Source: an uncultured Saccharofermentans sp. (lineage in GTDB: Bacteria; Bacillota; Clostridia; Saccharofermentanales; Saccharofermentanaceae). From it: DNA of 39,511 nucleotides. The stretch lies in the NCBI GenBank assembly GCA_905234715.1, contig CAJOJI010000033.1, positions 1 through 39,511 on the forward strand, given 5' to 3'. The notes under the pieces are model-generated. The model had not been told where the DNA came from. It ran no database searches and saw only the letters and a list, made by a program, of their open reading frames with translations. Made by a program: the position numbers and the translations under genes. Shown one piece after another: positions 1 through 39,511 of this stretch (its first letter is position 1; each line of letters begins with the position of its first letter).

Positions 1-54
1 CGCATTTACTATGCACGCGTAAAAGAATATTTGGAAGCACAAGAAGCGGCATAA
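1..54 (+). CDS. 3' end of an unidentified CDS (partial; ...RIYYARVKEYLEAQEAA*)
   Basis: Open frame from window edge to TAA at 52-54, followed directly by a terminator-like hairpin. Confidence 0.4.
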   Translation, partial: RIYYARVKEYLEAQEAA

Positions 55-67
55 ACTAAATCTCTCT

Positions 68-112
68 AAAACAAAGCGAACTAGAAATTCACTCTAGTCC
101 GCTCGTTTTAAC
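68..112 (+). terminator. Putative intrinsic terminator
   Basis: AAAACAAAGCGAACTAGA / TCTAGTCCGCTCGTTTT imperfect inverted repeat ending in a T-run. Confidence 0.55.
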
Positions 113-1285
113 ATGCGCATTTTTCTTAGAACAAAAAATTAAAATTGCCTCTTGAATTAAATTAGCGGGTTTCCTGATGAAATGTATCGAACATGTTCCT
201 CCGCCGCTCTTATACATCGCACATCTGTAGAAGTCCTGATTCGCTCCAAAAGATTTACTGGTGCAGAAGTGAAGTTTTGACCCACAGTCGTGACAGTAAA
301 GTAATCCTGAGAACATACTGGTCTTCCCACTCTTTGATGGCCGTCTCCTGTTCTGGCGCAGTTCATGAACTCTCAGCCAGTCTTCTTCAGAGATAATAGC
401 TTCCTGCTGATCAGGAATGATCTGCCGCTCTTCTTCAGGGGCTTTATTCAGCCTGTGAACCTTATAGCTTACAGTCGAATAGACATTGTTTACCATACAT
501 CCGGTATACTTCCTATTGTCGAGGATGCCTGATACAGTCGTGTCTTTCCACCTGTAAGGATTATCCGGAAGGTAAACGGAGTAACCACGTCCGATAGAAG
601 CATAGTAGGAATTAGGTGTGAGTACTTTCTCTGCTTCAAGTCTTCTGGCTATCTGTGATGTTCCCATTCCAGAGAGGAACATCTCGAAGATATGTCTTAC
701 GACTTTTGCTGCTTCCTCGTCTATAAGCCACTTCTCTTTATCTTCCTTATCTCGGACATAGCCAAAGGGAACATGGTGAGAAACACGCAAATTATGTTCC
801 GACTTTGTCTTCCAGACTTGGCGAACCTTCTTGGATGTCTGTGCAGCATACCATTCGTTAAAGATCGTATGGAATGGCATAATCTCCACGCCTTCACCGA
901 TAGAAGTATTCACATGCTCTTGTATCGCTATAAATGTGATACCAAGGGAAGGGTAGACAATCTGTGTAAGACGTCCCATCTCGGTCTGTTCACGCCCAAA
1001 TCTTGACAGATCTTTAACGATTATCGTTCCGATCTTACCATCTTCTGCAAGAGCTTCCATTTCCTTGAACCCTGGACGGTCGAAAGTGGTACCTGAGACA
1101 CCGTCATCTACAAAGAATCTTGTGTTATGGTATCCGTTCTTCTTACAGTAGTCCTGAAGTATCTGCTTCTGGTTCTTGATGGAATTGGATTCCTCGTCTG
1201 ACTGCTTATCTGTATCATCTACTGATAATCTGCAGTATAGTGCTGTTATTTTATTGTTGTTGCCCTTATTCTCTGATGTTGTCAT
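89..1285 (-). pseudogene. Large serine recombinase/resolvase (Tn4451 TnpX/CTn type), C-terminally truncated; likely start MTTSENKG at 1285
   Basis: Translation has resolvase N-terminal domain (ALYCRLSVDD..., DGVSGTTFDRPGF, DLSRFGRE), recombinase domain and zinc ribbon (CHDCGSKLHF...YRCAMY...CSIHFIR). Similarity ends right after CSIHFIR; the coiled-coil C-terminus is missing. Confidence 0.85.
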
Positions 1286-1286
1286 A

Positions 1287-1547
1287 TTAATTCGCTCCTT
1301 TCTGACAACCGGGCATAGCATCAGTATTTTCAGAATACTCCCCAAAAGAAGAATCGTCCACGTTTTTCAGAAGATACTCCTGAAACTGTTTCATTACAGA
1401 AACACGGCCTTGGGGATTATAGTGTGTCTTTATCTCAAACACGGTATTGACGATCTTCATTTCAAACGACTGCTCGCCATATCTCTCTATTGGCTCATAG
1501 AGATCAGGATTGATTAGTCTCTTCCTTGCTTCGCTATCTTCATTCAT
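1287..1547 (-). CDS. Small protein upstream of and nearly overlapping the recombinase; probable transposon-encoded accessory protein
   Basis: 86-aa ORF ending GCGAATTAATATG (stop adjacent to recombinase ATG), shared consensus promoter upstream. Confidence 0.6.
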   Translation of the reverse strand: MNEDSEARKRLINPDLYEPIERYGEQSFEMKIVNTVFEIKTHYNPQGRVSVMKQFQEYLLKNVDDSSFGEYSENTDAMPGCQKGAN

Positions 1548-1583
1548 ATCTATCGCCTCTCAAAAGAACAAATGTTTGATTGG

Positions 1584-1612
1584 ATTATAGGAGGCGTGGT
1601 AAAGTGTGTCAA
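1584..1612 (-). promoter_or_regulatory. Perfect consensus sigmaA promoter for the small ORF/recombinase operon
   Basis: Minus strand TTGACA (1607-1612) - 17 bp - TATAAT (1584-1589). Confidence 0.8.
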
Positions 1613-1997
1613 TAGCATATCCACATGGGAGGTGCAGACTGTCCGTTTAATCGCCCAAACTGCTAAAAAACTCCGAAACTCTCGTTCCGGAGCCTTGATC
1701 ATTGTCGGTTATATTGCTGGAGTTTCTTATCAAAGACGGGTATTTGAGGATTGCTCCCGAAGTGTTTATGCGTATAGTTCAAAACTGGAAAGGGCCGAGA
1801 AGCATTACCGCCGGATAAAAGAATATGCTACGAAAACAGGTGTTGTCAGAATGCTCAGACTCACGGAAAAACAAAACGACAACATCACCATGATAACCGG
1901 CGAACCAGATTATCAGGAACAAACCGTTGGTACGAATTGCCATATTATGATATGAAGATAAATGGGTGAGGTGCTGAAAAGCCTTAAAATACTACTA

Positions 1998-2037
1998 CCT
2001 GAATGATACTCCAAAACTGGTGCATCGTTCAACAAAA
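1998..2037. repeat. 40-bp dispersed direct repeat, copy 1
   Basis: CCTGAATGATACTCCAAAACTGGTGCATCGTTCAACAAAA; 36/40 identical to 3051-3090; internal imperfect inverted repeat TGAATGAT...ATCGTTCA. Confidence 0.8.
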
Positions 2038-2068
2038 GGGACTCCGGATTGATCCAAGAGTCCTTTTT
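2034..2068. terminator. Bidirectional-type intrinsic terminator
   Basis: AAAAGGGACTC-CGGATTGATCCAA-GAGTCCTTTTT. Confidence 0.75.
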
Positions 2069-2096
2069 GAAATACTGTTATTAGATTAGTTCATTA

Positions 2097-2888
2097 CTAT
2101 GCGATATAAGTGTAGATCCAAACGTAGAACATATAGCCGCCGTAATTGTCTTCAAATTCAGTACCATAACTGTCATAGCCTATAGGCACGCTGAATACAA
2201 TTGCTATCTCATCTCCGTTTTCAGCGTTCTGGGGGAACTTAGCAAATAAGTCGGTCGAAGTATTCCATTTATGAGACCAGTCTTCACCGTCTTTATCTGC
2301 AAAATATCCGATACTTGATCCGAAGAACCTGTCGCCTGTAGCTTTTCCATTGCCGCTGCTGAAATAGACTCTTGCGGGGTCAAGGGTTTCTCCGTAACTG
2401 TTATCCGTCTCGCAGCGAAGTGTCAGCATTACATCAGCACCAGGCGCATAATACTGTTCCGGATTCGAACATTCAACTACAAACGTAGCTACAGAAGGAT
2501 TAAAGGGCTTATCGTATTCAGGACCCTGATAGCCGCCGTAAAGCTCGAAGCGAATAAATCCGTCACCGATATCACCCTTAAAGTATTCATCAAACATGTA
2601 ATACCCGTTCTGCCGGCTTACATATTGTCCCTCATAGGAAAAATATGATACATCCGTGAGATTCCACATTCCATTCTTCAAAGCACCTGAATCAGGCTCT
2701 TCAGATTCTGTAGTCTCTTCTGCGGCAGTTGTCTCTTCAGCAGAAGTTGTAGCTTCAGTAGTTGTCTCTTGATCTTTGGGTTTTGTCGTTTCTTCAGTAG
2801 ATCTGCTATCCTTTACAACAGTTTGACAACCTGTCAAAAGGAGCGTCAAAACCAATAATGGAGCAATTATCTTTTTCATCAGCAGCAC
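2097..2888 (-). CDS. Secreted lipoprotein with Thr/Glu-rich linker
   Basis: Signal peptide and lipobox MLLMKKIIAPLLVLTLLLTGC; SEETTAAEETTESEE linker; RBS GGAGGTG upstream. Confidence 0.7.
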   Translation of the reverse strand: MLLMKKIIAPLLVLTLLLTGCQTVVKDSRSTEETTKPKDQETTTEATTSAEETTAAEETTESEEPDSGALKNGMWNLTDVSYFSYEGQYVSRQNGYYMFDEYFKGDIGDGFIRFELYGGYQGPEYDKPFNPSVATFVVECSNPEQYYAPGADVMLTLRCETDNSYGETLDPARVYFSSGNGKATGDRFFGSSIGYFADKDGEDWSHKWNTSTDLFAKFPQNAENGDEIAIVFSVPIGYDSYGTEFEDNYGGYMFYVWIYTYIA

Positions 2889-2941
2889 CTCCGATCTTCA
2901 AGTGAAATAGAATCGTATCAAGATGTTTACCTTATTGAATA

Positions 2942-2947
2942 ATTATA
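2942..2947 (-). promoter_or_regulatory. Extended -10 element for the lipoprotein gene
   Basis: Minus strand TATGGTATAAT (TGnTATAAT), no strong -35. Confidence 0.45.
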
Positions 2948-3050
2948 CCATACGCGGGTAGCGCATGCTTCCTTAAGCAGTCCTATAAGAAATATATGGT
3001 GAAAAACGCATTATTTGAAAATCTGACATATAAAACTATGTCAAAAATCG

Positions 3051-3090
3051 CCTGAATGATACTCAAAAAATGTTGCATCGTTCAACGAAA
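3051..3090. repeat. 40-bp dispersed direct repeat, copy 2
   Basis: CCTGAATGATACTCAAAAAATGTTGCATCGTTCAACGAAA; 36/40 identical to 1998-2037, same orientation. Confidence 0.8.
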
Positions 3091-3091
3091 C

Positions 3092-3901
3092 CTAATTCAG
3101 GCCTTCCAAACACTCAAGTATTCGTTCAAATGCCACAGAAGCCTTAATCCTGAGCCAGTTGTCCTTTCCACTTTCTTCCACTGACTTCGTAAAGTCACGG
3201 TCAGTAAAGATTTTCTTTATTCTCCGCCTTATGTCGTTCATATCGTTTTCAAGCATATCGGGATCGTCAAGGATATAGGTATGAATGCACCGCATCAGCT
3301 TTTCGCCGTCAACATATTCGGAGAGATAACAGAGATCGAATATATCTTTGACCCTTCCTGAAAATGTACCGAACTTCACAAGTGCACGCAGTTTCTCAGC
3401 GAAAATCTGTTCCTTAGAATTCATAAGCAGACAAACACCTTCATCGTCATGGCAAACATCGAAACAGTATTCGTCTTGCTCAATCTGAATATTCTTGTGA
3501 ACCCCGAGATCCATCTTCGTCTTAAAGGTATGCCCGCTGTTATCCCTGATCACAACCCATACTCGCTTACCACGATATTCCTGTTGTGATAATTCCTCGA
3601 TCGGACCTGAAATCTGTATCGTTATTCCTTCGAGGCAGTTCAATTTATTGATAAATCGGCGTATTGAATCCTCTTCGATAGAATACTTTATGAAGTCAAA
3701 GTCGATATCTCGCGTAGCACGCCTCACATCACCTGTAATACTGCGCATCACTACGCCGCCCTTAATTGTAACATTGCGGTTTAGTGGACTTTCGGCGATT
3801 GCCTTCAACATAATGTCCTGACATACCCTTGATTCCGCCAACAGGTCATTATAGCCCTCAGAAACGTACTGAGCTGCCATTTCCTCAAGATCGACCATCA
3901 A
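3092..3901 (-). CDS. AbiEii-type nucleotidyltransferase toxin (type IV-like TA)
   Basis: TIKGGVVMRSITGDVRRATRDIDFDF nucleotidyltransferase motif and EKLRALVKFGTFSGRVKDIFDL; ATGA overlap with the upstream antitoxin gene. Confidence 0.85.
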   Translation of the reverse strand: MMVDLEEMAAQYVSEGYNDLLAESRVCQDIMLKAIAESPLNRNVTIKGGVVMRSITGDVRRATRDIDFDFIKYSIEEDSIRRFINKLNCLEGITIQISGPIEELSQQEYRGKRVWVVIRDNSGHTFKTKMDLGVHKNIQIEQDEYCFDVCHDDEGVCLLMNSKEQIFAEKLRALVKFGTFSGRVKDIFDLCYLSEYVDGEKLMRCIHTYILDDPDMLENDMNDIRRRIKKIFTDRDFTKSVEESGKDNWLRIKASVAFERILECLEGLN

Positions 3902-4437
3902 TATACCTCCGTCCGAAGAATTCTTACCACAGTATCACGCTTGGGCATAGCTTCCGCATAGTCTCGAATCTTCTCGGGATTAAGCTGCGGCAGTAATCTA
4001 CGGTAATTGTTCAATATTTCCTTATAATAGTTAAAGGATAATTTGCTCTTAAATCTGATCAATTCCACTAGCATCCTCTCCCGATCAAATATCGGCAGAG
4101 AATACCCCTTATAATCAATGGTTGTTTTTCCTATATCCAGAAGTTCCTTGGGCATGAACACCTGCTTTATCCTTGAATCTGCAATCGGTGCCGCTTCACG
4201 TTTGGTTGCCAATGTATATAATTCCGGTATTTCGTCGGTCAATCCATATAAATAGAAGGCAGTATCCATTGTTATGATCGTTTGCGGATATTTAAAGGAA
4301 ACAACAGCCAACTCGGGAACATGCTCCGTTTCGGAAAAAATGCCTTTATCCACACGGAAGAGCTTGCCCGAATTAACCATCTGATTGATAAAATAATCAG
4401 ATCCGTATTCTTTTATACATTCAGCTCGCGTTTTCAA
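3898..4437 (-). CDS. AbiEi-type antitoxin/transcriptional regulator
   Basis: Domain pattern GKLFRVDKGIFSE...YGLTDEIPELYTLATKREAAP...; operon with AbiEii. Confidence 0.85.
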   Translation of the reverse strand: MKTRAECIKEYGSDYFINQMVNSGKLFRVDKGIFSETEHVPELAVVSFKYPQTIITMDTAFYLYGLTDEIPELYTLATKREAAPIADSRIKQVFMPKELLDIGKTTIDYKGYSLPIFDRERMLVELIRFKSKLSFNYYKEILNNYRRLLPQLNPEKIRDYAEAMPKRDTVVRILRTEVY

Positions 4438-4461
4438 TGTAATACCTCGGTTTATACGCTT

Positions 4462-4571
4462 ATATGCATTTCACATCGTTTTGCATAGATTTGTATAAAT
4501 TGTAGGTATTATCTCATTTGGTGTCAACACTAATTTTAATAATCATATGCAAAGCATATTATTTTGCATAG
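4462..4571. promoter_or_regulatory. Candidate AbiEi operator cluster (TGCATA half-sites)
   Basis: ATATGCAT 4462-4469, TTTTGCATAG 4479-4488, palindrome ATATGC-AAA-GCATAT 4545-4559, TTTTGCATAG 4562-4571, flanking the promoter on both sides. Confidence 0.55.
4499..4527 (-). promoter_or_regulatory. abiE operon promoter
   Basis: Minus strand TTGACA (4522-4527) - 17 bp - TACAAT (4499-4504). Confidence 0.75.
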
Positions 4572-4867
4572 GACTGTACAACGATTAATCTTTGAAAACA
4601 GTTGAGTCTAGGCCATTAAATTTCTTTCTTAGATCTGCTTACTGCGGTTTTTTCACGACTAGGAATCCTTACTTAGCCGTATACCAGTATAATATCAGTA
4701 AATGTCAATAATTCGTGCTTTTTATGCTTGTCCTCAAAAAGGTGGCTCTATGACTTTTTTTAGAATCATACGCTTGATTCTATCCTAAAAGTATCTCTTA
4801 TACTAACGAACCAGTAAGATGATATTTACGTATTCAAATAAACTCTTGACTCATTTTGATTGCGCCC

Positions 4868-5130
4868 CTATTCTCTTGACATACTCCCTGTTATAGCAAC
4901 TCGGAATGGTTTAGCAAGCAACGTATTTGTGTACCACAAATACAAAATGCTTGTTAGGGTGCGCCCCCTAAAACCCCTTTATGCTCTTCCAAATAAGTAG
5001 CACTCGGATCGAGTGCGTCAAAAGGGTCTCAGGGATTCCCTGACAAGCTCTCCCATGCGTTTGTGTACACAAACGCGTTGCTTGCAATTCCATTCCGAGG
5101 TCGTAAGACAGGCTTGTGTCAAGAGTAAAG
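4868..5130. repeat. Long two-armed inverted-repeat element with nested hairpins
   Basis: Both arms read inward as CTCTTGACA-N17/18-CTCGGAATGG-N4-GCAAGCAACG-hairpin-GCTTGT-(T/C)AGGG hairpin. Hairpins: GTATTTGTG-TAC-CACAAATAC (4923-4943), GCGTTTGTGTACACAAACGC (5057-5076), TTAGGG-N6-CCCTAA (4954-4971), TCAGGG-ATT-CCCTGA (5029-5043); central GCACTCG-GAT-CGAGTGC (5000-5016). Confidence 0.8.
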
Positions 5131-5149
5131 CCCGGTCAATGTAATGATA

Positions 5150-5187
5150 GAAAAAGACCGACAGGATATGTCAAATCCCATCGGTCT
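5150..5187 (-). terminator. Intrinsic terminator
   Basis: Minus strand AGACCGA-N19-TCGGTCTTTTTC. Confidence 0.65.
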
Positions 5188-5298
5188 CTGTCCCTGTAAA
5201 CTGATGCTATGCTCTGTCTTTGCATTACTGCCTTATCCGCATAAAACACAATGTTTGCGGGTTTTTGAGGGCATCTTGTCTTTTTTGTTGCCCTAATA

Positions 5299-5389
5299 TG
5301 GCGGAGACGGAGAGATTCGAACTCTCGTGCCGGTTGCCCGACAAACGCATTTCGAGTGCGCCCCGTTATGACCACTTCGATACGTCTCC
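5299..5389 (-). tRNA. tRNA-Ser (anticodon CGA), CCA encoded
   Basis: Minus strand GGAGACG...GCGCA-CTCGAAA-TGCGT...long variable arm...AGAGTTCGAATCTCT-CCGTCTCC-GCCA. Confidence 0.93.
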
Positions 5390-5451
5390 AAACTCGCAAT
5401 ATTGTAAATGATTCGAGTCTATTATTCAACTAAAACAGCGTTGTAACAATG

Positions 5452-5994
5452 CTAAATAGCGCCAAACCTTATGTTTTTACGCAGTTCTTCTTTGGCCTCC
5501 TCACCGCACAGGAAACCTACGAGAGCAAGACCGAAATCGACTGATGTGCCCATTGCCTGGCTTGTGATCATGTTGCCGTTAACTACAACTTTGCTGTCTT
5601 CGATGACATTGGCACCGCCCTTGCGGAGCTCTTCCCAGAAACCGGGGTTGCATGTTGATGTCTTGCCGTTAAGAAGACCAAGACCTGCAAAGACAGTAGG
5701 GGCAGCGCAGTGATCGTTAAACTTAACGAGATTCTTTTTAAGTTCCTCGCAAGCGTTGAGGTTGTTTGTTCCTCTTACGCCGCCCGGAAGAACGAGAAGA
5801 TCGTAATCTTCGAAGTTGATCTCGCTGATAAGCTTATCTGCCGTGATCTTTACGTCTCTTGAAGCGCAGATCTCGAGTGAAGGCATGATGGATACCACAT
5901 CAACATCAACCTTTGCTCTTCTTAAAAGGTCAACGGGCGTAATTGCCTCTACCTCTTCACTGCCGTCTGCTATGAATACTGCAACTTTTGCCAT
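5452..5994 (-). CDS. DJ-1/PfpI (YajL/ThiJ-like) family protein
   Basis: MAKVAVFIADGSEEVEAITPVDLLRRA; LVLPGG; nucleophile-elbow Cys in HCAAP; GK...T..PGF. Confidence 0.9.
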   Translation of the reverse strand: MAKVAVFIADGSEEVEAITPVDLLRRAKVDVDVVSIMPSLEICASRDVKITADKLISEINFEDYDLLVLPGGVRGTNNLNACEELKKNLVKFNDHCAAPTVFAGLGLLNGKTSTCNPGFWEELRKGGANVIEDSKVVVNGNMITSQAMGTSVDFGLALVGFLCGEEAKEELRKNIRFGAI

Positions 5995-6009
5995 GTTAAA
6001 ATCCTTTCC

Positions 6010-6615
6010 TTAAAGGCCAAGAAAGCCTTTCACAAATATTTCTATTCCTATGAGGATCAGTATTACGCCGCCGATTATCGTGGCCGTACTGACGAATTTT
6101 GCGCCGATCTTCTTGCCGAAGATCAACCCCAATAAGCATATCACAAGCGTTACGACTCCAATTATCAAAGATGAGGCAAATGCTCGTAAAAATGAGTAAT
6201 CTGCGATGGTAAATCCTACTGAAAGAGCATCTATGGAAGTTGCGACTCCCTGAACGATGAGCGCACCCCAGGTGAGTTTCTTTGCTTCCTTAACCTCTTC
6301 CTTCTTCTTTTTGCCGCCCTGCTTCTTATCCTTAATTCCTTCAAAGACCATCTTTCCGCCGATGAAGAGAAGAAGGAACAGTGCGATCCACGGGATAAAC
6401 TTATGGAATGCGGTAAATATCTCGGCAACTGTCGTTACCAGGAACCAGCCGATAAGCGGCATGAGAAACTGAAAGACTGCGTAAACGCCTGAGATCTTGA
6501 ACATCCTGGTCTTTCTCATGTCGGGCTCAACTATTCCGTTGGCAACTGAGATTGAGAAGGCATCCATAGCGAGGCCCACTCCCAAGAGCACGGAATTAAA
6601 TATGAATTGGATCAT
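6010..6615 (-). CDS. mntP: Manganese efflux pump MntP (start likely MIQFIFNSV, shorter than the ORF track)
   Basis: LLGVGLAMDAFSISVANGI and GVATSIDALSVGFTIA repeat motifs; riboswitch and RBS (GGACGGAGG) upstream. Confidence 0.9.
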   Translation of the reverse strand: MIQFIFNSVLLGVGLAMDAFSISVANGIVEPDMRKTRMFKISGVYAVFQFLMPLIGWFLVTTVAEIFTAFHKFIPWIALFLLLFIGGKMVFEGIKDKKQGGKKKKEEVKEAKKLTWGALIVQGVATSIDALSVGFTIADYSFLRAFASSLIIGVVTLVICLLGLIFGKKIGAKFVSTATIIGGVILILIGIEIFVKGFLGL

Positions 6616-6642
6616 TTGAATTATCCTCCGTCCTGATGCCCG

Positions 6643-6765
6643 GGCAAAAAAATAACCCAAGGCACCTGTATTAGCCTTGAGTCTCACATATCAGAATAAG
6701 CCAGGTATTATACCAGTATGTTGACTTATACAACGCAAAAGTGCGTCTGCTACTCCCTCAACAGC
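6643..6765 (-). ncRNA. yybP-ykoY (Mn2+) riboswitch with terminator hairpin
   Basis: Minus strand GAGGGAGTAGC...GTCAACATACTGG...TGTGAGACTCAAGGC then CTCAAGGC-N10-GCCTTGGG-TTATTTTTTT, directly upstream of mntP. Confidence 0.88.
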
Positions 6766-6769
6766 ACCG

Positions 6770-6799
6770 ATTCTAACAACCGGTTTCCGAGTTAGTCAA
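6770..6799 (-). promoter_or_regulatory. Promoter for the mntP leader
   Basis: Minus strand TTGACT (6794-6799) - 18 bp - TAGAAT (6770-6775). Confidence 0.5.
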
Positions 6800-7000
6800 C
6801 ACTAACGTTGTTGTTTTACGGCGGTTACTGCTTTTCGCATTATCAGAAAACAATAAAAATCAGGGTTTTCGGCTGCTGTAGTTTCTACAAATCGTTGGTT
6901 CACTGCCGGGCTCATATAAAGTAATATAATAAAACTCGCACGCGCGTAAATAATGTTGTACAATAATCATTCGCTGACCAATATACATCAGGAGGCCAAT

Positions 7001-7546
7001 ATGAACGAATACATTAAGCAGATATCTGACAGAATCAGAGAGCTTAGAGACATCCTCGACTTGACCGCAGAAGAAGTTGCTTCAGGCTGTGGCGTGAGCG
7101 CAGAAGAGTATTTAGCATATGAGAACGGCGAAAAAGAAATCCCGATCAGCATCCTTTACAAGGTTGCAGGCATTTTCAAGGTGGATCCCACAGTACTGAT
7201 GACAGGCGACGTCCCGAGAATGGACGATTATACAGTGGTAAGAGGCGGCAACGGCGTTAAGGTCGAGCGTTATCCCGGCTATTCTTTCAGCGCCCTCGCT
7301 TTCAACTATAAGCACAGACAGATGGATCCGATGATCGTTACACTCTCCAAGTCAGAGACAGCTGAGCTCGTCCGCCACGGCGGTCAGGAGTTCAACTATG
7401 TCATCGAAGGCGCGATCAGAGTAGTCGTCGGAGACAGAGAATTCACACTCGAGGCAGGAGATTCCATTTACTTCAATCCTGAGAAGCCTCACGGACAGAG
7501 AGCCGTGACGGAGACTGCTAAGTTCCTCACGATCATCAACGAGTGA
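7001..7546 (+). CDS. XRE-family transcriptional regulator with C-terminal cupin domain
   Basis: N-terminal HTH (RIRELRDILDLTAEEVASGCGVSAEEYLAYENGEKEIP), cupin (EFNYVIEGAIRVVVGDREFTLEAGDSIYFNPEKPHGQ); RBS AGGAGG before ATG 7001. Confidence 0.88.
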   Translation: MNEYIKQISDRIRELRDILDLTAEEVASGCGVSAEEYLAYENGEKEIPISILYKVAGIFKVDPTVLMTGDVPRMDDYTVVRGGNGVKVERYPGYSFSALAFNYKHRQMDPMIVTLSKSETAELVRHGGQEFNYVIEGAIRVVVGDREFTLEAGDSIYFNPEKPHGQRAVTETAKFLTIINE

Positions 7547-7597
7547 TTTAGCAGTTCTACCCCAAAAATATTGAAGTAGAAAAGGAATGATATACCC

Positions 7598-9301
7598 ATG
7601 GATTTATTAAGCAGATTTGTTAACAGAATTGATTTTGACAGTTACGAGGACTTTAAAGAGAACTTTAAGATAATTGTTCCGGAGGATTTCAACTTCGGTT
7701 TTGACGTTGTCGATGTATATGCCAAGGAAGATCCCGACAAGGAAGCGCTCATCTGGTGCGATGACGACGGCAACGAAAGACACTTCACTTTTAAGGATGT
7801 AAGCGAAAAGAGCAACCGCGTTGCAAACATGTTCAAGGACTTGGGAATCAAGAAGGGCGACAGAGTCCTCATGATGCTCCGTCAGCGTCCTGAAGTTTGG
7901 TTCACTATGGTTGGTCTTCATAAGCTCGGAGCTCTGGTTATTCCTGCAACGTTCCAGCTTCTTTATCACGACATCGTTTACAGATGTAATGCAGCTGACG
8001 TTAAGATGATCGTTTGCGCTGACGATCCGCAGATCTTAGAGCACGTTAACAAGGCACGTCCCGACTGCAAGACAGTTCAGTACTGCAGCGTTATCGGCAA
8101 GGCACCCGAAGGCTGGAGATCACTTACAGATGATATCGATAATGCATCCCCTGTTTTCGAGCGTCCCACAGGCGACGAAGCTACACACGCATACGATCCC
8201 ATGATGATCTATTTCTCATCAGGTACGACCGGCGAGCCTAAGATGATCCTGCACGACTACACATTGCCTTTGGGCCACATCGTAACAGCCAAGTACTGGC
8301 AGCAGGTTTACGACGGATGCCGTCACTTAACACAGGCTGACTCAGGCTGGGCAAAGTTTGCATGGGGCAAGATCTACGGCCAGTGGATCTGCGGTGCCGT
8401 AAACGTTACATACGATACACAGAAGTTCAAGGCTTCAAGAATGCTCGAGATCATGGAAAAACTCAAGCTCAATTCTTTCTGCGGACCTTCAACTATCTAC
8501 AGATATCTCATTCAGGAAGATCTCACAAAATACGACTTCTCTTCCATCAAGCACTGCTCAATGGCAGGCGAACCCTTGAATCCTGAAGTATTCTACAAGT
8601 GGCAGAAGTACACCGGTCTTGAGATCCGTGAAGGATTCGGTCAGACAGAAGGAAGCGTTCTTTTCGCAAACTTCCCCTGGCTCGAAGTAAAGCCCGGCTC
8701 AACAGGTAAGCCCACACCTATCTACGACATCCAGCTTGTTGACGAGAACGGTGTTCCCGTAGAAGACGGTATCGTTGGAAACATCGTTATCAAGAATGCT
8801 TCTTCAAAGCCCACGGGACTCTTCCGTGAGTACTATAAGAATCCTGAAGCAATGGCTGATCAGTGGCCCGGCGCAGACTACAGCACAGGTGATACCGCAT
8901 GGAGAGATCCTGAGGGTTATATCTGGTTCGTAGGAAGAAACGACGACGTTATCAAGTGCTCCGGTTACCGTATCGGACCTTTCGAAGTTGAGAGTGCTCT
9001 CATGACTCACGATGCAGTTCTCGAGTGCGCAGTAACAGCTGTTCCCGATCCCATGAGAGGTCAGGTAGTTAAAGCTACTATCGTCCTCACAAAAGCATAT
9101 AAGGAAAAGGCTTCTCCCGAACTCGTAAAAGAGCTCCAGAATCACGTTAAAAACGCTACGGCGCCTTATAAGTATCCCAGAGTTATCGAGTTCGTTGAAG
9201 AGCTTCCCAAGACCACCAGCGGCAAGATAATGCGTACTGCAATCAGAAAGGCTGACGAAGCTAAGTACAGAGCAGAGCAGGAAGCTGCAGCAAAAGCTTA
9301 A
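7598..9301 (+). CDS. Acyl-CoA synthetase / AMP-forming ligase
   Basis: MIYFSSGTTGEPKMILH, EGFGQTEG, YSTGDTAWRDPEGYIWFVGRNDDVIKCSGYRIGPFEVE, KTTSGKIMR. Confidence 0.93.
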   Translation: MDLLSRFVNRIDFDSYEDFKENFKIIVPEDFNFGFDVVDVYAKEDPDKEALIWCDDDGNERHFTFKDVSEKSNRVANMFKDLGIKKGDRVLMMLRQRPEVWFTMVGLHKLGALVIPATFQLLYHDIVYRCNAADVKMIVCADDPQILEHVNKARPDCKTVQYCSVIGKAPEGWRSLTDDIDNASPVFERPTGDEATHAYDPMMIYFSSGTTGEPKMILHDYTLPLGHIVTAKYWQQVYDGCRHLTQADSGWAKFAWGKIYGQWICGAVNVTYDTQKFKASRMLEIMEKLKLNSFCGPSTIYRYLIQEDLTKYDFSSIKHCSMAGEPLNPEVFYKWQKYTGLEIREGFGQTEGSVLFANFPWLEVKPGSTGKPTPIYDIQLVDENGVPVEDGIVGNIVIKNASSKPTGLFREYYKNPEAMADQWPGADYSTGDTAWRDPEGYIWFVGRNDDVIKCSGYRIGPFEVESALMTHDAVLECAVTAVPDPMRGQVVKATIVLTKAYKEKASPELVKELQNHVKNATAPYKYPRVIEFVEELPKTTSGKIMRTAIRKADEAKYRAEQEAAAKA

Positions 9302-9303
9302 GC

Positions 9304-10506
9304 TTAAAGGAAATCCTCAATAACTTTATTGGCAAGATCAAGACCGCTCCGTGTTAACCGGAGCGTTCTTTCTTTGCGCTCAAGTAATCCTTTGCTGATA
9401 TTTGATTCCACTTCATCAGCGAAAACATCTTCGAATTCTTTTCCGAACATCTTACGGAATTCATCGAGAAGGATTCCCTCCGAAGTCCGAAGTCTTAAGA
9501 AAGGAACTTCGCGCATCTTATCGTCTTCATTAAGCATCTCTTCAACATAAAGAGAAACAAGGTCTTCCCTGCTGCCTTCGAAAAAATCTTTATAGTCTTT
9601 TGAAGTAATTGTCTTCATCTCTTTGATATAAGAAACCACATCGTCTTTATGTCCGTATCTCATATCACCGATATATCCGTGAGCGCCTGCGCCTATCGCA
9701 AAATACTCACATGAATTCCAGTAAGAAGAATTGTGGATACTCCTGTATCCGGGCAGCGCGCTGTTGGATATCTCATAAGTCTCATAACCTAAGTTCTGAA
9801 GGAATTCGCGCGTACCGTGATACATCTCTCTTTCCTTTTCGGGAGACACAAATTCTTCCAATGTCTTACTGTATCTTTCGAAAAAAGGAGTGCCTTCTTC
9901 TATGCTCAGAGAATAAGTGCTTATGTGCTTTACACCGAGCTCATAAAACGTCTTTATGTCGCTCTTAATTCCTTCAAGAGTCTCACCCGGAACACCGGTA
10001 ATAAGATCAGCGGAAACATTCGTAAAACCCGATGCAGTGATCATCATTAACGCATCAACCGCACCCTTTGAATCGTGAAGTCTGCCGAGTGTTTTGAGCA
10101 CCTCATCGTCCAACGATTGTATGCCTACCGATATACGGTTAAAGCCCGCTTTAAGATAGTCTTCCAGCTTGTCTTCCCTCACCGATGAAGGATTAACTTC
10201 TATCGTTATCTCAGCATCTTTTGAAATGGAAAAGTTCTTCTTAATTGCAGCTAACAATTCAGTAATAAGTCTGCTGTCAGGAAGTGACGGCGTGCCGCCT
10301 CCGAAATAAACAGTGTCTATTCCGTCAGCATCTGTAAATGAATTTATTCCCGTCGTTTCAGTAATGACAGAACCCAACAATTCAGCTTCGGTTACAGCTG
10401 CTTTATAGAGCTCATCAACACATGAGTGATCAGTTACGGAATAGAAATCGCAATAAGGACATTTGCGCGCACAGAAAGGATTGTGGACGTAGATATGTCT
10501 TGCCAT
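9304..10506 (-). CDS. hemW: Radical SAM HemW (oxygen-independent coproporphyrinogen III oxidase-like)
   Basis: IYVHNPFCARKCPYCDFYS, YFGGGTPSL, full-length HemW layout. Confidence 0.92.
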   Translation of the reverse strand: MARHIYVHNPFCARKCPYCDFYSVTDHSCVDELYKAAVTEAELLGSVITETTGINSFTDADGIDTVYFGGGTPSLPDSRLITELLAAIKKNFSISKDAEITIEVNPSSVREDKLEDYLKAGFNRISVGIQSLDDEVLKTLGRLHDSKGAVDALMMITASGFTNVSADLITGVPGETLEGIKSDIKTFYELGVKHISTYSLSIEEGTPFFERYSKTLEEFVSPEKEREMYHGTREFLQNLGYETYEISNSALPGYRSIHNSSYWNSCEYFAIGAGAHGYIGDMRYGHKDDVVSYIKEMKTITSKDYKDFFEGSREDLVSLYVEEMLNEDDKMREVPFLRLRTSEGILLDEFRKMFGKEFEDVFADEVESNISKGLLERKERTLRLTRSGLDLANKVIEDFL

Positions 10507-11186
10507 CAGAACTCACGCCTGCGGTAGATCGGGACAGGATTCTTGAGAGCAGTAACGAGCGCCATCTTGAATGTGTTAAAGCTCGGCGAGACGTTCTTCT
10601 GCGGAACCATGTAACGCGAAATGGTCTCAGCCCACAATGCTTTGTAATGACCTATAGCGGGATATCCTATCTCTATCAATTCATCTGCGTTATCGCTTAT
10701 TGCTCTGCAGAGCACTTCCCATGTGCCGCATACGGAATCCTGTTCGTAAGAAGCAAGAACGTCGGTTTTGCAGTCAGGATATGCAGCACAGATGGCATCT
10801 TTATCACCGAGAATCCATGCTTCTATTTCTTCAGTACTGAGTCCGACAATGCTCCTGATATCAGGTGCAAATTTCGATGCACAGGAATAGAGCATCTGTC
10901 TTAATTCCTGAGGATCGTTATCGTCGGAATCCATGGCGATTATGAGGATAACATCCTGGCCGCCATAGACTTTGTTATAAGCTCTGAGCTTTGCGGGAAG
11001 GAGATCCAAAAGAGAACTTGCAAACTTCGGCGGTGCGGCCGTCATGTCCTTTGGAAGGCTTCCGCAGCCTCTGTGAGGGTGAACGTTTACCTCAACATCC
11101 ACACCTTCATACTCTGTTATTCTTTCAGTCAGACGCTGTACGACTACAGCACCCGATTTATCTTCTGACAGTATCTCAATCAGCAT
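10506..11186 (-). CDS. TOPRIM-like (DUF4276/RloB-like) protein paired with an AAA ATPase
   Basis: N-terminal acidic IEILSEDKSG, DxD in VILIIAMDSDDND, LSTEEIEAWILGDKDAI; 10-bp gap to upstream ATPase gene. Confidence 0.6.
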   Translation of the reverse strand: MLIEILSEDKSGAVVVQRLTERITEYEGVDVEVNVHPHRGCGSLPKDMTAAPPKFASSLLDLLPAKLRAYNKVYGGQDVILIIAMDSDDNDPQELRQMLYSCASKFAPDIRSIVGLSTEEIEAWILGDKDAICAAYPDCKTDVLASYEQDSVCGTWEVLCRAISDNADELIEIGYPAIGHYKALWAETISRYMVPQKNVSPSFNTFKMALVTALKNPVPIYRRREF

Positions 11187-11196
11187 TCAAAAAGCC

Positions 11197-12399
11197 TCAG
11201 TTATCATCTTCCGGTCTTGTATCCAGATGTCCGCCGTACCAGATGGCGCCCATTCCGACACCCTGGTGGAACATCTCCATGACGAGCGGATCAGCGCCTG
11301 CGCAGCGAATCGCAACGTCGCCGTCATCCTTTTCGAAACTGCGTTCAAAGATCCATATTTCCTTTGGAGACAAAGTCTCGATTATGTAAGGATTGTGCGT
11401 TGAGAATATTATCTGGCAGTAGTGATTCTTCATCGTGTAGTCACGCATCTCATCGCTTAATACATCGACCATATCGTGATAGAGATCCTTATCTGGCGTC
11501 TCGATAAAGATAGTCGATCTGGGGCTCTTATCACGGAGCAGGAGCAGATAAAGGAAGAGCTTATCAGGACTCTCCTTAAGCGCAAGAGGAAGATTCTTCT
11601 TATGCTTCATCGCAGGGATCTTATCCTTGATCTCAGATACGACGCGCTCGTATTCGTCTTCATCATTCATCTTGATGTATTCAAGAACATTGCCGACATT
11701 AGAACCTGAGCTGTTAAGGTGCTTATGTCCGCCGGGTGCGCCGCCTTCGTAGTAATAAGAGCTCTGTTCTTCTGATGAAAAACTGCAGAAGAACCATGCG
11801 GATATCTCTTTATAGAGCATTACAAAATCCCTGTATCCGGTTATCTTTCCGTACAGGCTCAAAGCCGTGAGGTGCTCGTCTTCAACACCGATATCCGCCT
11901 TGTCGGCTGAATCCGCAAGATTGATTATCGTGCCTGCGCCGCCCTTCATATCAAGTATGGTGACAGGCTTCTTCTCACCTTCAACCTCGCCTACGATGAT
12001 GACCTTTTCCTCATCGATAACAGGACTCATGTATCTGCTCGTAACTATGCCGAGTTCATACTGGATATACCTGGGGCAGCCATTCTTTTTATCTTCGAGT
12101 TTGAAGAAGACTCTGAACGTGGAAGGACTTGAAATGTCCGGAGTCATGTTGGCAAAGCCCGGTCTGCCGTAGCTTATGGAAGCAACGGCACAGCCCTGGG
12201 TGATACAGTCCTTGAGGAAAGCCATGCATCCCATGAAGGATGTCTTGCCGGTATTGTTGCGTCCGATAAACGCATTGAGACCGCGCAGACTGTTGTAAGA
12301 CTTTCCGCCGTCTTTATTCTCAATGAAATCATCAATAAGGATTCCTGCCTTATCCGTATCGAAAACGTCGAAGTTACGGATCTCAATTCCAAGGATCAT
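11197..12399 (-). CDS. AAA/ABC-type ATPase (AAA_21/OLD-like)
   Basis: Walker A FIGRNNTGKTS, Walker B-like STIFIETPDKDLYHDMV, H-loop region QIIFSTHNPYIIETL. Confidence 0.8.
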   Translation of the reverse strand: MILGIEIRNFDVFDTDKAGILIDDFIENKDGGKSYNSLRGLNAFIGRNNTGKTSFMGCMAFLKDCITQGCAVASISYGRPGFANMTPDISSPSTFRVFFKLEDKKNGCPRYIQYELGIVTSRYMSPVIDEEKVIIVGEVEGEKKPVTILDMKGGAGTIINLADSADKADIGVEDEHLTALSLYGKITGYRDFVMLYKEISAWFFCSFSSEEQSSYYYEGGAPGGHKHLNSSGSNVGNVLEYIKMNDEDEYERVVSEIKDKIPAMKHKKNLPLALKESPDKLFLYLLLLRDKSPRSTIFIETPDKDLYHDMVDVLSDEMRDYTMKNHYCQIIFSTHNPYIIETLSPKEIWIFERSFEKDDGDVAIRCAGADPLVMEMFHQGVGMGAIWYGGHLDTRPEDDN

Positions 12400-12425
12400 T
12401 ACCGGTCACCTCCTTTATAAGAAAG

Positions 12426-12451
12426 CGGCCGCGAAAAATGTGACGCGGCCG
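12426..12451 (-). terminator. Strong GC hairpin / possible terminator
   Basis: CGGCCGCG-N10-CGCGGCCG between the coiled-coil gene and the ATPase. Confidence 0.5.
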
Positions 12452-12494
12452 TTAATGCTTTTCTCAATTCTTTACTAAAACCTGAGCCTGAGTA

Positions 12495-12989
12495 TCACTC
12501 TGTCTCATCAAGAGTGCTGTTGATCTCAGTGAGGTTTGTCTGGATCTTGGCCATGTTGTCAGAAAGAGTCTCGTTAACGTTCTCAAGGAGAGACTTAACA
12601 TAGATGTGAGCGTTTCTTCTGAGTTCTTCTGCCTGAGCCTCAGCGTTTGCAATGATCTGGGCAGCTTCTTCTCTTGCGCCTCTTGTGATCTCGTGATCGT
12701 TAACCTTCATGGCATACATGCGGTTAGCGTCGTCGATGATCTTCTTGTTCTTCTCTCTTGCTGTGCTGATTATATCCTGAGCTCTTGCTACGATGTCATT
12801 GGACTGTGCAACGGAAGCGGGAAGATTATTCTTTAAGATCTGAAGTGAATTGATGGTCTCTGTTCTCTCAATAGAGCACTTATCTGAGAAAGGAACACTA
12901 GATGCATCCTTAACCATATCGATAAGATAGTCGATATGCTTGATAGCGTCATAGCGCTGTCCGCCCTGATTGAAATTGCTGTTCTCCAT
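12495..12989 (-). CDS. Coiled-coil protein (V/F-type ATPase subunit-like), commonly beside coaD in Clostridia
   Basis: Heptad-rich AREEAAQIIANAEAQAEELRRNAHIYVKSLLENV; adjacent to coaD. Confidence 0.6.
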   Translation of the reverse strand: MENSNFNQGGQRYDAIKHIDYLIDMVKDASSVPFSDKCSIERTETINSLQILKNNLPASVAQSNDIVARAQDIISTAREKNKKIIDDANRMYAMKVNDHEITRGAREEAAQIIANAEAQAEELRRNAHIYVKSLLENVNETLSDNMAKIQTNLTEINSTLDETE

Positions 12990-12991
12990 TA

Positions 12992-13486
12992 TTATGTCCT
13001 TCCTTTCAATAATTTATCCTTTACAAGATCTATTATCTCGGCAGGAACCATCTTTGAGATGTCCCCTCCGTATGAACCGACTTCCTTTACCATAGAAGAA
13101 CTGATAAGCGACAGATCGTCTCTGCAGGGCAGGAGCACTGCGTCGTAGCCTGAATAAAGCAGACGGTTGGCAAGTGCGTGCTCGGATTCATATCTGAAGT
13201 CTGACTCTGATCTGATGCCTCTTACGGAAGCACAGCATCCGAGCTGTTGGTAAAGATCGACCAAAAGGCCTCCCCAAGCCATGACCTCGACATTATCCAG
13301 CCCATCGTTCTTCAGTGAGAGCTTGATCAACTCAACCCTCTCTTCCGGAGTGAACAAAGGAGTTTTGGCGGCATTCTCCATAACAGCGACTACCAGCTTG
13401 TCACAGAGCTTTGAAGCTCTTCTGGCTATGTCCCTGTGACCTCTTGTGAAGGGATCAAACGTCCCCGGGAAGAGCATTACCTTCAA
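12992..13486 (-). CDS. coaD: Phosphopantetheine adenylyltransferase
   Basis: MKVMLFPGTFDPFTRGHRDIARRA; RGIRSESDFRYE; SLISSSMVKEV. Confidence 0.95.
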   Translation of the reverse strand: MKVMLFPGTFDPFTRGHRDIARRASKLCDKLVVAVMENAAKTPLFTPEERVELIKLSLKNDGLDNVEVMAWGGLLVDLYQQLGCCASVRGIRSESDFRYESEHALANRLLYSGYDAVLLPCRDDLSLISSSMVKEVGSYGGDISKMVPAEIIDLVKDKLLKGRT

Positions 13487-13505
13487 AAATCCTATCCTCC
13501 GAAAT

Positions 13506-14069
13506 TTATACCTTAAAAAATGTTATCACTGTAATCCCGTAACTACAAGAACGAACACACTTAAGACCGCTTATTTCCTCAGGCATTTCGCAATCTTTGT
13601 CGTGTTCTACGATAAGCATGCCGCCCGGAGCGAGCATATCGTACTCCGAGATAAGCTTTGCCGTCTCTTCCAGCCTTTGCGGCACGTCCTTATAGGGAGG
13701 ATCCATGAATATAATATCAAATTTCTCGCCGGCTTGCCCTAAAAGCTCCAGTGCCTGGGCAGTGCTCTTCTTGAGAAACCTTATCTCATCGGAGCCTTCC
13801 ATCCTGATCTTGCTTATGTTTTTGGAGATTATGGATGCAGCCTGGCCGCTTCTCTCAACGAGCGTCACGCGCTCAGCACCGCGGCTTAATGCCTCAATGC
13901 CGATCTGTCCGGAACCGGAGAACAGGTCAAGGAACAAAGAACCCGGCACGTCAGCCTGGATAATGGAGAACAGAGCCTCCTTGACCTTATCGGTCGTAGG
14001 CCTTGTCTTATCGCCCTCAGGAGCCTGCAGTATGGTTCCCCTGAATCTTCCCGTTACTACTCTCGGCAT
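13506..14069 (-). CDS. rsmD: 16S rRNA (guanine966-N2)-methyltransferase
   Basis: RVVTGRFRGTILQAPEGDKTRPTTDKVKEALFSI; FIMDPPY. Confidence 0.95.
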   Translation of the reverse strand: MPRVVTGRFRGTILQAPEGDKTRPTTDKVKEALFSIIQADVPGSLFLDLFSGSGQIGIEALSRGAERVTLVERSGQAASIISKNISKIRMEGSDEIRFLKKSTAQALELLGQAGEKFDIIFMDPPYKDVPQRLEETAKLISEYDMLAPGGMLIVEHDKDCEMPEEISGLKCVRSCSYGITVITFFKV

Positions 14070-16246
14070 CAGATCTGCTCCATCTTTCTTGCGAATCTCA
14101 GTTCGAACATTTTCTTTATCGCTTCATTGAGACGGTCAGCTTCCTCACCGCCCTCTTCGATTATCTTATTGACGGCTTCAGTCGCCTCAGTCGCGATCTT
14201 CATATCAGTATACAGGTTTGCGGCTCTTAATGTAGGGATGCCGTGCTGTCTCGTGCCGTAGAAGTCGCCCGGGCCTCTTAATTCAAGGTCTTTTTCGGCC
14301 AGTTCAAAACCGTCTGAAGATTCGCACATCATCTTCATTCTGGACAGCGCGAGCTCAGATCTTGATTCTGATACGAGAAGACAGAAGGATTTCTTATCTC
14401 CCCTTCCGATTCTTCCTCTCAACTGGTGAAGCGTCGAAAGACCGAATCTGTCGGCATCCATGATTATCATGACATTCGCATTGGGGTTGTCGACGCCTAC
14501 TTCGATTACCGTTGTGGATATGAGGATCTTGATGTCTCCGGATAGGAATCTTTCCATGGTCTCAAGCTTTTCTTTCTCCTTCATGGAGCCGTAAAGAACG
14601 GCGCTTGAATACTGCGAAAGATTGCTCATGGAATCGACCATCTTCTTCATCTCGAAAACATTGGTTACGGAATCGTCTCCTCCGACAGGGTCTCCCAGCA
14701 TGTTGTCGGCGCCTGCTTCGGTCTCGTCCTTATCGATCTTTGCACAGACGATATAGACCTGCTCGCCTGCTGCGAGCTTGACGCTCATCATCTCTTCTAT
14801 GGCCTTGCTCTTTTTGGAGTTTACAAACCATGTCGTTATCTCCTGACGGCCCATGGGTTTTTGTCTGATGACAGATGTAGCCATGTCCCCGTAAATGACC
14901 ATTGCGAGCGTTCTGGGGATCGGTGTGGCGGTCATTATGAGGTTGTGCACGCTCTTTACCGTACCGTCTTTTGCGGTGTCTTTAAACAAGAGTTTTTCTC
15001 TCTGCTTAACGCCGAAACGGTGCTGCTCATCTGCTATTACGAGAGCAAGATCATGGAACTTAATATCATCTGTAAGAAGCGCGTGCGTTCCGATTATTAC
15101 CCTTGCCCTGCCGTCGGCGATCTTTTCTTTTATCTCGGCCTTCTCGGAAGGCTTTGTCTTGCCTAACAAGAGAACGGGGTCCATTCCGCTGTTCTGCATG
15201 AGCTTTGAAATGGTCTTATAGTGCTGCGAAGCAAGAACTGATGTCGGTGCAAGGAGAACTGCCTGCTTGCCCATCAGAGCGGTAATGAGCATGGATAAAG
15301 CGGCTACCATAGTCTTGCCTGAACCTACGTCGCCCTGGATAAGTCTGTTCATAGGCGTCGTAGACATAAGGTCAGTCTGCACGTCGCGGAAAGCATTTGC
15401 CTGGTCCTCTGTAAGAGCGAATCCGAGATTGCCCTTGATGAGCTTCCACTTCTGATGGGATTCACTGTCTATTCCGTTAGGACCTGAAGGGATTACCTGT
15501 TCTGCAATCTCCTTTACGCCGTGTCCGCTGCTGTAAAGCTTCATGCCGATGCCGAGAAGTATAAGCTCCTCATAAGCCAACTGCTCCCTGGCTCTTCTCG
15601 CATCATCAAGTGATGCCGGGAAATGCGCCATCTCGTAAGCTTCGAGAGGTGATACAAAACCTTTCTGCTCTGCAATCCTTGCAGGAATGCATGACAGAAG
15701 TTCGTCTCCGCAGAGCTTAAGTGCTGTTCTTACCCACTTCGAAATATTATTGGATGTAAGTCCTGCAGTAAGGTGATATACGGGTCTTACAAGTGAAGTA
15801 TCTTCTATCTTTTCAGCCTTCTCGATATAAGGGTTTACCATCTGCATCTGGCCGTTAAAAAGAGTGACCGAACCATGCACAAAACACTCGTCACCTAACG
15901 AGAATTTGCCTGCGAGATACTGTGAGTTAAAGAATGTCAGCTTTATCCTTCCGGTGCCGTCGCTTACAAAAAAACTCAAGGGTTTCTTTCTGCTCGTAAC
16001 GTTGACCGAAGGATTGGTAGATATTGTTCCTCTGAAAGAAAGATCGAATCCGGAGTTATCGTCAAAGCGGTCATTCATATCAAAAGATGCGATGGTTCCG
16101 ACATTGGACCAGTCGTCGTAACGCCACGGTATGAATGCAATCAGATCGTATATCGTGTAGATATCGAGCTTGGCAAGTTTTTCTTCTGCCGAAGGACCGA
16201 TGCCGTAAAGATCCTTGACCGGATTGGAAAGGTGAATGGCAGCCAA
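14069..16246 (-). CDS. recG: ATP-dependent DNA helicase RecG (probable TTG start at 16246)
   Basis: RLIQGDVGSGKTMVA, DEQHRFGV, TATPIPRTLA, HQLRGRIGRG; AAGGAGG 8 nt upstream of TTG. Confidence 0.95.
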   Translation of the reverse strand: MAAIHLSNPVKDLYGIGPSAEEKLAKLDIYTIYDLIAFIPWRYDDWSNVGTIASFDMNDRFDDNSGFDLSFRGTISTNPSVNVTSRKKPLSFFVSDGTGRIKLTFFNSQYLAGKFSLGDECFVHGSVTLFNGQMQMVNPYIEKAEKIEDTSLVRPVYHLTAGLTSNNISKWVRTALKLCGDELLSCIPARIAEQKGFVSPLEAYEMAHFPASLDDARRAREQLAYEELILLGIGMKLYSSGHGVKEIAEQVIPSGPNGIDSESHQKWKLIKGNLGFALTEDQANAFRDVQTDLMSTTPMNRLIQGDVGSGKTMVAALSMLITALMGKQAVLLAPTSVLASQHYKTISKLMQNSGMDPVLLLGKTKPSEKAEIKEKIADGRARVIIGTHALLTDDIKFHDLALVIADEQHRFGVKQREKLLFKDTAKDGTVKSVHNLIMTATPIPRTLAMVIYGDMATSVIRQKPMGRQEITTWFVNSKKSKAIEEMMSVKLAAGEQVYIVCAKIDKDETEAGADNMLGDPVGGDDSVTNVFEMKKMVDSMSNLSQYSSAVLYGSMKEKEKLETMERFLSGDIKILISTTVIEVGVDNPNANVMIIMDADRFGLSTLHQLRGRIGRGDKKSFCLLVSESRSELALSRMKMMCESSDGFELAEKDLELRGPGDFYGTRQHGIPTLRAANLYTDMKIATEATEAVNKIIEEGGEEADRLNEAIKKMFELRFARKMEQI

Positions 16247-16248
16247 GT

Positions 16249-16893
16249 TCACACCCTCCTTTTGCAGAAGAAGGATGAGAGCGGGCACTCTTCACACCTA
16301 GGGGATTTGGCCGTGCAGTATTTGCGTCCGAGATCAACGGACAAATGGCCTAATCTGATCCACTGTTCCTCAGGGAATACTTTCATTATGTCCTTCTCGA
16401 CCTTTGAGGGGTCATCACTTTCTGTTATTCCTATTCTCTTCATGACGCGCTTGCAGTGCGTATCAACGACAACTGCAGCTGTGCCGTAGACCTCTCCGAC
16501 AATGAGGTTTGCAATCTTTCTGCCGATGCCGGGAACTTCCATCAGAAGATCGACATCGTTGGGAATAACTCCGCCCCATTCTTCAGTAAACTTCTTTGCA
16601 AATGCTATGACAGATTTAGTCTTCGAAGCTGTAAGCCCGCACGGCTTTATTATCGCAGCGATAACTTCGGGATCCTCATCAGCTATCTGCTTCATGTCAG
16701 GATACTTATCGAAAAGATCTTTCGCTGTTATATTAACCCTTTTATCGGTGCATTGTGCGGACAATATGCCTCTTATGGCTAAGTTTTGGGGACAATCGTT
16801 ATCAAGAGAACATGCACTGTCAGGAAATTCGGTTGACAGTGCATCATAAGTCTGCTTTGCAATAGCCTTGATTTTCGAGCTGTTAACGGCCAA
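16249..16893 (-). CDS. nth: Endonuclease III
   Basis: LLMEVPGIGRKIANLIVGEVYG, VDTHCKRVMKRIG, C-terminal Fe-S cysteines. Confidence 0.94.
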   Translation of the reverse strand: MAVNSSKIKAIAKQTYDALSTEFPDSACSLDNDCPQNLAIRGILSAQCTDKRVNITAKDLFDKYPDMKQIADEDPEVIAAIIKPCGLTASKTKSVIAFAKKFTEEWGGVIPNDVDLLMEVPGIGRKIANLIVGEVYGTAAVVVDTHCKRVMKRIGITESDDPSKVEKDIMKVFPEEQWIRLGHLSVDLGRKYCTAKSPRCEECPLSSFFCKRRV

Positions 16894-16895
16894 AC

Positions 16896-17621
16896 TTACT
16901 GCTCCTGATTCTCAGGCGGATAAGGGAATGAGAAAACAAATTTCGCTCCGCCCAATTCTCTTCCTTCGTCACATATGATCGTCTGACCGTGACCTGCAAG
17001 GATCTGCTTACAGATATAAAGACCAAGACCGAAACCTTCTGATTTTCTGGAAGGATCAGCCTGATAGAAACTCTCAAAGATCCTCTGTCTCTTGGACTCT
17101 TCAACGCCGGCACCGGAGTCTTCAACCGAGATGAATACTTTTCTCAGCTTCGCATTAGATTCCGTGGAAATCTTGATCTCGCCGTTCATAGGCGTGAACT
17201 TGATGGCATTAGTGATGATGTTGATGATTACTCTGCAGAGCTGCTGGGCTTCACCGTAAACGATAATTCCGGGACCCGGATCAAGAGATTTGATTATCCT
17301 TATCTGCTTGTCCATGAGCTGTGCTTCAAGGTTATCAACGATGTCATTGATCATGTCGTTGATATTGAATTCTTCCATCATATCGGGATCTGGATGAGAG
17401 AGCGAAGATGCTTCTGTCATCTGGGTTACGAGCGTTCTGATCCTGTCCGTCTGCTGCTTGATGAGCTCGAGATAATGAGGCTGTTTTTCCTCAGGAATCG
17501 TACCGTCGATCATGGCGGTTACAAATCCGTTGATCGATGTAAGAGGAGTTCTGATATCGTGCGCGATGGAAGAGATAAACATCTCTCTGTCATGTTCCTG
17601 GTTTTCAAGAGATTCGATCAT
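16896..17621 (-). pseudogene. Sensor histidine kinase, C-terminal (HisKA-HATPase) part; frame-disrupted from 17605-18438
   Basis: FISSIAHDIRTPLTSI H-box, GFGLGLYICKQIL; +1 frame relative to the N-terminal ORF. Confidence 0.85.
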
Positions 17622-18438
17622 AACCGATTCGGTTATTTCTATCAGCAGAAACGGAAAGCGTCGTGTAATCGCTGGGATCTGAATACTTGGGGCTTACTCT
17701 TACCGAATAATCGCCTTCTGCAACCTTTGCAATCGCCTGGGAGATATCCTTAACAGGCATGAGGCTGAAGTATACGAATACGACATAGAGGACCATCGCG
17801 ATTATCATAGCAACGACTGCAGGAATGAGGATTACGTTTACGTACTCATTCTTTGTCTGATCCGTATCCTCGCTGTTGCTTACGATGCAGAAATAAGGTG
17901 TGCCGGTAATCCTTACGCAGCTTATTGAAATGATCTTACCCGTGTTATGTGAACCGGTTCTCGAAAAGCCGATCTGTTCAGCTGTCTTAAGCAGTTCGAG
18001 AACGTCCGGCTGAGCAATGTACAAAGGTCCTTCCTCAGTTGTGAGAATGTTGTCTGCAACATCCATAACATAGGAATTACGGCAGTAGATCTTACCGTCG
18101 ACATCTGTGATATAAACAGAGCCATCTGAACGGTAAGTCTGTGAGTTAACAAACTTATCTACTATTCTGGAATTCTTGAAATTATCCGAACCGTCATCAT
18201 TGATCGTATATTCGAACGGAACGGACTGAAGAGATGTAACTGAAGTTATGTCAGACGCCAGGTCGTTTGCAGCAGAATGCGTTTCAGACTCGATCTTAAG
18301 TATGAGATTGTTATACATGTTCTCATAGGAAAGAAACAACAGGACTGAAAATACAATCAATGTTGTGAGTACTAGAAACGATATGAGAAAAACGGCAAAG
18401 CCCGCCGACATCTGCTTACCATCAGCTCTCGGCGCCAT
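17605..18438 (-). pseudogene. Sensor histidine kinase, N-terminal (TM-sensor-TM-HAMP) part; frame-disrupted
   Basis: Two TM segments and HAMP (SLMPVKDISQAIAKVAEGDYSVRVSPKYSDPSDYTTLSVS) then frame loss. Confidence 0.82.
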
Positions 18439-18445
18439 CGATCAA

Positions 18446-19165
18446 TTACCTCGTCTCGAATTTATAACCCTTGCTCCAGACGGTCTTGATGCTCCAATTC
18501 TGCTCTCTGTCAGGATTCTCGATCTTCTCTCTGATACGCTTGATGTGAACATCGACCGTACGGGATTCTCCGTAAAAATCGTATCCCCAAACGTTCTCAA
18601 GGAGCTGCTCTCTTGTGAATACTCTGTTGGGATTGGATGCAAGGAAGAAAAGAAGTTCAAGTTCCTTCGGCGGCATGTAGATCTCATTACCGTCTACACT
18701 TACAACATAACGGATCTTATCAACGGAGAAACCGGGATATGTAATAACGTCTGTGGAACCTTCTTTGCTGTCTGAAGCAGCAGGTGCGGCATCACGCTTA
18801 TCTGTACGTCTTAAGACTGCCTTAACTCTTGCAAGGACTTCCTTAGGCTCAAACGGCTTCGGGATATAGTCATCAGCACCAAGCTCAAGACCAACGATCT
18901 TATCGAGCGTATCTGTTCTTGCCGTAAGCATAATGATCGGGCAGTCAGAAGTCTTTCTGATCTCGCGGCAGATATCATTACCGTCCATGCCGGGAAGCAT
19001 GAGATCCAGGATCACGATATCCGGAACGAAACTGTTAAAAACTGCGACAGCCTTGTCGCCCTGCATGCATGTGGATACCTGGTATCCCTCTTTCTCAAAA
19101 TAAAGCTTGAGAACTTCAATAATGCCCGGATCGTCATCGACGAGCAAAACCTTGTTAGCTGCCAT
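18446..19165 (-). CDS. OmpR/PhoB-family response regulator
   Basis: KVLLVDDDPGIIEVLKLYF, IVILDLMLPGMDG, winged-helix ENVWGYDFYGESRTVDVHIKRIREKIE. Confidence 0.95.
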   Translation of the reverse strand: MAANKVLLVDDDPGIIEVLKLYFEKEGYQVSTCMQGDKAVAVFNSFVPDIVILDLMLPGMDGNDICREIRKTSDCPIIMLTARTDTLDKIVGLELGADDYIPKPFEPKEVLARVKAVLRRTDKRDAAPAASDSKEGSTDVITYPGFSVDKIRYVVSVDGNEIYMPPKELELLFFLASNPNRVFTREQLLENVWGYDFYGESRTVDVHIKRIREKIENPDREQNWSIKTVWSKGYKFETR

Positions 19166-19214
19166 AAGATCACCCCTGCTCTACAACTTCTTAGGTTTCC
19201 TGTTTGTAACAGTG

Positions 19215-19700
19215 TTACAAACCCTTATTTTCTTCAACGGAAGCACCACTTCCGACGTCGAAATTATTTATCTCGGCCGTATAAGAATCCAGATCAGTAA
19301 AGTTCTTATAAACCGATGCGAAGCGGACATAAGACACACGGTCGATATCCATAAGCTTCGACATGATAAACTCGCCTATCTCGGACGAGGTTATCTCTTT
19401 ATTGAATCTTGCGTCAATCAGGTGCGTAATGTCGGAACAGATATTCTCTTTGACCTGCTGTGACACGCCGCGCTTCTGACAAGCTACGTCCAGACTTCTC
19501 ATTATCTTTTCCGGATCGTATAACTGCTTGGTTCCGTCCTTCTTGACGACCATAGGCTTTAAGCCTTCGATCTTTTCGATTGTCGAGAATCTGGCTCCGC
19601 AAACAAGGCAGACACGTCTTCTTCTGACAGCAAAACCATCGTCAGTGGGTCTTGAATCAAGGACCTTGTCATCGTTCGCGCCGCATTTGGGACAGATCAC
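19215..19700 (-). CDS. nrdR: Transcriptional repressor NrdR
   Basis: MICPKCGANDDKVLDSRPTDDGFAVRRRRVCLVCGARFSTIE. Confidence 0.96.
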   Translation of the reverse strand: MICPKCGANDDKVLDSRPTDDGFAVRRRRVCLVCGARFSTIEKIEGLKPMVVKKDGTKQLYDPEKIMRSLDVACQKRGVSQQVKENICSDITHLIDARFNKEITSSEIGEFIMSKLMDIDRVSYVRFASVYKNFTDLDSYTAEINNFDVGSGASVEENKGL

Positions 19701-19720
19701 GGAACTGACACTCCTCTAAA

Positions 19721-21094
19721 TTACTGTCCGTCCTTACCGAACATGAACCACGGCTTAGCTGACTTCTGAGCCTTTTCGTCGGCCTGAGGAGCTACGTTAG
19801 CCTGAGGTCTGCCGCCCATCTGTACGGGCTGCTGAGGTGCCTGCTGAGGAACCTGCTGAACAGGAGCCTGCTGTACGGGCATCTGCTGAACGGGTGCCTG
19901 AGCGGGAGCCGGTGCAGGTGCAGGTGCGGGCTGAGCTACTGAATCATCACCGAATCTGAAGCCGGGCTGTGCTCTCTGTACCGGAACGGGTGCAGGTGCG
20001 GGCTCTGCCTGTCTGGGTGTGTAATCAGTTCTGGGCTGAGGATTTGCCGGCTGTCTGGATGTGATCAATGTGGGATTCTCTCTTGAGAGAACTGATGTGC
20101 TTGCTCTGTGGCCTGCCGATGCATTGATCGTTCCGTCAAAACCGGAAGCGATAACGGTGATCATGAGCTCATCCTCGAGTGAATCGTCAACAACCGCACC
20201 AACGATGATCTCTGCCTCGGGTGCTGCAGCCTGACGAACGATGGATGAAGCTGCATCGATCTCGGAAAGACGCATTCCGCGTCCGCCTGTGAAGTTAAGG
20301 ATAACACCTGTAGCTCCGTCGATCGTTGTGTCGAGGAGAGGTGAGTTGATAGCCTGCTTGATAGCAACTGTTGATCTGTCTTCGCCGGAAGCACGGCCGA
20401 TACCCATGTGGCAGATACCTGCGTCCTTCATGACACGTGTAACGTCTGCAAGGTCGAGGTTGATGAGTCCGGGGATAGCTACGAGGTCGGAAATACCTGC
20501 AACACCGAACTTGAGTACCTGGTCTGCCATGTTGAATGCTTCTTCGAAGCTTGTATTGTCATCAACTACGTCAAGGAGTTTATCGTTGGAAACTACGATG
20601 AGGGAATCTACTGATTTCTGGAGCTCTCTGATTCCGCGCTCTGCATTAGCAGCTCTCTTAGCACCCTCGAATGTGAAAGGACTTGTAACTACTGCTACTG
20701 TGAGGATACCGAGATCTCTTGCGATCTGTGCAACTACGGGAGCAGCGCCTGTACCTGTACCGCCGCCCATGCCTGCTGTGATGAAGAGCATGTCTGTATT
20801 TGAAATAGCCTCAGCGATCTCGTCTCTGGACTCTTCTGCTGACTTCTCACCAACGCTCGGATCTGCACCGCAGCCCAAACCTCTGGTTACCTTCTCGCCG
20901 ATCTGTATCTTGATCTCTGCCTTGTTACGTGCAAGAGCCTGATTATCCGTATTAATTGCGATGAACGTGACGCCCTGGACACCACTCTCGACCATGCGGT
21001 TTACAGCATTGCTTCCGCCGCCGCCTACGCCGATTACCTTAATGCTTGCAACATTAGATTCGTCCATTGAATAGCTGTGCTTGCTCTCAGACAT
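19721..21094 (-). CDS. ftsZ: Cell division protein FtsZ with a Pro/Ala/Gln-rich linker
   Basis: [36 protein letters not shown]-terminus ...[14 protein letters not shown]. Confidence 0.96.
19840..20010. repeat. Low-complexity coding repeat (PAPAPA / QQxPVQQ) in the FtsZ linker
   Basis: Translated [37 protein letters not shown]. Confidence 0.8.
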
Positions 21095-21203
21095 CCTTTT
21101 GTTCCTCCGTATCCTTTTATAGTTCCAACCGATAATTGAAAGAATTCTTGATTAAATAAATATTATTAACCATTCAAAATTTTAACCTAAACACCAGTTT
21201 CAA

Positions 21204-22631
21204 TCAATACGCACAGCACGAAATACTGTGTGAATGTAAAGAAACTTTCATATTTATATTAGCACTAAATGGCTGAAAGCAAGTATTTTCAGTCGTTCCG
21301 GTCATATCGAGGGCGCCGTCAACGGTGATCTTATCGAATCCGTCGCCGTTAAACACGTACAAAAGCCACGCCATCTTGTCTCCGATCGACTCAGTACCGT
21401 TAAGTTTTATCTGGATCAGGTGGCCTGACGGCGAATAAATGGTCAGAAAGATATAGCCGCTCGGAAGGATCCTTACTTCTGCGGTGTTTTCGAACATCTG
21501 GTATTCATCGCCGATGCTCGCATTATCCGCTGCCAGAATGGCTCCGAGAACGATGATCGCCTTCTTATAGTCGTTCATGTTATCGATCCTGACGGGTTTT
21601 CCGAGCTCGCAGTATTTGACGTCAAGCCCGCAGATAACGGGTCTTACGTCTTTTCCCGAATCAAAAGACGAGAGCTCAAGGACTATTCCGTCCTTATCGA
21701 GAGCCGCATAGCCGTCAGGAGTTCTGATATAGCAGATCTTGCTTCTCTCCTTGACCTTTATCTCGACGGTAGACGGCAGCTTGATGGTTATTCTGATGTC
21801 CTCAATGTAAGGGTTTTCCTTCATTATGCGTTCTTCGGTCTTACCGTAATTAAGCCTCAGGACATCAAAGATATTTCCGCTGATACCGCTCATGAGATGA
21901 GCATTATATTCAAGTCCTGCTGCCGCAAGGATCTCCTGGTCGCTCAGCGCGACATTTCCTTCAACCGTGGCGTTTCTAACCCTGAAAGCAGGCAGGAACA
22001 TAACAAGAATGACCATTACGACGACTGCAAGAGCCAGTACGATCGCAAATATGCTCTTGCCGGACAGCGGGATCATCTCGCCCTGGCTCTTAGCAGGCTC
22101 GGGTTCAGGTTCGCGTCTGACCCTTTGCCTCCGGGCCTTTGCGGGCGCGGAAGGCTTATCTTCAGGCTTCTTGGACTCCTCTTCAGAAGACTCTTCTTCG
22201 TCTTCCTTATCTTCTTCGCCTTCTTCACCGTCTTCGTCTTTATCTGATTCTTTTTCGTCAGAGCCTTCCTTATCAGACTTGTCCTCATCGGATTCGTCCT
22301 TTTCAGGCTCGCCGGAAGCCTTTATTTCTTCCGGTTCCTTTTCCTTATCTTCAGGCTTTTCCTTGGGCCTGTCCTCGTCTTTTTTATCAGGAGAAACCTT
22401 CTCTTCAGGCTCTTTCTTGGCTTCCTTTTTGTCAGTGGGTTTAGCGTGCTTTTCTTCAGCAGATCTTTCGGCAGCCTGTTCTTTTCTTTTATCGGCTTTC
22501 TTCTCAGCGGGCTCTTTCTTAACAGCCTTCTTTACCACAGGCTTTTTTAAGGCCTTTTCCTCTTCTTCGATGGCCTTCTTGAAATTCTCGCTGTCGCTGC
22601 CGAACAAACTGTCTAATTCTTTATCATCCAT
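21204..22631 (-). CDS. ftsQ: FtsQ/DivIB cell-division protein with long charged N-terminal extension
   Basis: Single TM (SIFAIVLALAVVVMVILVMFLPA) followed by POTRA-like FRVRNATVEGNVALSDQEILAAAG; dcw position. Confidence 0.8.
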   Translation of the reverse strand: MDDKELDSLFGSDSENFKKAIEEEEKALKKPVVKKAVKKEPAEKKADKRKEQAAERSAEEKHAKPTDKKEAKKEPEEKVSPDKKDEDRPKEKPEDKEKEPEEIKASGEPEKDESDEDKSDKEGSDEKESDKDEDGEEGEEDKEDEEESSEEESKKPEDKPSAPAKARRQRVRREPEPEPAKSQGEMIPLSGKSIFAIVLALAVVVMVILVMFLPAFRVRNATVEGNVALSDQEILAAAGLEYNAHLMSGISGNIFDVLRLNYGKTEERIMKENPYIEDIRITIKLPSTVEIKVKERSKICYIRTPDGYAALDKDGIVLELSSFDSGKDVRPVICGLDVKYCELGKPVRIDNMNDYKKAIIVLGAILAADNASIGDEYQMFENTAEVRILPSGYIFLTIYSPSGHLIQIKLNGTESIGDKMAWLLYVFNGDGFDKITVDGALDMTGTTENTCFQPFSANINMKVSLHSHSISCCAY

Positions 22632-22649
22632 AGGTACTATTGTATCAGT

Positions 22650-23744
22650 TTACTGATCATTCCCAAGTGCCTCTTTGATCGCATCCGTTATACGTTTTCC
22701 GGTATCTTTTATCGCAAGTCCGGAGCTTGCTTTCCTTATCTGCTCCTGCTTTTCGGGATCATTCAGAAGATCAGTAAGAACGCCTTCCAGTTTTCCTTCT
22801 TTAACGTCATTATCGCTTACCACGATGCCTGCGCCTTTATCCGCAAGGGAATGCGCGTTATAGGTCTGGTGGTCGTGTGCCGCATAAGGATAAGGAACCA
22901 TGATCGCACAGGCTCCAGTGGCAGTGATCTCAGCGCATGTAACAGCACCTGCTCTGAGGATCGAGCAGTCAGCCGCAGACATATAAAGATCGGGCCTGTC
23001 GATGTATTCTTTTATCTCAAGATTGGGAAGATTTAAGACATCATCTTTGATCTCAACGGAGTTGTGTTTTCCGACTGAAATCACGAAGTGAACATCCTTG
23101 AAAGCTTCCTTTTTCGCTGTGTCGAAAACGAAGTTTGTAAGTGTCGCAGAGCCCAGTGATCCGCCCATGATAAACACGAATTTTGCATCAGGTTCAATGC
23201 CGAGTTCCTTACGGGATTTTTCCTTTGTTCTTCCGAACATGTTGCTTCTTACGGGATTGCCCGTATATACGACTCTCTGAGCTTTTGAAAATATCGATTC
23301 CTGACCCGGGAACCCCGTCATTACAAGGGCACTTCCCTTGGCAAAGAGTTTATTTGCTCTTCCGGGGAAAGCGTTTGCTTCGTGGATCATTACGGGAACC
23401 TTGCATTTCTTTGCCGCCATGATAAGAGGAGCACTTACATATCCGCCGGTGCTGATTACGGCATCAGGCTTAAATTCCCTAATGAGATCAAGGCACTGCT
23501 TCTTTCCTCTGTTATTTGCCATAAGGGCCTTAAACGCTTTGGGCGTGGGCTTATACGGCATCGGAAGAGCTTCAACGTTTCTAAATTCATAACCGGCCTT
23601 GGGCACAAGTTCGCCTTCAAGACCGATCTTTCTTCCGGTAAATATTATCTTGCAGTCATCGCCGTTTACTTCGGCTTCTTCTTCAAGAAGATCTGCAATG
23701 GCAAGAGCAGGATTGATATGTCCTGAAGTGCCTCCGCCTGTAAT
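22650..23744 (-). CDS. murG: UDP-GlcNAc transferase MurG (coding extends upstream of the ORF-track start; start codon unclear)
   Basis: Upstream in-frame translation ITGGGTSGHINPALAIADLLEEE...FTGRKIGLEGELVPKAGYEF; conserved MurG G-loop. Confidence 0.9.
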   Translation of the reverse strand: MTGGGTSGHINPALAIADLLEEEAEVNGDDCKIIFTGRKIGLEGELVPKAGYEFRNVEALPMPYKPTPKAFKALMANNRGKKQCLDLIREFKPDAVISTGGYVSAPLIMAAKKCKVPVMIHEANAFPGRANKLFAKGSALVMTGFPGQESIFSKAQRVVYTGNPVRSNMFGRTKEKSRKELGIEPDAKFVFIMGGSLGSATLTNFVFDTAKKEAFKDVHFVISVGKHNSVEIKDDVLNLPNLEIKEYIDRPDLYMSAADCSILRAGAVTCAEITATGACAIMVPYPYAAHDHQTYNAHSLADKGAGIVVSDNDVKEGKLEGVLTDLLNDPEKQEQIRKASSGLAIKDTGKRITDAIKEALGNDQ

Positions 23745-23745
23745 C

Positions 23746-25182
23746 TCAGGTTCTTGCTCCCGGTTTCATCAATCTCTGTGCGGCCTGTCTCTTCTTTCTT
23801 TCAAGGCTTAATGTTCCGCTTCTGGATACTGAAAGGATAAGTCCGTAAGCGATAAGGAGCGTGACCTGCGCCGTACCGCCGTAGCTTACGAACGGAAGCG
23901 TTACGCCCGTAGCAGGAATGACCTGCAGCTCAACGGAGATATTCATCAGAACTTCGACGAATATCAGCGCCGTACATCCGGTCGCAATAGTCCTCGAGAA
24001 CACATCTTTGGCCCGCCAGCACACAATGACGCACATGACGAACATAACCATATACATAAGTATCAGCAGTACCCCTCCGACAAAGCCCGTTTCCTCTACA
24101 TAGATAGAGAAAATATAGTCGTTCTGAGCCTCTGATACGTAATTATATTTAGATCTGGAATTGCCGAGACCGACACCCCACATGCCGCCGGAACCTAATG
24201 CATTGTGGGCGTTATCAACCTGTCTTGTATCGTCTCGTGTAAGACCCTCTTCCTCGTTGTCGAGTTCTTCCTCGTCCGCCGTAAAGATAGCGATTCGCTT
24301 GAACACGTGCGCGTAGTTCTTCATAAAGCTTTCGCGCTTTGCTGCAGGCATTACGGCAAATACAAGTGCTCCTAAAATGCCTCCGAGAACTGCAAGGACA
24401 CCCAATCCGGTAAGCCATGACTTCAATGAGATCTCAGAAACCAATGCGCACATGAATACGACTGCGGCAACGATGATGAAGCATGAAAGATGCGGCTGCA
24501 AAAGGATGATGACATCGACCAGGATACAGAAGACGACAGGAATGATGAACTCAACCGCAGTATTGATAATGAGTCTTGCGCGGCGTGTTTTTCCCGGTTT
24601 GATCTTACCTTCGCTTCTGAGTCTTGCGATCAATGAACGGTATCCCGCAAACGCAACGATAAGAGCGACCTTGATGATCTCCGAACTTTGGAGCTGGATA
24701 GGTCCGATGTTGATCCAGCGGCTCGCACCGTGCTCACGTCCTACGCCGAGAGCAAGCGTCATGAATGCAAGACCGAGGCTCAATACATATGCTGAAATAC
24801 AGATCCATTTCTGTCTGAAGAAATCGATCGGGATGAACGCAATGATGAACATCATGACGATTCCCGCAACGGTAAATCTTATCTGTCTGGTAAGGAACCA
24901 GGATGAGTCCTGGAACTGGCCGTATGCGTCAGGACCGGATACTGAATAAAGGATGATGAGTCCGAAAACGAGCATGACGAAGATCATGATGATCATCGGA
25001 ATGTTTGAAGACTTAACGGCCTTTTCGATGGAAGCGGCGTTAATGCCTTCCATCACATTCTTTGAAGGCGGTTCGATAAGTTTGTCGATATCGGTTACCT
25101 GGTCATGCTTCGGCTCGGGAGCATGAACTTTCTCACTCCCCGGCATGTCCGGAATTATCGATTTTCTTTTCTTCTCTGCCAT
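23746..25182 (-). CDS. ftsW: FtsW/SpoVE-type SEDS glycosyltransferase
   Basis: Multi-TM SEDS protein, NAHNALGSGGMWGVGLGNSRSK, TGVTLPFVSYGGT; between murF and murG. Confidence 0.9.
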   Translation of the reverse strand: MAEKKRKSIIPDMPGSEKVHAPEPKHDQVTDIDKLIEPPSKNVMEGINAASIEKAVKSSNIPMIIMIFVMLVFGLIILYSVSGPDAYGQFQDSSWFLTRQIRFTVAGIVMMFIIAFIPIDFFRQKWICISAYVLSLGLAFMTLALGVGREHGASRWINIGPIQLQSSEIIKVALIVAFAGYRSLIARLRSEGKIKPGKTRRARLIINTAVEFIIPVVFCILVDVIILLQPHLSCFIIVAAVVFMCALVSEISLKSWLTGLGVLAVLGGILGALVFAVMPAAKRESFMKNYAHVFKRIAIFTADEEELDNEEEGLTRDDTRQVDNAHNALGSGGMWGVGLGNSRSKYNYVSEAQNDYIFSIYVEETGFVGGVLLILMYMVMFVMCVIVCWRAKDVFSRTIATGCTALIFVEVLMNISVELQVIPATGVTLPFVSYGGTAQVTLLIAYGLILSVSRSGTLSLERKKRQAAQRLMKPGART

Positions 25183-25185
25183 CCG

Positions 25186-26640
25186 TCAGGCATTTCCCTT
25201 CTCGATAAAGCTCTTTGCAACTTTCTCAAAGCCGAAGCTGTGAGAAGCCTTGAAGAGTATTGCATCTCCGTCTCTTACATAATCCTCGAGACGTCTGCTG
25301 ACATCTTCCGTATCTTTACATTTTACTATTTCGAGCTTCATATTTATCATGTGAGCTCCTCTGATAAAATCATCGGCATTCTCACCTGTTACAAATACTC
25401 TGTCAAAATCATATGAAGCGCAGTCTTTTCCGGTTAATTCATGAAGGCCGGATGCAAAATCACCGAGCTCGAGCATACCGCCCAAAGCCAGTACTTTACG
25501 GTGTCCTTTAGCCTTCTTTGAAAAATTCAGGAATGCATTTTCCATTGATTCGGGAGATGCATTATATGCATCGTTCATGATGATATATTTCGCGGTCTCC
25601 GTGATCGCTCCCCTGCCGTCCATCGCACTTCTGCTGCTGATAACTTCAGCGATCTTTTTCTGTGTTTCAGAAGAACTTGTGATGCCTGTCATGTATGCGC
25701 AGAAGATCGCAAAGAGAGCATTTCTTATCGCGCTCTGGCCGTACATTCCGACGTTAAGAGGAACAGTGAATTCTGATCTTTCATCCATTCTCTTAAGTAC
25801 AGCACGGAAGGACATTCCTGTTTCCGTTTCCTCAACATCAGTTGCGGATACGATAAGCGGACAAGGCAGATCGTCATCTGATCCTGCCATGATGCCTGCA
25901 ATGAAATTATTGATCGGAAGTTCTTTTACGCAGTGGTCGAAAAGTCTTCTGTCGTCCGCATTAACGGCAATGATGCCGCCGTCCGTAAGGCCTTCGCAGA
26001 TCTCCATCTTGGCCTTTAAGATAGCCTCTTTGCTTCCTAAAATTCCGATATGTGAATAACCGACATTCGTGATTATCGCGATGTCAGGTCTTGCAATCTT
26101 GGTAAGGTATGAGATCTGTCCTTCGCCTCTCATTCCCATCTCTACAACGATAACTTCGCTGTCTTCGGGAGCAGAAAGAATCGTCTTGCTCATACCGATC
26201 TCATTGTTGTTATTTGCAACTGTCGAATGAACTTTAAGACCTGTTTTCAAAACTTCGGTGATCATGGTCCTTGTGGATGTCTTTCCGACGGAACCTGTTA
26301 TCGCAATCACCTTGCATCCGAGCTTGAATCTGTAGTGATTTGCAAGGAGTCCCAATGCACGAACGGTGTCTTCAACAACGATCGCAACAGCGCCTTCGGG
26401 TACTGCTTCCTCATCGTTTGTAACAACGGCGCAGGCGCCTAATTCTATTGCTTTTGCGAGGAACTTGTTGCCGTCAAAATTCTCGCCCTGCAATGCGATG
26501 AAAAGCTCACCCTTGCCGATCGTTCTCGTATCTGTCGATACACCTGTTACATCAATGGCCGTTGCAAAAACGATTGCATCGGTCTTCGATACAAGTCTGC
26601 CTCCGACAGCTTTCTTAACTTCTTCAAGGGTAAACATCAT
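25186..26640 (-). CDS. murF: UDP-MurNAc-tripeptide D-Ala-D-Ala ligase
   Basis: VIAITGSVGKTSTRTM, NDAYNASPESM; follows murE with 4-bp overlap. Confidence 0.94.
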   Translation of the reverse strand: MMFTLEEVKKAVGGRLVSKTDAIVFATAIDVTGVSTDTRTIGKGELFIALQGENFDGNKFLAKAIELGACAVVTNDEEAVPEGAVAIVVEDTVRALGLLANHYRFKLGCKVIAITGSVGKTSTRTMITEVLKTGLKVHSTVANNNNEIGMSKTILSAPEDSEVIVVEMGMRGEGQISYLTKIARPDIAIITNVGYSHIGILGSKEAILKAKMEICEGLTDGGIIAVNADDRRLFDHCVKELPINNFIAGIMAGSDDDLPCPLIVSATDVEETETGMSFRAVLKRMDERSEFTVPLNVGMYGQSAIRNALFAIFCAYMTGITSSSETQKKIAEVISSRSAMDGRGAITETAKYIIMNDAYNASPESMENAFLNFSKKAKGHRKVLALGGMLELGDFASGLHELTGKDCASYDFDRVFVTGENADDFIRGAHMINMKLEIVKCKDTEDVSRRLEDYVRDGDAILFKASHSFGFEKVAKSFIEKGNA

Positions 26641-28151
26641 ATATTTCCTTCTCGCTCTATTACAGCATTTCTTGCCTGCTCGCAGTCATCGAAATGGATG
26701 GTCTTATCTGCAAAGATCTGATAGTCTTCGTGGCCCTTGCCTGCGATAAGAACCGTATCACCTGCTCCGGCCAAGTTGACCGCGAGCCTGATGGCTTTGG
26801 TCCTGTCAGACTCTATCTCATATTTTCCTTCTGTTTTTGAAATTCCTGTAACGATATCCTGAATGATCGCATCAGGTTCTTCGTTTCTGGGATTATCTGA
26901 TGTGATGACCGTGTAATCAGACAGATTGCCTGATACTTCGCCCATCTCAAAACGTCTTGTTTTCGCGCGGTTTCCGCCACATCCGAAAACAGTGATTATC
27001 CTGCCTTCGGTATATTCCTTAAGCGTTTCAAGAACGCTCTCAAGAGCAGCCGCATTGTGAGCATAATCGACCAGGATGTTTACTCCGAAATTATTCTCTA
27101 CAGGCTGCATTCTTCCTGGTACGCTGATGTTTTCCAAAGCGTCCTTAACGGCATCAATGCCGATGCCTTCGATGTATGCCGAACATATTGCGCAGAGCGC
27201 ATTATAAACATTGAACTTGCCGGGAAGTGCGACGAAGATGTCGCCCTTATAATATTCGGAATCGAGTTCGAAAACCGTTCCCGTTACATGACCTCTTCTT
27301 TCAGGCCTTAAATTCCTTGCAGTAAAATCAGCTTTGCCTTCGACTGAATATGTAAGAAGACTTACTTTGCCCTTGCAGTATTCCGCAACTCTTTCTGCAG
27401 CATCGCAGTCGGCATTGAGGATACCGTTATCGCAGCTGTCAAAGATCTTAAGCTTGCAGGAAATATAATCTTCCATGTCGGGATGCTCATTGGGAGCAAT
27501 GTGATCTTCGTAAAGGTTCGTAAATGCAGCAGTACGGTATCTGATGCCTCTTACTCTATCGAGTTTGAGAGCCTGTGAAGATACTTCCATAACGAGGTCA
27601 TTTGAACCGTTTTTAACGAGCTTATCCATCATCTCATAGAGTTCTCTTGATTCAGGTGTGGTGTGTGATGAATGAGTCTTCTCACCTGCGATGATGTTGC
27701 ATACGGTTCCGATGAGGCCGGTATTCTTTCCGCTTCTTTCGAGTATCTCTCTTAACATGAAAGCCGTGGTGGTCTTTCCCTTTGTTCCGGTGATACCGAA
27801 TACGGCCAATTCCTTTTCGGGATGGCCGTAGAAATTCGCACTGAGATCGGCAAGATTCTTATGCGTATCTTCGATCTCAACAATGCTTACCTTGTTTGTA
27901 TCTGATAAAGCCTTTAATTCGTCTTCAGAAAAGCCTTCTCTTCTGCTGTCCACAACAATTGCAGAAGCGCCCTGTTCAGCTGCCTTAGCTGCAAACGTAT
28001 GACCGTCTACGGTAAAGCCCTTTACACAGACAAAAAGAGAACCTGAGATAACTTTGCGGGAGTCAAATTCAACAGAAGTGATCTCTTTATCAAGATCACC
28101 GGAAATAAGATTATATTCGATTCCGCTCAGAACGTTCCGGAGCTGCATCAC
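26637..28151 (-). CDS. murE: UDP-MurNAc-tripeptide synthetase MurE
   Basis: VFGITGTKGKTTTAFML, VDYAHNAAALESVL, TSDNPRNEEP. Confidence 0.94.
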   Translation of the reverse strand: MMQLRNVLSGIEYNLISGDLDKEITSVEFDSRKVISGSLFVCVKGFTVDGHTFAAKAAEQGASAIVVDSRREGFSEDELKALSDTNKVSIVEIEDTHKNLADLSANFYGHPEKELAVFGITGTKGKTTTAFMLREILERSGKNTGLIGTVCNIIAGEKTHSSHTTPESRELYEMMDKLVKNGSNDLVMEVSSQALKLDRVRGIRYRTAAFTNLYEDHIAPNEHPDMEDYISCKLKIFDSCDNGILNADCDAAERVAEYCKGKVSLLTYSVEGKADFTARNLRPERRGHVTGTVFELDSEYYKGDIFVALPGKFNVYNALCAICSAYIEGIGIDAVKDALENISVPGRMQPVENNFGVNILVDYAHNAAALESVLETLKEYTEGRIITVFGCGGNRAKTRRFEMGEVSGNLSDYTVITSDNPRNEEPDAIIQDIVTGISKTEGKYEIESDRTKAIRLAVNLAGAGDTVLIAGKGHEDYQIFADKTIHFDDCEQARNAVIEREGNI

Positions 28152-28253
28152 TTAAGTCCTTTTCTGTTTACTAACGCTTATGTTTTTCGCGTTTATGCCG
28201 ACAACTATATTAAATCAAAAAGTTCAAACTCTTATGTGGCAAAAAGAATGAAA

Positions 28254-28296
28254 TTAACGGAAGTGGCGCACCTATGTTTGTGCGTCACTCCATTAA
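28254..28296. repeat. Imperfect 17-18 bp hairpin between the PBP gene and murE
   Basis: TTAACGGAAGTGGCGCAC-CTATGTTT-GTGCGTCACTCCATTAA. Confidence 0.6.
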
Positions 28297-30788
28297 GTAT
28301 CATCGTCATCATGGTTTTCGGGAGGAAGTGCGTCAGGCGGTGTGGGAGTCGGCTGGCTGTTTGATCCCGTGCTGGTCAAAGTTACGTAGATAATATCTCC
28401 GGCATAAACCGTGGAGCCTGATGTTACGCTCTGCGCTGTGCAGATGCCTTCGATATCGCTGTCCTTGTCGATCTTACAGTTGAGGTTCATCTTAAGACAC
28501 GCTTCAATACACTCGATGGCGGACATACCTATCATGTTCGGAACTCTCGTCGTGAGCATCTGCTCATCTGAGATTCCTTCAGGATAGAGCACGACTACGC
28601 CCGTCTTATAAAGCGTGTGATAGTAGTCAGGATATGTTCTTGCAACGATCGTTTCGGGCGTCATGTCCATGGTTCCGTAAAGAGTTGAAAGACCGTTAAC
28701 GGAAATCCTTGATGCAGCCTGTGAAGCGGGCATGCCGTCAACCTTCTGGACATACCATTCCTTCATGAGTTCGGTGTATTCCTCTTCGGTAAATCTTCTC
28801 TCAACGCCCATGTAAGCAAGCGTTCCTTCAACGATCTTTGCAGCTGTTGAAGCGGCAGAGGATGAACCGACCGTATGGTCTCTCGGCTTGTTGATGACTA
28901 CGAGAACAGCGATCTTAGGATCGTATGAAGGTGCATAGCATGAGAATGAAAGAACGTGAGCGCCCTTCAATTCACCGACGTCGATTGTGGATGTTGAGGT
29001 CTTACCTGCAACGGAATAACCTGCAACCTTACCTGCAGAACCGGTACCGTCGGAGACAACGCCTTCCATCAGGACTCTTACTCGCTTGCATGTGTCTTCA
29101 GAGAACACCGTACGGACTACCTCAGGCTCGATCTCGTCTATGATGTTGCCTTCAGGGTCAGTGATGTATTTAACGATATGCGGAACGAGAAGGTCGCCGC
29201 CGTTGATGATTGCGCAGTATGAAGTGATCAGCTGGATAGGCGTAACCGTCGAAGACTCGCCGTATGCGAGAACGGCCATATCGACCGTGGTCGGATCCTT
29301 ATGGAAGATTCCCTTACCTTCAGCAGGAAGATCGATTCCCGTGTGATCGTAGAAACCGAGCATTCTAACATATGAATAATACTTGGTGATTCCGATTCTG
29401 TATGCAAGCTGCGTGAAGACAGGGTTGCATGAGTTGTGGAATGCATCTTCGAGCGTCTCCATGCCGTGGTTGTAACCGCCTGACTTCTGGAGCCAGCAGG
29501 AGATCGTGTGCGTTGAGGAGATCGCGATAGGAGCATCGTTGAAAACCTCGCTCTCAGTCGAGAGGTTCTCCTCAAATGCCATACATGTCGTAAGCGACTT
29601 AAATGTTGAACCGGGCTCGTAAGTATCGGATACGCATCTGTTACGCCATGCGTTTGCCATTACATACTGAACGCGGTCGTCGTCGCTCATGACATTCCAT
29701 GTGCCGAGATCCATTCCGTAAGGCATCGCATAAGGATCGTTACAGTCGTAGTTAGGAATAGATACCATTGCATAAACTGCGCCGGTATAAGGGTTCATTA
29801 CGATTGCGCAGACACCGTCGATAGGATCATATTTGTCATATGCTTCCTTCGCAGCTTCTTCTGCGATTCTCTGGATACTTATGTCGATGTTGGTTACGAT
29901 GTTGTTGCCGTCTGAAACAGCTATCGTCGTAGCATCAGAATAAGGCAAAACACCGCCCGTGATTTCATCTGTTTCTGAATATCTGTATCCGTCTTCACCT
30001 GACAAAGTATCGTTGTAATAAGCCTCAAGTCCGTAAAGACCGTTAAGGCTGACACCGTCGTTTCTCGCATAGCCGATTACCTGCGAAGCAAGTGAACCGT
30101 AGTTATAGTATCTCTGCGGAACGGCAACGAATCCGAATCCCTTGACCTTATTCTCTTTCAGGAATTCATCGAACTGATCCTTTTTCTCCTGGGGAACGTT
30201 CTTAATGATGTCGCATCCTGCAACGTCATTTCTCGGATCGTTCTTGTCTGTGGGATCAACAGGAATTATCGAATCGAGCTTCTCATAAGATACGCCGAGC
30301 ATCGCAACGGTGTTCTCAATGATCTGTTCTCTCGTAAGGATGGTCGAAGTAACCATCTTAGGTGAGCAGATAACCGTGTAGTCGTATGTGTTGGATGCGA
30401 GAGGAACGAGATTTGCATCGTAGATCATTCCTCTGCTCGCACTGTATGTCATGAGCGTCCACTGTTCATCAGCGGCAGCTCTTGCGTACTTGTCGTAATC
30501 AGTTACGGTAGTGCGGTATAAAACATAGATCAGATATGCCGAAAAGAGGAATACGACTCCTGTTACAGCAACGATCCAGCCCTTTGCCCAGGCTGTTGAT
30601 TTTCTGGGCTTTACAGGCTTTTGCTGTACTTCCTTCTGGGGTTCGGGTTTGACCTCTGCACGTGCCCTTACCTCTGCTTCGGTAGGAATTATGGACTTAC
30701 CCTTTACGGGCTTTTTGTCATTACTTCTCGGGGTGCGCTGCATAGTAATCAGCCAATGCATCCTTGGAATCATTGACTTCATCATCAT
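28293..30788 (-). CDS. Class B PBP (FtsI/SpoVD-like transpeptidase) with C-terminal PASTA-like domain
   Basis: SRGMIYDANLVPLA, active site EPGSTFKS, HNSCNP (SxN), AGKTSTS; PASTA-like RVPNMIGMSAIECIEAC. Confidence 0.93.
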   Translation of the reverse strand: MMMKSMIPRMHWLITMQRTPRSNDKKPVKGKSIIPTEAEVRARAEVKPEPQKEVQQKPVKPRKSTAWAKGWIVAVTGVVFLFSAYLIYVLYRTTVTDYDKYARAAADEQWTLMTYSASRGMIYDANLVPLASNTYDYTVICSPKMVTSTILTREQIIENTVAMLGVSYEKLDSIIPVDPTDKNDPRNDVAGCDIIKNVPQEKKDQFDEFLKENKVKGFGFVAVPQRYYNYGSLASQVIGYARNDGVSLNGLYGLEAYYNDTLSGEDGYRYSETDEITGGVLPYSDATTIAVSDGNNIVTNIDISIQRIAEEAAKEAYDKYDPIDGVCAIVMNPYTGAVYAMVSIPNYDCNDPYAMPYGMDLGTWNVMSDDDRVQYVMANAWRNRCVSDTYEPGSTFKSLTTCMAFEENLSTESEVFNDAPIAISSTHTISCWLQKSGGYNHGMETLEDAFHNSCNPVFTQLAYRIGITKYYSYVRMLGFYDHTGIDLPAEGKGIFHKDPTTVDMAVLAYGESSTVTPIQLITSYCAIINGGDLLVPHIVKYITDPEGNIIDEIEPEVVRTVFSEDTCKRVRVLMEGVVSDGTGSAGKVAGYSVAGKTSTSTIDVGELKGAHVLSFSCYAPSYDPKIAVLVVINKPRDHTVGSSSAASTAAKIVEGTLAYMGVERRFTEEEYTELMKEWYVQKVDGMPASQAASRISVNGLSTLYGTMDMTPETIVARTYPDYYHTLYKTGVVVLYPEGISDEQMLTTRVPNMIGMSAIECIEACLKMNLNCKIDKDSDIEGICTAQSVTSGSTVYAGDIIYVTLTSTGSNSQPTPTPPDALPPENHDDDDT

Positions 30789-31395
30789 TGATTCCGTCGG
30801 AGTTATAGTTTGCTCTTGTACGGAGCGAATCTGTATTAGGAACAGGAAGATTGATTACCTGATTCTGGTTAGGATCCTGCATTCCGAGCGCGATAGCCTG
30901 GGCACGGATAACATCCATGTCGGCGATACCGTTTGCGTTCTCTTCCGCATTAACGATTTCTCTCTTGATCGTATTGATCTGGTCCTTGAGATTTGAGTTG
31001 TCTCTTGCAAGCTCGGAAAGTTCTGTCTGAGGATAGAGAAGGAGCATTACAAAGAATCCCAAAAGGATAACGAGTCCGATCGATACGATGGTTTCGAAAA
31101 GTCTTCTTCCGGTTAATCTTCTGGACTTCTTCTTATTCTCAAGTCTCACCTTGGGATCCTCATGATCTTTTGCATACTGGACTGATCTTTCCTGAACTGC
31201 TTCATAAGAAACAACAGGATTTTCCTCAATGATCAGAGGTTCGTCTTCGATGAGTGGTGTAACGTCGGGTAATACTTCGCCGTTCTTGTAAACAAGATTG
31301 GTCTTTCCGGCAGACAGCACCTCATTAAGCGCTTCATCTTCAGCGCCCACATCGAAGCTTTTTATTTTTCTTTTCGATGTTAACTTAACTGCCAT
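30721..31395 (-). CDS. FtsL-like divisome/septum-formation protein
   Basis: Single TM (LFETIVSIGLVILLGFFVMLLLY) then coiled-coil; between rsmH and PBP. Confidence 0.7.
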   Translation of the reverse strand: MAVKLTSKRKIKSFDVGAEDEALNEVLSAGKTNLVYKNGEVLPDVTPLIEDEPLIIEENPVVSYEAVQERSVQYAKDHEDPKVRLENKKKSRRLTGRRLFETIVSIGLVILLGFFVMLLLYPQTELSELARDNSNLKDQINTIKREIVNAEENANGIADMDVIRAQAIALGMQDPNQNQVINLPVPNTDSLRTRANYNSDGINDDEVNDSKDALADYYAAHPEK

Positions 31396-31423
31396 TACCT
31401 TTATTTACCCTTGTTTATTCTTA

Positions 31424-32392
31424 TCAGTTGTACTGTTCGTTATCGTTTCTCTCGAAAACCCTGAGTTTTGAACTGCGGGATCTCGGATTGATGTCGATCT
31501 CTTCCTGCGTCGGTTCGATCGGTTTCTTTGTTATTACCGTTCCGAGTGACTTCTTGCCGCAGACACATACAGGGAAATCTCTCGGACATGTGCACGGGCT
31601 CTCTGCCGTTCTGAACGCTTCTTTTACTATTCTGTCTTCGAGCGAATGGAATGTGATTATCGACATTCTTCCGCCCGGTTTAAGTCTTCTTATTCCGTCC
31701 TGAAGAAGTGTTTCAAGGCCGTCAAGCTCGTGGTTTACTTCGATTCTTATAGCCTGGAAGCATCTCTTTGCAGGATGCTGGTCCTCGCCTCTGCCGTGAC
31801 CCGGCATATATTCCTTGATAGCTGCAGCGAGTTCTGTCGTTCTTGAGAAAGGCTTTGTTCTTCTTCTCTCAACGATGCCGTCTGCAATTCTGCCGGCGTG
31901 ATGCTCTTCTCCGTATTCTCTGAAGATCCTCTCGAGATCGTCTCTGGAATATCTGTTAACTACTTCAGCAGCAGTGAGCCATTCGTTAGGATCCATTCTC
32001 ATATCCAAAGGACCGTTCTTCATATATGAGAAACCTCTCTCAGCCGTATCGAGCTGATATGAGGAGACACCAAGATCAGCCATGATGCCGTCGACCTTGC
32101 CGATCTTAAGGCTGCGGATGATATCATCGATATCTTTGTAATCGGATTTAACAGGCATCCAGTCGATGCCGGCAAATGCTTCTCTTCTTTCCATGCAGGC
32201 TGCAAGCGCTGCGTCATCCTTATCGATGGATACAAGGATGCCCTGCCCTTTCATTCTGCGTGCGATCTCGGCACTGTGGCTTCCGCCGCCTGCCGTACAA
32301 TCGACGTAGACTCCGCCCGGTCTGACGTTCAGTGAGTCAACCGTGGGATAGAGCAATACCGGGATGTGGTCAAAATCAGAGACCTTCAACAT
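31424..32392 (-). CDS. rsmH: 16S rRNA (cytosine1402-N4)-methyltransferase RsmH (MraW)
   Basis: HIPVLLYPTVDSLNVRPGGVYVDCTAGGGSHS; GILADLGVSSYQLD; ITFHSLEDRIVK. Confidence 0.96.
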   Translation of the reverse strand: MLKVSDFDHIPVLLYPTVDSLNVRPGGVYVDCTAGGGSHSAEIARRMKGQGILVSIDKDDAALAACMERREAFAGIDWMPVKSDYKDIDDIIRSLKIGKVDGIMADLGVSSYQLDTAERGFSYMKNGPLDMRMDPNEWLTAAEVVNRYSRDDLERIFREYGEEHHAGRIADGIVERRRTKPFSRTTELAAAIKEYMPGHGRGEDQHPAKRCFQAIRIEVNHELDGLETLLQDGIRRLKPGGRMSIITFHSLEDRIVKEAFRTAESPCTCPRDFPVCVCGKKSLGTVITKKPIEPTQEEIDINPRSRSSKLRVFERNDNEQYN

Positions 32393-32807
32393 AATACTTC
32401 GTCTCCAATCCTTCTATGCCGCTTAAGTCGTGATCTTCGTTGTCATAGAAATTCTTTGTACAAATATCTAATTTACCGTCGTCGTTAAATACGCAGATCT
32501 CGTCGCCGGGCTTAGCGCCGATCCTGTCCCAAAGCTCGCTGTTAACGGAAATACGGCCCTGCGAATCAACGCTGACTTCACAAGCCTCACCAACGATCGC
32601 TCTCTTGATCTTACGCGCATTGGCATCCATCGAATTGAGCTTTGCGAGTTGTGTCTTTACCACATTCTCAAAATGATCCTTTGAGTAAACGCACAAATAG
32701 CCGACATCAAGGCTGTTTGTTACCACAACCTCTGCGCCGAGCAATTCTTTCTGCTTTGCAGGGATGAAAAATCTTCCCTTAGCGTCTACTTTCTTAATGT
32801 CTCTCAT
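32376..32807 (-). CDS. mraZ: Transcriptional regulator MraZ (start likely MRDIKKVDAKGRFFIP)
   Basis: Two SpoVT/AbrB-like halves, DAKGRFFIP and DSQGRISV. Confidence 0.93.
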   Translation of the reverse strand: MRDIKKVDAKGRFFIPAKQKELLGAEVVVTNSLDVGYLCVYSKDHFENVVKTQLAKLNSMDANARKIKRAIVGEACEVSVDSQGRISVNSELWDRIGAKPGDEICVFNDDGKLDICTKNFYDNEDHDLSGIEGLETKYYVEGL

Positions 32808-32869
32808 TCTGAGTCTCTTACAAGCTTGATTTATGCGATGTCGGAGGGTATCATTGCTGAAATCAGCCA

Positions 32870-32918
32870 CTTTCCTCCACCAGAGTGGGAAATATCTCCC
32901 CAAATCACCACACAGTTG
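32870..32918 (-). promoter_or_regulatory. Candidate MraZ-box operator region
   Basis: Minus strand GTGTGGTGATTTGGGGAGATATTTCCCACTCTGGTGGAGGAAAGTGG: clustered TGG(G) elements upstream of mraZ. Confidence 0.4.
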
Positions 32919-33017
32919 TATTTTATTCGTAACATTCTTTTAATGCAAGTGGATTTTTGTAATTTTTTGGAAATTTGTTAAATATTTTTTCCAGGTCGGT
33001 ACAGGCGCGAAAATACG

Positions 33018-33046
33018 GCGGATCTCCTACAAGGAAATCCGCTTTT
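33018..33046 (+). terminator. Orphan terminator-like hairpin
   Basis: GCGGAT-N13-ATCCGC-TTTT in the mraZ/DUF1508 intergenic region. Confidence 0.35.
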
Positions 33047-33271
33047 ACAGGTGCTTTTGATTGGGTATCAGATGGGTTAATACAGGAAACATACGACTAC
33101 TCAATTGTTCTAACAGATATACCAAAAAGTTAAAATTTTAACGCTTTTGACTACTTTTTCTCTTTTCTATAGTCCATTTTCTTTATTTTCAAGAAATTTG
33201 GCATACTCTTGCTGAGTTGTGCTATTATCGAAGCACTTTAAAACTCAATTTTCTTTTATAAGGAGGCTATT

Positions 33272-33637
33272 ATGGCTAAGTTTGTTTTATCAGAAGCAAA
33301 GAGTGGGTTCAAATTCAATCTTGTTGCAAGCAACGGTGAGGTTATCGCTTCCAGCCAGGTTTACAAGTCTGCAGCAACAGCTAAGAAGGGTATCGCATCC
33401 GTCGCAGCTAACGCAGCAGTCGCAAACATCGAAAATCAGACCGAAAAAGACTTTAAGCCCGTAGCAAATCCGAAGTTCGAAGTTTACAAGGACAAGAAGG
33501 GCGAGTTCCGTTTCCGCTTAAAGGCTAAGAACGGCCAGATCATTGCAACCGGTGAAGGTTATTCCAAGGTTGACAGCTGCCTTAAGGGTGTCGCATCCGT
33601 TAAGAAGAATGCAGTTGGAGCAAAGTTCGAAGGATAA
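33272..33637 (+). CDS. DUF1508 (YegP-like) protein, two tandem repeats
   Basis: Internal duplication: KFVLSEAKSGFKFNLVASNGEVIASSQVYKS / KFEVYKDKKGEFRFRLKAKNGQIIATGEGYSK; RBS AGGAGG. Confidence 0.88.
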   Translation: MAKFVLSEAKSGFKFNLVASNGEVIASSQVYKSAATAKKGIASVAANAAVANIENQTEKDFKPVANPKFEVYKDKKGEFRFRLKAKNGQIIATGEGYSKVDSCLKGVASVKKNAVGAKFEG

Positions 33638-33660
33638 TTGAACTACTATTATCAAATGCA

Positions 33661-33697
33661 ACGGGGTGTCTCAGGTCAATGAGACACCCCGTATTTT
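33661..33697 (+). terminator. Intrinsic terminator
   Basis: ACGGGGTGTCTCA-GGTCAA-TGAGACACCCCGT-ATTTTT, perfect 13-bp stem. Confidence 0.9.
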
Positions 33698-33723
33698 TGT
33701 TGCTGTATCAAATGCGACTCCCG

Positions 33724-34278
33724 TTACCCTTCAGACCAGCAGGAAATGAATTCTCTCTCGGCTTCTCCCCATTTCCCGGTTGAAGCATCAAACCGCTGCG
33801 TTATCCTTTCAAAACCGTCGGTAACATATTCATAAGTATCATAAGTCAAAAAGAAATCACCGTTATTTACATCAACCACTTTTGCAAACAGAGTCATTCC
33901 GTTGATTTCAACCCGCGAAGTATCTTCATCGTAATAGAATGCGCCGGCGATATACTTGCCGTTCTTTTCAATGAAGCTGCTTCTCACATGAGGTTTCTTA
34001 TGTCTTGTATCATGCATCTCAACAGGGATGCCATATAAGTCGTCATCCTTTTTCATTTCATCAAATTTTTCGTGTTCTGAATTGTCGCTTGCTTTCTTAT
34101 CGAAAACAAGTACGATTCCGTCATCAAAAACTACGGCTTTTTCAAGACCGTACTTATTGTCCGAAGGGCATGTATAAACATATTTTGCTCTGCTTTCATT
34201 CTTTACCCTGTAACTGCAGGAAGCAAATGAGAACAGTGAAACAAGTATCATTACCGATACAACGGTCTTCTCATACAA
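33724..34278 (-). CDS. Small lipoprotein of unknown function
   Basis: MYEKTVVSVMILVSLFSFASC signal peptide/lipobox. Confidence 0.6.
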   Translation of the reverse strand: MYEKTVVSVMILVSLFSFASCSYRVKNESRAKYVYTCPSDNKYGLEKAVVFDDGIVLVFDKKASDNSEHEKFDEMKKDDDLYGIPVEMHDTRHKKPHVRSSFIEKNGKYIAGAFYYDEDTSRVEINGMTLFAKVVDVNNGDFFLTYDTYEYVTDGFERITQRFDASTGKWGEAEREFISCWSEG

Positions 34279-34312
34279 TTCCCGCCTTACGAAACAGTTT
34301 CAGAATATATGC

Positions 34313-36580
34313 TTATCTTACCTCATTAAATTCAGGATAAGATGGAATGGCGCCCGGTCTTTGGACGCTGATAGAGCAATAGCGGTTTGCAAAATCAAGG
34401 CACTCCGAAATGACATCAGGCGGACAGGAAGCAAGGTCTTCCCTGCTGATGCCGAGCGTCTTAAGCTTCCAAAGGAACGATCCTATAAATGCATCGCCCG
34501 CGCCGGTCGTGTCAGTGGCTTTTACCACTGGTCCAACGGAATCGACACATCCGCATGAATTAACTGCACACGCACCGTCCTTGCCTTTGGTAAGTATCAC
34601 GAGCTTTACGTTGCCATTAAATAGCAGCGGAAGCGCTTCATCGAAATCAGCCGTGCCTGTAATATATTCAAGTTCCTCATCTGAGATCTTGAGGATGTCG
34701 CAGTCAGGAAGGAATTCCCAAATGACTCGTTTAAGTTCATCCCTGTCATCCCAGAGCATAAATCTGAGATTAGGGTCGAAGCTTATTATCGCGCCCTGTC
34801 TTCTCGCAATCGCTATGGCAGTACGGTGCGCATCTCTCATGGGGAAATCGCCGAGAGACACGCTGCAGAAATGAAGCGCATAGCAGTTATCGAGCATATC
34901 TCCCGTAACTTCTTCGGGAGCGAAAAGCATATCGGCAGAAGGATTCCTGTAGAACGAGAATACCCTGTTGCCGTCTTTGGCAAGGCTAACGAACGCGAGA
35001 GCCGTATTAGCTTCGGAAGTATAACTTATATAAGAAGTATCAACACCTGCATCGTTTAAAGTCCTAGTGATGACATCACCAAAAGGATCTTTTCCGAGTT
35101 TGGTGATCATGCGTGATTTGCCGCCGAGCTTTGAATAAGCGGCAGTAACATTGGCAGGCGCACCTCCAGTCGCAGGAGAGAATGCACCGACCTCATAGAA
35201 TTCGCAGCCCGTCTTATCCGGAATAAAATCAATGAGCGCTTCGCCGATCGCAACAAGAGTATCCTTAAGTCTTAGTGCCGAAACTTCAGCAGAAGCACCA
35301 CTTACGGCAACACGCACCTGCTTATACTCAGGATAGAATCTGGTGCTCATGACATACATGCCGTCGTTGATATAAATTTCCAATGAAGAAATATCCGCAA
35401 TGACTTTAATGTCAGTAAGGTTATCAATTTTAATCTTTCTAATACTTCTTCCGAAGCCTTCATCGTTAGTAAACTGAAGACTGAAAACGCCGCAAGATTT
35501 ATCCCACCTGATCTCAGCACCTGAAACAGATACGCACACATCAGCAGAACAGGATGAAACATTGAGTTCAAAAGGAAGGCCTTCCCATGCTTCACCTTCA
35601 ACACTCTTAACAGAAGTCTTAAGTTTATCGAGTTCTCTTAACGGCTTTTGAATAAGTTTGCCGTCATCTGATACTGAAAGTTCACGCGGCAATGTAAGGC
35701 AGTGCTGCCATCCGAGATCAACTGTGGGATTGGAATAAGAATCGTCGCCGATGCCCATCCAGCCGATAAGAAGTCTTCTTCCGTCAGGCACAGTGAATGT
35801 CTGCGGAGCATAGAAATCAAAACCGTAATCGAACTCTTCGAAACACCCAAGAGCATCACCGTCAAATGTATAGTATCCGCTCTGGAACAGATTCTGGAAT
35901 CTGAATTCACCCTGAGGGATTCCCTGCGGACACATTGCAAGAAACTTTCTTCCATCAAGTTCAAACAGCTCGGGACACTCCCACATGTAGCCCATATTAG
36001 GAGCGGAAAGACAGCCTTTGTATTCAAGCGAATCAACAGCAGTTCCTTCGTATAACAGAACGCATCCTTTATCGTCTTTGGTCCTTGCACCGAGAACCAT
36101 CTTATAGATGCCGTTTTCGAAACTTACTTTGGGATCTCTTACGTGGCATGAGCAAAACGAAGGATAGTCACTGTTTCTGAGGAGAACCTTTTTCGCAGAC
36201 ATTTTCGAGCCGTCAGAAGAAGAGACATGGATAACATTTGCGCCGCGGCCGGTAAGCACATAATCGTGATCGCCTTCTTCCATAACATTGCCCGTATAGA
36301 AGAATTCGACATGGTCGTCAAACGTGACTGCAGAACCGGAGAATACTCCGTCTTTATCTTCGGGAATGTCGGCATCAAGAACAACGCCTTTGTATTTCCA
36401 TGAAAGAAGGTCTGAACTTACATAGTGGCCCCAGCGCCTTGTACTCTCACCTTTGGGAGTGCCGGGTGAATACTGGAAATAGACATGGTAAAAGCCGTCA
36501 AAAAAGCACAGTCCGTTAGGGTCGTTCATCCATCCTTCCGGAGGTTCGATATGAAGATGCTGTCTCCATTTGCCTTTCAT
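34313..36580 (-). CDS. Fusion protein: N-terminal GH32 sucrose-6-phosphate hydrolase plus C-terminal PfkB fructokinase
   Basis: GH32 triad motifs WMNDPNG, RDPKV, ECPELF; then LVAIGEALIDFIP...GGAPANVTAAYSKLGG...ATDTTGAGDAFIGSF in one uninterrupted 755-aa frame. Confidence 0.93.
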   Translation of the reverse strand: MKGKWRQHLHIEPPEGWMNDPNGLCFFDGFYHVYFQYSPGTPKGESTRRWGHYVSSDLLSWKYKGVVLDADIPEDKDGVFSGSAVTFDDHVEFFYTGNVMEEGDHDYVLTGRGANVIHVSSSDGSKMSAKKVLLRNSDYPSFCSCHVRDPKVSFENGIYKMVLGARTKDDKGCVLLYEGTAVDSLEYKGCLSAPNMGYMWECPELFELDGRKFLAMCPQGIPQGEFRFQNLFQSGYYTFDGDALGCFEEFDYGFDFYAPQTFTVPDGRRLLIGWMGIGDDSYSNPTVDLGWQHCLTLPRELSVSDDGKLIQKPLRELDKLKTSVKSVEGEAWEGLPFELNVSSCSADVCVSVSGAEIRWDKSCGVFSLQFTNDEGFGRSIRKIKIDNLTDIKVIADISSLEIYINDGMYVMSTRFYPEYKQVRVAVSGASAEVSALRLKDTLVAIGEALIDFIPDKTGCEFYEVGAFSPATGGAPANVTAAYSKLGGKSRMITKLGKDPFGDVITRTLNDAGVDTSYISYTSEANTALAFVSLAKDGNRVFSFYRNPSADMLFAPEEVTGDMLDNCYALHFCSVSLGDFPMRDAHRTAIAIARRQGAIISFDPNLRFMLWDDRDELKRVIWEFLPDCDILKISDEELEYITGTADFDEALPLLFNGNVKLVILTKGKDGACAVNSCGCVDSVGPVVKATDTTGAGDAFIGSFLWKLKTLGISREDLASCPPDVISECLDFANRYCSISVQRPGAIPSYPEFNEVR

Positions 36581-36592
36581 GACAAGACCCCG

Positions 36593-37717
36593 TCAGGTGT
36601 TCCGCGACATCGAAATGTTGAGGATAACCCCGAACGCCAGATAATTGATCAGCATTGCCGTACCTCCGTAACTGATGAAAGGAAGCGGGATACCTGTGAT
36701 GGGCAGAAGACCTACGGCCATGCCCATGTTCTCGATATAGTGGAATGCAAAGTATCCGGTAAATCCGGTAAGCATGTACGAAGCAGATTTGGAAGGAACC
36801 TTTGCCGCAACGTAAAGACATCTGCAAAGGAAGAAAAACGCAAGGATTATTACGGCAGTCGTGCCGATGAATCCCATGTGTTCCGATATGGCAGCGAAAA
36901 TGAAGTCACTCTCCTTAACCGGAACGCTAGTAAGGATTCCCGTATGGTTACCGGTAAGACCACCTGAAGCGATGGCAGCTTTGGACTGCATCAGGTTATA
37001 CTCCGAACGCGGGTCGGAACCCTGGAATACGAGTGATAAGATTCTGTCCTTCTGGTAAGGCTTTAAGTAGAAGAACCATACCGCAGGAACTACGATTACG
37101 ACGAATGATGAGAATGCAAGAAGGAAGTATCTGTAACGAACACCCCATGTAAAGAGCATGCATACGAAAGTGAATATGATAACCATCGCCGTACCGAAGT
37201 CAGGCTGTGCAAGGATGAGGAGCATCGGAGGCGCATAAACGGCAGCCATGATGCCGAATCCCTTGAGCATTGTATATTCCTTGTTGTGCATCGACTCGAA
37301 AATATCGGCAGCCACCATAATAAGTCCGATCTTTGCGAGCTCGGAAGGCTGGAAGTTACCGATGATAGGAAGATTGAGCCAGGAATCCGCACCCCATGAT
37401 GCAGCGAGAGAATAACCGTCGATAGGAACGAGTATCAAAAGGAAAAGTGACGCAGCATAGATGATACGTCCTACGATCTTAAGGAGATGTTCATCGAGCA
37501 AACTGATGATGAGAGCGCCGATGATACCTCCGACCGTTGCAACTATCTGTCTGTAGTAGTTACCGGGATATGCAGCGTATCCTTTTGAGAGAACTTTCTG
37601 AAGAACGTAAAGGCCGATTATCGTCATTGCCAATACGGGCACGACAAGATAATAGTCGACGGTCTTAAGACCGTCTTTCCCGCGAAGTCTTACAACGCCG
37701 GAACCAGCCTTATCCAT
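36593..37717 (-). CDS. rodA: RodA-type SEDS glycosyltransferase
   Basis: Multi-TM SEDS protein; ITGIPLPFISYGGTAMLINYLAFGVILNI. Confidence 0.9.
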   Translation of the reverse strand: MDKAGSGVVRLRGKDGLKTVDYYLVVPVLAMTIIGLYVLQKVLSKGYAAYPGNYYRQIVATVGGIIGALIISLLDEHLLKIVGRIIYAASLFLLILVPIDGYSLAASWGADSWLNLPIIGNFQPSELAKIGLIMVAADIFESMHNKEYTMLKGFGIMAAVYAPPMLLILAQPDFGTAMVIIFTFVCMLFTWGVRYRYFLLAFSSFVVIVVPAVWFFYLKPYQKDRILSLVFQGSDPRSEYNLMQSKAAIASGGLTGNHTGILTSVPVKESDFIFAAISEHMGFIGTTAVIILAFFFLCRCLYVAAKVPSKSASYMLTGFTGYFAFHYIENMGMAVGLLPITGIPLPFISYGGTAMLINYLAFGVILNISMSRNT

Positions 37718-38610
37718 TATTTCTTCTTACCTTCTCCTGCGCCTTCTTCAGCAAAGAGCTTCTTGGGGAAACCCTTCTTCTCGAATCTCTTGGTTCTTGC
37801 ATAAGCAATATAGATAAGAGCAGCAATAACAAAGATCAAAGAAAGGAGCTGTGAGATCCTGATGGATGTGTGACCGATGTAAAGAGAATCTGTTCTCATT
37901 CCTTCGATGAAGAATCTTGCTGTTCCGTAAAGTGCGAAATATGCGCATGAAGTCTCGAAAGGGATCTTCGAATGCTTTCTGATGTACATCAGGATGAAGA
38001 AGATGGTGAGATCTGCAAGCGACTCATATAAGAATGTCGGATGAACGGGCATTGTTGAAACAAGAGTCGGGCACTCGGTTACAAGGTAGCTCTGAACTGT
38101 TGAGCTTGTCATACCCCACGGAAGTGTGGTTGTTGTACCGAAGCACTCCTGATTGAAGAAGTTGCCCCATCTGCCGATAGCCTGTCCCAAAGGCAGATAA
38201 ACTACGCAGTAATCGGCGAGTTCTCTGAAAGGGATCTTTCTGACGCGGCACATGACAATTCCGCCGATGAATACGAGGATAACGCCTCCGTAGATTGCAA
38301 GTCCGCCGGATCTAAGATCGAAGATGGCCTTTAAGTTCTTGCCGTAGTAATCCCAGTTGCATGCTACGAAGTATGCTCTGGCGCCGATGATGGCACAGGG
38401 GATTATCATGAGGATCGTATCGTAAACAAGTCCTTCAGGGAACTTGAGGCTCTTTGCCTGCTTAACTGCGAGAATAACGCTAATTACAAGCGCAGCAGCT
38501 ATCAAAAGACCGTACCAGTAAACCTCAATGTTTCCGATAGTGAATGCAACCGGATTAACATTCAGAGTCCATCCCAGTCCCGGGAACTTAACTTCAACGT
38601 AATTTATCAT
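37717..38610 (-). CDS. lgt: Prolipoprotein diacylglyceryl transferase
   Basis: IEVYWYGLLIA, RSGGLAIYGG, GRWGNFFNQECFG, HPTFLYES. Confidence 0.95.
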   Translation of the reverse strand: MINYVEVKFPGLGWTLNVNPVAFTIGNIEVYWYGLLIAAALVISVILAVKQAKSLKFPEGLVYDTILMIIPCAIIGARAYFVACNWDYYGKNLKAIFDLRSGGLAIYGGVILVFIGGIVMCRVRKIPFRELADYCVVYLPLGQAIGRWGNFFNQECFGTTTTLPWGMTSSTVQSYLVTECPTLVSTMPVHPTFLYESLADLTIFFILMYIRKHSKIPFETSCAYFALYGTARFFIEGMRTDSLYIGHTSIRISQLLSLIFVIAALIYIAYARTKRFEKKGFPKKLFAEEGAGEGKKK

Positions 38611-38707
38611 GTTTCCTTATCCTCCCTGCCCTTTTTAAGGGTCAGTAAATCCCTGATATATTACCACAAAAAGAAGTATATAACTTTGGGCACTTCCATT
38701 TCGCGGT

Positions 38708-39511
38708 TTAAATGAGGTTTTTAATATATTCCAATGCCTGTTCCTTATTGAGGTTTACGGCATTTATAAGTTCTTCTTTCGATGTCATCTTCGATTCGGG
38801 TCTTAAGAAGTGCAAAAGCTCGATCTCGAGATTGGCTCCGTAGATATCCTCGTCGAAATCAAAGATGAACGTCTCAACCACATCATTTACGGCATCTTCA
38901 AGCGTAGGTCTTCTTCCGATGTTTGTTACGCCGTAAAGAGTTCTCTTGCCCAGGATGACGCGTGAAACGTATACGCCTCTTCTTACGACGAACTTATCTT
39001 CAGGCACGATGATGTTAGCCGTGGGGAATCCCATTTCCCTGCCGAGCTGTTTGCCCTGAACGCATCTGCCGGAATAGACGTAATTTCTTCCGCCGCAAAG
39101 ATCTCTTGCAAGATCGACATCGCCTTCCACAAGAGCATCCCTGAGCCACGTTGTAGATATCTTTTTATCCGTGCCTTCAAGAAGATGATCTTTAACGACG
39201 ATCACGCGGACATCATTTTCTTTCGCGAACTCTTTAATCATGGCAACATCGCCTCTGGCATCTTTGCCGAATCTGTAGTCCTCGCCCATTATGAGCGTAT
39301 CGGCGATGCAGCGGTAAAGCAGGATATTCTTAAGATAATCCTCAGGTTCCATATCCTTGACCGTATCGAAATCCAATACCAGAAGTTCGTCAGCGCCTGT
39401 TCCGTTTACGAGTTTTAATCTCTCTTCTGGTGTGTAAAGAATCTTGTTGTCCTGCTTAAAAAGATTCTTGAATGTCTGGACAGTTGATGTCAGTCCGTCT
39501 CTTTCTGCAAC
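38708..39511 (-). CDS. ribF: Bifunctional riboflavin kinase/FAD synthetase (5' end beyond window)
   Basis: TLIMGEDYRFGKDARGD, STTWLRDALVEGD, GREMGFPTANI; frame continues upstream to the window edge (VAERDGLTSTVQTFKNLFKQ...). Confidence 0.92.
   Translation of the reverse strand, partial: VAERDGLTSTVQTFKNLFKQDNKILYTPEERLKLVNGTGADELLVLDFDTVKDMEPEDYLKNILLYRCIADTLIMGEDYRFGKDARGDVAMIKEFAKENDVRVIVVKDHLLEGTDKKISTTWLRDALVEGDVDLARDLCGGRNYVYSGRCVQGKQLGREMGFPTANIIVPEDKFVVRRGVYVSRVILGKRTLYGVTNIGRRPTLEDAVNDVVETFIFDFDEDIYGANLEIELLHFLRPESKMTSKEELINAVNLNKEQALEYIKNLI

Follow-up and report, generated by a model that had tools for sequence, protein, structure and literature searches.

A fused GH32-PfkB gene behind rodA in an uncultured Saccharofermentans sp. 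and its probable role as a PTS-independent sucrose hydrolase-fructokinase

The window analyzed in this study is a 39,511-nucleotide stretch of DNA (contig CAJOJI010000033.1) from an uncultured Saccharofermentans sp., a gut bacterium. The genome is 97.6% complete and consists of 174 contigs. The locus contains one gene encoding a glycoside hydrolase joined to a sugar kinase, together with its neighbors, as follows.

34313..36580, minus strand: fused GH32-PfkB gene of class I (no PTS), 755 aa (Pfam, genus census)
35264..36580, minus strand: GH32 half, residues 1-439, with catalytic domain and C-terminal beta-sandwich domain (Pfam, Foldseek); motifs N19/D20 (NDPNG), D149 (RDP) and E201 (ECP)
34313..35263, minus strand: PfkB fructokinase-like half, residues 440-755 plus the stop codon (Pfam, Foldseek); motifs GGAPAN and DTTGAGD
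35240..35290, minus strand: junction region, in which a linker is absent
36593..37717, minus strand: rodA, upstream of the fusion and a conserved neighbor of the class I fusion
37717..38610, minus strand: lgt-like gene, next upstream of rodA, also a conserved neighbor; named from sequence
32376..32903, minus strand: mraZ-like gene, named from sequence, which begins a division and cell-wall cluster

The fused gene, whose strand the preliminary description did not state, starts with ATG and is read without interruption on the minus strand; the corresponding plus-strand frame contains many stops. Three Pfam domains exceed their curated cut-offs: GH32N (residues 9-312, 254 bits), GH32C (357-436, 31 bits) and PfkB (440-748, 190 bits). 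The domain boundary at residue 439/440 corresponds approximately to positions 35263/35264, close to the junction near 35257 proposed in a preliminary description. Because the GH32 and PfkB domains meet within a few residues (approximately 436-440), the fusion has no linker. Moreover, no in-frame ATG, GTG or TTG is available as a kinase start in the junction. The gene begins 12 nt past the stop of rodA, in agreement with the position given earlier, and the order lgt-rodA-fusion-(mraZ) is repeated in close relatives, in most of which an mraZ-like gene is the downstream neighbor. In the interval separating mraZ from the fusion, the other strand (33272-33637, plus) encodes a 121-aa protein with two DUF1508 repeats. 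No transporter was seen near the fusion in the window.

The single 755-aa frame was borne out by comparison across the genus. The same frame was found in 39 of 85 genomes, with identity down to 54%; this count leaves out G456, which carries two genes, and the copy in G493 is truncated where its contig stops. Many of these relatives were deposited under the name Saccharofermentans sp. A stop or frameshift at the junction had been named as a possible weakness, and independent assemblies read through the junction in one frame. In the GH32 half, the NDPNG, RDP and ECP motifs, which include the nucleophile and the acid/base residue, are present on a propeller plus beta-sandwich fold (Pfam GH32N/GH32C, Foldseek), and N19, D20, R148, D149, P150, E201 and C202 are invariant in all 45 copies examined. 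The kinase half carries the N-terminal GG motif and the DTxGAGD motif (D690-D696); D690, T691, G693, A694, G695 and D696 are likewise invariant (45/45), and T692 differs in two copies. Purifying selection acts on both halves and on the junction, with pairwise dN/dS values of 0.07-0.17 (GH32), 0.03-0.09 (kinase) and 0-0.18 (junction). Thus, the motif sets described earlier are both intact, and the conserved motifs and dN/dS rule out a dead domain. The AlphaFold2 model of the fusion has a pLDDT of 91.6 and a pTM of 0.86. Its GH32 half matches the GH32 enzymes 7vco, 6nu7 and 1uyp in Foldseek, and its second half matches the fructokinase 3lki (TMt 0.90). This confidently modeled domain arrangement is compatible with the putative substrate channeling suggested in the preliminary description.

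The preliminary description had called the first half a sucrose-6-phosphate hydrolase, a name that the data do not favor. Profile searches for PTS enzyme I (PF05524) and EIIC (PF02378) gave no match in the window's genome, and both profiles found their targets in PTS-bearing controls such as E. coli and B. subtilis. In the absence of detectable enzyme I and EIIC, sucrose-6-phosphate is unlikely to arrive by the usual route, and with the usual phosphate-linked sucrose importer missing, the fusion probably acts on plain sucrose. Against TIGR01322 (sucrose-6-phosphate hydrolase), the fusion scores 345.9 bits, narrowly missing the cut-off of 356.4. Additionally, the fusion differs from PTS-linked copies at two marker residues. 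In GH32 enzymes, the position of Lys74 of the L. gasseri sucrose-6-phosphate hydrolase holds Lys in a PTS-linked cluster and Met in a mainly ABC-linked cluster (PMC7833758, Table 3). By alignment, this position is residue 48 of the fusion, and the window protein has Arg48 and Phe80. At position 48, Lys occurs in every PTS-linked copy, and Arg occurs in 28 of 33 class I copies. Position 80, which came from a column scan for group differences made with no prior prediction, is Tyr in every PTS-linked copy and Phe in most PTS-less copies; elsewhere, the L. gasseri enzyme has Tyr and the B. longum beta-fructofuranosidase has Phe. A PTS state was assigned to 30 rows of the tree; Lys48 and Tyr80 co-occur in all 11 of the PTS-linked rows and in none of the 19 that are PTS-less. 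The association comprises three phylogenetically independent contrasts, none opposed, which are too few for significance. This pattern supports, without proving, a shift from sucrose-6-phosphate to sucrose, and Arg48 retains the positive charge, so phosphate binding may persist.

For the kinase half, the score against the fructokinase model NF006957/PRK09434 is 207.1 bits, below the curated equivalog cut-off of 450, so its substrate may be another sugar. The nearest solved structures are fructokinases, which offers a lead toward a predicted phosphorylation of fructose. The other PfkB matches in the genome are weaker than the fused kinase, and two ROK kinase loci are present; the fused kinase is hence the best, not the sole, fructokinase candidate. 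A second protein with only a GH32N domain (349 aa; contig C7, L111:4564-5613) carries GNPCG at the NDPNG site and IESP at the IECP site; similar short GH32 proteins in L048, L050, L052 and L053 retain the motifs. The C7 protein is probably not a normal hydrolase, which leaves the fusion as the only GH32 found in the genome with intact motifs. In another genome of the genus (G006, L106:7352-9079), an N-terminal NUDIX domain is fused to GH32 in a 575-aa protein with intact GH32 motifs and no adjoining kinase partner.

To place the fusion in the genus, we compared the arrangement of GH32, kinase and PTS genes. Split and adjacent GH32 and kinase genes occur in 11 of 85 genomes. Enzyme I was found in 15 of 85 genomes; it lies beside a fused or split pair in 10 and beside a lone GH32 gene in G015. 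In six genomes (G012, G030, G461, G463, G488 and G501), the fused gene is beside ptsI, and in five of these scrA is upstream, the contig of G501 beginning at the gene. By contrast, enzyme I was not detected in 32 of 39 fused genomes, including the window's, several of which are 97-99% complete. The fused genome G493 has an unlinked partial enzyme I match, which may be contamination. Pfam scanning of ten neighbors of PTS-less split pairs (G466, G489, G456, G471 and G473) found sensor kinases, a lipase-like protein and other unrelated genes, with no transporter (0/10), which argues against an ABC transporter among these neighbors. In G471 (L159/L160) and G473 (L161/L162), the GH32 and kinase homologs are on separate contigs and apparently unlinked. 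The preliminary description had considered the substrate supply unclear. This is right for the window, and relatives suggest PTS loss as the reason: in a sister lineage the fused gene has PTS genes on both sides, and these are missing here. No sucrose transporter adjoins the fusion, and none was identified with confidence.

Among the relatives, overlapping but separate scrB and scrK genes lie in scrA-scrB-scrK-ptsH-ptsI operons. In the six split pairs examined, the GH32 and kinase genes overlap by 8-11 nt, and the kinase starts at a TTG within the GH32 tail behind a GGAGGT-like site. The ribosome-binding-like site, the stop and the TTG start are all missing from the window's junction. In G456 (L147:4752-7016), the GH32 and kinase genes share a frame and have a TGA and a few bases between them, which is close to the expected look of a pre-fusion state. 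G012 and G030 show the order lgt-rodA-(two small genes)-scrA-FUSION-ptsH-ptsI, and in the window's lineage only the fusion is left behind rodA. Class II fusions (with PTS) retain an in-frame kinase ATG; in contrast, class I fusions (no PTS) have neither the ribosome-binding-like site nor a start codon for the kinase. A concatenated tree resolves three groups, namely, fused without PTS, fused with PTS, and split. Its topology calls for two changes, either two separate fusions or a fusion and a re-splitting, but a single clade of fused genes was not rejected (p-AU of 0.156 and 0.113). We infer the direction of change from a root placed with split outgroups (L028 and L029).

Collectively, the results point to a sucrose hydrolase-fructokinase that is cytosolic, independent of a PTS and derived from ScrB and ScrK, a reading to which we assign a probability of roughly 70%. 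Its substrates, cytosolic location, coupling of the reactions and order of events are what we infer from the comparisons above. The GH32 half would release glucose and fructose from sucrose, or from a short beta-fructoside. Using ATP, the PfkB half would then phosphorylate this fructose, yielding fructose-6-phosphate. The ancestor would have been a PTS-type scrB-scrK pair, at first overlapping and probably translationally coupled, that was then joined in one frame. The sucrose PTS (scrA, ptsH and ptsI) would have been lost, so that the hydrolase would now meet unphosphorylated sucrose. A fuller account, in which the fixed domain arrangement speeds the transfer of fructose, the PTS-linked pair was joined before the PTS was lost, and an opposite-order fusion arose convergently elsewhere, is in our judgment unlikely as a whole.

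The closest competing account concerns the origin of the fusion and not its substrate. The joined gene might be a neutral result of gene overlap and an indel, with both enzymes working and no coupling or channeling between them; we put this just short of even odds, and it can coexist with a PTS-independent sucrose hydrolase-fructokinase, for which channeling is not needed. The split genes already overlap, so a small stop-removing indel would join them, and split forms survive in the same genus. Nevertheless, the fusion has been kept in 39 genomes that diverge to 54% identity, class I has neither a linker nor an in-frame kinase start, and Bacillota show at least two such joining events, one in each domain order; a neutral origin would still be compatible with all of these features. 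An artefact of assembly or frameshift would be conceivable for a genome in 174 contigs; however, 38 further genomes share the single frame, the junction is conserved and dN/dS is low, so that its probability is negligible, and the independent assemblies rule out an assembly artefact.

Two further accounts differ in the substrate. A true sucrose-6-phosphate hydrolase-fructokinase, with its PTS genes in the unassembled part of the genome, would agree with the ancestry shared with PTS-linked ScrB, the near-threshold TIGR01322 score and the still basic Arg48. We consider it improbable, because enzyme I went undetected in 32 of 39 fused genomes, including nearly complete ones, EIIC was not detected in the window's genome, and both Tyr80 and Lys48 have been replaced (by Phe and Arg). 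Somewhat less improbable, and still doubtful, is a main substrate other than imported sucrose, either a short fructo-oligosaccharide or sucrose derived from raffinose by an alpha-galactosidase. Several GH32 enzymes accept kestose (PMC7833758), and a GH36 alpha-galactosidase gene adjoins an MFS_2 transporter gene on contig C98 of the window's genome; raffinose taken up by this transporter and cut by GH36 would be a candidate source of sucrose. However, this GH36 gene looks frameshifted, GH36 also occurs in fusion-less genomes, and it was not found in the fused genome G009. Its two overlapping frames (L139:5360-7784) correspond to a single frame of approximately 810 aa in relatives, and the C98 copy reflects either decay or an assembly error. 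Because GH36 is spread across the genus, a role as the specific partner of PTS-less fusions was rejected. A PTS-independent enzyme acting on sucrose remains our preferred reading.

The genus appears to hold a full series, from split genes in a PTS operon, through fused genes in a PTS operon, to fused genes without a PTS. This series offers a way to test how an enzyme for a phosphorylated substrate adapts to the plain one upon loss of its importer, and whether there is a benefit in joining enzymes that act in succession. The case also advises caution, since homology alone is insufficient for annotating such proteins as sucrose-6-phosphate hydrolases.

Beyond the genus, a search of 398 genomes of the phylum gave nine candidates that were read, of which one was a confirmed fusion (G301, L134:2542-5031); the apparent fusions in G310, G199, G430, G260, G420, G381, G367 and G359 were not real on reading. 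The G301 protein is a PfkB-GH32 fusion of 829 aa with the kinase first. It adjoins a second GH32 gene and lies near likely sugar ABC transporter genes, named from sequence and gene order. Its reverse order indicates at least two separate fusions of the GH32/PfkB pair in Bacillota. We found no prior description of such a fusion in the open-access literature searched.

Compared with known systems, the fusion resembles ScrB (GH32, TIGR01322; 6nu7) in fold, motifs and probable ancestry, and its near relatives lie in PTS operons; in contrast, it falls under the TIGR01322 cut-off, has Arg48/Phe80 for Lys/Tyr, carries an attached kinase and has no detected PTS. With the GH32 beta-fructofuranosidases (3pig of B. 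longum and 1uyp of T. maritima), it shares the catalytic motifs and, as in 3pig, Phe80, whereas it has Arg48 where the B. longum enzyme has Met and bears the kinase. By structure and by sequence, the C-terminal half is matched best by ScrK fructokinases (PfkB; 3ljs/3lki and 5ey7), with which it shares DTTGAGD; however, the kinase of the fusion is joined to GH32 and scores under the curated PRK09434 cut-off. Finally, the G301 protein likewise combines both domains in one polypeptide with no PTS gene recognized nearby, but its opposite order, distant sequence and different genus within the same phylum mark it as a separate fusion.
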